Source: Dissulfurirhabdus thermomarina (GTDB lineage: Bacteria; Desulfobacterota; Dissulfuribacteria; Dissulfuribacterales; Dissulfurirhabdaceae). Taken from it: a DNA stretch of 64,000 nucleotides. The translations under genes were made by a program, and so were the position numbers. Of this stretch, positions 1 through 64,000 are shown piece after piece. The stretch is taken from contig NZ_JAATWC010000003.1 of NCBI RefSeq assembly GCF_012979235.1, positions 1 through 64,000 of the forward strand, written 5' to 3'. Under the pieces are notes generated by a model. It saw nothing but the letters and a program-made list of their open reading frames with translations, was not told the origin of the DNA and searched no databases. Within the stretch, counting starts at the first letter, position 1. Every line of letters begins with the position of its first letter.

Positions 1-259
1 CCTTGGACGGGTCGGCGATGACCTTGGGATCCTTGTCACGCTGGATCACCTGGGCCCTCAGGGTGTTGAAGGGCGGCAGCAGCAGGAAGGTCTCGGCCCC
101 GGGGCAGGCGCAGTGCATGCCGAGGTCGTTGGTGGCCATCACCACGTAGGGGCCGGTGGGGGCGATACCGCCATTGGGATGATTATCATCCGCCAGGGCC
201 AGGGACGCGGTGGCGGCCACGCCCGCGAAGACCGCGATCGAGACAAAAAGACGTTTCAT
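1..259 (-). CDS. Secreted cytochrome paralogue, N-terminal part only
   Basis: The gene runs off the left edge; 86 codons are visible. It opens with a signal peptide (MKRLFVS, hydrophobic core, ALA cleavage region) almost the same as that of the cytochrome gene at 681-2864. A stretch with the motif NDLGMHCACPGAETF and then PPFNTLRAQV follows, matching residues 95-125 of that paralogue. It lacks the first haem module (DTTCKKCH) found there, so the domain follows the signal peptide directly. The ATG at 259-257 follows a good GAGGAGG ribosome site. No CXXCH is seen in the visible part, so haem binding is inferred from the paralogue. Function is probably periplasmic or extracellular electron transfer. 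Confidence 0.75.
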   Translation of the reverse strand, partial: MKRLFVSIAVFAGVAATASLALADDNHPNGGIAPTGPYVVMATNDLGMHCACPGAETFLLLPPFNTLRAQVIQRDKDPKVIADPSK

Positions 260-523
260 CCAAATACCTCCTCACTGTGATTTAATGTTGCCGAAATCCA
301 CTCCCAACACGAAACACAACGGATCTGGATCTTCCGGCGGCCGACCCCGCCGCGGCGTCTCACCCCCCTCCCGGTCCCGGCAGATGCATCCCGGGACAGA
401 ACATGATTGTCCAAAACGTGTGAGGTAAAAATATTTGCATTTTAAGTGCCATGGCGGGCGCCTCCAAAGGTCCAATAAAATCAGCATGGTCCCCGGCGCC
501 CCCCCCGGCCCGCCGCCGAAGTC
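260..523. other. Leader and promoter region of the first cytochrome gene
   Basis: This is the spacer upstream of the minus-strand gene that starts at 259. It is GC rich except for an AT-rich island near 425-485, which could carry the promoter. No convincing -35/-10 pair, riboswitch consensus or small gene was recognised. Confidence 0.4.
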
Positions 524-558
524 GGCCATTTCACCAACCCCAGGGTGGTGAAATGGCC
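524..558. repeat. Inverted repeat (hairpin), copy 1
   Basis: Two 13-base arms, GGCCATTTCACCA (524-536) and TGGTGAAATGGCC (546-558), are separated by 9 bases. A near-identical hairpin lies at 3106-3140, just downstream of yjbQ. No T-run follows, so it is not a classical intrinsic terminator. It may protect a 3' end or pause transcription. Confidence 0.75.
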
Positions 559-567
559 AATCTCGGC

Positions 568-613
568 CTACCCCGTCGTGCCCGGGACCGCGGCCGCCAC
601 CCGGCGCCGGCGG
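568..613 (-). pseudogene. Duplicated 3' fragment of yjbQ
   Basis: The bases read on the minus strand as the last codons of a YjbQ-type protein (RRRRVAAAVPGTTG, then TAG). They match the true yjbQ end at 3156-3200 (RRRRVAVTVLGTAG, then TAG) with few differences. The hairpin downstream is duplicated as well. The rest of yjbQ is absent: the terminator of the neighbouring cytochrome gene lies directly upstream. This looks like the edge of a tandem duplication, not an expressed gene. Confidence 0.6.
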
Positions 614-616
614 GAC

Positions 617-657
617 AAAAGAAAAAGGACCGCGGGCCCGGAAAGGGCTCGCGGTCC
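617..657 (-). terminator. Rho-independent terminator of the cytochrome gene
   Basis: On the minus strand a 13-bp stem with one mismatch (645-657 with 627-639) and a 5-base loop is followed by a T-run (626 down to 617, one interruption). It starts 24 bases after the stop codon at 681. Confidence 0.85.
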
Positions 658-680
658 GGGAGAGGCCGGGAAAGGCCCCG

Positions 681-2864
681 CTACTTCTTGTTGACCGAGT
701 GGGTGGTGCAGCCGTCCAGGCTGGAGCAGACCTCCACCGTGTCGGAGTAGTCCACATGGTCCACCTTGAGTTCCCACCGGTCCTTGTCGGCCTTGTAGGT
801 CATCTCGTAGGTGTGGCCCCGGTAGGTCGCGGTGAGACGCGCCTGGTCGTCCAGCAGATTCGTGGCCTTGAGGTCGAGCTTGTGCTTGTCGCCGTTCCAC
901 TCGGCCTTGGTGATGGTCACCTGGTCGGCACCACCGCCGTCACCGCCGCCGCCGGAACAGTCCGAACCCGTCAGGTACTGGCTCACCGCCGCGAACACCT
1001 CGTGGCTCACCTTCGAACCGTCGTGCCCCAGCCACTTCGCGTTGCTGCACGACACCTTGTCGCGGCGGTCACCGTGACAGCTCACACACGTGGTCCCCAG
1101 CTCCTTCGCCGCGTCCACCGTGCCGCCGCCACCGGAACAGTCCGAACCCGTCAGGTACTGGCTCACCGCCGCGAACACCTCGTGACTCACCTTCGAACCG
1201 TCGTGCCCCAGCCACTTCGTGTTGCTGCACGACACCTTGTCGCGGCGGTCACCGTGACAGCTCACACACGTGGTCCCCAGCTCCTTCGCCGCGTCCACCG
1301 TGCCGCCGCCACTGCCGCCGGCATAACCGGGTGTCCCCTGGTGCGGCGGCACGCCCCAGGAGTTGCTCTTCCCGGAGTGGCACACGTCGCACGTCCCGAT
1401 GGCCATGTCGCTGCCCTGGAGCGCGTTCGGCTGGGCGTTGTCCTTGGTGAGCGAAGAGGGATAGAGGGCGTGCGGCGCACCGTGGCAGGTGGAACACAGC
1501 ACGGAGTCCCCCTTGTGGCCCTTGCTGTTCAGGAAGTTCCCGCCGAAGACGTTCTGGAATCCGCGCCCCTCGCCGGTGTTGTAGTGGCACCCCTCGCACT
1601 TCGGCAGGGTGCTGGGCGACCAGGGGTCCTTGAGCTGACCCTCGGCCACGCGACGATTGAGGTCCCCGTGGCAGTCGGTGCACCAGAGGCCCTTGGCCTT
1701 GTGGTGGCCACGGAAGCAGTTGACACCATTTCCGGGATGGCAGTCATAGCAGTTGCTGGCGATGTCCGGGTCGTACGCCTGGACCGCCGGGCTCTCCGCA
1801 TGGAACTTGTGCACCACCTCGGAGAAGGTCTTGCTCGAGGTCGGGTAGCCGGGAATCCCCGGGGGCGAGGTCTCACCCATGGCCGGGTCCAGGTGGCACT
1901 GGGAACACCGGATCGGCCCGCCGACGCCGTCACCGTCCGGGTCGATCTTGGAGATGTCGATCCCGGAACCGTTCTGCTCGTGGAGCATGCCCATCACCTC
2001 GAAGGAGCCCCGGGGGGTACGGGGGCGGCCGTAGTCTTGGGCCACGTCGAGGTGGCAGTTACAGCAGCCGCCGAAGGCCACCGGGACGACCGTGGTGGTC
2101 CGGGCCAGGAGCTGGTCCGTCGCCCGGTCGTAGACCTTGATCTCGGCGGTGAGGTAGGGATTGCGCTTGGGGTTGGCGGGATCGAAGGGATCGATCTCCA
2201 CCCCGTTCGGGTCGAGGGCCGGGAAGGCCGGGATGCCGGTCACCTCCCACCAGCCGTCCTTGGCCTCCATCTCGCCGCTCAAGGTGGCCCCGGTGAGGCC
2301 CTGGATGCGCCCGTCACCCCTCACGAAGCTGAAACCCGGGAAGAGCTTCGGCCCGTAGGTGATCCAGTTCTGGAAGTAGGGGTCGTTCTTGAGGGACTGG
2401 TCGGTGTTCTCCACGAGGGCGTATTCCACCCGAATGTCCGCCGGGTTGGAGAGGATGCTGGGATTGTCGCCATTCCTCTCGAAGACCTGCGCCCTGAGGG
2501 TGTTGAAGGGCGGCAGCACCACGAAGGTCTCGGCCCCGGGGCAGGAACAGTGCATGCCGAGGTCGTTGGTGGCGATCACCACGACGTCGCGGTTGGCGCC
2601 CCCGGTCCCGGCGCTCCCGCCGGAACAGTCCGAGCCGAGCAGGTACTGGCTCACCGCCGCGAACACCTCGTGGCTCACCTTCGAACCGTCGTGGCCCAGC
2701 CACTTCGCGTTGCTGCACGAGACCTTGTCGCGGCGGTCACCGTGACACTTCTTGCACGTCGTGTCGAGTTCGTGGGCGGGGTCGATGCCCCCGCCCGCCA
2801 CGGCCAGGGACGCGGCGGCGGCCACGCCCATGAGGATCAGGAACGAGACGAAAAGACGTTTCAT
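681..2864 (-). CDS. Secreted multihaem c-type cytochrome with triplicated haem module
   Basis: A 727-residue exported protein with ten CXXCH haem sites (for example CKKCH at 37-41, CCNCH at about 267, then CSQCH, CYDCH, CTDCH, CEGCH, CSTCH, CDVCH and two CVSCH). Residues 1-24 form a signal peptide. One roughly 50-residue module, with motifs CHGDRRDKVSCSN, KWLGHDGSKVSHEVF and GSDCSG, occurs once after the signal peptide and twice in tandem at about 518-638. Between them lies a large domain with NDLGMHCSC and most haems. The last 80 residues lack haem and look beta-rich with two cysteines. The ATG at 2864 follows GAGGAGG; an upstream in-frame start at 2951 would bury the signal peptide. A role in periplasmic or extracellular electron transfer is inferred; partner and substrate are unknown. 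Confidence 0.85.
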   Translation of the reverse strand: MKRLFVSFLILMGVAAAASLAVAGGGIDPAHELDTTCKKCHGDRRDKVSCSNAKWLGHDGSKVSHEVFAAVSQYLLGSDCSGGSAGTGGANRDVVVIATNDLGMHCSCPGAETFVVLPPFNTLRAQVFERNGDNPSILSNPADIRVEYALVENTDQSLKNDPYFQNWITYGPKLFPGFSFVRGDGRIQGLTGATLSGEMEAKDGWWEVTGIPAFPALDPNGVEIDPFDPANPKRNPYLTAEIKVYDRATDQLLARTTTVVPVAFGGCCNCHLDVAQDYGRPRTPRGSFEVMGMLHEQNGSGIDISKIDPDGDGVGGPIRCSQCHLDPAMGETSPPGIPGYPTSSKTFSEVVHKFHAESPAVQAYDPDIASNCYDCHPGNGVNCFRGHHKAKGLWCTDCHGDLNRRVAEGQLKDPWSPSTLPKCEGCHYNTGEGRGFQNVFGGNFLNSKGHKGDSVLCSTCHGAPHALYPSSLTKDNAQPNALQGSDMAIGTCDVCHSGKSNSWGVPPHQGTPGYAGGSGGGTVDAAKELGTTCVSCHGDRRDKVSCSNTKWLGHDGSKVSHEVFAAVSQYLTGSDCSGGGGTVDAAKELGTTCVSCHGDRRDKVSCSNAKWLGHDGSKVSHEVFAAVSQYLTGSDCSGGGGDGGGADQVTITKAEWNGDKHKLDLKATNLLDDQARLTATYRGHTYEMTYKADKDRWELKVDHVDYSDTVEVCSSLDGCTTHSVNKK
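951..1310. repeat. Two tandem 180-bp repeats inside the cytochrome gene
   Basis: Units 951-1130 and 1131-1310 are nearly identical at base level. Each encodes one single-haem module plus a Gly-rich spacer. A third, more diverged copy of the module lies at about 2619-2790. Such similarity suggests a recent duplication or gene conversion. Confidence 0.9.
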
Positions 2865-3105
2865 GCAACCAAACCTCCTCTTTTCCTTTTTGGGGAGTTC
2901 ACCGGGTCTGCAAGGCCGGCGACCGCCGGCCCGGTACCGAACGTTCTGCACCTCCCTTCCGGCCCGGGCCTCCGGCGTGGCCCCGAGCCCCAGGTGTCGC
3001 CCAGAGGAAGGCTTTGCACCCGGTGTGCCGCAGAGGAGGAATAAATTTTTATTATTGATATTAAGATGTTATGATTTTTGGGGCCCGAGGCGGGCCCGCC
3101 CGATT
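2865..3105. other. Long leader of the main cytochrome gene
   Basis: About 240 bases separate the cytochrome start from the hairpin that follows yjbQ. The strongly AT-rich stretch at about 3041-3080 stands out in this GC-rich genome and is the likely promoter area, leaving a 5' leader of roughly 170 bases that is GC rich and could fold. No known riboswitch consensus could be matched with confidence. Confidence 0.4.
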
Positions 3106-3140
3106 GGCCATTTCGCAGGCCCCGGCATGGTGAAACGGCC
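3106..3140. repeat. Inverted repeat (hairpin), copy 2, downstream of yjbQ
   Basis: Arms GGCCATTTCGCA (3106-3117) and TGGTGAAACGGCC (3128-3140) pair with minor mismatches. It lies 15 bases after the yjbQ stop codon and matches the hairpin at 524-558. Confidence 0.7.
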
Positions 3141-3155
3141 GATCCCGGCCCGGCC

Positions 3156-3581
3156 CTACCCCGCCGTGCCCAGAACCGTGACCGCCACCCGGCGCCGGCG
3201 GGGGCGGACGTCGTGGTTCACCAACACCACCTGCTGCCAGGTGCCGAGCACCAGCCGCCCGTCCCGCACCGGGACCGAGAGGCTCGGCCCCACCAGTGCC
3301 GCCTGGACGTGGCTGTGCCCGTTGCCGTCGTGCCAGGCCGCCTCGTGGGCGTAGTCCGCCCCCGGCGGTGCCAGCCGTTCGAGCGCCCGGGCGAAGTCCG
3401 CCACCGCCCCCGGCTCGAACTCGATGGTGGTGACGGAGCCGGTGGACCCCACCGAGGTGACCAGGAGCACCCCCTGCCGGACCCCGCTCTCCGCCGCGCA
3501 CCGGGCGCATTCCCCGGTGATGTCCCGGATGTCGGGACCGGCGGCCGTTTCGACGTGAAAGGTGAAGGTCTCCAGGTGCAT
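3156..3581 (-). CDS. yjbQ: YjbQ family protein (UPF0047)
   Basis: A 141-residue protein matching the YjbQ/UPF0047 family in full length. The family signature is near the C-terminus: GNGHSHVQAALVGPSL, then LVLGTWQQVVLVNHD and a basic tail. Family members are small trimeric cytosolic proteins; weak thiamine phosphate synthase activity has been reported for some, but the physiological role is uncertain. The ATG at 3581 follows GGAGGTG. The gene stands alone, with the duplicated hairpin after its stop. Its last 14 codons are copied at 568-613. Confidence 0.9.
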   Translation of the reverse strand: MHLETFTFHVETAAGPDIRDITGECARCAAESGVRQGVLLVTSVGSTGSVTTIEFEPGAVADFARALERLAPPGADYAHEAAWHDGNGHSHVQAALVGPSLSVPVRDGRLVLGTWQQVVLVNHDVRPRRRRVAVTVLGTAG

Positions 3582-3856
3582 CGCTCACCACCTCCGCTGT
3601 TCCCCGCCCGCCGCCTCCGGCGGGCCCCGGGATTGTGCTCCGGGCCGGATCGGACGATAAATAGAGATGACGCCGCCGGGCCGGCGAGCCGACCCCGGAA
3701 TCGCTCCCGTCCGTGGCCGGCGGCCCCGTGCACGGCGCAACGGCCCGCACGCCGCGGCGGCATCGAGACTCCAGCGGACGGGGGCCCGGCGGGGGCGGGC
3801 CGCGACCCGCGGGCCTTCGGCCGGGCCCACCGCCGCCGTCACCACCAGGAGGCACC

Positions 3857-5317
3857 ATGCGCTTCGACAAATTCTACGCCAAGAAGGCAGGGGAACGTAA
3901 GGGGGAACCGGGAGGCCCGGGCCGCGCCCCGACCGGGCCGCTCGCCCCGATCCTCGGGATGGCCGCCGCCTTCACCGAGTGGGTCTGGCGGGAGCCCGAC
4001 ACCTCGGACCCCGCCTGGCACAAGCCCCTCCGGGGCGCGGCCCGGGTCCCCTTCATCGTGGCCCAGGAATTCCGGCGGGACGCCATCCTCTTGCGGGCCA
4101 GCGCCCTCACCTTCACCATGGTGCTCTCCCTGGTGCCGCTGCTGGCCCTGGGGACCGCCGTCTCGAAGGGTCTCGGCGCCGGGGACCAGCTCCGGACCCT
4201 GGCCTACCGGATGATCGACGAGATCGAGGCCGGCCGGCCCGCCGCGCCGGCGGCCGAACCGGGCAAGGCCCCGGCGGCCGCCCCCCGGCCCCCCGGCTAC
4301 ACCGCGCACCTGCGCCTCGCCGTGGACAAGCTCTTCTCCTACGTGGACCGCACCCGGTTCACCACCCTGGGCGTGGTGGGCGTGATCGGTCTCCTCCTCA
4401 CGGTGGTCTCCCTGCTCGGCAACATCGAGGCCTCCATGAACGCCATCTGGCAGGCCCGGAAGAGCCGACCCCTCAGCCGGAAGTTCACGGACTACCTCGC
4501 CCTCATGATCTGGTTCCCCGTGGCCGCCATGGTGGGACTCGCCACGGAGGCGGCCCTCCGAAGCCCGGCCTTCATGGCCCGGTTCCAGGCCGTGCTCCCG
4601 ATGCATCTCGTGACCCCGGTCTTCCTGGAGATATTCCCGCTCTTCCTGGTGGTGCTGGTCTTCACCATGTTCTACCGCTACCTCCCCAACACCACCGTGC
4701 GATGGGGCCCGGCCCTGGCCGGGGGGCTGGCCGGGGGCCTCCTGTGGCTCTGGGCCCAGTCCCTCTACGTGGCACTCCAGGTGGGGGTGACACGCTACAA
4801 CGCCATCTACGGCTCCTTCGCCACGGTCCCCCTCTTCCTCGGCTGGATCTACCTCGCGTGGGTGGTCTTCCTCCTGGGGGCCGAGACCGCCTTCGCCGTC
4901 CAGGTCTGGCGCCGGTACAAGCCCGGGGCCATGGAGCTTCGGCCCATCGCGCGGCTGGCCCTGGTGCTGGACGTACTGGTGGTGCTGCTCCGGAATTTCC
5001 GGACGCGGACGGTGACCCACCTCGATGACCTCTCCCGCCAGCTCTGGCAGACCGAGGCCCTCATCGGCACGGCCCTGGCGGACCTCCTCCGGGCCGGGCT
5101 GGTGGAACAGGTGGAAGGCCGCGGGGAACGCTTCGTCCCCACCGCCCCGGCCGACGAGATCTCCATGGAGGAGATCGTGGAACTCGTCCTGGGCTCCGAC
5201 TACGCCCTCGGGGAGACCCCCGGCGGCCGGACGGCGAAACTCGCCCTGGCCGGCGCCAAGGCGGCCACGCAGCGCACCGGCCTGGCGGGCCTCGCCGCCG
5301 GGCCGGAGACCGGCTGA
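3857..5317 (+). CDS. YihY/BrkB family inner-membrane protein with C-terminal winged helix
   Basis: A 486-residue integral membrane protein of the YihY/BrkB (formerly RNase BN) family. After a 55-residue cytosolic N-terminus come about six membrane segments, including ASALTFTMVLSLVPLLALG and TTLGVVGVIGLLLTVVSLL. A charged Ala/Pro-rich insert at about residues 125-145 breaks the first periplasmic loop. Residues 375-455 look like a winged-helix domain (HLDDLSRQLWQTEALIG then LLRAGLVEQVEGRG), as in many members of this family. The ATG at 3857 has an AGGAGG site 5 bases upstream; longer in-frame starts lack one. Substrate is unknown. A perfect palindrome, GCCTTCCGGAAGGC, lies at 5344-5357 after the stop. 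Confidence 0.85.
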   Translation: MRFDKFYAKKAGERKGEPGGPGRAPTGPLAPILGMAAAFTEWVWREPDTSDPAWHKPLRGAARVPFIVAQEFRRDAILLRASALTFTMVLSLVPLLALGTAVSKGLGAGDQLRTLAYRMIDEIEAGRPAAPAAEPGKAPAAAPRPPGYTAHLRLAVDKLFSYVDRTRFTTLGVVGVIGLLLTVVSLLGNIEASMNAIWQARKSRPLSRKFTDYLALMIWFPVAAMVGLATEAALRSPAFMARFQAVLPMHLVTPVFLEIFPLFLVVLVFTMFYRYLPNTTVRWGPALAGGLAGGLLWLWAQSLYVALQVGVTRYNAIYGSFATVPLFLGWIYLAWVVFLLGAETAFAVQVWRRYKPGAMELRPIARLALVLDVLVVLLRNFRTRTVTHLDDLSRQLWQTEALIGTALADLLRAGLVEQVEGRGERFVPTAPADEISMEEIVELVLGSDYALGETPGGRTAKLALAGAKAATQRTGLAGLAAGPETG

Positions 5318-5475
5318 ACCGCCGCCCGCCGCGCCACCGAGACGCCTTCCGGAAGGCACCCCCGCGGCACCCGCCGGGCCGACCTGGGGGAGTCAAGGTT
5401 TCCGGGACCGATGCCGAAAAAGAGAGCGGGCCGGCCCCCAGGCCCGAGACGCCCGGGCGGGAGCCGCCGCCGGGC

Positions 5476-5504
5476 TTGACGCCCGGGATGTAAACCTTTA
5501 AATG
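5476..5504 (+). promoter_or_regulatory. Candidate sigma-70 promoter of the RCC1-repeat gene
   Basis: TTGACG (5476-5481) and TAAATG (5499-5504) are separated by 17 bases and lie 50 bases before the start codon. The spacer overlaps the right arm of a 7-bp inverted repeat (AAGGTTT at 5395-5401, AAACCTT at 5492-5498) that encloses about 90 bases of GC-rich sequence. Confidence 0.5.
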
Positions 5505-5554
5505 AGCCTCTGGTATCTCATGCAGCAGCCTTGGTCCCGGAAAGAAGGCGCAAG

Positions 5555-8344
5555 ATGAAAAAATCTCCGATCCGGCCCCTCTCCCTCCTTTTCCTCTCCT
5601 TTCTCTGCCTTTCCGCCTCTTCCTTCGCCGCCGGCCCGCCCGACCTCAAGCATGGGGCCGGCCACATCATCGCCGCAGGGGGCGGCCATTCCTTCGCCAT
5701 CCGCCAGGACGGCTCCCTCTGGGCCTGGGGAGAGAACCGGTTCGGGCAACTCGGCGACGGCACCAAGACCGACCGGCCGGCCCCCGTCAAGGTCCTGGAC
5801 AAGGTGGCCGCCGTGGCGGCGGGCCCCCGGCACACCCTGGCCATCCGCCAGGACGGCTCCCTCTGGGCCTGGGGAGAGAACCGGTTCGGGCAGCTCGGCG
5901 ACGGCACCAAGACCGACCGGCCGGCCCCCGTCAAGGTCTTGGACAAGGTGGCCGCCGTGGCGGCGGGTGAACGCCATTCCCTGGCCGTCACCCGGGACGG
6001 GAAGCTCTACGCCTGGGGCGCCAACGACTACGGGCAGCTCGGCGACGGCAGCTTCACCTCCCGGCTCCGCCCGGTGGAGGTCATGACCCGGGTCCGGGCC
6101 GTGGCCGCCGGGCCGGACCATTCCTTCGCCATCAAGAAGGACGACACCCTCTGGGCCTGGGGCAAGAACTACGACGGGCAGCTCGGCGACGGCTCCCGCT
6201 CCAAGAAGAACAAGCCCGTTCGGGTCCTCCTCCGCGTGGCCGCCGTGGCCACCGGCCAGTACCACACCCTGGCTCTCAAGACCGACGGCTCCGTCTGGGC
6301 GTGGGGACTCGGCAACTACGGGCAGGTCGGGGACGGCACCGACGAGCGCCGCCTCCAGCCCGTCAAGGTCCTGGACGGGGCCGTCTGGATCGCCGCCGGC
6401 GACTACCACTCCCTGGCGGTCCGGAAGGACGGCTCTCTCTGGGCCTGGGGCTGGAACCGATTCGGGCAAGTGGGGACCGGTGCCGCCAAGGTGCTCAAGC
6501 CCGCCCGCGTGGCTACCGGCGTGGTGGCCGCCACCGGTGGAGCGGGCCACACCGTGGCCCTCCTCAAGGACGGGACGGTGGCGGCCTGGGGGCTCAACGA
6601 GGCGGGCCAGCTCGGCACGGGGGGCGGCGCCGGCGGGCCGAAGCCGCGGCCCGTGCTGAGCTACTCCAACGTGGCCGACCTCTCGGTGAGCCTCGAAGAC
6701 CGCCTGACCCTCAAGGAGGACACCAGCGCCACGAAGTCCTTCAGCGCCAAGACCTCCACTGGGAAGCCCGTGTCCCCCTCCGTGGCCTCGCCGCCCGCCC
6801 ACGGGAAACTCGTGCTCACGGCGACCACCTTCACCTACGTACCCGCCAAGGACTTCAGCGGCACGGACGCCTTCGCCCTGAACTTCAAGGATCCCAAGGG
6901 CCGGATGGTCCAACGGCGGGTCTCCGTCACCGTGGTCCCGGTGGACGACCCGCCGGTGATCGCCCCCGTCCGGGTGGCCGCCGCCTTGAAGCCGGGCGAG
7001 GTCAAGCGCTACCCCCTCAAGGCCACCGACGTGGACTCGAGGGACATCTCCTTCGTCTTCACCGACCGGAGCGGCCGGGAGACCACTCCCGCCGTCAAGG
7101 GCCTCGGGCTCTCCATCGCCGGCGGCCAACTCGTCCTCCAGGCGCCGGCCAAGGCCGCCGGCAAGGTCACCCTCGGTGACCTCCAGGTCCGGGCCAAGGC
7201 CGGCGGCCAGGTCTCGGCCAACTTCGTGGCCCTGCCCGCCGCCGTCACCGTGTCCGAGGAGCAGCCGCCCCCGCCGGCCGCGCCCTCCGCCCTCCAGGTG
7301 GTGGCCGTCGGGCTCCACCATTCTCTCCTCGTCAAGAAGGACGGCTCCCTCTGGGCCTGGGGCCGAAACGACTACGGCCAACTCGGCGACGGCACCACCA
7401 CCAACCGGACCCGGCCCGTCCGGGTCATGACCGGCGTGGCGGGCGTGGCGGCCGGGGCCTACCATTCCTTCGCCGTCAAGAAGGACGGCTCCCTCTGGGC
7501 CTGGGGCCGAAACGACGCCAGCCAGCTCGGCGACGGCACCACCGCCGGCCGTACCCGGCCCGTCCGGGTCATGACCGGCGTGGTGGACGTGGCGGCCGGG
7601 GCCGAGTATTCCTTCGCCGTCAAGAAGGACGGCTCCCTCTGGGCCTGGGGCGGCAACAGCCTCGGCCAGCTCGGCGACGGCTCCCGGAAGGACCGCGCCC
7701 GCCCCGTCCAGATCCTGGCCGGCATCAGCCGGGTGGACACCCGGTCCTACTATTACTTCGGGACGGAGAAGGCCCGGAGCTTCGCGGTCAAGGCGGACGG
7801 CTGGCTCCTCGGGTGGGGTGACAACGACTACGGCCAGCTCGGCGACGGCTCCCGGGCGGGGAGACCCACCCCGCGCCGGATCACCCAGGGCGTGGTGGAC
7901 GTCGCCACGGGCAACTACCACACCCTCGCCCTCACCCGCGACCGCGTGGTGCTGGCCTGGGGCCGGAACAACTTCGGCCAGTTCGGCAACGGCTCCACCG
8001 CCGACAAGCCCTGGCCCGCCAAGGCCATCTACAACGTGGTGGCCATCGCCGCGGGCGACGAACATTCCTTCGCCATCCGGGACGACGGGACCCTCTGGGC
8101 CTGGGGACACAACAACAACGCCCAGTTGGGCTTCGGCGACACCAAGGACCGACACTCCCCCAAGAAACTCATGGAGGGCGTGGCCGCCGTGGCCACCGCC
8201 CCCGGCTGGGGACACACCCTGGTGGTGAAACGGGACGGCACCGTCTGGGCCTGGGGCCGGAACAACTACGGCCAGGTCGGCAACGGCTCCACCGCCGACG
8301 TCCTCCGGCCGGTGCAGGTCCTCTCCGGGGCCGCCGTCCGCTAG
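5555..8344 (+). CDS. Exported protein with two seven-blade RCC1 propellers
   Basis: A 929-residue protein with a signal peptide (residues 1-26, SLLFLSFLCLSASSFAA). Seven RCC1-type repeats, each about 48 residues with the core SLWAWGxNxxGQLGDG, cover about 32-370. A non-repeat region of roughly 220 residues follows, containing an Ig/cadherin-like stretch (FTYVPAKDFSGTDAFALNF). Seven more RCC1 repeats cover about 590-929. Repeats 1 and 2 are nearly identical in DNA. RCC1 propellers are protein-binding scaffolds; here the export signal makes a surface or periplasmic binding role likely, but the ligand is unknown. The ATG at 5555 has AAGAAGG upstream; a TTG at 5531 is less likely. The stop overlaps that of tsaC by 4 bases. 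Confidence 0.85.
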   Translation: MKKSPIRPLSLLFLSFLCLSASSFAAGPPDLKHGAGHIIAAGGGHSFAIRQDGSLWAWGENRFGQLGDGTKTDRPAPVKVLDKVAAVAAGPRHTLAIRQDGSLWAWGENRFGQLGDGTKTDRPAPVKVLDKVAAVAAGERHSLAVTRDGKLYAWGANDYGQLGDGSFTSRLRPVEVMTRVRAVAAGPDHSFAIKKDDTLWAWGKNYDGQLGDGSRSKKNKPVRVLLRVAAVATGQYHTLALKTDGSVWAWGLGNYGQVGDGTDERRLQPVKVLDGAVWIAAGDYHSLAVRKDGSLWAWGWNRFGQVGTGAAKVLKPARVATGVVAATGGAGHTVALLKDGTVAAWGLNEAGQLGTGGGAGGPKPRPVLSYSNVADLSVSLEDRLTLKEDTSATKSFSAKTSTGKPVSPSVASPPAHGKLVLTATTFTYVPAKDFSGTDAFALNFKDPKGRMVQRRVSVTVVPVDDPPVIAPVRVAAALKPGEVKRYPLKATDVDSRDISFVFTDRSGRETTPAVKGLGLSIAGGQLVLQAPAKAAGKVTLGDLQVRAKAGGQVSANFVALPAAVTVSEEQPPPPAAPSALQVVAVGLHHSLLVKKDGSLWAWGRNDYGQLGDGTTTNRTRPVRVMTGVAGVAAGAYHSFAVKKDGSLWAWGRNDASQLGDGTTAGRTRPVRVMTGVVDVAAGAEYSFAVKKDGSLWAWGGNSLGQLGDGSRKDRARPVQILAGISRVDTRSYYYFGTEKARSFAVKADGWLLGWGDNDYGQLGDGSRAGRPTPRRITQGVVDVATGNYHTLALTRDRVVLAWGRNNFGQFGNGSTADKPWPAKAIYNVVAIAAGDEHSFAIRDDGTLWAWGHNNNAQLGFGDTKDRHSPKKLMEGVAAVATAPGWGHTLVVKRDGTVWAWGRNNYGQVGNGSTADVLRPVQVLSGAAVR
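5695..5967. repeat. Tandem duplicate of one RCC1 blade
   Basis: Bases 5695-5823 and 5839-5967 are the same apart from two substitutions, with a period of 144 bases (48 codons). Other blades in the gene are much more diverged, so this pair is a recent duplication. Confidence 0.85.
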
Positions 8345-8952
8345 ATGCCCAGCTCCCCTTCCGGGACGGCCCCCGGGCGCACCAGCCTGGGGCCGCCCGG
8401 CCCCACGTCCACGATGGTGGACGGCAGGCCTCCGGGGGTGCGCCCGCCGTCCAGGACGTAGGCGAGAGTCTCCCCCTCCACGCCAAACCGCTCGACGACC
8501 TCCCCGGCCGTGAGGGCGGGAGGTTCGCCCGACCGATTGGCGCTGGTGGCCGTGACGGGCACCCCGGCGGCCGCCGCCAGGGCCGCCGCCACGGGATGGC
8601 TCGAGATCCGGACCCCCACCTTGCCCGTGTCGGCGGTCACCGCCCGGGGAAGGTCCGCCCGCGCGGGCAGGAGGAGGGTGAGGGGACCGGGCCAGAAGCG
8701 GTGCATGAGGTCCTCGGCCGCGGGCGGGATCTCGACGACGAGGCGTTCGAGGTCCGCCCGCGAGGCCACCAGCACGAGCAGGGGCTTGTCCAGGGGGCGG
8801 CGCTTGAGGCGGAAGACGCGGTCCAGGGCCGCCGGCCGGTCGAGGCGGGCCCCCAGCCCGTAGGTCGTCTCGGTGGGGTAGGCCACCACCCCGCCCCCGG
8901 CCAGGACGCCGGCGGCCGCCTCGACGGAGGTCCCAAGGATTGTCCGGTCCAT
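8341..8952 (-). CDS. tsaC: Threonylcarbamoyl-AMP synthase (TsaC/YrdC/Sua5 family)
   Basis: A 203-residue YrdC-domain protein. It makes threonylcarbamoyl-AMP from threonine, bicarbonate and ATP, the first step of t6A37 modification in ANN-decoding tRNAs. Family motifs are visible: [12 protein letters not shown] near the start, [26 protein letters not shown], and [13 protein letters not shown]. The length fits the single-domain form without the Sua5 extension. The ATG at 8952 has only a weak ribosome site; a TTG at 9003 is possible. It is the last gene of purD-purE-tsaC and meets the RCC1 gene head-on with a 4-base overlap of stop codons, so there is no room for a terminator. Confidence 0.9.
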
Positions 8953-9006
8953 CCGGCGGCCCTCGCTCCCCCGGCGGCGGCCCGCCGGATCCGCCGCGGT
9001 CAACGG

Positions 9007-9507
9007 TCAGGAGGCCAACTCTTCGGCCTGCCGTTCCACGGCGGCCGCCATGGCCGCCTTGTGCGCCTCGAGGCGTTCGGCCAGCCGGGGATCCGACAAG
9101 GCCAGGATCTGGACGGCGAGGATGGCGGCGTTACGCGCCCCGGCCGCGCCCAGCGCCACGGTGGCCACCGGGACGCCGGGGGGCATCTGGACGGTGGAGA
9201 GCAGGGCGTCGAGGCCCTGGAGCGGGGAGCCGGCCAGCGGCACCCCCACCACGGGAAGCGTCGTGTGGGCTGCGAGCACCCCGGCGAGGTGCGCAGCCAT
9301 CCCCGCCCCCGCGATGAGCACCTTGAGGCCCCGGCCGGCCGCCCCGCGGGCGTAGGCAGCGGCCCGTTCCGGCGAGCGGTGGGCCGAGGCCACGGTCATC
9401 TCGCAGGGGACACCGAACTCCTCGAGCACCGACCGGGCCGCCTCCATGACCTCCCGGTCGCTCCCGCTGCCGAGCACGATCCCCACCACGGGTGTCGAAT
9501 CCGCCAT
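9007..9507 (-). CDS. purE: N5-carboxyaminoimidazole ribonucleotide mutase, class I
   Basis: A 166-residue class I PurE, which converts N5-CAIR to CAIR in purine synthesis. Signature segments are [25 protein letters not shown] (the catalytic His lies here), [15 protein letters not shown] and [18 protein letters not shown]. The ATG at 9507 has GGGGAGG 6 bases upstream. It lies 17 bases after purD. No purK was seen in the window; the companion enzyme must be elsewhere. Confidence 0.95.
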
Positions 9508-9524
9508 ATCGCCTCCCCGGCCGC

Positions 9525-10820
9525 CTACCCGCCCAGGTGGCGGGCGGCCTTGGCCCCGATGTCCGTGCGGTAGTGCATGCCCTCCCAGGAGATCCGCTCC
9601 ACCGCCTGGTAGGCCCGGTGGATGGCCTCCTGGATGTCGTCGCCGAGGGCGGTCACCCCGAGCACCCGCCCCCCGGCGGTGACGTAGCGCCCGTCCTCCA
9701 TGGCCGTCCCGGCGTGGAAGACCATGACGTCCTCCATGGCCGCCGCCTCCTCCAGCCCGTGGATCACCTTGCCCTTCTCGTAGCCGCCGGGATAGCCCTT
9801 GGAGGCCAGCACCACGCAGACGGCGGCCCGGGGATCCCACTCGAGCCGTACCTCGTCCAACCGCCCCGCCTCCGCGGCCTCGAACAGCTCCATGAGGTCG
9901 GACCGGAGCCTCATGAGGATGGGCTGGGCCTCCGGGTCGCCGAAGCGGCAGTTGAACTCCAACACCCGGGGCTCGCCCTCCTGGATCATGAGGCCGCCGT
10001 AGAGGACGCCCCGGTAGGGGCACCCCTCCCGGTCCATGAAGGCCACCGTGGGCCGCATGATCCGTTCCATGACGGCGTCGAAGACCGCCGGCGTCACCAC
10101 CGGGGCCGGGGAATAGGCCCCCATGCCGCCCGTGTTGGGCCCCCGGTCGCCGTCGAAGACCGGCTTGTGGTCCTGCGACGTGGCCAGCGGCAACACCGTC
10201 CGCCCATCGGTGACCGCCATGAAGGAAGCCTCCTCCCCGGCGAGGAAGTCCTCCACCACGAGGCGGCGGCCGGCCTCCCCGAAGGCGCGCGCCTCGAGGA
10301 TGAGCCGGGCGGCGTCCTCGGCCTCCCCGCGGTCGCGGGCCACGATCACGCCCTTGCCGGCGGCGAGCCCGTCGGCCTTGAGCACCACCGGGAAGGTCTC
10401 GATGCCGGCGATGTGGGCGAGCGCCGCCCCCAGGTCCTCGAAGACCCGGTAACCGGCCGAGGGGATCCCCGCCCGGGCCATGAGGTCCTTGGTGAAGACC
10501 TTGCTGGCCTCGAGCCGGGCCGCCGCCCGGGCCGGGCCGAAGGCCCGGAGGCCCTCGGCCTGGAAGCGGTCCACCAGCCCCGCCGCCAGGGGGGCCTCCG
10601 GCCCCACCACGGTGAGATCCACGCCCTCCGACCGGGCCAGGGCCACGAGGCCGTCGAGGTCGGTGGCCCCAACCGGGACGCAGCGGGCATGCCGCTGAAT
10701 ACCGGCGTTGCCCGGGGCGCAGAGGACCTCCCCGACCCTCGGGCTGGCGGCGAGCTTCCAGCAGAGGGCGTGTTCGCGCCCCCCCGATCCCACGACGAGC
10801 ACCTTGCGCTTCCGATCCAT
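9525..10820 (-). CDS. purD: Phosphoribosylamine-glycine ligase
   Basis: A 431-residue GAR synthetase, which joins glycine to phosphoribosylamine with ATP. The N-domain begins KVLVVGSGGREHALCWKLA. The ATP-grasp core includes VVLKADGLAAGKGVIVA, GPNTGGMGAYSPAPV and VLEFNCRFGDPEAQ. Full length for the family. It is the first gene of a purD-purE-tsaC operon and has a near-consensus promoter just upstream at 10869-10897. Confidence 0.97.
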   Translation of the reverse strand: MDRKRKVLVVGSGGREHALCWKLAASPRVGEVLCAPGNAGIQRHARCVPVGATDLDGLVALARSEGVDLTVVGPEAPLAAGLVDRFQAEGLRAFGPARAAARLEASKVFTKDLMARAGIPSAGYRVFEDLGAALAHIAGIETFPVVLKADGLAAGKGVIVARDRGEAEDAARLILEARAFGEAGRRLVVEDFLAGEEASFMAVTDGRTVLPLATSQDHKPVFDGDRGPNTGGMGAYSPAPVVTPAVFDAVMERIMRPTVAFMDREGCPYRGVLYGGLMIQEGEPRVLEFNCRFGDPEAQPILMRLRSDLMELFEAAEAGRLDEVRLEWDPRAAVCVVLASKGYPGGYEKGKVIHGLEEAAAMEDVMVFHAGTAMEDGRYVTAGGRVLGVTALGDDIQEAIHRAYQAVERISWEGMHYRTDIGAKAARHLGG

Positions 10821-10868
10821 GGCCCCTCCCTGCTCACGCCCGGCCCCGGCCGGGCTGGCTCGGCCGCC

Positions 10869-10897
10869 AGCCTAGCCAGCCCGAAAGCAGGTGTCAA
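10869..10897 (-). promoter_or_regulatory. Promoter of the purD operon
   Basis: On the minus strand TTGACA (10897-10892) and TAGGCT (10874-10869) are separated by 17 bases, with the start codon about 50 bases downstream. No PurR box was recognised. Confidence 0.65.
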
Positions 10898-10958
10898 GGA
10901 ACGGCACCGCTTCGGGAAGCCCACAACATGCCGTTTTGCTGACAATTTCCATTTTCTC

Positions 10959-10985
10959 TTGACGCGGCGGCCAGGACAATATAAA
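10959..10985 (+). promoter_or_regulatory. Candidate promoter of the TetR-family gene
   Basis: TTGACG (10959-10964) and TATAAA (10980-10985) are spaced 15 bases, shorter than ideal. The operator-like palindrome begins at the next base, so a bound repressor would cover the transcription start. Confidence 0.5.
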
Positions 10986-11016
10986 TGAATGAATCTGCAT
11001 TCACATTTATTGAATG
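10986..11016. promoter_or_regulatory. FadR-type operator, palindrome plus an extra half-site
   Basis: TGAATGAATCTGCATTCA (10986-11003) is an 18-bp palindrome with perfect 6-bp half-sites TGAATG/CATTCA. A third half-site, TGAATG, lies at 11011-11016. The pattern closely resembles the TGAATGA-N5-CATTCA operator known for the Bacillus TetR-family fatty-acid regulator FadR (YsiA). The downstream gene encodes a protein of that type, so autoregulation is inferred. Confidence 0.65.
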
Positions 11017-11041
11017 TGGCGCACCCCCGCCCTCCGCCCGC

Positions 11042-11650
11042 ATGAAGATCTCCGACAAACACGACAAGATCGTCCAGGCGGCCATCCGCATCTTCGCCCG
11101 GAACGGGTTCTTCAATTCCCGGATCGCCGAGATCGCCAAGGAAGCCAACGTGGCGGACGGGACCATCTACCTCTACTTCAACAATAAGTACGACATCCTC
11201 ATCACCATCTTCGAGGAGGAGATCGGCAAGATCATCGCCCGGGTGCGCCAGGAGGTCAACACCGCCGCCGACCCCCGGGAAAAGCTCGAGCGCTTCGCCC
11301 AGCTCCACCTGAGCCTCGTGGAGGAGAACCGCGACCTGGCGGAGGTGATCCAGGTGGAACTCCGCCAGAGCAGCAAGTTCATGAAGGACTACCGCAACAA
11401 GAAGTTCGCGGAATACCTCAACATCATCTCTCATATCGTCCGCGAGGGCTAGGCCGAGGGGATCTTCCGCAAGGAGGTCCTCCCCGGCGTCTTCAAGCGG
11501 GCCTTCTTCGGCGCCCTCGACGAGATGTCGCGGTTCTGGGTGCTCTCACCCAAGAAGAAATACAGCGTCGGGACCGCGGCCCGCCAGATCAGCCAGTTCT
11601 TCCTGGAGGGGATCCTCCGCGAGGACGCCCCGCCGCGGGCGGACGGCTGA
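11042..11650 (+). pseudogene. TetR/AcrR regulator (FadR-like) interrupted by an in-frame TAG
   Basis: Codons 1-136 encode a TetR DNA-binding domain (IVQAAIRIFARNGFFNS, then IAEIAKEANVADGTIYLYF) and the start of the ligand domain, with motifs typical of fatty-acid-responsive FadR/YsiA-like repressors. A TAG at 11450-11452 stops the frame. The same frame continues without shift for 65 more codons (AEGIFRKEVLPGVFKRAFFG through FFLEGILRED) to a TGA at 11648. Related proteins usually have Gln at this spot (EGQxEG), one base from TAG. The 136-residue product lacks the C-terminal dimerisation helices. It could be a true nonsense mutation, suppressed, or a sequence error. If annotators trust the stop, the gene is 11042-11452. 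Confidence 0.8.
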
Positions 11651-11846
11651 TCCCGCCGAAACGGGCGCCTCGCCGTCCCGCGTGGCCCTGGGCATCCGGC
11701 CCCCAGACCCGAACGGAACAGGATCCAGCCCCGAGACGGCCCAGGTGGAGGTGTGGGGAAACGTTGCTCGTGGAGGCGGGGAGAGCGCCGAGGACGAGGC
11801 CGCCCGATGCACCGCCGCGACCGGCGCCGCTTCGGCGGCGCCACAC

Positions 11847-11878
11847 AAAAAAAACGGACCGGCCGATGGGCCGGTCCG
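11847..11878 (-). terminator. Terminator of tRNA-His
   Basis: On the minus strand a perfect 10-bp stem (11869-11878 with 11855-11864) with a 4-base loop is followed by eight T (11854-11847). It begins 12 bases after the tRNA 3' end. A separate GC-rich hairpin at about 11822-11842 flanks it. Confidence 0.9.
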
Positions 11879-11889
11879 CCGGATGCCGG

Positions 11890-11967
11890 TGGGGTGAGCG
11901 GTGGGATTCGAACCCACGACCTCCGGGGCCACAACCCGACGCTCTAACCAACTGAGCTACGCCCACC
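11890..11967 (-). tRNA. tRNA-His (anticodon GTG), CCA encoded
   Basis: The minus strand folds as a cloverleaf: acceptor GTGGGCG with CGCTCAC, D-stem GCTC/GAGC, anticodon stem TCGGG/CCCGG with loop TTGTGGC (anticodon GTG), and T-arm GTGGG-TTCGAAT-CCCAC. The extra G at -1 pairs with discriminator C73, the hallmark of tRNA-His. CCA is encoded at 11892-11890. A promoter and a terminator flank it. Confidence 0.95.
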
Positions 11968-12017
11968 ACAGGACCGACGCGCCGCACGTGGACCATGCCA
12001 CACGCCGGAGTGGAGTA

Positions 12018-12047
12018 CATTTACTGGCCGGCCCCCCTCCCTGTCAA
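12018..12047 (-). promoter_or_regulatory. Promoter of tRNA-His
   Basis: On the minus strand TTGACA (12047-12042) and TAAATG (12023-12018) are 18 bases apart. The -35 box overlaps the stop codon of the upstream thioredoxin-fold gene. The -10 box is about 50 bases before the mature tRNA 5' end. Confidence 0.65.
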
Positions 12048-12562
12048 GTAGAGGCCGGCCCGCCCCGCGCGGCCGCCACGGCCTCGCGCAGCCAGCCCTC
12101 CACCTCTGCCTGGGGCGGCAGCCGCCCGGCGCAGACCACCTTTCCATCCACCACCAGGGCCGGGGTCTTGAAGACCCCGTAGCGCCAGATCTCGTCCAGG
12201 TCCCGGACGTGGTCGAGGTCCGCGGCGACACCCCAGCGGTCCAGGACGAGGCGCACCATCTCCTCGAGCCGGTTGCAGCTGACGCAGTCCTTGCCCAGGA
12301 TGCGGATGGTGAGGGCGGAGGCGGGTTCGGGCGCCGGCTCCCCGTGCTCCCGGCGCCAGAGGTCCGCCAGCGCCGCGAGGTACTCTTCGCGGGCGGTGTC
12401 CGGGACGTAGTTCCGGGCGGTGAGCCGGTCGAGGAGCCGCCGGGCCGCCTCCCGGGGCGGCAGCCCCCCGGGACCGGCCTCGGCCGCCACCTCGGCCATG
12501 GCCCGCTCGAGGCCGATGAGCCCCACGTTGGCCCTTCCGATGCGAATGGTCCGTGCGCTCAT
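12044..12562 (-). CDS. Thioredoxin-fold protein with redox CXXC (MTH895-like)
   Basis: A 172-residue protein in two parts. Residues about 95-165 resemble the small redox-active disulfide protein family (TIGR00412 type): ALTIRILGKDCVSCNRLEEM carries the CVSC motif, and VFKTPALVVDGKVVCAGRLP supplies the cis-Pro. The first 85 residues (IRIGRANVGLIGLERAMAEV, then LTARNYVPDTAREEYLAAL) form a helical domain I do not recognise by name. It is probably a cytosolic thiol-disulfide protein; its partner is unknown. The ATG at 12562 follows GGGAGA. It is a single gene between the tRNA-His promoter and a divergent small membrane gene. Confidence 0.75.
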   Translation of the reverse strand: MSARTIRIGRANVGLIGLERAMAEVAAEAGPGGLPPREAARRLLDRLTARNYVPDTAREEYLAALADLWRREHGEPAPEPASALTIRILGKDCVSCNRLEEMVRLVLDRWGVAADLDHVRDLDEIWRYGVFKTPALVVDGKVVCAGRLPPQAEVEGWLREAVAAARGGPAST

Positions 12563-12736
12563 GGATGTCTCCCGCGGCTGGCCTCCGGCCAGCCCAATGA
12601 CTAGACTATGGGTGGTAGGGCCATGGAAACGGCGGCGCCGCCTCCCGGTGACGGGTGCCCGGGCCATCCCTTCCCGGGCGCGGTGCGGCCCCATCTTCGA
12701 CGGAGACTCCATCGACAGGAGACGCCTGCATCCATC

Positions 12737-13009
12737 ATGACCATGGAGACGCCCCAACTCATCGACGCCGTCGTCACCTGGACCCTGGCCGGTCTCAGTA
12801 TTATCGGCGCGGTCCTGAACATCAAGAAGCGGCGGTCGGGCTTTGCCTTCTACACCGTGGCCAACGTGGGCTGGGTCGTCGTGGACGTCTACCACGGGAT
12901 CTACGCCCAGGCCGCCCTCTTCGTGGTCTTCACGGGGCTGTCCTCGTGGGGGTGGATCGAGTGGGGCCGCAAGGGCTGGAAGGGGGCCGGGGTGCCGCCC
13001 GTGCCCTGA
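12737..13009 (+). CDS. Small PnuC-like membrane protein
   Basis: A 90-residue protein with about three membrane helices (AVVTWTLAGLSIIGAVLNI, FAFYTVANVGWVVVDVYHG and AALFVVFTGLSSWGWIEW). The KKRRSGFAFYTVANVGWVVVD stretch resembles part of the PnuC nicotinamide riboside transporter fold, but at less than half its length. It may act as an oligomer, as half-transporters do; transport is inferred only. The start at 12737 is uncertain: AGGAGA is 14 bases upstream, and an ATG two codons later is equally plausible. The archease gene follows by 22 bases. Confidence 0.65.
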   Translation: MTMETPQLIDAVVTWTLAGLSIIGAVLNIKKRRSGFAFYTVANVGWVVVDVYHGIYAQAALFVVFTGLSSWGWIEWGRKGWKGAGVPPVP

Positions 13010-13031
13010 GCCCCCCGGAGGGGATACCGCC

Positions 13032-13439
13032 ATGGAGACCTTCGAGCACGGCGCCGACATCGGTATCCGCGGCCGGGGGCCCACCTTGGAGGCCGCCTTC
13101 GCCGACGCCGCCCGGGCCCTCTTCTCCCTGGTGGTCACCAACCTGGACGCGGTCCGGCCCGTGGAGGCCGTCCCGGTCCGATGCACCGGGGACGACCTCG
13201 AGGGACTCTTCGTGGCCTGGCTGAACACGCTGCTGGCCGAGGCCGACATCCGCGGCTTCGTCTTCTCCGGCTTCGAGGTCTCCATCCGCGGGCTCGGGCT
13301 CTCCGGGACGGCCCGGGGCGAACCCTTCGACCCCGCCCGCCACGAGCCGGGCGTGGAGGTGAAGGGGGCCACCTACACGGAACTGGCGGTCCGGGAGACC
13401 GGCCCGGGGTGGATCGCCCAGTGTGTGGTGGACGTCTGA
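13032..13439 (+). CDS. Archease, RtcB cofactor
   Basis: A 135-residue archease-family protein. It begins ETFEHGADIGIRGRGPTLE and has the typical DLEGLFVAWLNTLLAEAD segment and acidic residues that bind the metal in this family. Archease activates RtcB and speeds its guanylylation. The adjacent downstream rtcB supports this role. The ATG at 13032 follows GGAGGGG. A 78-bp palindromic repeat begins one base after the stop codon and separates it from rtcB. Confidence 0.92.
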   Translation: METFEHGADIGIRGRGPTLEAAFADAARALFSLVVTNLDAVRPVEAVPVRCTGDDLEGLFVAWLNTLLAEADIRGFVFSGFEVSIRGLGLSGTARGEPFDPARHEPGVEVKGATYTELAVRETGPGWIAQCVVDV

Positions 13440-13517
13440 GACCTGGATCCGTGGCGGCGTTCATTATCGTCGCCGCCTCGCACCTGGCCTGTTCTTGAAC
13501 GCCCGCGGATCCAGGTC
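13440..13517. repeat. Palindromic repeat family 1, short copy
   Basis: A 78-bp element between archease and rtcB with terminal inverted repeats (GACCTGGATCCG at one end, CGGATCCAGGTC at the other, extending to TTCATT/TTGAACG inside). On the minus strand its first 50 bases match the left part of the longer element at 33135-33359. It starts right after a stop codon and ends 20 bases before the rtcB ATG. Confidence 0.8.
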
Positions 13518-13537
13518 AAAGAGAGGAGGACCCCGCC

Positions 13538-14968
13538 ATGGACATCTCCAACCTGGAAAGGATCGGCGAGACCCAGTGGGAGATCCCACGGCAGGGCGAG
13601 ATGCGGGTCCCCGCGCGCATCTTCGCCACCGAGGACCTCGTCCGGGCCATGGACGAGAAGGTCCGGGAGCAACTCATCAACGTGGCCTGCCTCCCCGGCC
13701 TCGTGGGTGCGGCCCTGGCCATGCCGGACGCCCACTGGGGCTACGGGTTCCCCATCGGCGGGGTGGCGGCCTTCGACCCCGAGGCCGGCGGGGTCATCTC
13801 CGTGGGCGGCGTCGGCTACGACATCTCCTGCGGGGTCCGGACCCTGCTCACCGGGCTGACCCGGGCGGAGGTGCAACCCCGCCTCGAGGCCCTCATCGAC
13901 CGGCTCTTCGAGGTGGTCCCCTGCGGCGTGGGCTCGGAGGGGAAGATCCGCCTCGCCCCGGACCGCCTCGACGAGGTCCTCGTGGACGGCGCCCGCTGGG
14001 CGGTGGAAAGGGGCTACGGGACCCCGGACGACCTGGCCCACGTGGAAGAAGGGGGGCGCATCGAGGGCGCCGACCCCGCCTGCGTCTCCGACACCGCCAA
14101 GCGCCGCCAGCACCGCCAGGTGGGCACCCTCGGCTCGGGCAACCACTACCTCGAGATCCAGTACGTGGACGAGATCTGGCACCGGCCGTCCGCCGAGGCC
14201 CTCGGGCTCCGGGAAGACGACGTGGTGGTGGCCATCCACTGCGGCTCCCGGGCCCTCGGGCACCAGATCGGCACCGACTACCTCCAGGTCCTCGGCCGGG
14301 CCGCCAAGAAGTACGCCATCCCCATCCGCGAGCGCGAGCTGGTCTGCGCCCCCATCCGCTCCCCGGAGGGCGAACGCTACTTCAAGGCCATGGCCTGCGG
14401 CATCAACTGCGCCCTCGCCAACCGCCAGGTCCTCACCCACCTCGTCCGGGAGGTCTTCGCGGAGATCCTGCCCCGCGCCGAGGTCCGGACCCTCTACGAT
14501 GTCAGCCACAACACCTGCAAGGTGGAGACCCACGTGGTGGACGGCACGCCCCGGCGCCTCTACGTCCACCGAAAGGGCGCCACCCGGGCCTTCGGCCCGG
14601 GCCGGCCGGAGATCCCCGCCGCCTTCCGCCGCGTGGGCCAGCCCTGCCTCATCGGCGGCACCATGGGCACCTGCTCCTACATCCTGGTGGGCCTCGAATC
14701 CGGGGAGCGGCTCGCCTGGGGCTCGGCCTGCCACGGGGCGGGGCGCGCCATGAGCCGCAAGGCGGCCCTCAAGCGCTGGACCGGCCGGAAGGTGGTGGCC
14801 GAGCTCGCCCACCGGGGCATCCTCGTCCGCGCGGCCAGCTACCGCGGAGCCGCGGAAGAGGCCCCCGGCGCCTACAAGGACGTGACCGCCGTGGTGGACG
14901 CCACCGACGCGGCGGGCCTGGCCCGGAAGGTGGCGCGGGTGCGGCCCATGGCCTGCCTCAAGGGCTAG
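13538..14968 (+). CDS. rtcB: tRNA-splicing ligase RtcB
   Basis: A 476-residue RtcB RNA ligase, which joins 2',3'-cyclic phosphate or 3'-phosphate ends to 5'-OH ends using GTP and Mn2+. Seen motifs: VGGVGYDISCGVR, PCGVGSEGK, LGSGNHYLEIQ, HCGSRALGHQ, and SACHGAGRAMSR, whose His is the guanylylated residue in the family. Full length. The ATG at 13538 follows GAGAGGAGG. Role in bacteria is RNA repair. The 3' end overlaps the convergent cfa gene by 11 bases. Confidence 0.95.
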   Translation: MDISNLERIGETQWEIPRQGEMRVPARIFATEDLVRAMDEKVREQLINVACLPGLVGAALAMPDAHWGYGFPIGGVAAFDPEAGGVISVGGVGYDISCGVRTLLTGLTRAEVQPRLEALIDRLFEVVPCGVGSEGKIRLAPDRLDEVLVDGARWAVERGYGTPDDLAHVEEGGRIEGADPACVSDTAKRRQHRQVGTLGSGNHYLEIQYVDEIWHRPSAEALGLREDDVVVAIHCGSRALGHQIGTDYLQVLGRAAKKYAIPIRERELVCAPIRSPEGERYFKAMACGINCALANRQVLTHLVREVFAEILPRAEVRTLYDVSHNTCKVETHVVDGTPRRLYVHRKGATRAFGPGRPEIPAAFRRVGQPCLIGGTMGTCSYILVGLESGERLAWGSACHGAGRAMSRKAALKRWTGRKVVAELAHRGILVRAASYRGAAEEAPGAYKDVTAVVDATDAAGLARKVARVRPMACLKG

Positions 14969-16199
14969 CGGCGGCCGGGTGGGGCGGGAAGCCGCCCTCC
15001 GCCGCCTCGTAGAAGTGCCGCCGGGTGAGCGGCAGATCCTCCCGCCGCCCCCGGCTGTAGAGCAGCTGGAAGAGGTGGAGGTCGCCCTCGCCGAAGGCCG
15101 CCCGGGAGCCGTGGAGGTAGAGGCGCCACATCCGGACGAAGGCCTCGCCCATCCGCCCGGCGATCTCCCCGCTCCGGGCCTCGAAGCGCTCGATCCAGTG
15201 CCCGAGGGTCCGGTGGTAGTGGCGGCGGAGGTTCTCGAGGTCCAGGAAGTCGAAGCCCGCGCGCTCCGCCGCCGGCAGGATCTCCACCAGGGCCGGAATG
15301 TAGCCGCCCGGGAAGATGTGGGCCCGGATCCAGGGATCCGTCTCCCTGGGCAGGATGCGCCCGATGGTGTGGAGCAGGAAGAGTCCCCGGGGCTTCAAGA
15401 GCCGCCGGACCCGCTCGAAGAAGACCGGGATGTTGCGCCGGCCCACGTGCTCGAACATCCCCACCGAGACCACCCGGTCGAAGGGCCCGTCGCGCCCGGG
15501 GTCCAGCTCCCGGTAGTCCGCCAGCCGCACCTCCACCCGGTCGGCCGCCCCGGCCCGCCGGATCCGCTCCCTGGCCAGCTCCAGCTGCCGCTCCGAGAGC
15601 GTGATCCCCAGGGCGCGGACGCCCGGCGTCTCCGCCGCGGCCAGGAGCAGGCTCCCCCACCCGCAGCCGACGTCCAGGAGCCGGTGTCCGGGCCTCAGGC
15701 CCGCCTTCCGGAGCACCAGGGCGTTCTTCGCCCGCTGGGCGGTCTCGAGGTCGGTTTCGGGGGTCTCGAAGTAGGCGCAGGAGTAGTTGAGCCCCTCGTC
15801 GAGCCAGAGCCGGTAGAACTCGTTGCCCCGGTCGTAGTGGTGGCTGATCTCGCGCCGGGCGCGGCGGAGGCCGCTCCGGCCCCGGAGGTGCCACCAGCAC
15901 AGGCGCGCCTTCTTGAGGGGGGAAAGCCGCGCGAAGAGGTCCTCCCGGTAGGCCAGGCCGAGGAGCGCGCCGAGGTCGCCCTCCACATCGAGGTGCCCCG
16001 CGACGTAGGCCTCGCCGAAGCCCATGGAGGGATCCCCGGCCACCCGTTCGAGGGCCGAGGGGTGCCGCACGTGGAGGGTGAAGGCCGGGGCGGTCTCGGA
16101 GGCCAGCTCCGTGCCGTCCCAGAGGCGGACGCGCCAGCCGGGCTCGGCCCGGGGCGGCAGGAGCGACGAGAGCAGGCGCCGGGCGGAGCGGACGTTCAT
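14958..16199 (-). CDS. cfa: Cyclopropane-fatty-acyl-phospholipid synthase family methyltransferase
   Basis: A 413-residue SAM-dependent methyltransferase of the Cfa family, which adds a methylene bridge to unsaturated acyl chains of membrane lipids. The N-terminal lipid-binding domain contains PSMGFGEAYVAGHLDVEGD. Then come ISHHYDRGNEFYRLWLDE and the SAM site LLDVGCGWGSLLLAAAE, with VVSVGMFEHVG and a C-terminal YRTLGHWIERFEA-like segment. Length matches Cfa. The ATG at 16199 follows GGAGGAGAAACC. It lies 28 bases after the aminomutase-like gene, probably co-transcribed. Confidence 0.9.
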   Translation of the reverse strand: MNVRSARRLLSSLLPPRAEPGWRVRLWDGTELASETAPAFTLHVRHPSALERVAGDPSMGFGEAYVAGHLDVEGDLGALLGLAYREDLFARLSPLKKARLCWWHLRGRSGLRRARREISHHYDRGNEFYRLWLDEGLNYSCAYFETPETDLETAQRAKNALVLRKAGLRPGHRLLDVGCGWGSLLLAAAETPGVRALGITLSERQLELARERIRRAGAADRVEVRLADYRELDPGRDGPFDRVVSVGMFEHVGRRNIPVFFERVRRLLKPRGLFLLHTIGRILPRETDPWIRAHIFPGGYIPALVEILPAAERAGFDFLDLENLRRHYHRTLGHWIERFEARSGEIAGRMGEAFVRMWRLYLHGSRAAFGEGDLHLFQLLYSRGRREDLPLTRRHFYEAAEGGFPPHPAAASP

Positions 16200-16227
16200 C
16201 GGTTTCTCCTCCTTTCCTTCTTTTTCC

Positions 16228-17385
16228 TTATACCCCTCCGCCCGCCCTGTCACCCCCGGCCTCGCGGACGCGGACCACGCGGCCCTCGAAGGTCCGGAAG
16301 ACCGCCTCCCCGCCCTCGAACCCCACCAGGTGCACCGGCCCGGCCGCGGCCTTGCCGCCCCCGCCGGGGAGATCCACCACGTAGGCGGGCAGCGTGAGCC
16401 CCCCGCTCCGCCCCCAGAGTCCCTCCATGATGGCCAGCCCCTGGCGGACACTGGTCCGGAAGTGGTCCGTCCCGGCGGCCGCGTCGCAGTGGAAGAGATA
16501 GTAGGGGCGGACCATCATCCGCTGGAGGCCGTGGAAGAGGGCCCGGAGGACCTCGAGGCGGTCGTTGACGCCCCGGAGCAGCACCGTCTGGTTCGAGACG
16601 GCGATGCCGGCCCGGGAGAGCCGGTCGCAGGCCCGCGCGGCCTCGGCCGTCAGCTCCCGGGGGTGGTTGAAGTGGGTGTTCAGCCAGAGCGGGCGGTGGC
16701 GGGCGAGCAGGCGGCAGAGCGCCCCGGTGATCCGCATGGGGAGCACCACGGGGGCCCGCGTCCCCACCCGCAGCACCTCCACGTGCCGGATGGCCCGGAA
16801 CCGGGAGAGGTAGGCCTCGAGCCGGGCATCGGAGAGGGTGAGCGGATCCCCGCCGGAGAGGATCACCTCGCGTACCTCCGGGTGGGCCGCCACGTAGGCG
16901 GCCATGCGCTCGAGCCGGGCCCCCCGGAGGTGGCGGCCGCCGCCGCGCCAGAAGCGCTTCCGGTTGCAGTGGCGGCAGAGGACGCCGCAAGTGGCCGCGG
17001 CGAGGACGAGCACCCGGTCCGGGTAGCGGTGGATGAGACCCGGGACCGGCATGTGCTCGGCCTCGGCCAGGGGATCGGGGTTCGAGCCGGGATGCCGGAC
17101 GGCGATCTCCCGGGGGTCGGGGAGAGCCTGGCGGCGGATGGGATCGGCCGGGTCGGACCAGTCCGCCAGGGAGAGGTAGTACGGGGTCACCGCGAAGGGA
17201 TAGACCCGGAGGACGGCCGCTGCGGCCGGGGAGACCCCCGGCAGGCGGCCGAGGTCCCCGGGACGCCGGAGGCGGTGAGCCATCTGCCAGCGCCAGTCGT
17301 CCCAGCGCGCCCCGGCCTCGGCCCGGGATGGAAACGGCCGGGGCGCCCCCTCCAGCCCCCGCGCGGTCTCCGGTGCGTCCCTCAC
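16228..17385 (-). CDS. KamA family radical SAM aminomutase (lysine 2,3-aminomutase-like)
   Basis: A 385-residue radical SAM/PLP enzyme. The cluster motif is CGVLCRHCNR. PGGGGK near the C-terminus holds the PLP-binding lysine, and the Asp seven residues before it is present. The substrate-binding Asp in LFHCDAAAGTDHFRT is also kept, as in lysine (not glutamate) aminomutases. Predicted reaction: L-lysine to beta-lysine, for an osmolyte or for EF-P; no AblB acetyltransferase or efp is in the window, so the purpose is open. Start chosen at GTG 17385, which has AAGGAG 9 bases upstream; a GTG at 17406 lacks one. Confidence 0.8.
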   Translation of the reverse strand: MRDAPETARGLEGAPRPFPSRAEAGARWDDWRWQMAHRLRRPGDLGRLPGVSPAAAAVLRVYPFAVTPYYLSLADWSDPADPIRRQALPDPREIAVRHPGSNPDPLAEAEHMPVPGLIHRYPDRVLVLAAATCGVLCRHCNRKRFWRGGGRHLRGARLERMAAYVAAHPEVREVILSGGDPLTLSDARLEAYLSRFRAIRHVEVLRVGTRAPVVLPMRITGALCRLLARHRPLWLNTHFNHPRELTAEAARACDRLSRAGIAVSNQTVLLRGVNDRLEVLRALFHGLQRMMVRPYYLFHCDAAAGTDHFRTSVRQGLAIMEGLWGRSGGLTLPAYVVDLPGGGGKAAAGPVHLVGFEGGEAVFRTFEGRVVRVREAGGDRAGGGV

Positions 17386-17704
17386 CTGCGTCCTGCTCCT
17401 TTCCACGGCCGGCGAAAGGCCGCCGGTTACCGGGATCTAAACGCCGCCGGGGCGCGGTTGCAACCCGCCCGCTCGGGCGGCTCTTCCGTGCGCGGCCCCA
17501 TTTGACCACCCCCCCCAATGGTGCTATAAACCTGTCCAATTTGGATGAAGAGGGATTCATTTTCGGGGCCCGGGACCGGCAAGCTGGCCTCAAACCCGGG
17601 GCCGCGGGCCGCCGAGGGGGCCGGGCCCGGCCGGGGAACGCCGAAGGGCCCGAAGTCGTCTCGCCCCGGCACTCCACAACGAAGAGGAGGACACGAAGAG
17701 ACCC
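17386..17704. other. Divergent intergenic region between aminomutase and TauE genes
   Basis: About 320 bases without a gene. It contains a near-consensus plus-strand promoter at 17502-17530 and a 5' leader of about 165 bases for the TauE gene, GC rich with no recognised riboswitch. No promoter for the minus-strand gene could be chosen with confidence. Confidence 0.4.
17502..17530 (+). promoter_or_regulatory. Promoter of the TauE/SafE operon
   Basis: TTGACC (17502-17507) and TATAAA (17525-17530) are 17 bases apart. The spacer includes a run of eight C. The first start codon lies about 165 bases downstream. Confidence 0.7.
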
Positions 17705-18697
17705 ATGAAACGACCCACGTTGCGACTCCAAATCGGTATCCTGGCGGCGTTGCTCGTGCTCTCGGTAGGCGGCATCGCCCTGGCGGCCGGCACGAGCGCC
17801 ACCCCCGGAGGCGGGCATGCCTGGTGGTTCTGGCCGACCTGCCTGTTCTTCTTCACCTTCACCATCGGCCTTATCGCCCCGGTCTCCGGGGTGGGCGGCG
17901 GCGTCCTGTTCGTCCCCATCGCCACCGCCTTCTTCCCCTTCAGCATGGACTTCATCCGGGGCACCGGGCTCATCATGGCCATGATGAGCGCCTTTTCCTC
18001 CACCCCCCACCTGATGCGCAAGGGCCTGGCCAACATCAAGCTCATGACGCCCCTGCTCATCGTCTCCACGATCACCTCCATCATCGGCGGCGTCGTGGGC
18101 CTCTGGATCACCAACGCCTTCCCCACCGGGAAGTACTACCTCACCATCGCCCTCGGCGCGGTGCTCTTCGTGATCTTCGTGGTGATGAGCACGGCCAAGA
18201 AGCTCGAGTTCCCCGAGGTCGACCGGGTCGATTCCCTCTCGGCGGCCCTGGACATCACCGGCTCCTGGTTCGAGCCGAACCTCGGGAAAGTCGTCGAGTA
18301 CCGGACCACGAAGCTGCCCCTGGGGGCGCTCGCCTTCGCGGCGGTGGGCTTCGTGGCCGGGATGTTCGGCCTGGGCGCGGGCTGGGCCAACGTTCCCGTC
18401 CTGAACATGGTCATGGGGGCCCCCATCAAGGTGGCGACCTCCACCAGCATGGCGATCATCACCATCAACGACGCCGCCGCGTGCTGGATCTACCTCTCCA
18501 AGGGGGCGCTGCTGGCCCTCATCCTCATTCCGGCCATCATCGGGATCTACATCGGGGCCAAGATCGGGGCCAAGATCGCGGAGCGGGCCAAGCCGGTCTT
18601 CGTGCGCTACCTGGTCATGTTCATCCTGCTGGCCGCGGGTGTCATCGACGTGATCAAGGGCCTCGGCGGCCTGGGCGTCATCCCGAAGCTGCTCTAG
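17705..18697 (+). CDS. TauE/SafE (TSUP) family anion exporter
   Basis: A 330-residue membrane protein of the TSUP family, whose members export sulfite, sulfonates or organic anions. An N-terminal hydrophobic segment (ILAALLVLSVGGIALAAG) is followed by about eight helices in two related halves: the first opens with GVGGGVLFVPIATAFFP, the second with GMFGLGAGWANVPVLNMVMG, the paired glycine-rich signatures of the family. The ATG at 17705 has a weak AAGAG site. The gene is followed after 14 bases by a small membrane protein. Sulfite or sulfur-compound export is plausible in a sulfur-metabolising organism but the substrate is not proven. Confidence 0.85.
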   Translation: MKRPTLRLQIGILAALLVLSVGGIALAAGTSATPGGGHAWWFWPTCLFFFTFTIGLIAPVSGVGGGVLFVPIATAFFPFSMDFIRGTGLIMAMMSAFSSTPHLMRKGLANIKLMTPLLIVSTITSIIGGVVGLWITNAFPTGKYYLTIALGAVLFVIFVVMSTAKKLEFPEVDRVDSLSAALDITGSWFEPNLGKVVEYRTTKLPLGALAFAAVGFVAGMFGLGAGWANVPVLNMVMGAPIKVATSTSMAIITINDAAACWIYLSKGALLALILIPAIIGIYIGAKIGAKIAERAKPVFVRYLVMFILLAAGVIDVIKGLGGLGVIPKLL

Positions 18698-18711
18698 GGA
18701 GGAGAGACGAC

Positions 18712-19140
18712 ATGGAAATGGAAAAGAACAACAACGTCACGGTGGACCCGAGCGGGCTGGCCTTCGCCAAGTCCATGGAGCTTCTGACCTACGTGGGCCT
18801 GGCGGCCATGCTGATCCCCGGCGTCCTCTACCTCTTCGGCGTCCATCCCTTCCTGGACGTCCACGTGGTCGCCGCCCACTGGGGGGAGCCCGCCAGCAAG
18901 TTCTGGGAGGGTGTCGGCGGCATGACCATCCACGGCTACTCCTGGTTCCTCTCCCATCTCACCGCCATGGACATGCTGTGCATCGGGGGGGTGGCCATCC
19001 TGGGCCTCGTCCCCCTCTTCAGCATCACGGCGGCGGCCGTGAAGGCCAAGGGGCCGGCCCGGGTCCTGCTCCTCATCCTGCTCTGCGAGTTCGCCTTCGC
19101 CATCGTCAAGCCCCTGGTCATGGGCGGTGTCGGCGAATAG
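18712..19140 (+). CDS. Small membrane protein, TauE partner (possibly DUF1634)
   Basis: A 142-residue protein with three probable membrane segments (TYVGLAAMLIPGVLYLFGV, CIGGVAILGLVPLFSITAAA and VLLLILLCEFAFAIVKPLV). Size, topology and position beside a TSUP exporter recall DUF1634 proteins, which often sit next to TauE/SafE genes; I am not certain of the family. The ATG at 18712 follows GGGAGGAGAG. Terminated by the hairpin at 19167-19193, so the two genes form a bicistronic operon. Confidence 0.6.
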   Translation: MEMEKNNNVTVDPSGLAFAKSMELLTYVGLAAMLIPGVLYLFGVHPFLDVHVVAAHWGEPASKFWEGVGGMTIHGYSWFLSHLTAMDMLCIGGVAILGLVPLFSITAAAVKAKGPARVLLLILLCEFAFAIVKPLVMGGVGE

Positions 19141-19166
19141 ATCCCCTTGCCTCCCCGAGAACCCCC

Positions 19167-19193
19167 GGGGGCCCTCATGGGCCCCCTTTTTTT
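19167..19193 (+). terminator. Terminator of the TauE operon
   Basis: A perfect 8-bp stem, GGGGGCCC (19167-19174) with GGGCCCCC (19179-19186), loop TCAT and seven T (19187-19193), 26 bases after the stop codon. Confidence 0.92.
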
Positions 19194-19260
19194 GATGGCG
19201 TCGCGGGAATCACCAAGAACAAGGCGCGACCATCGCGAGGAAGGCCCATGCGTCATTCCG
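19194..19260. repeat. Palindromic repeat family 2, partial copy
   Basis: The first 24 bases (GATGGCGTCGCGGGAATCAC and four more) match, with one difference, the reverse complement of the outer end of the copy near 46085-46110. Similarity fades afterwards. The remaining gap to 19433 shows nothing recognisable. Confidence 0.5.
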
Positions 19261-19433
19261 CTCGACCGGCACCGCCCCCACCAGCCCGATGGCGGCAGCC
19301 CGATCGGGGAAGATACCCGCCACGCCGGTGCGCCGCCCGGCCTTGCGGCTCAAGCGCTTGCGGGGATCGTTCATATCTGCCGCCACATGGCCTTGGGAAA
19401 GGCCGTGAAGGCCAAGATCTCCCCCGCCGCCCC

Positions 19434-20606
19434 TCACCGCCCGGGCACCCGGCCCCGGAGGAGCCGCACCTTGAGCCCGCCGTTGTCGAGGAGGGCCAAG
19501 GGCTCGAGGGGAAGTCCCAGGGCGGGGGCCAGCCGGTCCGGCCCGAGCACCACCACCCGCCAGCCGGAGAAACGCCGCCGGAGGCGGCGGCCCAGCGCGG
19601 CCCATGCCCGCTCCGCCCCGCCCGGGACCCGGGAGCGGCGCCCGTAGGGCGGATCGCTCACGATCCAGCCGGGCGCGTCGCCGACGGGTTCCAGGGCCTC
19701 GACGGGGGCCCGGAGGAAGGTGACCGCCTCCGCCACACCCGCCCGGGCCGCGTTGGCCCGGGCGGCCCGCACCGCCCGGGGATCGAGGTCGGCGCCCCGG
19801 ATGGCGGCCGTCACCGGCCGTTCCTGTCGGCGGGCGAGCTCGCGCAGCTCGTCGAACAGCGCCGGGTCGAAGTTCCGCCAGGCCTCGAAGGCGAACGAGC
19901 GCGCGATCCCCGGGGCCCGGCCTGCGGCGATGAACGCCGCCTCCACGGCGATGGTGCCCGCCCCGCAGAAGGGATCGAGGAGGGGCGCGGTGCCGTCCCA
20001 GCCGGCCGCAAGAAGCATCCCCGCGGCCAGGGTCTCCCGGAGCGAGGCGGCGGCGTGTGCCCGCCGCCAGCCCCGCCGGTGGAGGTGCGCCCCGGAGCTG
20101 TCCACGCTCACCTGGAGGTGCGACCCCGCGACCCGGACCACCAGGAGGACCTCCCCCGCCCCCGAGGGGCCGGACGCGGGTTCCACGCTCCTCCCCAGCC
20201 GGTCTGCGATGCCCCGCAAGACCCGCTCGGCCACCGCGCCGGTGTGGTAGAGCCGGGAGCGGTGCGCGGTGACCCGGACCCGGACCGGGCACCCGGCCGG
20301 GACGTAGATCTCCCAGGGGTAGCGGGCGGTCTCCCGGGCGACGGCGGCGAGGCCCGGGGCGGCGAACGCCGCCACCCGCACGAGCACGCGGTGGGCCGTC
20401 CGGAGGTGGAGGTTGGCCCGGTAGAGGCCCCGGAGATCCCCCCGGAACTCGACGCCGCCGGGCCGCACCCGCCCCGGGGTGCCGAGGGTCTCGACCTCGC
20501 GGGCGGTCACCGCCTCGAGGCCCGGCGGGGCCACGGCGAAGAGCCGGTGGACGGTCCCGGAAGCAGCCCTCCCCGTCGTTTCTCCTCGCTCCCCGCGTGC
20601 CTGCAT
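19434..20606 (-). CDS. THUMP-domain 23S rRNA (guanine-N2) methyltransferase, RlmL-N/YpsC-like
   Basis: A 390-residue SAM methyltransferase. Residues about 20-175 form the ferredoxin-like and THUMP RNA-binding region. The catalytic domain has LLDPFCGAGTIAVEAAFIAA and the motif IVSDPPYGRR, typical of N2-guanine methylation of RNA. The length equals the YpsC-type single enzyme, about the N-terminal half of E. coli RlmL; the expected target is the G2445 region of 23S rRNA, by family only. The ATG at 20606 follows AAGGGGAT. It is transcribed divergently from the mechanosensitive channel gene. Confidence 0.85.
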   Translation of the reverse strand: MQARGERGETTGRAASGTVHRLFAVAPPGLEAVTAREVETLGTPGRVRPGGVEFRGDLRGLYRANLHLRTAHRVLVRVAAFAAPGLAAVARETARYPWEIYVPAGCPVRVRVTAHRSRLYHTGAVAERVLRGIADRLGRSVEPASGPSGAGEVLLVVRVAGSHLQVSVDSSGAHLHRRGWRRAHAAASLRETLAAGMLLAAGWDGTAPLLDPFCGAGTIAVEAAFIAAGRAPGIARSFAFEAWRNFDPALFDELRELARRQERPVTAAIRGADLDPRAVRAARANAARAGVAEAVTFLRAPVEALEPVGDAPGWIVSDPPYGRRSRVPGGAERAWAALGRRLRRRFSGWRVVVLGPDRLAPALGLPLEPLALLDNGGLKVRLLRGRVPGR

Positions 20607-20754
20607 GCGATCCCCTTTCCCGGCGCCGGCCCCGGCCCGGCACTATAGCCCCCGCCGCCCGGCGGCAGAAGGGGGGACGGATCTGTTGTATAATCTCCCC
20701 CACCGGGGGCGCGGCGCCCGCGTCCCTCGGGCGAGCCGCCGGAGGTCTCCCCGC

Positions 20755-21924
20755 ATGCACATGGATTCGACGTCACTCCCCTCGGCGCTCACCTTGGACG
20801 GCATCTTCGGAGGGGGCGGCGCGGCCGCGGCCGGCGGGCCCGCCTCCACGGCCTGCCAGGGAGCGGCCTGTTCCCTGGCGGTGATGGCCGGGGCCATCCT
20901 GGCCGGCCTCGCCGCCGCCTTCCTGGCCCTGCGCTTCCTCCGGGCGTGGGCGAGGCGGGGCGGGGCCGGGGCCCACGAGGCGGTGGCCCGCCACGCCCCG
21001 GCGCCCCTCCTGGCCCTCTTCCCCCTGGCCTTCCTAGGTCTTTCGCTCCCCTTCCTGGCGCTGCCGGCCGAGGCCCTTCGCCAGCTGCGCCACCTGCACG
21101 GGGTCCTCTTCATCCTGGCCGTGGCCTGGACCCTGGTCAAGGCCACGGCCGTGGCGGAGGGGCTCATCCTGGCCCGGTTCGACGTCGGCGTGCGGGACAA
21201 CCTGCGCGCCCGGGCGGTGCACACCCAGGTCAAGGTCTTCCGCAACGTCGTCATCTTCGTGGTGGCCCTCCTCTCCCTGGCCGCCGTGCTCATGACCTTC
21301 GACACCGTCCGCCAGCTCGGGGTGAGTCTTCTCGCCTCGGCGGGCGTGGCCGGGATCATCCTGGGGTTTGCCGCCCAGCGCAGCATCGCCATGCTGCTGG
21401 CGGGCATCCAGATCGCCGTCACCCAGCCCATCCGGCTCGACGACGTGGTCATCGTGGAGGGGGAATGGGGCTGGATCGAGGAGATCACCCTCACCTACGT
21501 GGTGGTCCGGATCTGGGACCTCCGGCGCCTCGTGGTCCCCATCACCTACTTCACGGAACGGCCCTTCCAGAACTGGACCCGCACCTCGGCGGACATCCTG
21601 GCGACCGTCTTCCTCTACGTGGACTACACCTTCCCCGTGGAAGAGCTCCGGGGGGAACTCCGGCGCGTCCTCGAGGCGGATCCCCGCTGGGACGGCAAGG
21701 TCTGCGTCCTCCAGGTGACCGCCGCCCGGGAGCAGTGCCTGGAGCTCCGGGCACTGATGAGCGCGGCCGACTCCCCCACCGCCTGGGACCTCCGGTGTGA
21801 CGTCCGCGAAAAGCTGGTAGACTTCGTGAAAAGGCACCACCCCGAATGCCTGCCGCGCTTCCGGGCCGAGATCGACCCCCGGGGGGCGGCCGGGGGGACA
21901 CCGCCGGGAAAGGACACGAAATGA
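20755..21924 (+). CDS. MscS family mechanosensitive ion channel
   Basis: A 389-residue channel. Residues about 40-60, 85-110, 118-140 and 165-185 are membrane helices. The pore helix and beta-domain signature reads LLASAGVAGIILGFAAQRSI, then AVTQPIRLDDVVIVEGEWGW and VVRIWDLRRLVVPITYF. The C-terminal domain is cytosolic. Such channels release solutes on hypo-osmotic shock. The ATG at 20755 has GGAGGT 8 bases upstream. A TATAAT box lies at 20689-20694 without a clear -35. The stop overlaps the next start by 4 bases (ATGA), beginning a four-gene overlapping set. Confidence 0.9.
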   Translation: MHMDSTSLPSALTLDGIFGGGGAAAAGGPASTACQGAACSLAVMAGAILAGLAAAFLALRFLRAWARRGGAGAHEAVARHAPAPLLALFPLAFLGLSLPFLALPAEALRQLRHLHGVLFILAVAWTLVKATAVAEGLILARFDVGVRDNLRARAVHTQVKVFRNVVIFVVALLSLAAVLMTFDTVRQLGVSLLASAGVAGIILGFAAQRSIAMLLAGIQIAVTQPIRLDDVVIVEGEWGWIEEITLTYVVVRIWDLRRLVVPITYFTERPFQNWTRTSADILATVFLYVDYTFPVEELRGELRRVLEADPRWDGKVCVLQVTAAREQCLELRALMSAADSPTAWDLRCDVREKLVDFVKRHHPECLPRFRAEIDPRGAAGGTPPGKDTK

Positions 21925-22226
21925 GCTCGCACGTGGAAGACCTCACCATCGAATACGAGGAGGACGGCGTCACCGTCGTCCAGGAGCTGGACAAGGCCAT
22001 CCTCTCCAAGGGGGCCTGGGCCACCGTCCTCTACCGCTACCGTCAATGGGAGCGAAGCAAGGACGGCTACGGCGACGACCGGTTCACCATCCGCCGCTAC
22101 CGGAAGATCCGCGGGGAATACCGGCAGCAGGCCAAGTTCAACATCTCGAGCCGCGACCAGGCCCGGAAGATCGTGGACGTCCTCTCCCGCTGGCTGGAGG
22201 ACGACGACGTGGAGGCGCAGCCGTGA
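21921..22226 (+). CDS. Conserved hypothetical protein, 101 residues
   Basis: A small charged protein with no membrane segment or signal peptide. It contains EYEEDGVTVVQELDKAILSK, then VLYRYRQWERSKDGYGDDRF and RRYRKIRGEYRQQAKFNIS. I do not recognise the family by name, though the composition and clean overlap with neighbours argue it is real. It overlaps the channel gene and the LapA-like gene by 4 bases each, so translation is probably coupled. A cytosolic partner of the channel or of LapA is a guess. Confidence 0.7.
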   Translation: MSSHVEDLTIEYEEDGVTVVQELDKAILSKGAWATVLYRYRQWERSKDGYGDDRFTIRRYRKIRGEYRQQAKFNISSRDQARKIVDVLSRWLEDDDVEAQP

Positions 22227-22468
22227 CCGGCGCCCCGGCAAAGATCTCTGCCCGGTTCCGCCCGCCCCTGGGCTGGAAGGCCCTCGGGGGTCTCGCGGCG
22301 GCCGTTCTCGGCCTTCTCTTCGCGGTGCAGAACGCCGCCGTGGTGGAGATCCGGTTCCTGTTCTGGAGCCTGGCCGTCTCGAGGGCCGTCCTGGTCGTCC
22401 TGCTGCTCGCCGTGGGGTTCCTGGTCGGGTGGATCGCCCACGGCCTCTTCTCGCGCCGGAAGGCATGA
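22223..22468 (+). CDS. LapA domain (DUF1049) membrane protein
   Basis: An 81-residue protein with two membrane helices (LGGLAAAVLGLLFAVQNAA and VLVVLLLAVGFLVGWIAHG) joined by VVEIRFLFWSLAVSRA, the pattern of the LapA/DUF1049 family. Family members help lipopolysaccharide assembly in some proteobacteria. The GTG start overlaps the previous stop by 4 bases and its own stop overlaps the next ATG by 4. Confidence 0.85.
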   Translation: MTGAPAKISARFRPPLGWKALGGLAAAVLGLLFAVQNAAVVEIRFLFWSLAVSRAVLVVLLLAVGFLVGWIAHGLFSRRKA

Positions 22469-23442
22469 GCCCGGGAACCGGCATTCCGAAACCGCCCGCG
22501 GCCGCCCGCGCCGCCGCCGTCCTCGCCGCCCTGCTCCTCCTCGCCGGCTGCGGCCTCCTCCGCGGCCCGGCCCCGGAAGAGGCCGCCAAGGCCCCGCCGG
22601 CCGAGGTCATGGAACTCGAGGCCGCGGCCCGCGCCGGTGATCCCGACGCCCAGGACGCCCTCGGCGTGGTTTACCACGAGGGCCTCGGCGTGCCCCGGGA
22701 CGACGCCCTCGCCCGGCGGTGGTTCACCCCGGCGGCCCGGAAGGGTCATGCCGGGGCCCAGCTCCACCTCGCCGATCTTTTGGCCCACGGCCTCGGCGGC
22801 CCCGCCGACCCCGACGCGGCCGCCCGCTGGGCCCTCCAGGCGGGCCGGAACGGCCAGGCGGGCGCCGCGGCCCTGTGCCGGGAACTCGCGCGGCACGACC
22901 ACGCGGAGGCGCAGTTCGCTCTGGCCCTCCTGCTCCTCGACGGGGCCGGGGGGGCCGAAAAGGCCCCGGCGCGCGCCGCGGCCTGGCTCAAAAAGGCCGC
23001 CCGGAACGGCCACGTGGGGGCCTGGCGCACCCTGGGCGTTCTCTTCCTGGAGGGCCGGGGGGTCCCGAAGAACGTGGCCGTGGGCCTGGCCTGGCTGCGA
23101 AAGGCCGCGGAGGCCGGCGACCCGGAGGCCGCCTACCGGGTGGGGCGCCTCTACTACCTCGGCGACGGCGTCCGGCGGGACTACCGGGCCGCGGCGGACT
23201 GGTTCCGGAACGCCGCGGACAAGGGCCACGCCGCGGCCCGCTACAGCCTGGGCTACCTCTACTTCAAGGGGCTGGGGGTCCCCAGCGACTACAGCACCGC
23301 CTACATGTGGTTCCAGCTGGCGGCCGAGGCCGGCGCCGAGGCCGCCGCCCGGGCCCTGGCCAGGCTCGAGCCCCTCATGACGGCGGGCGAGCTGGTGGAG
23401 GCCAAGCGCATGGCCGCCGCGCGCCGGCGCCGAGGCCGCTGA
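22465..23442 (+). CDS. Sel1-repeat lipoprotein
   Basis: A 325-residue protein. Residues 13-30 form a lipoprotein signal ending LLLLAGC (lipobox). About seven Sel1-like helical repeats follow, each near 36 residues with the pattern AxxxLGxxYxxGxGVxxDxxxAxxWxxxAAxxG; GRLYYLGDGVRRDYRAAADW is a good example. Sel1 arrays bind proteins. Likely a membrane-anchored periplasmic adaptor; partners unknown. It is the last gene of the four-gene overlapping operon. Confidence 0.85.
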   Translation: MSPGTGIPKPPAAARAAAVLAALLLLAGCGLLRGPAPEEAAKAPPAEVMELEAAARAGDPDAQDALGVVYHEGLGVPRDDALARRWFTPAARKGHAGAQLHLADLLAHGLGGPADPDAAARWALQAGRNGQAGAAALCRELARHDHAEAQFALALLLLDGAGGAEKAPARAAAWLKKAARNGHVGAWRTLGVLFLEGRGVPKNVAVGLAWLRKAAEAGDPEAAYRVGRLYYLGDGVRRDYRAAADWFRNAADKGHAAARYSLGYLYFKGLGVPSDYSTAYMWFQLAAEAGAEAAARALARLEPLMTAGELVEAKRMAAARRRRGR

Positions 23443-23525
23443 CGCCGCGCCCCGCTCCCGGATCCGCCGCCCGGGTTTAACCCTTCTCGATCCCCGGCCG
23501 ATAGCATGGACTGGAAGGAGCGGAG

Positions 23526-25433
23526 GTGCGCCCCGCCCGCACCGCGACAAGGATGCCCGGCATGCAACCCCGGCCGAAAACCGTCCAGACGACCGCGGCC
23601 GCCCTGGCCGCCGGCCTGTGCCTGTGCCTCGCCGTCGCCCTCGGCGGCCCCGGCCCCGCCGCCGGGGCCGAGCCCGGGGGAGGCCTGGCCATCTCCGTGA
23701 ACGTCCTGGGCTACGACGTCCCGGTCTTCCGGTTCAAGAAGAGCCGGCTGGGTCGAACCTACTTCCTGGACCACGGCGGGCGGGAATGGAGCTTCGGCCC
23801 GGCGGACAAGCGGCGCTTCCTCGGTGAGTTCATGGTCTACGCGAAGAGCGCCAAGTTCCTGGACCCCGAGATCGAGGAACGCTACGATCTCCTGGCCCAG
23901 TACGCCCCGGGCAAGACCCCCCACCCCGCCACCCTGGTCCTCTCCTACCTGGAAGAAGAACTGGCCCAGGGCCGCGGCTGGTCCTCCGTCCTCGACGATG
24001 CCCTCCTCTTCGCCGCCGAACCCCTGTTCCTGGACCGGTCGGACTACCTCGCCTTCGTGACCCGGGCCGCCGACCAGGCCCGCCGCCCGCTCAAGGACCT
24101 CAACCTGGTCCGGCGGATCGAGAAATCCGTCCCCAAGGGACCCGCCCGGACCCGGGTCCTGGGCCTCAGCTACGCCGTGGCCGGTTCGGACTACCGGGAG
24201 CGCGCCTTTCCCTACCTCATGACCCCGGCGGAGACCTTCCCCGCCATCCCGGACCGGCTCTTCCTGGAAGTCCTCTACGAGGTGGCGCTCCCCCGGTACA
24301 AGTCACTGCTCCGGTCGTCGTGGGACCGGGCGGCCGCCTTCAAGGCCGGGCTCTTCGCCCGGGTCCGCGAGGCCCGGCCCCGCTTCGCCGACGCCTTCCA
24401 GAAGAACTTCTCCGAGGCCGCCGCCTGCAACGAGAAGGTGGCCCTCACCAAGCGGGCCTTCGACCGGGGCGACTACCAGACCTGCCACGAGTACCTGAAC
24501 CAGGTGCTGGCCGACTGCTCGATACGGCAGGAGATCGGCCAGGACCTCAGCGAGACCTTCCTGAACCTGGGCCGGGTGCTGCTCTCCCAGGGCCAGAACG
24601 AGGTGGCCGGCGAGCTCTTCGGCCTCGCCGTGAAGTACTCCCCGGCCTCCGCCAAGGTGGAGGGCCGCATCGTCCGGATCGTGAAGGACCAGATCCAGAC
24701 CGACCTCCGGGGCGGAGAGTTGGACCACGCGGCCGCCACCCTGGACTTCGCCCTCCACTTCACGGAGAAATGCGACCTCGCCGGGCTCACCTGGAAGCAC
24801 CTGAGCCTGGCGATCCCCCGCCTGGTCGCGGACGGCCAAACCCGGCAGGCGGAACGGCTCTTCGAGCAGCGGCTGGCCGTGGTGGACTCCTGTCTCGGGA
24901 AACCCGACCTCTTCGAGAAGTACCTCTTCCTCGCCGACCAGTTCCGCCGCAGCGGTTTCGAGGAAGAATGGCTCAAGTACGCCAAGAAGGCCCTCTCCTT
25001 CAGGGGGGATCCCGCGCTGTCGGCGCGGCTGGTCCGGACCTACCGTCGGCGGGCCGAGACCCTGGCCTCGGCGGAAAACTTCATCCTGGCCGCCCACGCC
25101 CTGGAGGAAGCCGCGGACATCGCCGACGCCGCCACGAAGAAGGCCCTGGAAGAGGAGCGGATCGGCCTCGTCGTGACCCATTGCCGGCGGCTCGTGGCGA
25201 AGAAGCGGTTCGAGAGCGCCGAATGGCTCCTCGCCCAGCTGCCGGGCACGCACCCCAAGGTGCGCTCGGCGCTCAAGGAACTCGCCATCGCCTGGGGCAA
25301 AGACGCCATCGCCAAGGGCGAATGCCGGACGGCGGCGGAAAAACTGCGCGCCTACCGGGAGCTCGACCCCGCCGTGCGGCGCCTCATGGACGAGGCCACG
25401 GCCTGCACCTCCATCTTCGACAAACTCTTCTAG
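23526..25433 (+). CDS. Exported protein of unknown function with helical repeats
   Basis: A 635-residue protein with a signal peptide (hydrophobic ALAAGLCLCLAVALGG, cleavage near PAAGA). The rest is soluble and strongly helical, with TPR-like spacing in places (FLNLGRVLLSQGQNEVAGEL, then FGLAVKYSP). I recognise no catalytic motif. Start chosen at GTG 23526, which has GGAAGGAG 5 bases upstream; ATG codons at 23553 and 23562 are alternatives that would shorten the signal peptide. It stands alone after the Sel1 gene and converges with the glycogen debranching gene. A periplasmic scaffold role is inferred. Confidence 0.7.
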   Translation: MRPARTATRMPGMQPRPKTVQTTAAALAAGLCLCLAVALGGPGPAAGAEPGGGLAISVNVLGYDVPVFRFKKSRLGRTYFLDHGGREWSFGPADKRRFLGEFMVYAKSAKFLDPEIEERYDLLAQYAPGKTPHPATLVLSYLEEELAQGRGWSSVLDDALLFAAEPLFLDRSDYLAFVTRAADQARRPLKDLNLVRRIEKSVPKGPARTRVLGLSYAVAGSDYRERAFPYLMTPAETFPAIPDRLFLEVLYEVALPRYKSLLRSSWDRAAAFKAGLFARVREARPRFADAFQKNFSEAAACNEKVALTKRAFDRGDYQTCHEYLNQVLADCSIRQEIGQDLSETFLNLGRVLLSQGQNEVAGELFGLAVKYSPASAKVEGRIVRIVKDQIQTDLRGGELDHAAATLDFALHFTEKCDLAGLTWKHLSLAIPRLVADGQTRQAERLFEQRLAVVDSCLGKPDLFEKYLFLADQFRRSGFEEEWLKYAKKALSFRGDPALSARLVRTYRRRAETLASAENFILAAHALEEAADIADAATKKALEEERIGLVVTHCRRLVAKKRFESAEWLLAQLPGTHPKVRSALKELAIAWGKDAIAKGECRTAAEKLRAYRELDPAVRRLMDEATACTSIFDKLF

Positions 25434-25451
25434 CCGCCCCGGGGGCCGCCC

Positions 25452-27632
25452 TCAGGCCGCCACCACGATCTCCACGGGCCCATCCTTTCGGGCCACGTCC
25501 ACGCTCACGTTCCGGGCATGGCGCCGGAGGACCAGGTCCACGCTGGCCTCGCCGAGGCGCAGGTTCTCGAGCTTGACCTCTTCCAGGAAGGCCGGCAGGA
25601 GCGGGTGCCGAAACCGGATCTCCCGCGCCCCGGGGCGGAATTCGAGCCCCAAGACGGCCTGGAGCAGCAGGAAGACCGCACCGCTGGCCCAGGCCTGCGG
25701 GAGACAAGCCACGGGGTAGTGCGTGGGACCTTCCCCAGGTCGCCGGGCGAACCCGCAGAACAACTCCGGCAACCGGTGAAGGTCCATGAAGATGCTGGCG
25801 TCGAAGAGACCCGCGAGGATCCGGGCGGCCTCCACCTTGTGCCCGTAGCGCGCCAGGCCGGCGGCGATGATGGCGTTGTCGTGGGGCCAGACCGAGCCGT
25901 TGTGGTAGGACATCGGGTTGTAGCGGCACTCGGTCTCGGCCAGGGTCCGCACGCCCCACCCGGAGAAGAAGGCCGGGGCCAGGAAGGTCTGCGCCAACTC
26001 CGCCGCCCGCCGCCGGTCGGGAAGGCCGGAAAAGAGGAGGTGCCCCGGGTTGGAAGCCGCCACCCGGCAGGGTCGTTTCTCCCCGTCGAGGGCCAGGACG
26101 TAGGTCCCCCGTTCCGGCCACCAGAAGGCGGCCTCGACCCGGTCGCGCAGGAGGCGCGCCTCCGCCTCCCAGCGTTCGGCGGCGCCGGGTGCCTCCAAGG
26201 CCCGGGCCAAGCGGGCCGCGGCCCGCTTGGCCTCGTAGACGTAGCCCTGGACCTCGCAGAGTGCCACGGGACCCCGGGCCAGGGTGCCGTCCGCGTGGAA
26301 GACCGCATCCTCGGAGTCCTTCCACCCCTGGTTCACCAGCCCCCTGGGGGTCCGCCGGGCGTATTCCACGAACCCGTCCCCGTCCACGTCGCCGTAGGTG
26401 TCGATCCACTCGATGGCCCGCTGCACGTGGGGCCAGAGTTCCCGGAGGAACTCCCGGTCCCCCGTCCGCCCGAAGTAGGCCCCGGCCAGGACCACGAAGA
26501 GCGGGGTGGCGTCCACGCTGCCGTAGTAGCGGCCGAAGGGGACCTCCCCGGTCCGGGCCATCTCCCCGCGGCGGACCTCGTGGAGGATCTTGCCGGGCTG
26601 GGCGTCGGTGGCCGGGTCCTCGTCGTCCGCCTGGAAGGCCGCCAGGTAGCGCAAGACCCCGCGTGCCAGGTCCGGGTTGTGCCAGAGGCACTCCAGCCCG
26701 GTCCAGATCCCGTCCCGGCCGAAGACCGTGCTGAACCAGGGCACCCCGGCATAGGGATAGAGGCCGTGGCCGGTGGGGGTGGTGAGCATCCGGAGATCGG
26801 CGTAGGCCCGGTTGAGCCAGTCGTTGAACTGCTCGTTGGAGGTGGAGACGTAGCATTGCCGGTGCCACGAAGCGGCCACGCCCTGCTGGAGCCCGGTGTA
26901 GATGTCCCGGTAGGCCGCGGCCAGGTCCCGCACACGGGTCTCGTCCGCCTGGCAGGCGACGCGCAGGTAGATATCCGTGGCGCCCCGGGCCGGCAGCCGT
27001 ACCCGGTACCGGAAACCGCCGGCCCAGGCCTCGGTGGGCGCCGGGTCCGAGGTGACCCAGGTCCGCCGCACCACGCCGTCCCGGCCCCGGTAGCCGAAGA
27101 TCACGGTATCGCGGCGGACCCGGGGGGCGAGGTCCCGTCCCCGGGCCCGCCGCTCCGTGCCCCGGACCTCGAAGATGTCGGCAAAGTCCGCATCGAAAAA
27201 GACCTCGAGGGTGAAGGCCACGGGGCAACAGGCGTAGTTGTGGAGCCGGATGTGCTCGATGCAGGCGCCCCCGTGCAGCACCTTGGAACGAAAGACGTGG
27301 ACGGCCCCCTGCGGGATCCGGCCCTCCCCCGGGACCTCGAAGTCCGGGTTGGCGAGGTCCACGGTGAGGAGGGTGTTGTCGGACTTCACCGTGGAATAGA
27401 GGAGGAGGGGGCGCCGGTCGTTGAGGCGGATCTCCAGGCGGGAAAGATGCCGGGTGTCCTCGTGGTAGATCCCCTGCTCCCCCCGCCCGATGTTCAGGAT
27501 GTCGCCGTAGCGGTCGAAGACCGCGAACCCGTTTCCGTGCTTCAGGACCCGGGTCCGGTCGTCCACCATGGTGGAGGTGGCGCGCACGTAGTAGTGCTCG
27601 TCCACCCGTATGACATCCCGGCCTCCCGCCAC
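25452..27632 (-). CDS. Amylo-alpha-1,6-glucosidase (glycogen debranching enzyme family)
   Basis: A 726-residue two-domain protein. The N-terminal beta domain (about 1-280) begins with a stretch rich in aromatic residues and GEQGIYHEDTRHLSRLE. The C-terminal (alpha/alpha)6 catalytic barrel holds VPWFSTVFGRDGIWTGLECL, GLVNQGWKDSEDAVFHADG and YNPMSYHNGSVWPHDNAII, with the acidic catalytic residues of this family. It would hydrolyse alpha-1,6 branches of glycogen or a similar glucan. No ATG lies at the N-terminus; the GTG at 27632 has GAGGGGG upstream and starts 11 bases after the GT4 stop. Operon with that glycosyltransferase. Confidence 0.85.
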   Translation of the reverse strand: MAGGRDVIRVDEHYYVRATSTMVDDRTRVLKHGNGFAVFDRYGDILNIGRGEQGIYHEDTRHLSRLEIRLNDRRPLLLYSTVKSDNTLLTVDLANPDFEVPGEGRIPQGAVHVFRSKVLHGGACIEHIRLHNYACCPVAFTLEVFFDADFADIFEVRGTERRARGRDLAPRVRRDTVIFGYRGRDGVVRRTWVTSDPAPTEAWAGGFRYRVRLPARGATDIYLRVACQADETRVRDLAAAYRDIYTGLQQGVAASWHRQCYVSTSNEQFNDWLNRAYADLRMLTTPTGHGLYPYAGVPWFSTVFGRDGIWTGLECLWHNPDLARGVLRYLAAFQADDEDPATDAQPGKILHEVRRGEMARTGEVPFGRYYGSVDATPLFVVLAGAYFGRTGDREFLRELWPHVQRAIEWIDTYGDVDGDGFVEYARRTPRGLVNQGWKDSEDAVFHADGTLARGPVALCEVQGYVYEAKRAAARLARALEAPGAAERWEAEARLLRDRVEAAFWWPERGTYVLALDGEKRPCRVAASNPGHLLFSGLPDRRRAAELAQTFLAPAFFSGWGVRTLAETECRYNPMSYHNGSVWPHDNAIIAAGLARYGHKVEAARILAGLFDASIFMDLHRLPELFCGFARRPGEGPTHYPVACLPQAWASGAVFLLLQAVLGLEFRPGAREIRFRHPLLPAFLEEVKLENLRLGEASVDLVLRRHARNVSVDVARKDGPVEIVVAA

Positions 27633-27643
27633 GCGCGGCCCCC

Positions 27644-28693
27644 TCAGGCGGCGAGCCGCGGCCGCCGGGCCGACCAGGCCAGGGACTCGTAGATCTTGAC
27701 GTAATCCATGGCCATCCGCCGGGCGCTGAACCGCTCCTCGAAGACCCGCCGGATCCGCCGGCGGTCGAGCCTGCCCACGCGCTCCACCGCGGCCACCGCC
27801 TGGTCGACGCCGTCCACGATGAACCCGGTCACCCCGTCCTCCACCACCTCCGGCACCGAACCGCACCGGTAGGCCACCACTGGGGTGCCGCAGGCCATGG
27901 CCTCGATCATGACCAGGCCGAAGGGCTCCGGCCAGTCGATGGGGAAGAGAAGGGCCAGGGCGTCGCCCAGGAACTCGCCCTTGCGGTCTTCCCCGATCTC
28001 GCCCACGAAGTCCACGAGGGGATGGCGGAGGAGCGGCTGGATCCGCTCCCGGAAGTAGACTTCGTCGGCCTTGTCCACCTTGGCCGCGATCTTGAGCTCC
28101 AGGCCGGCGCGGACCGCGATCTCGATGGCGCGATCCACCCGCTTCTCCGGGGAGATGCGACCCAGGAAGGCGAGGTACCGCCCGCTGCCCGGCCGGAACC
28201 GGTGGAGGTCCAGCGGCAGCCCGTGGTGGACCGTCCCCACCCAGTTGGCCCACGGGATCGGCCGCTTCTGGCTCTCGGAGATGGCGCACACGGGCATCTC
28301 GCGGAACTCCCGGTAGAGGTCCGCCAGCTCCGGGAGGTCGAGCCGCCCGTGGAGGGTGGTGACGTGCGGGTGGGGATGCCGCCGCAGGTAGGGGAAGTGG
28401 AGGTAGTCCACGTGGAAGTGGACGCAGTCGTAGCCGGGCATGTCCTGGAAGACCCGCTCGAGGAGGCAGACGTGGCGGGCGAGGGGATCCCGGCAGCCCG
28501 GGTCGAGCCGCAGGGCCTCGCGGCAGAGCGGCACGAGGCGCGCAGAGGTCCGGGAGTCGCCGCTGGCGTAGAGGGTGACCTCGTGCCCGAGCCGGACCAG
28601 CTCCTCCGTGAGGTAGGAGACGACCCGTTCCGTGCCGCCGTAGAGCCTGGGGGGGACACTCTCGAAGAGGGGGGCGACCTGCGCGATCTTCAT
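27644..28693 (-). CDS. GT4 family glycosyltransferase
   Basis: A 349-residue GT-B enzyme. The N-domain starts MKIAQVAPLFESVPPRLYGG with the typical acceptor-side loop. The C-domain has YLAFLGRISPEKRVDRAIEI and PEPFGLVMIEAMACGTPVVA, the E-x7-E donor-site motif of the family. It transfers a sugar from a nucleotide sugar; the pairing with a debranching enzyme suggests alpha-glucan or glycogen-like metabolism, but other acceptors are possible. The ATG at 28693 follows AAGGCG. Confidence 0.85.
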   Translation of the reverse strand: MKIAQVAPLFESVPPRLYGGTERVVSYLTEELVRLGHEVTLYASGDSRTSARLVPLCREALRLDPGCRDPLARHVCLLERVFQDMPGYDCVHFHVDYLHFPYLRRHPHPHVTTLHGRLDLPELADLYREFREMPVCAISESQKRPIPWANWVGTVHHGLPLDLHRFRPGSGRYLAFLGRISPEKRVDRAIEIAVRAGLELKIAAKVDKADEVYFRERIQPLLRHPLVDFVGEIGEDRKGEFLGDALALLFPIDWPEPFGLVMIEAMACGTPVVAYRCGSVPEVVEDGVTGFIVDGVDQAVAAVERVGRLDRRRIRRVFEERFSARRMAMDYVKIYESLAWSARRPRLAA

Positions 28694-28848
28694 GACGCCT
28701 TCGACCTCCGGAAAATGAAGAAGATGTTTCCGGTGTGGCAAAGACACCGTGACGACCGCCCCGGCCGACGGGGCCGGGCGGATCTTCGGCCGCTGCATGT
28801 ATGACCATGTATGGGTTCGGCGGAAAGGTAGGCACGCGGGAATGAAAT

Positions 28849-29826
28849 TCAACCCCCGGCGGCGAGGCGTGCCTGCATCCGCCGGCCCACGTCCCCGCCC
28901 CAGGCCTCCAGCCGCCGGCACGCCATGAAGAGGAGCGGAAGCCCGGCCAGGCAGGCGAAGGCCCCCCAGGCGGCACCCGGAAGGCCCCCGGTCACCATGT
29001 CCACCACCCGGTAGTAGGGCATGTGGAAGAGGTACACCGGGTACGAGACGACGCCGAGGGCGGCAAAGGCCGGGCTGGCCACGGAGAAGCGCAGGGCATA
29101 GACCGTCCATCCCAGGATCAGGGCCACGGGGAGCCAGTCGAAGAGGCGGGCCGCGACGGGATCCCCCGCCTGCGCCTTGAGCCCCGCCATGACCGCCAGG
29201 ATCCCGGCGGCGAGGATCCAGAACCCGGCGCGGGCGGCGGCGGAGGGCGGCCGAGCCGCCATCCCCCTGGCCGCCGTCCACATGCCGGCGGCGAAGACCA
29301 GGACATGGAGGAAGACCACGCCCCGCCACGCGGCGTGGAGGAAGGCGGCCGCCCGCCCGGCGGTCCCCGGAAAGGCGAGGCAGGCGAGGTTCGCCGCGGC
29401 CGCCGCCGCGGCCAGGCACAGCAGGGTACCCGCGGCCGTCCGCCGGAGCCCCAGGAAGAGCACGGGGGCGGCGAGGTAGCACTGCAGCAGGGCGGGAACG
29501 AACCAGTAGTGGCCGGACGCATGGATGCCGGTGAAGGTCCAGAGCGAGAAGTGGCCGCGCCGGAGCACGAGTTCCACGAGGCCGGCCGCCCACAGCAACG
29601 GGTAGATGCGGGTGAGGCGCCGGACGTAGAAGTCCCGCCACCGCCCGCCCCCCCGGCGGGCCAACGAATGGTACAGCCCGTAGCCGCTCAGGAAGAAGAA
29701 GACGGCGATCCAGGCGTTGGCGAACCCCGCCGCCCGCGGGGACAGGTGCAGGATCAGGTAGTGGTTGGCCACCACCGCGGCGACGGCGACCCCCTTGAGG
29801 GTGTCGGTGGTCCGGCGGGAGTCCAT
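28849..29826 (-). CDS. Acyltransferase 3 family membrane protein
   Basis: A 325-residue protein with about ten membrane helices. N-terminal DTLKGVAVAAVVANHYLIL carries the His expected for the catalytic residue of this family. AVFFFLSGYGLYHSL and FYVRRLTRIYPLLWAAGLVE follow, a classic acyltransferase 3 (OafA-like) signature. These enzymes O-acetylate or acylate surface sugars; the substrate is not indicated. ATG at 29826. It stands about 155 bases from the glycosyltransferase start, in the same orientation. Confidence 0.85.
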   Translation of the reverse strand: MDSRRTTDTLKGVAVAAVVANHYLILHLSPRAAGFANAWIAVFFFLSGYGLYHSLARRGGGRWRDFYVRRLTRIYPLLWAAGLVELVLRRGHFSLWTFTGIHASGHYWFVPALLQCYLAAPVLFLGLRRTAAGTLLCLAAAAAAANLACLAFPGTAGRAAAFLHAAWRGVVFLHVLVFAAGMWTAARGMAARPPSAAARAGFWILAAGILAVMAGLKAQAGDPVAARLFDWLPVALILGWTVYALRFSVASPAFAALGVVSYPVYLFHMPYYRVVDMVTGGLPGAAWGAFACLAGLPLLFMACRRLEAWGGDVGRRMQARLAAGG

Positions 29827-29926
29827 CCGGGTCACGCCGGGCCGCGATGCCCGGGCCGCACCGGGGGAGACCCGGGCATGCCGCCTGGCCGGGAGGGCCA
29901 CCACGGACGAGGCACCGCCGATCGCG

Positions 29927-30490
29927 TCACCAGGACCAGCGCTGGTTGTATCGCCGTTGCTCTTCCTCGAGCGCCTTCTGCTGCCGCACGTAGTCCTGGA
30001 GCTGCCGGATCTCCTCCGGCGACAGCGGCGGCTGGCCGCTTCCCCCGGCGAGCCCGACGGTGGCATTCGCCCCCGGCGCCCCCTCGCCCCCGGCGGGCTG
30101 CACATGGGCCGCCCGGGGTTCGAACCACCCCCTGAGTCGGCTGACCGGGGTCTCCACGCGGTAGCGTTCCAGGATCTTCTCCACGGCGGGGGGCATGGGC
30201 GCCGCCTTGGCCCGGGGCGGCGAGTCCAGGTTGACCCCCGCCCCGACGCTCACCGAGAAGATGATGAGCGTGTTCAGGATGCAGTAGATGGCCCGCTCGA
30301 GGCGAGAGACGCCGTCCTTGAACCGGAGCACGATGAGGAGGGCCAGGAGGAAGCCGACGGCCAGCGCCACCCACTTGTATTTCAAGTCGAAGGCATTGAC
30401 CACGGGCAGGGCGACGCCCGTGGTGATGGCGCCGGCGATGCCCGGCGTCAACATGGAATGAGGGCTCAGAAAATCCTTCGCTTCCGGCAT
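29927..30490 (-). CDS. Membrane protein of unknown function, 187 residues
   Basis: A protein with three hydrophobic segments in its first 85 residues (ITTGVALPVVNAFDLKYKW, VALAVGFLLALLIVLRF and AIYCILNTLIIFSVSVGAG), then a soluble Pro/Ala/Gly-rich region and a helical tail rich in Gln and Glu (LQDYVRQQKALEEEQRRYNQ). I do not recognise a family. The ATG at 30490 has GGAAGGAGG upstream. It may be co-transcribed with coaD and rsmD (70-base gap), though nothing links their functions. Confidence 0.65.
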   Translation of the reverse strand: MPEAKDFLSPHSMLTPGIAGAITTGVALPVVNAFDLKYKWVALAVGFLLALLIVLRFKDGVSRLERAIYCILNTLIIFSVSVGAGVNLDSPPRAKAAPMPPAVEKILERYRVETPVSRLRGWFEPRAAHVQPAGGEGAPGANATVGLAGGSGQPPLSPEEIRQLQDYVRQQKALEEEQRRYNQRWSW

Positions 30491-30559
30491 GGCTGGCCTC
30501 CTTCCCCGCGGCCTCCGCCGCCCGTGGAACCCCGCTTCCCGGCCCGCGCACGCCGCCCC

Positions 30560-31069
30560 CTACCCTTCCGCTCCGCCCCCCTGGTACTTGGCCCGGAGCC
30601 GGGTCTCCACGAAGGGCGGAACCAGGCCCTCGAGAGAGCCGCCGAACCGCGCGGCCTCCTTCACGATGGTGGAGCTGATGTAGATCCATCGGAACCCGGT
30701 CATGAGGAAGACCGTCTCGATGCCGCGGTCGAGCTTCCGGTTCATGAGGGCGCGCTGGAGCTCGTACTCGAAGTCCGAGACCGCCCTCAGGCCCCGGAGG
30801 ATGGCCACGGCCCCGCGCTCCCGGGCGAAATCCACGAGGAGCCCGCCGAAGCTGTCGACCTCCACCCGGGGATCGGCTCCCACGGCCTCGCGGATCATGT
30901 CGAGCCGCTCCTCCAGGGTGAAGAGCGGCCGCTTGACGGGGTTCTCCCCGACGCCCACGATCACCCGGTCGAAGAGCCGGAGGCCGCGCCGGATCACGTC
31001 GAGGTGCCCGTTGGTGAGGGGATCGAAGGTGCCGGGGTAGACCGCCACCTTCTCGGGTACAGGGGTCAT
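30560..31069 (-). CDS. coaD: Phosphopantetheine adenylyltransferase
   Basis: A 169-residue CoaD, which transfers AMP from ATP to 4'-phosphopantetheine in coenzyme A synthesis. Nucleotidyltransferase motifs are clear: [34 protein letters not shown] and [15 protein letters not shown]. Length is typical. The ATG overlaps the rsmD stop by 4 bases, so translation is coupled. coaX, another CoA gene, starts at the right edge of the window. Confidence 0.96.
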
Positions 31070-31680
31070 GGAGCAGGATTCCTTTCCATCCCGGGCACCG
31101 GCCGCCGGTAAAACCACAGCCCGGTCTGCCCGTAACGCCGGGTATCGGCGAGGACGAGCCCGGCGCCGGCCCCGCCCTCGAGGCCCCCGGGGAATTCGGC
31201 CCCGGCGGCCTCTTCCACCACCATCCAGCCGCCGGGCGCCAGACACCCGGCGGCCGCCACACGCTGCAGCGCCGAGAGGGCCAACCCCCGGCCGTAGGGG
31301 GGGTCCGCCAGGACCACGTCGAAGGGGGCCTCCCGGCAGGCGCGTTCCAGCACCGCGGCCCGCCCCCCGAGGTCCCCCCGGAGGAGGCGGCCCCGGTCGG
31401 CCATGCCGCACCGGTCGAGGTTCCGCCGTATGGCGCCCAAGGCCGCCGGGGACCGGTCCACGAAGACCGCCTCTCGGGCGCCCCGGGAGAGGGCCTCGAT
31501 GCCCAGGGCACCGCTTCCGGCGAAGAGGTCCAGCACCCGGCACTCGGCCCAGGGCCGGTGGAGGCGGATGGTGAGCACCTGGAAGAGCGCTTCCCGGACC
31601 CGGTCGGCGGTGGGGCGGACGGACAGGCCCCGGGGCGCGGACAGGCGCCGCCCGCACGCCGCGCCCCCGGTGATCCGCAT
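31066..31680 (-). CDS. rsmD: 16S rRNA (guanine966-N2)-methyltransferase
   Basis: A 204-residue RsmD family methyltransferase. It starts [13 protein letters not shown], has the SAM site [20 protein letters not shown] and the catalytic motif [12 protein letters not shown]. It methylates G966 of 16S rRNA. The rsmD-coaD pair is common in bacteria. The ATG at 31680 lies 11 bases after the aldolase stop. Confidence 0.93.
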
Positions 31681-31691
31681 CGCCCCCGCGC

Positions 31692-32987
31692 CTAGTCGTC
31701 GAAGTCGCCCGCCGGGCCCTTGTCGGACTGGATGGCGGCCGCCCGTTGCCGGATGCGGTCCTCGGTCCACTCGGCCGGGTCCTCGATGCGCCGGCCCTTG
31801 GGTCCGAGGTCGTAGGAGCCGGCGTCCAGGATGGCCTGGATGGCCAGGGGGGCGGTGTCGGCGCCGTTGAAGACGTCCACGATGAGCCGGTGGACGAACT
31901 CTTCCACCCGGCGCGCCATCCGTTCCCGCACCTCGGCCGGCTGGCCGAGCAGCTTGTTCTCGAAGGGCAGGTTGAGCCGCTTGTAGTCGCCCTTCTTCCA
32001 GCCCCGCGCCTCGGCGTAGGCCACCATCTCGGCCCAGAGGGCCTCGGTCACCCCCTCGCCCTCGACCTTCCGGAAACGGCCCTGGTCGTCGAGGATGGCG
32101 TTTCCGTAGTCGTTGACCTCGACCCCCCAGGAGATCATCTGGAGGGCGGTGGCGACGTTGGCCTTGGTGGTCCGGGTCCGGGCCGCGATCTCCCGGAGCC
32201 GGGCCGAGCTGTTCCCCGAGGTCCCGTGCTGAGCGCCGGAGACCCGGTAGGGCTCGAGGGCCGCGTGGATCTCCGCGGTCAGGTCCACCTGGATCCCCTC
32301 GTCGCTGGCCTCGATGCCGTGGGTGGTCCCGTTGTTCAGGGCGATCCAGTCGGGGTGGATGTCGTGGGCGTTGAGACCCTGGATGAGGAAGAGGGCCTCC
32401 TCCACGGTGGAGAGGCCTTCCTTGCCCTTGATCTCGCCCACCTCGGTCTCGAGCCCGGCCCACTTGGGGACGTAGGGGTTCAGGGCCAGGTTGGCCAAAA
32501 GGTTCTGGTCGTCCGGCAGGTGCGAGGCATCGATGGCGATGGAGGTGATGCCCGCGTCGAACATGGAGGGGATCTCCACCCGCGCGGCCTCGAGGTCGGC
32601 CTCGGACTTTATGCCGTAGTGATCGGCGTGGACGGCCACGGGCACGGTGATGCCCATCTCGTTGCAGAGGGCGTCCACCAGGCGGGCGAGGTTCCAATAG
32701 TTGACGGCGCAATAGGCGTTGGCGCCGCCCTCGGACTTGGCGATCTCGATGATGATGGCCGCATTGGCACGCTGGGCGGCCCGGAGCGCCCCCCGGACCA
32801 CGAAGTAGTTGCGCCCGTTGGCGGCGATGGCCATGGCATGTCCCTTGGCCGCCAGGGCGCGGTCGATGACCTTGCCGCTCACGATGAGGGCCTTGGAGTT
32901 GGGAAACAGCCGGACCACGTTGGGCGGCCGGCCGACGGCGAGGGCCCTTTCGAAATCCGCCGAGTACTGGGTTCCCGTACGGCTCAT
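31692..32987 (-). CDS. Class II fructose-bisphosphate aldolase
   Basis: A 431-residue zinc-dependent aldolase, which cleaves or forms fructose 1,6-bisphosphate. [13 protein letters not shown] provides the catalytic Asp and a zinc His, [13 protein letters not shown] follows, and [14 protein letters not shown] contains a further zinc His. It is longer than E. coli FbaA (about 359) and has an extended C-terminus, a form seen in several anaerobes. The ATG at 32987 has GGAAGGAGG upstream. In an autotroph it would serve gluconeogenesis. Sugar specificity is inferred. Confidence 0.85.
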
Positions 32988-33134
32988 GACCTGCCTCCTT
33001 CCTCCGGAGATTCGGCGAGCGGCAACGCCGGCCCGCACAGCCCTAATCTCGCACAGCCACGCGCGGACCGCAAGGCGGACGAACCCGGGAAGGCGGGAGG
33101 GAGGAACGGCGGCCCCGGCGGGCCGCAGCCCTCA
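32988..33134. other. Intergenic leader of the aldolase gene
   Basis: GC-rich spacer between the aldolase start and the palindromic repeat at 33135. No promoter or small gene was recognised. Confidence 0.4.
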
Positions 33135-33359
33135 GACCTGGAGCCGTGGGCGTTCAAGAACGGGCCGGAGGCAAGGCGGCAACGATGTCGATAATACTCT
33201 GGCATATCGACGGGTTGCCAACGCTGCAGATGGCCCGTTATCGGACGCCCCGAAGGGCGGCGGGGGCGTCCGCCGTGGAGGAACGTGTCCCGCCCCTGAC
33301 CCCCTGAAGTTCCAGGCGGGGCGGCCCGATGCCCCTGGAAGCCGCCACGGAGCCAGGTC
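33135..33359. repeat. Palindromic repeat family 1, long copy
   Basis: A 225-bp element. Its left end, GACCTGGAGCCGTGGGCG, and right end, CGCCACGGAGCCAGGTC, are inverted repeats of each other. The first 50 bases match the 78-bp element at 13440-13517 read on its minus strand. An inner inverted stretch (GATGTCGATAATACTCTGGC then ATATCGAC) is unique to this copy. The right end overlaps the asd stop codon. No open frame with coding character. Confidence 0.75.
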
Positions 33360-34377
33360 AGAGGTAGTCGCGCGCCAGGATCTCCGCGATCTGGACGGCG
33401 TTGGTGGCGGCGCCCTTGCGGATGTTGTCGGCCACGATCCAGAGATCCAGCCCGTTGGTCTGGGAGATGTCTTCCCGGATCCGGCCCACCAGGGTGAGGT
33501 CCTGCCCCTCGGCGTCGATGGCCAGTGGATAGCGGGCCTCGGCGGGGTCGTCCACCACCCGGACCCCGGGGGCCGCGGAGAGGATCTCCCGGGCCTCCCC
33601 GGCGGTGATCTTCCGCTCGAACTCCACGTTCACCGCCTCGGAGTGGCCGTAGAAGACGGGGACCCGCACGGTGGTGGCCGAGACCTGGATATCCGGCGCC
33701 CCCATGATCTTCCGGGTCTCGTTCACCATCTTCATCTCTTCCTTGGTGTAGCCGTTGGCCTCGAAGACGTCGATGTGGGGCAGGCAGTTGAAGGCGATCC
33801 GGTGGGGATAGACCTCCACGGGCATCGGCCGTCCCTCGGCCCAGGCCCGGACCTGGGCCTCGAGCTCGCGGATGGCCTTCTGGCCCGTCCCGGAGACCGC
33901 CTGGTAGGTGGCGACCACGACCCGCCGGATCCGGGCCGCGTCGTGGAGGGGCTTGAGCACCACCACCATCTGGATGGTGGAACAGTTGGGGTTGGCGATG
34001 ATGCCCTTGGTCTTGTACCCGGCGACATCGTCCGGGTTCACCTCGGGGACCACCAGGGGGACCTCCGGGTCCATGCGCCAGGCGCTGGAGTTGTCCACCA
34101 CCACGGCGCCGGCCCGGGCCGCCGACGGGGCATAGGTGAGGCTCCGCCCCCCGCCGCAGGAGAAGAGGGCGATGTCGATCCCGTCGAAGGAATCGTGGTC
34201 CAGGCGGTGGACCGTCTCCTCGCGGCCCCGGAAGACGAGCCGCTTGCCCTCGGAACGCTCGGAGGCAAGGAGGCGGATCTCCCCCACGGGGAACTCCCGC
34301 TCCTCGAGGACCCGGAGCATGGTCTGGCCGACGGCCCCGGTGGCCCCGGCCACCGCCACGTTGAATGTCCGAGACAT
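33358..34377 (-). CDS. asd: Aspartate-semialdehyde dehydrogenase
   Basis: A 339-residue Asd, which reduces aspartyl phosphate to aspartate semialdehyde for lysine, threonine and methionine synthesis. NADP-binding AVAGATGAVGQTMLRVLEE opens the protein; IIANPNCSTIQMVVVL holds the catalytic Cys, followed by AVSGTGQKAIREL and a C-terminal substrate-binding segment. Full length. It is the last gene of the ilv-leu run, 38 bases after leuB. Its stop codon lies within the end of a palindromic repeat. Confidence 0.96.
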   Translation of the reverse strand: MSRTFNVAVAGATGAVGQTMLRVLEEREFPVGEIRLLASERSEGKRLVFRGREETVHRLDHDSFDGIDIALFSCGGGRSLTYAPSAARAGAVVVDNSSAWRMDPEVPLVVPEVNPDDVAGYKTKGIIANPNCSTIQMVVVLKPLHDAARIRRVVVATYQAVSGTGQKAIRELEAQVRAWAEGRPMPVEVYPHRIAFNCLPHIDVFEANGYTKEEMKMVNETRKIMGAPDIQVSATTVRVPVFYGHSEAVNVEFERKITAGEAREILSAAPGVRVVDDPAEARYPLAIDAEGQDLTLVGRIREDISQTNGLDLWIVADNIRKGAATNAVQIAEILARDYL

Positions 34378-34415
34378 GGCGCGACCTCTTTTCGTTTCAG
34401 GATGTGGGGGATGTC

Positions 34416-35477
34416 TCAACCCCGGACGTAGCCCGCCACGAGGTCCCCCACCTCGGTGGTGGAATACCCCATCCGCCCTGCGGAAAGGCTCTTCAGGTTC
34501 TCGCTCACGGCCCGCCGCACCGCGGCCTCCACGGCCTGGGCGGCCTCGGCCTCGCCGAGGTAGTCCAACATCATCTGACCCGCGCAGATGGCGGCCATGG
34601 GGTTGATCACGTTCTTGCCGGTGTACTTCGGCGCCGACCCCCCGATGGGCTCGAACATGGAGACACCCTCCGGGTTCAGGTTGCCGCCGGCGGCGATCCC
34701 CATGCCTCCCTGGATCATGGCGCCGAGGTCGGTGATGATGTCCCCGAACATGTTGTCCGTCACGATCACGTCGAACCACTCGGGGTTCTTCACCATCCAC
34801 ATGCAGGTGGCGTCCACGTGGGCGTAGTCGGTCTGGATGTCCGGGTACTCCTTGGCCACCTCGTGGAAGGTCCGCTCCCAGAGATCGAAGGCGTAGGTGA
34901 GGACGTTGGTCTTGCCGCAGAGGGTGACCTTCTTCCCCTTGTTGCGGCGCCGGCAGTACTCGAAGGCGAAGCGGATGCAGCGTTCCACGCCCTTCCGGGT
35001 GTTGATGGACTCCTGCACCGCCACCTCGTCGGGGGTGCCCTTCTTGAGCACACCGCCGGCCCCGGCATAGAGCCCCTCGGTGTTCTCCCGGACCACCACG
35101 AAGTCGATGTCCTCCGGGCCCTTGTCCTTGAGCGGGGTGTCCACGCCCGGGTAGAGCACCACGGGCCGGAGGTTGATGTACTGGTCCAGGGCGAAGCGCA
35201 GGTGGAGCAGGATGCCCTTCTCGAGAATCCCGGGCTTGACGTCCGGGTGCCCGATGGCCCCCAGGAGGATGGCCTTGTACTGCTTGAGGTCCTCGGCCGC
35301 CCCCTCCGGGAGCACCTCCCCCGTGCGCAGGTACCGGTCACCGCCGTAGTCGTACCAGGTCTTGTCGAGACGAAACCCGAACCGCTCCTCGGCGGCCTCC
35401 AGCACCTTGACGGCCTCGGCCACCACCTCGGGGCCGGTGCCGTCACCGGGGATCACGGCGATCTTGTAGCTCTTCAT
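34416..35477 (-). CDS. leuB: 3-isopropylmalate dehydrogenase
   Basis: A 353-residue beta-decarboxylating dehydrogenase. [19 protein letters not shown] opens it, with [13 protein letters not shown], the Mg-binding [20 protein letters not shown], and the NAD-binding [16 protein letters not shown]. Context (leuC and leuD upstream) fixes the assignment within the isocitrate/isopropylmalate dehydrogenase family. Gap of 22 bases after leuD. Confidence 0.93.
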
Positions 35478-35499
35478 TCCTCTCTCCTCTAGGTGGATA

Positions 35500-36009
35500 T
35501 CAGCCGCGGCCCGCGCCGGCGGCCCGCTTCTTGAGGACGTGGGGGATGAGGCCCCCGTCCGCGATGAGCTCCTGCATGAAGGGCGGGATGGGCTGGGCCC
35601 GGTAGACCGACCCGGTGGTGAGGTTGCGGATGGTGCCCGTGGCCGCGTCCACCTCCACCTCGTCGCCCTCGTTCAGCCCCTCCGCGGCCTCCGCCGACTC
35701 GAAGATGGGAAGCCCCATGTTGAAGCTGTTCCGGTAGAAGATGCGGGCGAAGGTGGGAGCGATGACGCAGCCGACCCCCGCGGCCTTCAAGGCGATGGGC
35801 GCGTGCTCCCGGGAAGAGCCGCACCCGAAGTTCTTGCCCGCCACCACCACGTCGCCGGGCCGAACCTTGGCGGCGAACTCCGGGTCGCCGTCCTCCATGC
35901 AGTGCCGGGCCAGCTCCGCCGGATCGGAGGTGTTGAGGTATCGGGCCGGGATGATGACGTCGGTATCGACGTTTTCCCCGAACTTCCAGACGCGTCCCTT
36001 GATCTTCAT
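35500..36009 (-). CDS. leuD: 3-isopropylmalate dehydratase small subunit
   Basis: A 169-residue LeuD of the shorter LeuD2 type, forming the swivel domain that pairs with LeuC. Motifs: [20 protein letters not shown] and [20 protein letters not shown], which holds the substrate-binding Ser-Arg pair. It lies 7 bases after leuC. Confidence 0.95.
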
Positions 36010-36016
36010 CTCGTCC

Positions 36017-37282
36017 TCACAACTCGTCCGGCCCGGCGATCCGGCCGAGCACGGCGCTGGCGGCGGCCACGGCGGGGTTGGCGAGGTACACCTCGCTTTC
36101 GGGATGCCCCATTCGGCCCACGAAGTTCCGGTTGGTGGTGGCCACGGCCCGCTCCCCGGCGGCGAGGATTCCCATGTGCCCGCCGAGGCAGGGCCCGCAG
36201 GTGGGCGGCCCCACCACGGCCCCGGCCTCCATGAAGGTGCGAAGATACCCCTTCTCCATGGCCGCTGTCCAGACCCGTGGCGTGGCCGGGAGCACGATCA
36301 TCCGAACGTTGCGGGCCACCTTGCGGCCGGCGAGGACCTCGGCCGCCACGGCCAGGTCCTCGAGGCGGCCGTTGGTGCAGGAACCCACCACCACCTGGTC
36401 GATGGGAACGCGGCCCACCTGGGAGATGGGCCGGGTGTTCTCCGGAAGGTGCGGGAAGGCCACCTGGGGCTCGATCCGGGAGCAGTCGTACTCGCGCACC
36501 GCCACGTACTCGGCCTCGGGGTCGCTCCGGAGCGCGGTGAAGGGCCGGTCGGATCGTCCCTTCACCCAGTCGAGGGTGACGACGTCGGGGTTGATGAGCC
36601 CCACCTTGCCGCCGGCCTCGATGGCCATGTTGGCCATGGTGAACCGGTCGGCCATGGGCAGGGTGTCGATGACCGGCCCCACGAACTCCATGGCCCGGTA
36701 CAGGGCCCCGTCCACCCCGATGTCGCCGATGGTGTAGAGGATGAGGTCCTTTCCCATGACCCAGCGCCGCCGCTCGCCCTTGTAGACGAACTTCATGGAC
36801 TCGGGCACCTTGAACCACGTGGTGCCCGTCATCATGGTGGCGGCGAGATCCGTGCTCCCCACCCCGGTGGCGAAGGCCCCGAGGGCTCCGTAGGTGCAGG
36901 TGTGACTGTCGGCGCCGATGACCACGTCGCCGGGAAGCACGATCCCTCGTTCGGGGAGCAGGACGTGCTCCACCCCCATCCGGCCGGCGTCGTAGTGGTG
37001 GACGATGCCGTGCTCGGCGGCGAACTCCCGCACGAGCTTGGCCTGCTCGGCGCTCTTGATGTCCTTGTTGGGGACGAAGTGATCGGCCACCAGGGCGATC
37101 TTGGCCGGGTCGAAGACCGTGGGCACCCCCGCCTCCCGGAAGGTCTTGATGGCGATGGGGGCGGTGATGTCGTTGCCGAGGGCCACGTCCACGGTGACCT
37201 CCACGAGCTGCCCGGGGACGACCTCGTCCAGGCCGGCGTGGGCGGCGAGCAGCTTCTCTGCCAGGGTCATGGGACGGCTCAT
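36017..37282 (-). CDS. leuC: 3-isopropylmalate dehydratase large subunit
   Basis: A 421-residue aconitase-family protein carrying the 4Fe-4S cluster for isomerising 2- to 3-isopropylmalate. [20 protein letters not shown] has the first cluster Cys, [18 protein letters not shown] and [15 protein letters not shown] the others. The short length fits the LeuC2 type that partners small LeuD. Its ATG overlaps the leuA stop by 4 bases. Confidence 0.95.
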
Positions 37283-38856
37283 CTTCCGCTTCCTTTCTCC
37301 GTGCGGCACATGGCGCCGACACCCGGCGCCGCGGCGTTCTTCTTCTTGTATTCCAGCCGGTTCAAGGCGTTCAGGTAGGCCCGGACGCTGGCGGTGATGA
37401 TGTCCGGGTCGGCCCCTTGCCCGCTCACCACGAGGCCGTCCTCCTCGAGCCGGACCGTGACCTCGCCCTGGGCGTCGGTGCCGCCGGTGATGGAACTCAC
37501 GGTGAAACGCAGGAGGCGGCTCTTCGTCCCGGTCAGCTCCGCCACCGCCTTGTAGGCGGCGTCGATGGGGCCGGCGCCCATGCAGGCCCGGAAGGCCTCG
37601 CGCCCGTCCACCTCGACCCCCACGGTGGCCGTGGGGCGGATGCCGCTGCCGCCGGCCACGTGGAGGTAGACCAGGCGGTAGCGGTCCGGGATGCGGAGGA
37701 CCACCTCGGCCACCAGGGCCTCGAGGTCCTCGTCGAAGACGTCCTTCTTCCGGTCCGCGAGGTTCTTGAACCGGGCGAAGACCCGGTCGAGGTCGTCCTC
37801 GGCCAGCCGGTAGCCCATCTCCTCGAGCTTGGCCTTCAAGGCATGGCGGCCGGAGTGCTTGCCGAGGACGATGGCCCCCCCGGTGAGCCCGATGTCTCGA
37901 GGGTCCATGATCTCGTAGGTGGTCCGCTCCTTGAGGACGCCGTCCTGGTGGATGCCCGACTCGTGGGCGAAGGCGTTGGCGCCCACGATGGCCTTGTTGG
38001 GCTGGACCACCATGCCCGTCAGGTGGCTCACCATTCGGCTCGTGGCCAGGATGTGGCGCGTGTCGATGCCGAGCGAGAAGGGGAGGAGGTCCTTCCGGGT
38101 CCGGATCGCCATGACGACCTCCTCCATGGCGGTGTTGCCGGCCCGCTCGCCGATGCCGTTCACGGTGCACTCCACCTGCCGGGCGCCGTTTGCAACGGCG
38201 GAGAGGACGTTGGCCGTGGCCAGCCCGAGGTCGTTGTGGCAATGCACGCTCAGCACCGCCTTGTGGATGTTGGGCGTGTGTTCCGCGACGCGGCGGATCA
38301 TCCGGGCGAAGTCCCACGGGACCGCGTACCCCACCGTGTCCGGGAAGTTCACCGTGGTGGCCCCGGCCTCGATGACCGCCTCGAAGACCCGGCACAAAAA
38401 GTCCAGGTCGCTCCGGGTGGCGTCCTCCGCGGAAAACTCCACGTTCCCGGTATAGCGGGCCGCGTGGCGCACGGCGGCCGCCGCCCGTTCCAGCACCTCC
38501 TCCCGGTTCATCCGCAGCTTGTGCTTGAGGTGGATGTCGGAGGTGGCGATGAAGATGTGGATACGGGGGTTTTCCCCGTCACGGACTGCCTCCCAGGCCG
38601 TGTCGATGTCCTTCTCCACGGCCCGCGCCAGCGCCGCCACCTGGACCCCGCGCAACTCCCTGGCCAGGCGCTGGACTCCCTCGAAGTCCCCGGGAGAGGC
38701 CACGGGGAAGCCGGCCTCCAGGACGTCCACACCGAGTTTTTCGAGCTGGCGGCCGATCTGGAGCTTCTCCTCCATGTTGAGGGAGACCCCCGGGGACTGC
38801 TCCCCGTCCCGCAAGGTGGTATCGAAGATGAGGATCTTGTCTGCGTCCCCTGCCAT
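37279..38856 (-). CDS. leuA: 2-isopropylmalate synthase
   Basis: A 525-residue LeuA, joining acetyl-CoA and 2-ketoisovalerate. The TIM barrel begins [40 protein letters not shown] supplies the metal-binding HxH. The C-terminal 130 residues ([20 protein letters not shown] onward) are the LeuA allosteric dimer domain, so leucine feedback is expected. It follows pssA by 39 bases and overlaps leuC. ATG at 38856. Confidence 0.96.
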
Positions 38857-38895
38857 TTTCGTGTCTTCCCCGCCGGCCGTCGCCGGCCGGCCGCT

Positions 38896-39678
38896 TCAGG
38901 ACCGTCGCCGCTCCCCGGCCGCCTCGTGCCCGGGCCGCAGGGTCCGCACCACGACCCCGGCGGGCCCGGAGGCCACGTAGAGCGCCATGAGGAAAAAGAG
39001 GGTCACCTTGGGCTCCACGGCCACCACCACCATGGCCAGGATGAGCGCCACCATACCCGAAAAGGGATGCCGCTGGAACCAGGGGACCTCCTTGAAGCTG
39101 AAGAATCGCACCGTGCTCACCATCAGGAAGGAGAGCCCGTAGACCAGGGCGAGGACCGCGTAGTGCCGGACCGGCCCCTGGACCCCGAGGTACTGGGCCA
39201 TGAGCACGGTGGTGGCCACCATGGCCGCCGCCGCGGGGCAGGGCAACCCCAGGAAGTAGCGCTTGCTCCCCGAGACCCCGGAGATGCTGATGGCGTTGAA
39301 CCGGGCCAGGCGAAGCGCGGTGGTGGCGACATAGAGGAAGGCGGCGAGCCACCCCGGCCGGCCGAAGCCCTGGAGCCCCCACAGGAAGGCGAGCACCCCC
39401 GGCGCCACCCCGAAGGCCACGAGATCCGAGAGCGAGTCGTACTCGATGCCGAACCGGGAGGTGGTCCCCGTCAACCGGGCCACCCGCCCGTCCAGGCCGT
39501 CGAAGACCGCCGCCGCCAGGATGGCCACCGCCGCCAGGCGGAAGTCGCCGTGGATGGCCGCCACCAGGGCGTAGAAGCCGGAAAACAGGCTGGCGGAGGT
39601 CAATAGGTTGGGCAGGAGGTAGATCCCCCGGAGGCGTTCGCCGGGATGCCGGTGGCCGTGGTGCTGGCTGCGTCTCAT
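38896..39678 (-). CDS. pssA: CDP-diacylglycerol-serine O-phosphatidyltransferase
   Basis: A 260-residue integral membrane enzyme that makes phosphatidylserine from CDP-diacylglycerol and serine. The CDP-alcohol motif appears as FDGLDGRVARLTGTTSRFG followed by IEYDSLSDLVAFG, with the expected Asp residues. About eight membrane helices. The psd gene immediately upstream (49-base gap) supplies the next step, giving phosphatidylethanolamine. Confidence 0.94.
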   Translation of the reverse strand: MRRSQHHGHRHPGERLRGIYLLPNLLTSASLFSGFYALVAAIHGDFRLAAVAILAAAVFDGLDGRVARLTGTTSRFGIEYDSLSDLVAFGVAPGVLAFLWGLQGFGRPGWLAAFLYVATTALRLARFNAISISGVSGSKRYFLGLPCPAAAAMVATTVLMAQYLGVQGPVRHYAVLALVYGLSFLMVSTVRFFSFKEVPWFQRHPFSGMVALILAMVVVAVEPKVTLFFLMALYVASGPAGVVVRTLRPGHEAAGERRRS

Positions 39679-39727
39679 TGCTGTCTCCCTTCGCGCGGGC
39701 GGTCTCGGGCGGGCCCGCCGGCCCGTC

Positions 39728-40378
39728 CTAGCCGGCGGCGCGCCGGGCGAGCACGCTCTGCCCGGCCGTGACCCGCTGTCCCTTCTTCACCTCTACGGCA
39801 TAGCCGGGCGGAAGATAAACGTCCACCCGGGAGCCGAACCGGATGAGCCCGAAGCGTTCGCCCCGGGCCAGCCGGTCGCCCGGCTCCGCCCGGCAGACGA
39901 TCCGCTGGGCCACGAGGCCGGCCACCTGGACCGCGGTGACCCGATCCCCCTCGGCCGTCCGGAGCCGGAGGGCGCAGCACTCGTTGCGAAGCAAGGCCCG
40001 GGGCCGGTCGGCGGGCCAGACGGCGCCGGGCCGGTAGACCACCGCCTCCACCTCGCCCGCCACGGGCGCCCGGTTCACGTGGACGTCGAAGACGTTCATG
40101 AAGATGCTCACCCGCCGGGCGGGTTCCCCGCCCACGGGATCGGCGGCCTCCACGCCGGCCTGGATGACCCGGCCGTCGGCCGGGGCCACCACGAGGCCCT
40201 GGCCCGCCGGAACGACCCGTTCCGGGTCCCGGAAGAAGTAGAGGACGAAGGCCGTGACCACCAAGGCGGCCACGGCCGGGAGCTGCCACCCGAGCTGTGC
40301 CAGCACCACCGCCGCCAGGGCGGCGGCCCCGACGAAGGGGACCCCCTCCCGGGCCACGGGGACACGTTCCGGACGCAT
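39728..40378 (-). CDS. psd: Phosphatidylserine decarboxylase proenzyme, short form
   Basis: A 216-residue pyruvoyl enzyme of the short Psd type. Two membrane segments near the N-terminus precede FFRDPERVVPAGQGLVVAPA and DGRVIQA. FMNVFDVHVNRAPVAGEVE is a family signature; RFGSRVDVYLPPG holds the Gly-Ser site where self-cleavage forms the pyruvoyl group. It decarboxylates phosphatidylserine made by PssA. It lies 11 bases after ilvC. Confidence 0.94.
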   Translation of the reverse strand: MRPERVPVAREGVPFVGAAALAAVVLAQLGWQLPAVAALVVTAFVLYFFRDPERVVPAGQGLVVAPADGRVIQAGVEAADPVGGEPARRVSIFMNVFDVHVNRAPVAGEVEAVVYRPGAVWPADRPRALLRNECCALRLRTAEGDRVTAVQVAGLVAQRIVCRAEPGDRLARGERFGLIRFGSRVDVYLPPGYAVEVKKGQRVTAGQSVLARRAAG

Positions 40379-40389
40379 CCGGCCCTGCC

Positions 40390-41388
40390 TCAGGCCTGCT
40401 CCTTCTTCAGCCAGCTCATCATGCCGCGCAGGCGGCCGCCCACCTCCTCGATGGGATGCTCCTTCTCGAGCTGGCGCAGGGCGTTGAAGGACGGCCGGTT
40501 GACCTGATTCTCGAGCATCCACTCCTTGGCGAAGGCGCCGGTCTGGATCTCGTCGAGGATCCGCCGCATCTCGCGCTTCGTCTCCTCGGTGATGATGCGG
40601 CGGCCTCGGGTGAGGTCCCCGTACTCGGCCGTATCGCTGATGGAGTAGCGCATGCGGGAGAGCCCCCCCTCGTAGATGAGGTCCACGATCAGCTTGAGCT
40701 CGTGGCAGCACTCGAAGTAGGCGATCTCGGGCTGGTAGCCCGCCGCCACCAGGGTCTCGAAGCCCGCCTTGATGAGGGCGCTCACCCCGCCGCACAGCAC
40801 CGCCTGCTCGCCGAAGAGGTCCGTCTCGGTCTCTTCCCGGAAGGTGGTCTCGAGGATCCCCGCCCGGGCGCCGCCGATGCCGTTGCCGTAGGCGAGGGCG
40901 CGGGCCAGGGCCTGGCCGGTGGCGTCCTGGTGGACGGCCACGAGGCAGGGGACCCCCGCTCCCCGCTCGTACTCGCGCCGGACGAGATGGCCCGGGCCCT
41001 TCGGCGCCACCATGGCCACGTCCACGTCGGCCGGGGGCACGATCTGGCCGAAGTGGATGTTGAAACCGTGGGAGAAGAGCAGCATGTCGCCGGCCTTGAG
41101 GTTCGGGGCGATCGCCTCGCGGTAGAGGGCCCCCTGGACGTGGTCCGGCACCAGCACCATGACGGCGTCCGCCTGGGCGGCCGCCTCGGCGGCGCTGACG
41201 GGCTGAAAGCCGTGGGCCACTGCAAGATCGTAGTTGGGCGAGCCGGGCCGCTGGCCCACCACCACCTGGATGCCGCTGTCGCGGAGGTTCTGGGCGTGGG
41301 CGTGACCCTGGCTCCCGTAGCCGATGACCGCCACCGTCCGTCCCTCGAGGGGGGCGAGGGGCGCGTCCTTCTCGTAGTAGATCTTCAT
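40390..41388 (-). CDS. ilvC: Ketol-acid reductoisomerase (NADP+)
   Basis: A 332-residue class I IlvC. The Rossmann motif is [40 protein letters not shown] and the Mg-binding [19 protein letters not shown] follow, then the C-terminal knotted domain with [11 protein letters not shown]. It converts acetolactate to dihydroxyisovalerate. The ATG at 41388 has GAAAGGAG upstream. A spacer of 187 bases separates it from ilvN. Confidence 0.97.
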
Positions 41389-41575
41389 GCCGACATTCTC
41401 CTTTCCATGATGGATAGCGTCGCGGGGAAAACCGGAGACCGCCGTCGGACCCTCCGGGCCCCGTCCATGGCGCCCCTGAGCGGGCCGTATGCCCGGAGGT
41501 CTTCTCGCCTCGTGCCCGGCCTTCCTCTTCCGGCCGTATCGCCTCCCCACGCCGGGGACGGAACGGCCCTCCGCC
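41389..41575. other. ilvN-ilvC spacer
   Basis: No gene. A short stretch at 41406-41420 (GATGGATAGCGTCGC) resembles the outer end of palindromic repeat family 2, so this gap may hold a decayed copy. No promoter or attenuator was recognised. Confidence 0.35.
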
Positions 41576-42061
41576 CTAGACCGTCTTCTTCTCGCGCACC
41601 ATGGCGATGGTCCCCGTCCGGGCGATCTCCTTGATGCCGAGGGGCTTGAGCAGCTCGATCACAGCCTGGATCTTGGACTGGGGCCCGGTGACCTCCACGG
41701 TGTAGGTCTTGGGGCTGACATCCACCACCTTGCACCGGAAGATGTCGCACATCCGAAGCACCTCGGCCCGGGTCTCGTCCTCGGCCCGGACCTTGACGAG
41801 GGCCATCTCACGGGAGACGTACTCCCCCTCCGAGACGTCCACCACCTTGTAGACGTCCACCAGGCGGTTGAGCTGCTTGATGATCTGCTCGATGATGAAG
41901 TCGTCCCCCGTGGTGACCAGGGTGAGGTGCGACAGCGTGGGGTCGAGGGTGGCCGCCACCGCCAGGCTCTCGATGTTGAACCCCCGGCCGCTGAAGAGCC
42001 CGGTGATCCGGGACAGGGCGCCGGGTCGGTTCTCGACCAGGACTGAGAGGGTATGTTTCAT
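41576..42061 (-). CDS. ilvN: Acetolactate synthase small (regulatory) subunit
   Basis: A 161-residue regulatory subunit. The N-terminal ACT domain begins [20 protein letters not shown] and continues [14 protein letters not shown]; a second ACT-like domain follows. It confers valine feedback on IlvB. The ATG at 42061 has AAGGAG 9 bases upstream; this ribosome site sits at the very edge of a palindromic repeat that separates ilvN from ilvB. Confidence 0.95.
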
Positions 42062-42072
42062 GGATCGCAACT

Positions 42073-42256
42073 CCTTGACGGCGTCGCAAGAATCGCCAAC
42101 TGCTGCGTTGCTTCGGATGCCTTCATCATTGCGGCGTAGCTCGAGTACGCCTCACTCCTCGACATCCGCGCGCCTTGCACCTGGCGATTCTTGCTGAGCC
42201 ATCCACTCAGAGGACTCTTTACGAGGTCATCAACTCTTGATGACGTCGCACGAATG
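42073..42256. repeat. Palindromic repeat family 2, copy between ilvB and ilvN
   Basis: About 184 bp. Read on the minus strand it matches the copy at 46096-46284: AAGAATCGCCAGGTGCAAGG, then CGGATGTCGAGG and TACGCCGCAATG, then GGCATCCGAAGCAACGCAG. It ends in GCGACGCCGTCAAGGAG, whose last bases form the ilvN ribosome site. Inner arms AATCGCCA and TGGCGATT can pair across the element. Confidence 0.8.
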
Positions 42257-42288
42257 CGCGGGCCGCGCCCTCGGCGCCGACGGCGCGG

Positions 42289-43989
42289 TTATACCAACAG
42301 CATCTCCGTGGTGGCCTTCCCGGCGGGCACCATGGGGAAGACGCCCTCTTCCTTGGCGATCATGAACTCCATGATGACCAGGTTGTCGGTCTCGAGGCCC
42401 TGCTTGAGGACACCCTCCACCTCCTCGGGCTTGGTGGCCCGCAGGCCGACGGCCCCGTATGCCTCGGCGACCTTGACGAAGTCCGGCGTCACGCCGAAGA
42501 CGGTGGCCGCGTAGCGACGATCGTAGAAGAGCTCCTGCCACTGCCGCACCATCCCGAGGTGCTGGTTGTTCAGGATCACCACCTTCACCGGCAGCCGCTG
42601 CTCCATGGCCGTGGCCAGCTCCTGGATGTTCATCTGGATGCTCCCGTCCCCGGCCACGTCGACCACCAGGCGGTCCGGGAAGGCCATCTGGGCCCCGATG
42701 GCCGCCGGGAGGCCGTAGCCCATGGTCCCCAGCCCGCCGGAGCTCAGGAGGCTGCGCGGGCGGTCGAACTTGTAGAACTGGGCGGTCCACATCTGGTTCT
42801 GGCCCACCTCCGTGGTGATGATGGCCCGCCCCCGGGTCATCTCGTAGAGCTTCTCGATGACGAACTGGGGCTTGATGACGCCGGGCTCCTCCTTGTAGGT
42901 GAGGGGATGGCGCTTCTCCCAGGCGCGGATCTGCTCCCACCAGGCGGCGTGCTGGTCCTTCCATGCCTCCACGGGGCGCCCGGCCTTCTTCATGACGCCC
43001 ACCAGCTTCTGGAGCGCCCGGCGGCAGTCCCCCACGATGGGGACGTCCACCTTCACGTTTTTCTGGATGGAGGTGGGGTCGATGTCGATGTGGATGATCT
43101 TGGCCAGGGGCGCAAAGGCGTCGACCTTGCCCGTCACCCGGTCGTCGAAACGGGCCCCCACCGCGACGATGAGGTCGGAGTTGGCCATGGCCATGTTGGC
43201 GCAGTAGGTCCCGTGCATGCCCAACATGCCGAGGCTCAGCTCGTGAGTGCCGGGAAAGGCGCCCAGCCCCATGAGCGTCATGGTGACCGGGGCGTGGATG
43301 CCCTCGGCCAGCTCCCGGAGTTCCTCGTGGGCATTGGCGATGACCACGCCGCCCCCCACGTAGATGATGGGGCGCTTGGCCTTTTCGATCATGCGGTAGG
43401 CCCGCTCGATCTGGCGGTTGTGGGGCTCCACCACCGGGTTGTAGGAGCGCAGCTTCGGGGTGTCCGGGTAGTCGAACTCGGCCTTGGCGTTCTGGACGTC
43501 CTTGGGGAGATCCACCAGGACGGGGCCCGGCCGGCCGGAGGCGGCGATGTAGAAGGCCTCCTTCAGGATCCGGGGCAGCTCCTCCACGGACTTCACCAGG
43601 TAGTTGTGCTTGGTGCAGGGCCGGGTGATCCCGACGATGTCCACCTCCTGGAAGGCGTCGTTGCCGATGAGCTTGGTGGGCACCTGGCCGCTCAAGACCA
43701 CCATGGGGACCGAATCCATGTAGGCGGTGGCGATGCCGGTGACGGTGTTGGTGGCGCCGGGGCCCGAGGTCACGAGGCAGACGCCGGTCTTCCCGGAGGC
43801 CCGGGCGTAGCCGTCGGCGGCATGGGTGGCGCCCTGCTCGTGCCGCACCAGGACGTGCCGGATGGACGGCTCCCGGTCCAGGGCGTCGTAGACGTCGATG
43901 ATGGCCCCGCCGGGAAAGCCGAAGACCACGTCCACGCCCTCCCGCTTCAAGGCCTCCACGACCATTTTCGCGCCGGTCATCTTTGCCAT
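42289..43989 (-). CDS. ilvB: Acetolactate synthase large (catalytic) subunit
   Basis: A 566-residue thiamine-diphosphate enzyme condensing pyruvate to acetolactate. [19 protein letters not shown] and [20 protein letters not shown] hold the catalytic Glu. The C-terminal ThDP/Mg site is [18 protein letters not shown] and [18 protein letters not shown]. First gene of the ilv-psd-pssA-leu-asd run, with a near-consensus promoter at 44027-44055. ilvN normally follows closely; here a repeat of about 184 bp lies between. Confidence 0.97.
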
Positions 43990-44026
43990 GTTCCTTCTCC
44001 TGCCGTCTATATGGTGTAAAGCGGAA

Positions 44027-44055
44027 ACTTAATCCACCGACCTTTCGCTTGTCAA
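44027..44055 (-). promoter_or_regulatory. Promoter of the ilvB operon
   Basis: On the minus strand TTGACA (44055-44050) and TTAAGT (44032-44027) are 17 bases apart, about 38 bases before the ilvB ATG. The leader is too short for a classical leader-peptide attenuator. Confidence 0.75.
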
Positions 44056-44132
44056 CGAAGCGGGATCCCCGAATCGCCGATGTCAAGGGCGCTGGCGACC
44101 GGTCGGAAGGCCGAAGCGGCCGGAGCGCGTTG

Positions 44133-44161
44133 TTGAGAAATATCCGTGGCCCGGGTAATAG
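44133..44161 (+). promoter_or_regulatory. Promoter of clcA, probably leaderless
   Basis: TTGAGA (44133-44138) and TAATAG (44156-44161) are spaced 17 bases. The ATG is at 44171, so transcription would begin within a few bases of the start codon. No Shine-Dalgarno sequence precedes the ATG. Confidence 0.5.
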
Positions 44162-44170
44162 TTACAGGTT

Positions 44171-45988
44171 ATGCCTGTTGCGTCCGACATCGCCACCAGC
44201 CCGATCAAACGCGCGGGCAAGTGGTTCCTCTACTGCATCGCCACGGGCCTCTTGGCCGGGGCCGCCGCCGTGGTCTTCCACTGGCTGATGCACGTGGGCC
44301 ACCACTTCTTCCTCGACTGGTGGGCGGGGTTCCGGCCCTCGCACCCGGCCGGCGACCCGCCGCTGTTCGGCCACAGCCACACGCCGCTGTCCGAGCTCCG
44401 CCTCTGGCTGCTTCCGGCGGCGGGCGGCCTGCTCACGGGCCTCCTGGTGGCGGTGCTCAGCCCAGAGGCCGCCGGGCACGGGACGGATTCCGCCATCTTC
44501 GCCTACCACCACCGGGAAGGCGTCATCCCCCTCCGGGTGCCGCTGGTGAAGACCTTCGCCTCGTTCCTGACCCTCGGCACCGGGGGCTCCGGCGGCAGCG
44601 AGGGCCCCATCTGCCAGATCGGGGCCGGTTTCGGCTCGGTGCTCGCCCAGCGGCTCGGTCTCTCCCGGCGGGCCGTCCGGATCCTCATGGCGGCGGGCAT
44701 GGGCGCCGGGATCGGGAGCATCTTCCGGGCCCCTATGACCGGCGCCCTCTTCGCCGCCGAGATCCTCTACCGGGAGCCGGAATTCGAGGCCGAGGTCATC
44801 ATTCCCGCGGCCATCGCCTCCATCGTGGCCTATTCCCTCTTCTGCTCCGTCTACGGGTGGGGATCGCTCTTCCGGGCCGAGGACTTCCGCTTCACCAACG
44901 CCCTGGCCCTCGGGCCCTACGCCGTGCTCTCCCTCGCCGTGGCGGTGGCCGTCTTCCTCTTCGTGCGCGTCTTCTGGGGAACCCACGACTTCTTCGAGCG
45001 CCTGCCCTGGCCCGCCTGGATCAAGCCCGCCGTGGGCGGCCTGCTCACGGGAACCCTGGCGCTGGCGGTCCCCCAGGTCCTCGGCTTCAGCTACGGGTTC
45101 ATCCAGGAGGGCCTCTACAACCAGGTACCGGCCGCCCTCTTCCTCCTGGTGGGCCTCGCCAAGATCCTCGCCACCTCCTTCTCCATCGGTTCCGGGGGAA
45201 GCGGCGGCGTCTTCGGCCCTTCCGTGGTGATCGGCGGCTGCGTGGGCGGCGCGGTGGGCCAGGTCTTCCACCACCTCCTGCCCGGCATCGTCCCGGACCC
45301 CGCCCCCTTCGTCATCGTCGGCATGGCGGGATTCTTCGCCGGGAGCTCCAAGGTCCCCGTCACCGCGGTGATCGTGGTAAGCGAGATCACCGGATCTTAC
45401 CACCTGCTGTTGCCGAGCCTCCTCGTCTGCAGCCTGAGCTACTTTCTCTGCCGCCCCTGGAACCTCTACCGCGCCCAGGTCCAGAACCGGGTCTCGTCCC
45501 CCGCCCACCGGGGGGATTTCTTCACCGACGTCCTGGAGGACATCCGCGTCCGGGACATCTTCAACCCCGACAAGGTGGTGGCCATCATCCCGGAAGACAT
45601 GAGCTTCAACCAGTTCCGGCTCTTCTTCGGGCGCACGGACCAGCACTACTTCCCGGTGGTGGACAGCTTCGGCCGGTTGACGGGCATCTTCTCCATCAAC
45701 GACGTCCGCCACAGCCTCTTCGACGAGGGCCTCGGCGGCCTGGTGGTCATGCGGGACATCGCCCGGCGGGACATCATCACCACCACGCCCTCCGAGGACA
45801 TCAACACGCTGCTGCGCAAGTTCACCCTGCGCAACATCGACCAGATCCCCGTGGTGGCCGACGACGACCCCACCCGGTTCCTCGGGATGGTCAGCCGCCG
45901 CGAGGCCATCGCCCTGTACAACCAGGCGGTGCAACAGATCAAGGACGCGGCCGCGAAAGAAGGCGAGGAGGCCGCCCCCCCCTTCTGA
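44171..45988 (+). CDS. CLC family chloride channel/antiporter with CBS domains
   Basis: A 605-residue CLC protein. About 17 membrane helices span residues 20-425. GTGGSGGSEGPICQIGAG contains the gating Glu (SEGP); GSGGSGGVFGPSVVIGG is the third selectivity segment. The first segment reads GHGTDSAIF, differing from the usual GSGIP or GHGVP. Two C-terminal CBS domains (about 455-590) probably bind nucleotides and regulate opening. It moves chloride or related anions; fluoride-type specificity is not supported. No ribosome site; likely leaderless. Confidence 0.9.
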   Translation: MPVASDIATSPIKRAGKWFLYCIATGLLAGAAAVVFHWLMHVGHHFFLDWWAGFRPSHPAGDPPLFGHSHTPLSELRLWLLPAAGGLLTGLLVAVLSPEAAGHGTDSAIFAYHHREGVIPLRVPLVKTFASFLTLGTGGSGGSEGPICQIGAGFGSVLAQRLGLSRRAVRILMAAGMGAGIGSIFRAPMTGALFAAEILYREPEFEAEVIIPAAIASIVAYSLFCSVYGWGSLFRAEDFRFTNALALGPYAVLSLAVAVAVFLFVRVFWGTHDFFERLPWPAWIKPAVGGLLTGTLALAVPQVLGFSYGFIQEGLYNQVPAALFLLVGLAKILATSFSIGSGGSGGVFGPSVVIGGCVGGAVGQVFHHLLPGIVPDPAPFVIVGMAGFFAGSSKVPVTAVIVVSEITGSYHLLLPSLLVCSLSYFLCRPWNLYRAQVQNRVSSPAHRGDFFTDVLEDIRVRDIFNPDKVVAIIPEDMSFNQFRLFFGRTDQHYFPVVDSFGRLTGIFSINDVRHSLFDEGLGGLVVMRDIARRDIITTTPSEDINTLLRKFTLRNIDQIPVVADDDPTRFLGMVSRREAIALYNQAVQQIKDAAAKEGEEAAPPF

Positions 45989-46095
45989 TCCCCCGCCGGC
46001 GGCGCCAAGGGGCCGAATCGTCGCACGGAGTGCCGCGCACGGCCGGGGACTGCGAGGGGCCGAGGGACTGCACCACCGCCAAGCGTTCCGCTTGG
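45989..46095. other. Spacer after clcA
   Basis: No gene. A short hairpin, CCAAGCG-TTCC-CGCTTGG-like (about 46079-46096), borders the palindromic repeat that follows. Confidence 0.4.
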
Positions 46096-46284
46096 TGATT
46101 CTCGCGACGCCATCGAGGATGAAAAAGTCTTCTGTGTGGAGACTCGGCGAAGATCGCCAAATGCAAGGCGCGAGGATGTCGAGGAACGAGGCGCACTTGA
46201 GCTACGCCGCAATGCCGGGGGCATCCGAAGCAACGCAGCCAAGCGTTGTCGCTCGGCAACCTTTTGGGGCGACGCCATCAAAGG
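46096..46284. repeat. Palindromic repeat family 2, copy between clcA and rplQ
   Basis: About 189 bp bounded by GATTCTCGCGACGCCATC and GGGGCGACGCCATCAAAGG. The core (GATCGCCAAATGCAAGGCGC, then GGATGTCGAGGAACGAGGCG and GCTACGCCGCAATG) aligns closely with the copy at 42073-42256. No coding frame. Confidence 0.8.
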
Positions 46285-46286
46285 TT

Positions 46287-46318
46287 GGGGCCCCCGGGTG
46301 TGAACACCCGGGGGCCCC
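46287..46318. terminator. Perfect 14-bp hairpin, possible terminator of clcA
   Basis: GGGGCCCCCGGGTG (46287-46300) and its exact complement (46305-46318) flank the loop TGAA. No T-run follows on either strand, so termination is uncertain. It lies between convergent clcA and rplQ. Confidence 0.5.
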
Positions 46319-46348
46319 GAAACGACCACATCCCCCTGCCATTTATCC

Positions 46349-46387
46349 GAACGAAAAACGCCCCCGGAGGTCGTGCCTCCGAGGGCG
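46349..46387 (-). terminator. Terminator of the ribosomal-protein operon
   Basis: On the minus strand a 12-bp stem (46387-46376 with 46370-46359, one G-T pair), a 5-base loop and five T (46358-46354) followed by more pyrimidines. It lies 77 bases after the rplQ stop. Confidence 0.88.
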
Positions 46388-46464
46388 ATCATGGCCCTAC
46401 AGAACAGATTGTAGATTTTTTATATCTCGATCCGGGCCTCGTGTCAAGGGCACGGACCGAGGAC

Positions 46465-47025
46465 CTACTCGGCCGGCTCCTCCGGGGGGGTGTCCTCCTT
46501 TGCCGGAGCTTCTGCCTCGGGCGCCGTGGCCTCCTCTGCAGGCGCTGCCGCCTCGGGGGAAGAAGACTCGCCCTCCACCGGGGCCGCGGCCTCGACGGCC
46601 GCCTTTCGGGCCCGCTGTCCGCCCCCGCCCTTCTTGGAACGGGCCTTCTTTTTCGTCGGTTTCTCGAGGGGCTCCGTGACCATCTCCACCACGGCGGTCA
46701 TGGCGGCATCCCCCCGCCGGGGGCCGAGACGGATGACCCGGGTGTAGCCGCCGCTGCGGTCGGCCATCTGCTGCCGCCATTCGCCGAAGAGCCGGGCCAC
46801 CACGTCCTTGTCCCGGACCACCGCCTGGGCCTGGCGCCGGGCATGGAGCCCGCCGTCCTTTGCCAAGGTCACCATCCGGTCGGCCACGCGCCGCAGCTCC
46901 TTCGCCCGGGTGACCGTGGTCACCACCCGCCCGTGTTCCAAGAGGGAAGTCACCATGTTCCGCAACATGGCCTCCCGGTGGGCCATGCTGCGGCCCAGCC
47001 GTCGTGTTCGCCTTCGGTGTCTCAT
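46465..47025 (-). CDS. rplQ: 50S ribosomal protein L17 with extended tail
   Basis: A 186-residue L17. The conserved part, about residues 1-118 ([40 protein letters not shown]), matches the usual bacterial length. About 65 extra residues follow: a Lys/Arg/Gly patch and then an Ala/Glu/Pro-rich acidic tail of low complexity. Overlaps the rpoA stop by 4 bases and ends the operon. Confidence 0.96.
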
Positions 47026-48071
47026 GACGCGGATCCTTCCTCAGCGGCCTCCTCCACCGTCTCGCCCTCGGGGGGAGACGGGGGCGTCCATCCCTCGACC
47101 TTCATCCCGAGTCGCAGGCCCATCCCGTCCAGCATGGTCCGGATCTCGGCGAGGGACTTCCGGCCGAAGTTCTTGGTCTTGAGCATCTCCTGCTCGGTCT
47201 TCTGGATGAGCTCGCCGATGTAATTGATGTTGGCGTTTTTCAGGCAGTTGGCGGACCGGACGGAGAGCTCCAGCTCGTCCACGGTCCGGTTGAGGTACTC
47301 CTCCGGGACCTCCTCGGCCGGGCCTTCCGCCTCCGCGGGCTCCTCCGCCTCGTCGAAGTTGATGAAGACGGTGAGCTGCTCCTTCAAAATCTTGGCGGCG
47401 TAGGCCACGGCATCCTCGGGAGTCACGCTCTCGTCGGTCCAAACCTCCAAGGTGAGCTTGTCGTAGTCGGTGATCTGGCCCACGCGGGCCCGGGAGACCA
47501 CGAAGTTCACCTTCTCGATGGGCGAGTAGAGGGCGTCGATGGCCAGGGTGCCGATGGGGGCATCGGGGTCCTTGTGGCGCTCGGCCGGTTCGTACCCCTT
47601 GCCCCACTGAGCCACCATCTCCATCCGGAGTTCCCCCTCGGGCCCGAGGGTGGCGATGTGGTGATCCTTGTTCAGGATCTCGACCCCTCCCTCCGGCGCC
47701 ACGATGTCACCGGCGGTCACGGGGCCCTCGCCCTTCTTCTCGAGGCGGAGGGGCCGGGGCTCGTCCTGGAAGAGCTTCAGACGGACGCCCTTGAGGTTCA
47801 GGACGATGTCCGTCACGTCCTCGATGACGCCGGGGACGCTGGTCAACTCGTGGAGCACTCCATCGATCTTGACCGAGACGATGGCCGCCCCCTGGAGGGA
47901 CGAAAGCAGGACACGCCGCAGGGCGGTGCCGAGGGTCATGCCGAAGCCGCGCTCCAAGGGTTCGCAGACGAACTTCCCGTAGGAAGACGTCCGGGTCTCC
48001 TTGTCGATCTCGAGTCGATTCGGCCGGATGAGTTCCCGCCAGTTCCGATAGTATGGTGTCTGTTCCGCCAT
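47022..48071 (-). CDS. rpoA: DNA-directed RNA polymerase subunit alpha
   Basis: A 349-residue alpha subunit. The N-terminal dimerisation domain has [20 protein letters not shown] and [20 protein letters not shown]. The C-terminal domain (about 270-330) with [20 protein letters not shown] binds UP elements and activators. An acidic Glu/Ala-rich linker joins them. Located in the alpha operon after rpsD, as usual. Confidence 0.98.
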
Positions 48072-48122
48072 GATGCCCTTCCGTGGTCAGGTGTGTGCGG
48101 AGCCTGCCGCTCGCCCCCGTGG

Positions 48123-48752
48123 TTACTTGGAGTAGAACTCGACGATGTACTGTTCCTGGATGGGGATCGTGACGTGGGTTCTCTCCGGCATCGCCTTGAC
48201 GACGCCCAGCATCTTGTCGGCGTCGAGGTCGAGCCACTCGGGCACCCCGCGCCGGGCCACGGCCTCGAGGGCCTGCAGGATGGCCGGCATCTTGCGGCTC
48301 TTCTCCTTCACCTGGATGGCATCACCGACCTTTACCAGGTAGGACGGGATGTCCACCTTGCGGCCGTTGACGGTGATGTGTCCATGGCGCACCAGCTGCC
48401 GGGCCTGGGCGCGGGACTCGGCCAGGCCGAGCCGGTAGACCGCGTTGTCGAGCCGGCGCTCCAGGAGCACGATGAGGTTGGCGCCCGTGACTCCCTTCTG
48501 GCGGTCGGCCTTCCCGAAGTAGCCCCGGAACTGCCCCTCCTGCATGCCGTAGATGCGACGCAGCCGCTGCTTCTCGCGCAGCCGGATGCCGTAGTCGGAC
48601 TCCTTCATCCGACGGCCCTGCCCGTGCTGCCCGGGGACATAACTCCGGCGTTCATAGGCGCACTTGTCGGAGAAGCACCGGTCTCCCTTGAGGAAGAGCT
48701 TCATTCCCTCCCGCCGGCAAAGGCGGCATCGTGGTCCAGTATATCTCGCCAA
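48123..48752 (-). CDS. rpsD: 30S ribosomal protein S4
   Basis: A 209-residue S4. [20 protein letters not shown] opens it with a CxxC that, with [14 protein letters not shown], makes a four-Cys zinc-type site. The S4 RNA-binding domain includes [23 protein letters not shown] start at 48752 with GGAGGAAAG upstream. Confidence 0.97.
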
Positions 48753-48812
48753 GGTCTTTCCTCCGTGTGGGCGGCACCCGCCGGGGCCGGTCCCCGGCCG
48801 GGCGGCCGGTCC

Positions 48813-49202
48813 CTAGACTCGCCGCCGCTTCGGCGGCCGGCAACCGTTGTGGGGAATCGGTGTGACGTCCCGAATCACCGTGACCTGGAACCCGGCCGCC
48901 TGGAGGGCGCGCAGCGCCGCCTCGCGCCCGGAGCCGGGCCCCTTGATGTGGACCTCCACCGAACGCATGCCGTGATCGGCGGCCCTGCGGGCGGCGTTCT
49001 CGGCCGCCACCTGGGCCGCGAAGGGCGTCCCCTTGCGCGAGCCCTTGAACCCCTGGGTCCCGGCGCTCGCCCAGGAGACGGCGTTGCCCTGCTTGTCCGT
49101 GATGGTCACGATGGTGTTGTTGAAGGTGGCGCGGATATGCACGATCCCTTCCGGGATGTTCTTCTTTTCGCGTCGCCCGCCTTTTCTCGGGGCTGCAGCC
49201 AT
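48813..49202 (-). CDS. rpsK: 30S ribosomal protein S11
   Basis: A 129-residue S11 with the conserved [20 protein letters not shown] start of the core and C-terminal [20 protein letters not shown]. Part of the 30S platform. ATG at 49202; gap of 60 bases after rpsM. Confidence 0.98.
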
Positions 49203-49262
49203 GTGAACGGTTCCTCCCTGTCCTCGGATGCACCCGGCGGCGCCCGCCGGGCCCTTCGGTGG

Positions 49263-49631
49263 CTACCTCTTCTTCTTGATGGCGGCCCGTCGCGGTCCCT
49301 TCCGCGTGCGGGCGTTGGTCTTGGTGCGCTGGCCGCGGACGGGCAGCCCCCGCCGGTGCCGGAGGCCCCGGTAGCAGCCGAGGTCCATGAGCCGCTTGAT
49401 GTTCATGGTGACCTCGCGCCGGAGATCACCCTCGACCTTGTACTCGCTGTCGATGACCCTCCGGATGGCGGAGATGTCGGCATCGGTGAGCTCGTCGGTC
49501 TTCAGGTTCTCGTCCACGCCGGCCTTGGCCAAGATCTGCCGGGCGGTGGTCCGCCCGATGCCGTAGATGTAGGTCAGCGCAATGGCCATGCGCTTGTTTC
49601 TCGGAAGATCCACTCCTGCGATGCGTGCCAC
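49263..49631 (-). CDS. rpsM: 30S ribosomal protein S13
   Basis: A 122-residue S13 ([40 protein letters not shown]). Contacts the 50S subunit and P-site tRNA. GTG start at 49631 with GGGGGAG upstream, 9 bases after rpmJ. Confidence 0.98.
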
Positions 49632-49640
49632 GTCTCCCCC

Positions 49641-49754
49641 CTAGCCCTGGCGCTGCTTGTGCCGGGGATTCGTGCAAATCACCCGCACGATGCCCTTGCG
49701 CCGGATCACCCGGCAGTTCTTGCACCGAGGTTTCACGGATGCCCTGACCTTCAT
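49641..49754 (-). CDS. rpmJ: 50S ribosomal protein L36, zinc-binding form
   Basis: A 37-residue L36, easily missed because of its size. It reads [20 protein letters not shown] and ends [10 protein letters not shown]. The three Cys and one His form the C+ zinc site. Position between infA and rpsM is standard. Confidence 0.97.
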
Positions 49755-49790
49755 GTCGTCCTCCCCGGGCCTCGCCTCGGCCCGTTCGGC

Positions 49791-50009
49791 CTACCTGGCC
49801 CTGTAAACGATGCGCCCGCGGCTCAGGTCGTAGGGGGACAGTTCCACGGTCACCGTGTCACCGGGCAGGATCCGGATGTAGTGCATCCGCATCTTTCCGG
49901 AGATGTGCGCCAGGACCTTGTGCCCGTTCTCGAGCTCCACGCGGAACATCGCGTTGGGAAGCGTCTCGAGCACCTTCCCCTCGACCTGGATTGCGTCGCC
50001 TTTGGCCAT
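49791..50009 (-). CDS. infA: Translation initiation factor IF-1
   Basis: A 72-residue S1-fold IF-1: [20 protein letters not shown] at the start and [15 protein letters not shown] at the end. It blocks the A site during initiation. Sits between map and rpmJ as in many bacteria. Confidence 0.98.
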
Positions 50010-50062
50010 GTTGCTTCCTTCGCGCCGGCCGCCGGGGCCGGCAGGTCTGTTGCCCCCGAAAA

Positions 50063-50836
50063 TCAGTCCAGCCGGCTCAACACCACCGGCCCGTCCTCGG
50101 TGATGGCCACCGAGTGCTCGAAGTGGGCGGAGAGTTTCCCGTCCGCCGTGACGGCCGTCCAGCCGTCTTCCAGGACCCGGACGTCCGGGCCGCCCTCGTT
50201 GACCATGGGCTCGATGGCGAGCACCATTCCGGGCCTAAGCCGCGGCCCCTGGCCGGGGCGCCCGAAGTTGGGGACCTCGGGCGGCTCGTGCAACGCCGTG
50301 CCGATGCCGTGCCCCACGAACTTCCGAACCACGCTGAAGCCCGCCGCCTCCACCACGCCCTGGATGGCGGCGGATATGTCCTGGAGGTGACGCCCCGGCC
50401 GGGCCTCGGCGATTCCCGCATCGAGGCACCGCCGGGTGACCTCCACCAGGCGCGCCGCGGTGGACCCAGGGTGTTCCCCCACGATCACCGAGAGGGCGGC
50501 GTCGCCGTAATAGCCGTCCACCACGGCCCCCACGTCCATGCTCACCAGATCGCCGTCGGCGATGCGCCGGCGGGGCGACGGGATGCCGTGGACCACCTCT
50601 TCGTTGATGGACACGCAGAGGCTGGCCGGATACCCGTGGTATCCCAGGAAGGCGGGCTTGCCGCCCCGCCGTTCGATCCCCTCCCGTGTCATCCGGTCGA
50701 GATCCGCCGTAGTCTGGCCGGGGCCGACGGCCGCCGCCAGTTCGGCCAGAACCTCGGCCACCACCCGGTTGGCCGCCCGGAGGCGCTCGATCTCCCACGG
50801 CGCCTTCAGCACGATGCGGCGGTGCGGTGCCTTCAT
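50063..50836 (-). CDS. map: Methionine aminopeptidase, type I
   Basis: A 257-residue Map, removing the initiator Met. Metal ligands are in [17 protein letters not shown] (two Asp), [19 protein letters not shown] (His), MVLAIEPMV (Glu) and [14 protein letters not shown] at 50836. adk, which usually lies between secY and map, is missing; a 158-base spacer takes its place. Confidence 0.96.
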
Positions 50837-50994
50837 GCCGCCGGCACCGCCCCGGGTGCCGGGCACCCGCCGCCTCGCGGGGGAGCGCCGTGGACCGAAA
50901 CGAAAAGCATACACCAATTTTCCCGGCTGGCAAGGTCCCTTGCCGCCGTGAACGGCCGTCGCCGCCCCGCCGCAACCGGTCGCTCCATGGGGGA

Positions 50995-52308
50995 TCATCC
51001 CCTCCGGCCCCGGAGGCGCCCGCCGGCCCGCATGAAACCCTCGTAGTTCCGCATCACCAGGTGAGATTCCACCTGGGCCATGGTGTCCATGGCCACCCCC
51101 ACCACGATGAGGAGCGATGTGCCGCCGAAGAAGAAAGAAACGTGCAACTTCGAGATGAGGATGCTCGGCAGCACGCAGATGGCGGAGACGTAGACGGCGC
51201 CCACCAGGGTGATCCGGGTGAGGACCCGGTCGATGTATTCCGACGTCCGCCGGCCGGGGCGGATGCCCGGTATGTAGCCCCCGTGGTTCTTGAGGTTGTC
51301 GGCGATGTCCGCCGGGTTGAAGACGATGGCCGTGTAGAAGTAACAAAAGAACACGATGAGGGCCACGTAGATACTTTCGTAGGCGAAGGTCCCGGGCACG
51401 ATGGCCTGGGAGATCCGCTGGAGCCACGGCGCCTGGATGAAGTTGGCGATGGTGGCCGGAAACAGCATGATGGACGAGGCGAAGATCGGGGGGATGACCC
51501 CCGCCGTGTTCACGCGGAGGGGCAGGTGGGACGACTGCCCCCCGTAGACCCGGCGCCCCACCACCCGGCGGGCGTACTGGATGGGAATCCGCCGGTGGGA
51601 CCGCTCCATGAAGCAGATGAAGGCCACGATGGCCGGCATCATGATGAGCAGGAAGGCCACGGTGGCCCCATGGAGCTCCCCCGTCCGCATCAGCTGGAAG
51701 GTGTCGGTGACCGCCGCGGGCATCCGGGCCACGATGCCGGCGAAGATGATGAGCGAGATGCCGTTGCCGATCCCGCGCTCCGTGATCTGCTCGCCCAGCC
51801 ACATGAGGAAGACCGTACCGGCCATGAGGGTGAGCGCGGTGAGGAGCCGGAACCCCCAGCCGGGATAGAGCACCACCGGCACCCCGGCGGGGGACGTCAT
51901 GCCCTCGAGCCCCACGGCGATCCCGAAGCCCTGGAAGAGACTGAGGGCCACGGTGCCGTACCGGGTGTACTGGCTGATCTTCTTCCGGCCCGCCTCCCCC
52001 TCCTTCTTGAGGGCCTCGAGGTGCGGAACGGCCACGGTCAGAAGCTGCAGGATGATGGAGGCACTGATGTAGGGCATGATGCCGAGGGCGAGGATGGACA
52101 TCCGCTGCATGGCGCCCCCGGAGAACATGTTGAACATCCCGAAGAGGGTGCCCGCGGTCCGCTCGAAGAAGGCGGCCAGGGCGGTGGCGTCGATCCCCGG
52201 CGTCGGCACCTGGACGCCGACCCGGTAGACGGCCAGCATGAAGAGGGTGAAGAGGATCCGGCGCCGAAGCTCCGGGACTCGTCCCAACCCCTGGATTCCG
52301 CCTTGCAC
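50995..52308 (-). CDS. secY: Protein translocase subunit SecY
   Basis: A 437-residue ten-helix channel of the Sec translocon. RILFTLFMLAVYRVGVQVPT opens it; GIMPYISASIILQLLTVAVP and PPIFASSIMLFPATIANFI mark the core, and cytosolic loops carry Arg pairs for SecA and ribosome contact. GTG start at 52308 with GGGGAGG upstream. In the spc operon after rplO. Confidence 0.97.
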   Translation of the reverse strand: MQGGIQGLGRVPELRRRILFTLFMLAVYRVGVQVPTPGIDATALAAFFERTAGTLFGMFNMFSGGAMQRMSILALGIMPYISASIILQLLTVAVPHLEALKKEGEAGRKKISQYTRYGTVALSLFQGFGIAVGLEGMTSPAGVPVVLYPGWGFRLLTALTLMAGTVFLMWLGEQITERGIGNGISLIIFAGIVARMPAAVTDTFQLMRTGELHGATVAFLLIMMPAIVAFICFMERSHRRIPIQYARRVVGRRVYGGQSSHLPLRVNTAGVIPPIFASSIMLFPATIANFIQAPWLQRISQAIVPGTFAYESIYVALIVFFCYFYTAIVFNPADIADNLKNHGGYIPGIRPGRRTSEYIDRVLTRITLVGAVYVSAICVLPSILISKLHVSFFFGGTSLLIVVGVAMDTMAQVESHLVMRNYEGFMRAGGRLRGRRG

Positions 52309-52322
52309 CCCGGCCTCCCCGC

Positions 52323-52769
52323 CTACTCGACGATCTCGAGGGTGCCGCCGGCGGCCTCGATCTTCTGCCGGGCGCTCTTGCTGGCGGCGTGGGCCCGCAC
52401 GGTGACGGCCCGGGTGATCTCTCCCTCGCCGAGGATCTTGAGCAGGTGGAACCGCTTCCGAACGGGCCCCTTGGACTGCGCCACCTCGAGGTCGATCACG
52501 CCTTCGTGCGCGATCTTGTCAAGATCCCCCACGTTGAGGATGCCGTAGACCTTCCGGAACGGGTTCTTGAAACCCCGCTTGGGCAGGCGCCGGTAGATGG
52601 GCATCTGCCCGCCCTCGAAGCCGGCCGGCACCCCGCCGCCGGAGCGGGCCCCCTGCCCCTTCTGCCCGCGGCAGGCCGTCTTGCCGTGGCCGGAGCCGGG
52701 GCCCCGGCCGACCCGCTTGGGCGACTTCTTGGATCCGGGATGGGGCTTCAGGTTCTGTAGCGTCTTCAT
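52323..52769 (-). CDS. rplO: 50S ribosomal protein L15
   Basis: A 148-residue L15: [20 protein letters not shown], then the glycine-rich [20 protein letters not shown]. rpmD (L30) would normally precede it; only 38 bases separate it from rpsE. Confidence 0.97.
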
Positions 52770-52807
52770 AGGATCTCTGCCTCACTCTCCGGCGGCCGGC
52801 CCGGGGC

Positions 52808-53314
52808 TCACGCCGCCACGACCTCTTCCACCGGCCGCCCGCGCCGGGCCGCCACGGCGGCCGCGTCCTGGAGGGCGGCCAACCCCGCGAAGGTGGCCCG
52901 GATCACGTTGTGGGGGTTGTTGGTCCCGAGGCACTTGGTCAGGATGTCGTGGACGCCCGCCGCCTCCATGACGGCACGGACCGCCGCCCCCGCGATGACG
53001 CCGGTCCCCGGCGAGGCCGGCTTCAAGAGCACCCGCCCGGCGCCGAAATGCCCCACCACCTCGTGAGGGAGGGTGGAACCGACCAGCGGCACCTGGATCA
53101 TGTGCTTGCGGGCCCTCTCGGCGGCCTTCCGGAGCGCCTCGGGCACCTCCTTGGCCTTGCCGAGGCCGAAACCCACGCGCCCGGCCCCGTCTCCAACCAC
53201 CGTGAGCGCGCTGAAACTGAAGCGCCGGCCGCCCTTGACGACCTTGGCCACCCGGTTGATGAAGACGATCTTCTCGATGAATTCCTGTTCGTTCTGGCTC
53301 TGAGTGGGCTGCAA
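52808..53314 (-). CDS. rpsE: 30S ribosomal protein S5
   Basis: A 168-residue S5 with the N-terminal dsRNA-binding-like fold ([20 protein letters not shown]) and [20 protein letters not shown]. Acts in decoding fidelity. TTG start at 53314 follows GGGGGAG. A 146-base spacer without a gene separates it from rplR. Confidence 0.97.
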
Positions 53315-53460
53315 CGCACTCCCCCTTGGTTCCTAACCCGGCACCTCGGGCCGCCGGCCCCCGGCAGCGCCTTGTCGTGTCGGACTCATCCCCGGCCGGC
53401 GTCCGGCCGCGGCACCTTGCGGCGGCACGGACGCCGGGCGCCCGGGCCGCCCCCGTCGCC

Positions 53461-53832
53461 TCAAAACTCCAGGCCGCCCTCCCTGGCCCCGTCGGCCAGG
53501 GCCTTGACCCGCCCGTGGTAGAGGAAACCGCCCCGGTCGAAGGCAACCCGGGTGATCCCCTTCTCCTTGGCCACGCGGGCGAGCATGCGCCCCACCTCGG
53601 CGGCCACGGCGGTCTTGCCGCCCTCGGGCCGGGCTCCCTCCCGGAGCTCGCGGCTCAAGGAGGAGGCGGCGGCGAGGGTCCGCCCCGCCTCGTCGTCGAT
53701 GAGCTGGGCATAGATATGCCGAGCGCTCCGGAACACCGCCAGCCGCGGCCGGCTCACGGTCCCGAAGACGCGCTTGCGGATGCGGCGGCGGCGCTTCTCC
53801 CGTGCCAATACCTTTGGATTCGTCTTTCCCAT
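53461..53832 (-). CDS. rplR: 50S ribosomal protein L18
   Basis: A 123-residue L18 ([54 protein letters not shown] at the C-terminus). Binds 5S rRNA with L5. ATG at 53832; gap of 39 bases after rplF. Confidence 0.97.
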
Positions 53833-53871
53833 TTCACTTCACCCCGGGCACCCGCGGCACACCGCGCCCGT

Positions 53872-54417
53872 CTATTTCCCGGCGGCCTTTCCGGCCTTGC
53901 GGATGATGGTCTCGTCGGCGTACTGGACCCCCTTGCCCTTGTAGGGTTCGGGCGGCCGCAGGGCGCGGATGCGCGCGGCGGTCTGGCCGAGCAGTTCCTT
54001 GTCGGTGCCCTCCAGGGTCACCGAGATCTCCTTCTGGCGCTCCACCTTGGCCGTGATCCCCTCGGGAAGCGGGAAATCGATGGGATGGGAATAGCCCAGG
54101 TGAAGCCGCAAGCCGCCGCCGGTCTCCTCGACCTTGAACCCGACGCCGTTGACGAGCAGCTTCTTGCGGAACCCCTCGCTCACCCCCACCACCATGTTGT
54201 TGACCAGCGCCCGGGTCAGCCCGTGGAGCGCCCGCGCCTGGCGGGTGTCGTTGGGGCGCCGTACGTGGAGTTCCTGGCCTTCCTGCTCCACGGTGATCAT
54301 CGGGTGCAGTTCCCGGTCGAGGGTCCCCCTGGGACCGGCGACCGTGATCCGCCGTCCCTCGATGGTGACCTTGACCCCGGACGGCACCGGGATGGGCATC
54401 TTACCGATACGCGACAT
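53872..54417 (-). CDS. rplF: 50S ribosomal protein L6
   Basis: A 181-residue L6 with two homologous domains; PEPYKGKGVQYADETIIRKA is the conserved C-terminal signature. Binds near the factor-binding site of 23S rRNA. ATG at 54417, 12 bases after rpsH. Confidence 0.98.
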   Translation of the reverse strand: MSRIGKMPIPVPSGVKVTIEGRRITVAGPRGTLDRELHPMITVEQEGQELHVRRPNDTRQARALHGLTRALVNNMVVGVSEGFRKKLLVNGVGFKVEETGGGLRLHLGYSHPIDFPLPEGITAKVERQKEISVTLEGTDKELLGQTAARIRALRPPEPYKGKGVQYADETIIRKAGKAAGK

Positions 54418-54429
54418 GGCTCCTCACTC

Positions 54430-54825
54430 CTACCAGATGGCGCACATCACCTCGCCGCCGACCCCTTCCCGCCGGGCCTGGGCATCCGTCAACATCCCCT
54501 TGGAGGTCGAGACGATGGCGACACCGAGCCCGTGGTTGATCCGCGGCAGCTCGTCCTTGCCGCAATAGAGGCGGCGGCCGGGCGTGCTGAGCCGCTTGAG
54601 GCCGTGGATGACGCTCCGACCCCCGGCGTACTTGAGATAGACACGCAGGACGCCCTGCTTGTTGTCCTTGATGACCTTGTAGTTGGCGATATAGCCGAGT
54701 TCCTTCATCAGGCGCGCCAGCTCGATCTTGGTGCCGGAAGCGGGGATGTCGACCCGATCGTGCCGGCTGCCCGCGGCGTTCCGGATGCGGGTGAGCATGT
54801 CCGCAATGGGGTCCGTCATTGACAT
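54430..54825 (-). CDS. rpsH: 30S ribosomal protein S8
   Basis: A 131-residue S8 ([21 protein letters not shown]-terminal [20 protein letters not shown]). Binds the central domain of 16S rRNA and represses the spc operon in E. coli. ATG at 54825; a second ATG two codons on is possible. Confidence 0.98.
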
Positions 54826-54847
54826 GCGCGTCTCTCCTGGTCCTGGT

Positions 54848-55033
54848 TTACCAGCTGGCCTTGGTCACGCCGGGGATGAGCCCGCGCGAGGCCATGGTGC
54901 GAAAACAGATCCGGCACAGGCCGAACTTCCGGATAAAGGCACGGGGCCGCCCGCACACCGGGCACCGGTTGTGTTTCCGGACCCGGAACTTCGGTTCTCT
55001 CTTCGCCTTGTTGATGAGCGCCTTGCGAGCCAC
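54848..55033 (-). CDS. rpsN: 30S ribosomal protein S14, zinc type
   Basis: A 61-residue type Z S14 with CPVCGRP and CRICFR, the four-Cys zinc site. C-minus long forms are about 100 residues. GTG start at 55033. Confidence 0.97.
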
Positions 55034-55051
55034 GAAATCCTCCAGTGCGTC

Positions 55052-55591
55052 CTACTTGCGAAACGGCATCCCGAGGCCGGCCAAAAGGTCCCTGGCCTCG
55101 TCGTCGGTCTCCGCGGTGGTGACGATGGTCACGTTCATCCCCTTGACCTTGTCGATGGAATCGTAGTCGACCTCGGGAAAGATGATGTGCTCCCGGATCC
55201 CGAGGGTGTAGTTGCCCCGCCCGTCGAAGGCCCGGGGGGAGACGCCGCGGAAATCCCGAACCCGCGGCAGCGCTATGGTCATGAGGCGGGCGAGGAAATC
55301 GTACATCCGGCGCCGCCGGAGCGTCACCCGGCATCCGATGGGCATGCCTTCCCGCACCTTGAAGGCGGCGATGGACTTCTTGGCCCGGGTGATGACCGGC
55401 CGCTGGCCGGCGATCTGGGCCATCTCCTCCACGGCCGAGTCCAGGACCTTGGGGTTCTGGATGGCCTCCCCGAGGCCCATGTTCAGGACCACCTTCTCGA
55501 GCCGAGGCACCTCCAGCGGGTTCTTGTAGCCGTACTTCGCCATGAGCTGGCCGGCCACCTCGTTCTTGTATCTCTCTTCCAGCAGCGTCAT
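55052..55591 (-). CDS. rplE: 50S ribosomal protein L5
   Basis: A 179-residue L5 ([37 protein letters not shown]). Binds 5S rRNA and P-site tRNA. The ATG at 55591 was chosen because [12 protein letters not shown] is the usual start; an in-frame extension to 55633 would overlap the rplX stop region. Confidence 0.97.
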
Positions 55592-55613
55592 ATCCTGGGA
55601 GCCTCCACCAAAG

Positions 55614-55949
55614 CTACTTGGCTTCGGTTGCAATGACCTCGCCGCACTTCTTGCACACCCGGACCTTCTCCCCGTTCTCCAGGACCTTCCACCGGATGCG
55701 CACGGGATCCGTGCACTTGTCGCAGATGAGCATGAGGTTCGACAGGTGGACGGGACCTTCCTTCTCGATGATGCCCCCCTGGGAGCCGGGACCGGGACGG
55801 GTGTGCCGCTTGATGATGTTGACCCCCTCCACGGTGGCGCGGCCCTTCTTGGTCAGGATGGAGAGGATCCGCCCGGCCTTTCCCTTGTCCTTGCCCGCGA
55901 TGACCATCACGCGGTCGTTCTTCCTGAGGTATGTCTTGACCCGTTTCAT
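55614..55949 (-). CDS. rplX: 50S ribosomal protein L24
   Basis: A 111-residue L24 with the KOW motif [18 protein letters not shown] and a C-terminal [19 protein letters not shown] zinc-ribbon-like pair. Assembly initiator of the 50S subunit. ATG 55949; a GTG three codons upstream is possible. Confidence 0.97.
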
Positions 55950-55961
55950 CGGCTGCACCTG

Positions 55962-56330
55962 TCAGAGGACCTCGGGCGCCAACGAGATGATCTTCATGTA
56001 GCGCTTGGCCCTGAGCTCCCGGGCCACCGGTCCGAAGATCCGGGTCCCGACGGGCTCTCCGTACTGGTTGATGAGGACGGCGGCGTTCTCGTCGAAGCGG
56101 ATGGAGGAGCCGTCACCCCGCTGGATCTCCTTCCGCGTCCGGACGATCACCGCCTTGGCCACGTCGCCCTTCTTCACCTTGGAATTGGGCAGCGCCTCCT
56201 TGACGGACACCACGATGACGTCGCCGATCCGGGCATAACGCCGGCCGGTCCCCCCGAGCACGCGGATGCAGAGCACCCGCTTGGCCCCGGAGTTGTCCGC
56301 CACGTTGAGCATGGATTCCTGCTGGATCAT
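55962..56330 (-). CDS. rplN: 50S ribosomal protein L14
   Basis: A 122-residue L14 ([21 protein letters not shown]-terminal [19 protein letters not shown]). Forms an inter-subunit bridge. First gene of the spc part; 28 bases after rpsQ with no visible promoter between. Confidence 0.98.
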
Positions 56331-56358
56331 GCCGAGCTTCCCCTCGCCGCGCGCCGGA

Positions 56359-56619
56359 TCAGACGGCGCGCTCCAGAATCTGTTTGACCCGCCAACGCTT
56401 GCGCCGGCTGACGGGGCGGTGTTCCTCGATCATGACGGTGTCACCGCTGCGGCAGTCGTTGGCGGGATCGTGGGCCATGTACTTCTTGTGCCGCAAGACG
56501 TATTTGCCGTAGATGGGATGCCGGAACCGGCGCCGGACCAGCACGACCACGCCCTTGTCCATCTTGTCGCTCGTCACCACCCCGACGAGCGTCCGCCTCT
56601 GTCCCTTCTCGCTGTTCAT
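56359..56619 (-). CDS. rpsQ: 30S ribosomal protein S17
   Basis: An 86-residue S17 ([40 protein letters not shown]). OB-fold protein at the 5' domain of 16S rRNA. Start overlaps the rpmC stop by 4 bases. Confidence 0.97.
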
Positions 56620-56840
56620 GCCTCACTCCCGGGCCCACCGGCCGACACGCCGCGGCGCCTCTCCTGCAGGATGGTCTTCACCCTGGCGATGGTCCGGCGC
56701 ACGGACCGGATCCGCATGGGATTCTCGAGCTGGTGCGTCGCGGTCTGAAACCGGAGATTGAAGAGCTCCTGCCGCAATTCGGCCTCTCGGGCGGCGAGTT
56801 CCTCGAGGCTCAGCTCCCGAAGTTCCTTCGCGCTGGTCAT
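56616..56840 (-). CDS. rpmC: 50S ribosomal protein L29
   Basis: A 74-residue L29, a two-helix protein ([40 protein letters not shown]) at the exit tunnel. Overlaps rplP and rpsQ by 4 bases each. Confidence 0.97.
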
Positions 56841-57253
56841 AGCTGTTCACTCCTGGCCACGATCTTCGTGGGGATGGGCAATTTCTGCTGGGCCAGCCGC
56901 AGGGCCTCCCTGGCCAGGTCCTCGGAGACGCCTTCCATCTCGTAGAGGATGCGCCCGGGCTTGACCACCGCCACCCACTCCTCGACGCTGCCCTTCCCCT
57001 TGCCCATGCGGGTCTCCGCCGGCTTCTTGGAGACGGGCTTGTCGGGGAAGAAGCGGATCCAGATCTTGCCGCCGCGCCGCACGTGGCGGGTGATGGCGAT
57101 ACGGGCGGCCTCGATCTGCCGGGCGGTGATCCGCCCGCGCCCGAGGGCCTTGAGACCGTAGTCGCCGAAGGCCAGGGTGTTGCCACGATGGGCCACACCC
57201 CGGACGCGCCCCTTCTGTTGCTTGCGGTACTTGACCTTTTTTGGACTCAGCAT
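56837..57253 (-). CDS. rplP: 50S ribosomal protein L16
   Basis: A 138-residue L16 ([40 protein letters not shown]). Organises the A-site tRNA region. Contains the [19 protein letters not shown] signature. Confidence 0.98.
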
Positions 57254-57290
57254 GGGTGCCTCGCAGCATCAAGGCGTCGGGCGGGAGGAA

Positions 57291-57950
57291 CTAGATCCCG
57301 AGCGCCGCCGCCTCCGCCTCCTTCTCCGGCAGGACCTCGCCCTTGAAGATCCAGACCTTCACCCCGATGACGCCGTAGGTGGTCTTGGCCTCGGCGAACC
57401 CGTAGTCGATGTCGGCCCGCAGGGTATGGAGCGGGACCCGTCCCTCCCGGTACCACTCGCGCCGGGACATCTCGGCGCCGCCGAGCCGGCCGGCGCAGGC
57501 GATCCGAACCCCCTGTGCGCCGAACTTCAGGGCCATGGAGACGGCCCGCTTCATGGCCCGGCGGAAGGCGATCCGCCGCACCAGCTGCCCCGCCACGTTC
57601 TCGGCCACCAGCTGGGCGTCCACCTCGGGCCGCCGGACCTCGACGATGTCGATGGCCACCGGCCGCTTCACCAGCTTCTCCACGCCCTTCTTGAGGGCCT
57701 CGATCTCGACCCCCTTCTTGCCGATCACGATCCCGGGCCGGGCCGTGTGGATCTTGAGGCGCAGCCGCTGCGCCGCCCGCTCGATCTCGATCTTGGAGAT
57801 CCCCGCGTGGGCCACCTTCTCCTTCACGTAGGTCCGGACCAGGTGATCCTCGTACACGAGGTCGGCAACCCCCTTCTCAGCGAACCAGCGGGAATCCCAG
57901 GTCCGGATGACCTTGAGTCTCAGCCCCACGGGATTGACTTTCTGTCCCAA
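57291..57950 (-). CDS. rpsC: 30S ribosomal protein S3
   Basis: A 219-residue S3 with KH domain motif [20 protein letters not shown] and C-terminal [23 protein letters not shown] start at 57950, chosen because [10 protein letters not shown] is the invariant N-terminus and GGAGGGGG precedes it. Confidence 0.97.
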
Positions 57951-57967
57951 AACCCCCTCCTGCGCCC

Positions 57968-58300
57968 TTAGGCTTCGTCGAGAACCACGGTGATGTGGGA
58001 CAGGCGATGGCGGATCCCATACGCCCGGCCCATGGCCCGGGGCCGCCAGCGCTTGAGCTGCGGACCCTGGTCCACGAGAATCTGCTTCACGTAGAGGGTA
58101 TCCACGTCGATGCTCGGATTCTGGTCGGCGTTGGCCACGGCGGACTCGAGGACCTTCTTGATGAGCCGCGCGGCCTTCCGGGGCGTGAAAGACAAGGTGT
58201 AGATGGCCTCGGAGACCGGCTTGCCGCGGACCGTGTCGGCCACCAACCGGGCCTTCCGGGGGGACACCCTGAGATATCGAGCCACTGCCTTGGCTTCCAT
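57968..58300 (-). CDS. rplV: 50S ribosomal protein L22
   Basis: A 110-residue L22 ([40 protein letters not shown]). Its loop lines the exit tunnel and is a macrolide-resistance site. ATG 58300, 9 bases after rpsS. Confidence 0.98.
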
Positions 58301-58309
58301 GGTCGCTCC

Positions 58310-58594
58310 CTACTTCCGTCCCACCTTGGACTTCTTCCCGGCGGCATGGCCGTAGAAAGTCCGGGTGGGCGAAAACTCCCCGAGCTTGTGACCGACCATG
58401 TTCTCGGTCACGAAGACCGGGATGAACTTGCGCCCGTTGTGCACCGCGAAGGTCATGCCCACCATCTCGGGCAGGATGGTGGAACGCCGGGACCACGTCT
58501 TGATGACCCGCCGGTCCTTGGTCTCGCGGGCCCTCTGCACCTTCTCCAGGAGGTGGGCGTCGACGAAGGGTCCTTTCTTGACTGATCTAGGCAC
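58310..58594 (-). CDS. rpsS: 30S ribosomal protein S19
   Basis: A 94-residue S19 ([40 protein letters not shown]). Part of the 30S head with S13. GTG start at 58594 after GGAGGACACC. Confidence 0.98.
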
Positions 58595-58609
58595 GCTGGT
58601 GTCCTCCGC

Positions 58610-59434
58610 TTACTTCCGGCGGCGCCGCACAATGAAGCGGTCGCTGGGCTTCTTCTTCCGGGTCCGGTACCCCTTGGTCGGCATGCCCCACGGGCTGCAG
58701 GGATGGCGCCCGCCGGAGGACCGCCCCTCGCCGCCGCCCATGGGATGGTCCACGGGGTTCATGGCCACGCCGCGGACCCTGGGCCGGCGGCCAAGCCACC
58801 GCGAGCGTCCCGCCTTGCCCAGGGAGACGTTCTCGTGGTCGAGGTTGCCCACCTGCCCCACCGTGGCGCGGCAGGTGTCGAGGAACATGCGGACCTCGCC
58901 GCTGGGAAGGCGCAACTGCACGTAGCGCCCCTCCTTGGCCATCACCTGGGCGGAGGTGCCGGCCCCGCGGACGATCTGGCCGCCCTTGCCCGGCCGGAGT
59001 TCCACGTTGTGGACCAGGGTGCCGAGCGGCATACTCCGGAGCGGCATGGAGTTGCCGGGCTTGACGTCCACGGCCTCGCCGGAGACCACGGCATCGCCCA
59101 CCTTGAGCCCGTGGGGGGCGAGGATGTAGCGCTTCTCCCCGTCCGCGTAATGGAGCAGGGCGATTCGAGACGACCGGTTGGGATCGTACTCGATGGCGGC
59201 CACCTTGGCGGGCACATCCAGCTTGTCGCGCCGGAAGTCGATGACGCGGTACTTGCGCTTGTGCCCCCCGCCCCGGCGCCGGGCGGTGACCCGGCCGTAG
59301 ACGTTCCGGCCGCCGGACCGCTTGAGGGGGCGGACCAGGGACCGCTCCGGTTCCTTCCGGGTGAGATCGGGATCCACCAGGACGGTCATGTCACGTCGGC
59401 CCGGGGATACCGGCTTGTACTTTCTGACGGGCAT
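58610..59434 (-). CDS. rplB: 50S ribosomal protein L2
   Basis: A 274-residue L2 at the peptidyl-transferase centre. [20 protein letters not shown] and the C-terminal [20 protein letters not shown], containing the key His, are intact. Confidence 0.98.
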
Positions 59435-59445
59435 CGGTCGCTCCT

Positions 59446-59736
59446 CTACACGCCTTCGAAGAAGTCGATGCGGTCGCCGGGCCGAAGGCGGACGATGGCC
59501 TTCTTGGTGGCGGAGCGCCGGCCGAAGTGCCGGCCCATCCGCTTGGGCTTCCCCTTGACGTTGACCATCCGGACGGACTGCACCTTCACATTGAACAGGG
59601 CCTCCACCGCCTGCCTGACCTGGATCTTGTTGGCGCGCCGATCCACCCGGAAGACCACCTGCTCCGAGGTCTCCTTGAGGAGCGTGGACTTCTCGGTGAT
59701 CAGCGGGGCCTTGAGTATGTCGTGGTGGCCGCTCAT
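59446..59736 (-). CDS. rplW: 50S ribosomal protein L23
   Basis: A 96-residue L23 ([40 protein letters not shown]). Docking site for trigger factor and SRP at the exit tunnel. Overlaps the rplD stop by 4 bases. Confidence 0.97.
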
Positions 59737-60356
59737 GGCTGCAACCTCTCCTGGATCCGCGCCACCGCCGGCTCGTGCAGGATCACGTGCTCGTACCTGA
59801 GCAGGTCGTAGACGTTGAGCCCGTCCTGGGGGAGCACCTTCACGTTGGGAAGGTTCCGGGCCGACAGTTCCACGACCTCGTCCCGGCCGTCGATGACGAT
59901 GACCGCCTTCTCCACCTCGAAACGGCGAAGCAACGCCGCCATGTCCTTCGTCTTGATCCGCTCGAGGCCGAATCCCCGGAGCACCGTGATCCGGTCGGAC
60001 CGGAGCTTGTCGCTGAGGGCCATGCGCAGGGCCAGGCGCCGGACCTTCTTGGGCAGCGCGTAGCCGTAATCACGGGGCTTCGGGCCGAAGACCACGCCCC
60101 CGTGGCGCCACAGGGGAGAACGCACGCTCCCCGCACGGGCCCGGCCGGTGCCTTTCTGCCGCCAGGGCTTTCGGCCGCCGCCACTGACCTCGCCCCGGCC
60201 CTTGGTGGAGGCGGTGCCGGCCCGCCGCTTGGCACGCTGCCACTGGACCACCTCGTGGAGGACCCCCTCCTTGACGACCACGCCGAAGACGTCGTCGCTC
60301 ACTTCCAGCTCTCCGACCTTGTTCCGGTCCGCATCGTAAACCGCCAGGGTGGCCAT
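59733..60356 (-). CDS. rplD: 50S ribosomal protein L4
   Basis: A 207-residue L4. [20 protein letters not shown] is the exit-tunnel loop. In E. coli it represses the S10 operon; no leader structure was identified here. The ATG 60356 was chosen by the usual ATLAVYD start. Confidence 0.97.
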
Positions 60357-60373
60357 AACCGGTGGATCTCCTT

Positions 60374-61003
60374 TTACTTGCATTTCACGGTGACCAGCTG
60401 GTTGACGGCGCCCGGAACGCTGCCGCGGACCAAGAGGAGATTCTCCTCGGGCCGCGTGTCCACCACGAGGAGGTTGCGCACCGTGCGGCGATCCCCGCCC
60501 AGGCGGCCCGGCATGCGTTTCCCCTTGAGGACCCTGGAGGGCGTGGCGCTCATCCCGGCCGACCCGATGGCCCGGTGATGCTTCGATCCGTGCCCCATGG
60601 GCCCGCGGTGGAAACCCCAGCGCCGCACCACGCCGGCATAGCCGCGGCCCTTGCTCTGGCCGGTGACATCCACCAGCTCGCGGAGGTCGAGGTCCGCCAG
60701 CGTCAACACCTGGCCCACCTCGAAGGCGCCCGGATCGTCCACCCGGACCTCCCGGATGAAGGCGAAGGCCTCTTCGACGCCGGCCTTCTTCAGGTGCCCC
60801 GCCACGGGCCGGGTCAGGCGCCGCTTGGAGCGCCGCCCGAAACCGAGCTGGAGGGCATTGTAGCCTTCCCGGGCCTCGGTCTTCTTCTGGAGCACCGTGC
60901 ACGGGCCGACCTCGATCACGGTGACCGGGACGGCACGGCCGTCTTCCGCGAAGACGCGGGTCATGCCGAGTTTCCGCCCCATCATGCCTTTCAGACCAGC
61001 CAT
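60374..61003 (-). CDS. rplC: 50S ribosomal protein L3
   Basis: A 209-residue L3 ([40 protein letters not shown]). It reaches the peptidyl-transferase centre and initiates assembly. 18 bases after rpsJ. Confidence 0.98.
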
Positions 61004-61021
61004 GGATCCGTCCTTTTCACC

Positions 61022-61336
61022 CTACAGCTTGATCTCCACGTCCACACCGGCGGACAACTCGAGCTTCATCAGGGCGTCGATGGTCTGCTGGGTGGGCTCG
61101 AGGATGTCCACGAGCCGCTTGTGCGTCCGGACCTCGAACTGCTCCCTGGACTTCTTGTCCACGTGGGGAGAGCGCAACACCGTGTAGCGGCTGATGGCCG
61201 TGGGCAGGGGAATGGGGCCCGCGACCCGGGCCCCCGTCCGCTTCGCGGTATCCACGATCTCGCCCACGGACTGGTCCAGCTGCTTGTGATCGTACGCCTT
61301 GAGGCGGATGCGGATGCGCTGCGTGGGGATCATCAT
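61022..61336 (-). CDS. rpsJ: 30S ribosomal protein S10
   Basis: A 104-residue S10 ([40 protein letters not shown]). Also the NusE transcription factor. Two ATG codons in tandem at the start. First S10 gene, 48 bases after tuf, without a separate promoter in view. Confidence 0.98.
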
Positions 61337-61384
61337 CGTTCGATGCCTCTCTCGTGGCTCGTCGGGGCGCGCCGCCCCTCCTTG

Positions 61385-62575
61385 TTACTCGAGGATGGCG
61401 CTGACGACGCCGGCGCCCACCGTGCGGCCGCCCTCGCGGATCGCAAATCGGAGACCCTCCTCCATGGCGATCGGCTGAATCAACTGCACCTCCATCGCCA
61501 CGTTGTCCCCCGGCATCACCATCTCCACACCCTCCGGAAGCGTCACCACACCCGTCACGTCCGTCGTCCGAAAATAAAACTGCGGACGATACCCCGCAAA
61601 AAACGGCGTGTGCCGCCCCCCCTCCTCCTTGCTCAAAATGTAAACCTCCGCCTTGAACCGCGTGTGCGGCGTGATCGACCCAGGCTTCGCCACCACCTGA
61701 CCACGCTCCACCTCGTCACGCTTCGTACCCCGAAGCAATACACCTATGTTGTCACCCGCACGACCCTCGTCCAAAAGCTTCCGAAACATCTCGAGACCCG
61801 TGCACGTCGTCTTCTGCGTCGGACGAAGACCCACTATCTCCACCTCGTCCCCCACGTGGATCACACCCCGCTCCACTCGACCCGTCACCACCGTCCCCCG
61901 ACCGCTGATGCTGAAAACGTCCTCAATGGGCATCAAAAACGGCTTGTCCACGTCACGCTCGGGCTCCGGGATAAAATTGTCCAGCGCATCCATCAACTCC
62001 CAGATGCACTTCGTCTTCTCCTCGTCCTCCGGATTGTTCAGCGCCTCCAACGCGCTCCCCTTGATGATCGGAACGTCGTCGCCCGGAAACTCATACTTGC
62101 TCAACAGCTCCCGAAGCTCCAACTCCACCAGCTCGATCAGCTCCGGATCGTCCACCATGTCACACTTGTTCAAAAACACCACAATCGCAGGAACTCCCAC
62201 CTGCCGCGCCAACAAGATGTGCTCCCGCGTCTGCGGCATCGGACCGTCGTCGGCGCCCACCACCAAAATCGCACCGTCCATCTGCGCCGCACCCGTGATC
62301 ATGTTCTTGATGTAGTCCGCGTGACCCGGACAATCCACGTGCGCGTAGTGCCGCTTCTCCGTCTCGTACTCCACGTGCGCCGTCGCAATCGTGATACCGC
62401 GCTCCCGCTCCTCCGGCGCCTTGTCAATCTCCTCAAACGGCGTGTGATCCGCCCACCCCTTCTTCGACAGCACCGCCGTGATCGCCGACGTCAACGTCGT
62501 CTTCCCATGGTCAATGTGACCAATCGTCCCCACGTTCACGTGCGGCTTCGTACGCTCGAACTTCTTCTTGCTCAT
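61385..62575 (-). CDS. tuf: Elongation factor Tu
   Basis: A 396-residue EF-Tu. G motifs: [24 protein letters not shown] and GSALEALN. Delivers aminoacyl-tRNA to the ribosome. Codon use differs sharply from neighbours: from the start to about 61470 synonymous sites favour G or T (ACG, GCG, CCG, TTG, GGT), whereas the last 30 codons and flanking genes favour C. fusA, usually between rpsG and tuf, is absent. Confidence 0.98.
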
Positions 62576-62698
62576 GGTTCTGTCCTCCCCTGTCTGCCGG
62601 GGATCCTCCCCTGGGCGAAAAGTTGTGAGATGCAGCCGACGCGTACCCGACCTCGGCGCCCGGCTTCGGCCGGGCGCGCCCCGGTCCGCGGGCCGCCG

Positions 62699-63169
62699 CT
62701 ACCAGCGGTAATGGGCGAAGGCCTTGTTGGCCTCGGCCATCCGGTGCGTGTCTTCCTTCTTCTTGAACGCGGCGCCCCGTTTCTGGTAGGCCTCCAGGAT
62801 CTCGGCGGCCAGGCGCTGCGACATGGTCTTCTCCCCCCGCTTCTGGGCGAAACCCACCAGCCAGCGGATGGCGAGGGCCTGGCGCCGGTTCGGCCGCACC
62901 TCCACGGGCACCTGGTAGGTGGCACCGCCCACCCGGCGCGACCGGACTTCCACCGCGGGCTTTACGTTCTCCATGGCCTGGTTGAAGACCTTCAGGGGAT
63001 CCTCCTTGGCCCGCCGCTCGACGAGTTCCATGGCGTCGTAGAAGATCCGGCGCGCCAGGCTCTTCTTGCCCCGGCGCATGAGCCCGTTGATGAACTTCGC
63101 CACCAGGACGCTGTTGAACTTCGGGTCCGGCGGGACGATCCGCTTTGGAACTTCTCTTCTTCTGGGCAT
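62699..63169 (-). CDS. rpsG: 30S ribosomal protein S7
   Basis: A 156-residue S7 ([40 protein letters not shown]). Starts assembly of the 30S head and binds near the E site. It lies 45 bases after rpsL; 123 bases without a gene lead to tuf. Confidence 0.98.
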
Positions 63170-63214
63170 CGCTTCCCTACCCGTTCCGGTTGCGCCGCTC
63201 CGGCGGCGGACGGA

Positions 63215-63586
63215 CTACTTCGGCCGCTTCGTGCCGTACTTGGACCTGGCCTTCTTGCGATCCGCCACCCCCAGCGCGTCGAGGGTGCCGCGGATGATAT
63301 GGTAGCGGACACCGGGCAGGTCCTTGACGCGGCCGCCGCGGATGAGCACCACCGAGTGCTCCTGGAGATTGTGCCCGATGCCGGGGATATAGGACGTCAC
63401 CTCCACCCCGTTGGTCAAACGGACACGAGCCACCTTCCGAAGGGCCGAGTTGGGCTTCTTCGGCGTGGTGGTATAGACGCGGGTGCACACGCCCCGGCGC
63501 TGTGGACAGGCATCCAGGGCCGGCGCCTTGTTCTTCTTCTTGACCTGTCTGCGGCCCTTGCGGACCAGTTGGTTGATGGTCGGCAT
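63215..63586 (-). CDS. rpsL: 30S ribosomal protein S12
   Basis: A 123-residue S12 in the decoding centre. [20 protein letters not shown] includes the streptomycin-site Lys; [17 protein letters not shown] contains the Asp that RimO modifies. First gene of the long operon, with a strong promoter at 63707-63735. Confidence 0.98.
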
Positions 63587-63706
63587 CCGTCACTCCTCTC
63601 CTGGGGCCGGCGGGAAGGCCCCTCCCGGCTCGATGCAAGACGGCACCACCCCCGTTTGGCCCCCACGAAGGGACAAAACGAGGCGCGCCAAAAACAAAGC
63701 CTGCAT

Positions 63707-63735
63707 GTAATACAGGGTTCCCCTTTCCTTGTCAA
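63707..63735 (-). promoter_or_regulatory. Promoter of the str-S10-spc-alpha operon
   Basis: On the minus strand TTGACA (63735-63730) and TATTAC (63712-63707) are 17 bases apart. The leader to the rpsL ATG is about 115 bases. It is the only clear promoter seen for the 17-kb operon. Confidence 0.75.
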
Positions 63736-63837
63736 CCCCCTGCCCACCGGCATTCGCCGGGGAGCGGGCCCTTCCGGATGCCGCGTCCCGAGAGGGGACA
63801 TCTTCCCTGCCCGCCCGCGGCGCGGTAACCTGGCCCC

Positions 63838-64000
63838 ATGGAAAAGGTGACCCCGCCGGACAGGCTACTCGCGGTGGACGTGGGCAACACCCACACCGTG
63901 ATAGGGCTCTTCGAGGCAGGGCGGCTCCTCGCCCGGTGGCGGCTGCCGACCCGGCAGGACGACACGGCCGACGCCCTGGCCGCCGGCCTCGTGCCGCTCT
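63838..64000 (+). CDS. coaX: Type III pantothenate kinase, N-terminal part
   Basis: 54 codons are visible before the window ends. LLAVDVGNTHTVIGLFEAGR is the phosphate-1 motif of the ASKHA-fold type III kinase, followed by LLARWRLPTRQDDTAD. It phosphorylates pantothenate in CoA synthesis. ATG at 63838 has no clear ribosome site. Divergent from the rpsL operon. Confidence 0.9.
   Translation, partial: MEKVTPPDRLLAVDVGNTHTVIGLFEAGRLLARWRLPTRQDDTADALAAGLVPL

Follow-up and report, generated by a model that had tools for sequence, protein, structure and literature searches.

A FadR-like TetR regulator gene interrupted by an amber codon in Dissulfurirhabdus thermomarina and its probable role in sulfur and energy metabolism

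The stretch of 64,000 nucleotides analysed here (the window) contains a regulator gene interrupted by an in-frame TAG, and its protein, broken in this strain, probably represses genes of sulfur and energy metabolism as a TetR-family member not characterised so far. On the basis of sequence comparison, we consider it likely that this FadR-type repressor controlled both its own gene and a set of sulfur and energy genes, and that the TAG truncated it recently. To our knowledge, the control of their own energy genes by sulfate reducers and sulfur disproportionators is little understood; a box common to dsr, sat, nuo, and atp genes, together with a single TetR regulator, would be a candidate master switch, and a strain lacking it would be a constitutive mutant of natural origin.

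The gene of the TetR-family, FadR/YsiA-like regulator (11042-11650, forward strand) was assigned from its open reading frame, Pfam domains, and structure matches, and comprises 203 codons, with a start ATG at 11042 and a TGA at 11648-11650 that closes the frame. Codon 137 (11450-11452, forward strand) is TAG, where relatives had been said to carry Gln in the preliminary description; a tblastn search against 109 related loci, taken from two partly overlapping collections, found Gln there without exception. When the whole genomes of 60 relatives were searched, no internal stop was found in any other clear orthologue. The 65 codons preserved after the stop (11453-11647, forward strand) would code for the last two helices (residues 148-168 and 176-191), as judged from conservation and the structure model. 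The earlier statement that this part keeps its frame and a family-like sequence is borne out, and there is no sign of decay: none of the 19 columns with at least 95% conservation deviates, the GC3 value is 0.97, and this part is as similar to 16 relatives (identity, 0.742) as these are to one another (0.734). A simple neutral simulation limits the divergence since the stop to less than about 0.05-0.1 substitutions per site. Because the frame after the stop is undecayed and the simulated divergence is low, the change to TAG is regarded as recent, and the likeliest interpretation is that an amber mutation recently abolished the function of the protein by removing both dimerisation helices.

Further genes split by TAG were sought in the window and rejected, since the other same-frame stop pairs all proved to be ordinary gene boundaries. 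Elsewhere in the window, a long ORF (5531-8344, forward strand) is made up of RCC1-like repeats (SLWAWGxNxxGQLGDGT). The context of the TAG (11446-11456) is GGCTAGGCC, derived from CCAGG. CCAGG is a Dcm-type site, and 5-methylcytosine amber hotspots are known at such sites in E. coli; its frequency in the window is as expected, and a deamination hotspot as the origin of the TAG is a guess.

The TAG might be absent from the living population, either as an error of sequencing or assembly or as a mutation confined to the sequenced culture. We regard this as rather unlikely, while it fits the presence of the TAG in this genome only and the lack of decay after the stop; moreover, regulators are commonly lost in laboratory culture. 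A base-call error is very unlikely, because the assembly of D. thermomarina SH388T was obtained from an isolate with MiSeq at 1384x coverage by Unicycler, which has Pilon as one of its dependencies (PMC7463578). For the same reason, the TAG is poorly explained by strain mixing or base error, and assembly error was set aside as unlikely. The published assembly has 36 contigs (two under 200 bp) and 2,461,642 bp, with a longest contig of 713,503 and an N50 of 240,491, and an older, independent assembly (ASM1049943v1) is mentioned in the same paper (PMC7463578); the genome analysed here has 34 contigs and 2,461,349 bases. A mutation acquired in culture is possible and would be compatible with a recent loss of function. 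Among the three origins proposed earlier (recent change, suppression, or error), the recent change is thus retained, while error is unlikely in view of the isolate assembly and suppression in view of the tRNA genes, PylS, and stop codon usage described below.

The protein obtained by reading through the TAG has the N-terminal HTH domain (Pfam TetR_N, PF00440, 3e-12) and the helical C-terminal domain (TetR_C_4, PF08359, 2e-26) of the TetR family. Its AlphaFold model has a mean pLDDT of 88 and the closest solved structures are those of Bacillus FadR (TM 0.84-0.90), confirming that the protein is FadR-like; the recognition helix VADGTIYLYFNNK is identical to that of B. halodurans FadR. The score with the NCBIfam FadR equivalog (NF053878) is 188.1 bits, under the curated cut-off of 200 bits, which nine orthologues with 173-195 bits also miss. 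In TetR proteins, the last two helices form the dimer interface. According to the model, the truncated product of 136 residues ends within the helix 120-138 and lacks the helices 148-168 and 176-191, so that this strain does not have the intact dimerisation helices of a functional TetR repressor. Two further TetR proteins are encoded in the genome and have different recognition helices. A second intact paralogue, which would have told against the preliminary description, was looked for in the genome and none with the same recognition helix was found; the regulator is single-copy.

The operator TGAATGAATCTGCATTCA, an 18-bp imperfect palindrome (10986-11003, forward strand), is intact in the promoter of the gene and conserved in relatives, in agreement with its earlier assignment as an intact FadR-type operator. 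Like Bacillus-type FadR, the gene thus has a palindromic operator of the TGAATGA type at its own promoter. The predicted fadR promoter is composed of a -35 element TTGACG (10959-10964, forward strand) and a -10 element TATAAA (10980-10985, forward strand), the latter of which directly abuts the operator, a geometry of autorepression. A second TGAATG half-site is located after the operator at 11011-11016, giving CATTCA-N7-TGAATG at 10998-11016.

A first scan of the genome with the operator gave 20 matches, compared with 2 in a reversed control, and the genes beside the matches were not fad genes. A PWM derived from the fadR operators with a fixed 18-mer pattern was biased toward the outer positions, and alignment on the 14-bp core revealed the shared motif TGAATNNNNATTCA (10990-11003, forward strand), whose strong form is TGAATGAATNNNCATTCA. 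Of 38 loci checked, 37 have this core box before fadR. Perfect TGAATNNNNATTCA occurs once in the window, at fadR, and eight times in the 2.46-Mb genome (reversed-pattern control, 0), so that the operator stands well beyond chance expectation.

The eight perfect boxes precede fadR, the RsbRD_N-dsrM operon, atpI-atpB, an operon of a YeeE-type sulfur transporter with TusA, a class III cytochrome c gene, a multihaem cytochrome gene, fhs (formate-tetrahydrofolate ligase), and ppdK (pyruvate phosphate dikinase). The sat and dsrC boxes of the D. thermomarina genome are imperfect (at least one mismatch each), and its dsrA is not preceded by a perfect box. At seven of ten sites (fadR, dsrM, both cytochromes, ppdK, fhs, and sat), the box starts 1-13 nt downstream of the -10 element of a promoter whose -35 element is TTGACA/G; lying just after a sigma-70 -10 element, it has the position expected of a repressor site. 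The yeeE, atpI, and dsrC boxes are located upstream of an obvious promoter or at a distance from one, and simple repression does not fit every site. In five genomes, a gene of an M16-type peptidase is divergent from the YeeE-type transporter gene, with the box between them (G000:C4:155057, L266, L287, L295, and L304).

In Dissulfuribacterales and several further Thermodesulfobacteriota lineages, the box is located at promoters of genes for dissimilatory sulfur metabolism and energy conservation. Sixteen genomes of the order each have 3-17 copies of the perfect core (control, 0-4), and its neighbours in seven of these sixteen include dsrA, dsrC, the dsrM operon, sat, the gene of a DHH/DHHA2 protein, which we read as a Mn-type pyrophosphatase, nuoA, atpI, YeeE, and cytochromes. 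Further Thermodesulfobacteriota genomes have it before dsrA, dsrC, dsrM, sat, pyrophosphatase, nuoA, atpI, and fadR; in genomes linked to Desulfobulbaceae and Desulfurivibrionaceae, it is again found before fadR, the dsrM operon, nuoA, and atpI, and part of these genomes also have it before dsrA, tusA, or cytochromes. The dsrC box is kept in 26 of 30 genomes, mostly at about -190 to -206, and is absent from family f2 and from genomes G016 and G031, where the regulator is present, which speaks against the FadR-like protein as its binder. When 111 boxes in 14 genomes were assigned, with nuoA and nuoB counted at the same site, 74 preceded fadR or a sulfur or energy target (dsrA, dsrC, dsrM operon, sat, PPase, adk, yeeE/tusA, nuoA, atpI, cytochrome c, fhs, and ppdK) and 37 were without an assigned target. 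Desulfocarbo indianensis has the fadR site only, followed by etfB, and no sulfur target; in Desulfarculaceae (L076, L079, L089, and L103) etfB is located directly after the orthologue. The presence of etfB in fatty-acid operons is a Bacillus-type arrangement. These differences in the target set suggest a shift of the regulon between lineages. The neighbourhood of the regulator gene shows conserved synteny across orders (L067-L110): the adjoining gene is purD in this genome (9525-10820, reverse strand) as well as in several further lineages, and elsewhere it is a GreA-like gene, though these neighbours are not obvious targets.

For the protein that binds TGAATNNNNATTCA, the FadR-like protein is the best candidate, because the box is present at fadR in nearly all genomes, the recognition helix is identical to that of Bacillus FadR, and the FadR operator is known. 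It is unlikely that another transcription factor binds the sulfur-gene boxes and that the FadR-like protein controls itself only. Such a division would explain why the outer TGAA/CATTCA of the fadR operator is often absent at sulfur-gene boxes, and why G014 retains six boxes at atpI, nuo, pyrophosphatase, YeeE, and sat (L247 and L284-L288) without a detectable regulator; however, the common 14-bp core is found at fadR in nearly all genomes, including G010, where a divergent homologue (47%) has the core box 21 nt before its start in the core form only, and no other TetR protein of the D. thermomarina genome has the same recognition helix. The G014 genome is about 90% complete, and the regulator may be in the missing sequence or may represent another natural loss. 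Since the ARG box of ArgR has the core TGAATwwwwATTCA, nearly identical to the present core, ArgR was also considered as the binder; it was rejected because its gene is absent from all 8 genomes tested, and no arg gene was recognised next to a site.

The preliminary description expected that loss of the regulator would derepress fatty-acid degradation, as for a classical FadR that regulates beta-oxidation. This is improbable. Bacillus FadR does provide the closest solved structures, and the orthologue lies directly before etfB in Desulfarculaceae (L076, L079, and L089) as in Bacillus-type fad operons, but the operator sites at beta-oxidation genes that characterise a Bacillus-type FadR are lacking in the D. 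thermomarina genome. No fad gene was found beside any of its eight perfect sites or the near-perfect sites examined; the high-scoring operators adjoin genes of sulfur respiration, ATP synthase, cytochromes, and C1 pathways instead. Ten orthologues with 173-195 bits on the NCBIfam model are under its cut-off, and the host is an obligate chemolithoautotroph (PMC7463578).

Readthrough of the TAG into a full-length protein by a suppressor tRNA, pyrrolysine, or programmed readthrough, which the preserved frame and conserved residues downstream would accommodate, is very improbable, since none of the 44 tRNA genes found and typed in the genome has a CUA anticodon (all are normal), matches to PylS are weak, below the cut-off, and likewise found in most control genomes, TAG is the commonest stop and closes 31 of 65 confident ORFs, and relatives have Gln codons, not TAG, at the position. 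The suppressor tRNA and pyrrolysine proposed earlier were rejected on the first two grounds and reassignment of TAG on the third; the set of 44 tRNAs compares with 47 published (PMC7463578), Ile-GAT and Ala-TGC being missing from it.

Returning to the truncated sulfur and energy repressor, we propose the following mechanism. The FadR (YsiA)-type TetR protein would occlude its own promoter and those of the sulfur and energy genes by binding TGAATNNNNATTCA (strong form TGAATGAATNNNCATTCA), and a putative effector, acyl-CoA by analogy with Bacillus FadR, would release it. The recent change of CAG to TAG would leave a 136-residue product with the DNA-binding domain, and because two TetR dimer helices are lost, this product very probably no longer binds. 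The predicted consequence is constitutive derepression of the dsrM operon, sat, dsrC, atp, cytochromes, fhs, ppdK, the YeeE transporter, and fadR. The obligate chemolithoautotroph D. thermomarina grows by sulfur disproportionation; it has a full sulfate-reduction pathway, yet does not grow by sulfate reduction (PMC7463578); in such an organism, a constitutive regulon may be tolerable. With slightly better than even confidence, we extend this proposal to a FadR-type TetR protein that would globally repress the genes of dissimilatory sulfur respiration and of oxidative phosphorylation (dsrAB, dsrC, dsrMKJOP, sat, pyrophosphatase, nuo, atp, and cytochromes) in several Thermodesulfobacteriota orders, possibly linking acyl-CoA or lipid state to respiration, and that was recently lost in this obligate sulfur-disproportionating autotroph.

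Among the open-access papers searched, we found no description of a FadR-type or other TetR regulator of dsr, nuo, and atp genes. HcpR of Desulfovibrio has been proposed as a regulator of sat and apsAB (PMC545781), and resembles the present system in the predicted control of sat in sulfate reducers through a promoter box. It belongs to another protein family (CRP/FNR) and has a different box, TTGTGANNNNNNTCACAA; its described targets do not include dsrAB, and atp and nuo do not appear to be named (PMC545781). A TetR-type repressor with a 16-bp palindrome has been proposed for sulP sulfate-uptake clusters of Desulfobacteraceae (PMC11887813), and shares with the present case the combination of a TetR protein, a palindrome, and sulfur metabolism; that repressor is local, beside the transporter cluster with its 16-bp operator, and has no genome-wide energy regulon. 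The closest known system is FadR (YsiA) of Bacillus subtilis and B. halodurans (PDB 3whb, 3whc, and 5gp9), with which the present protein shares, at 36-37% identity, the fold, the recognition helix, a TGAATGA-type operator, and apparent autoregulation. In contrast to Bacillus FadR, the protein described here is under the NCBIfam cut-off and interrupted by TAG, and its predicted regulon consists, in most lineages seen, of genes for sulfur and energy metabolism rather than beta-oxidation.
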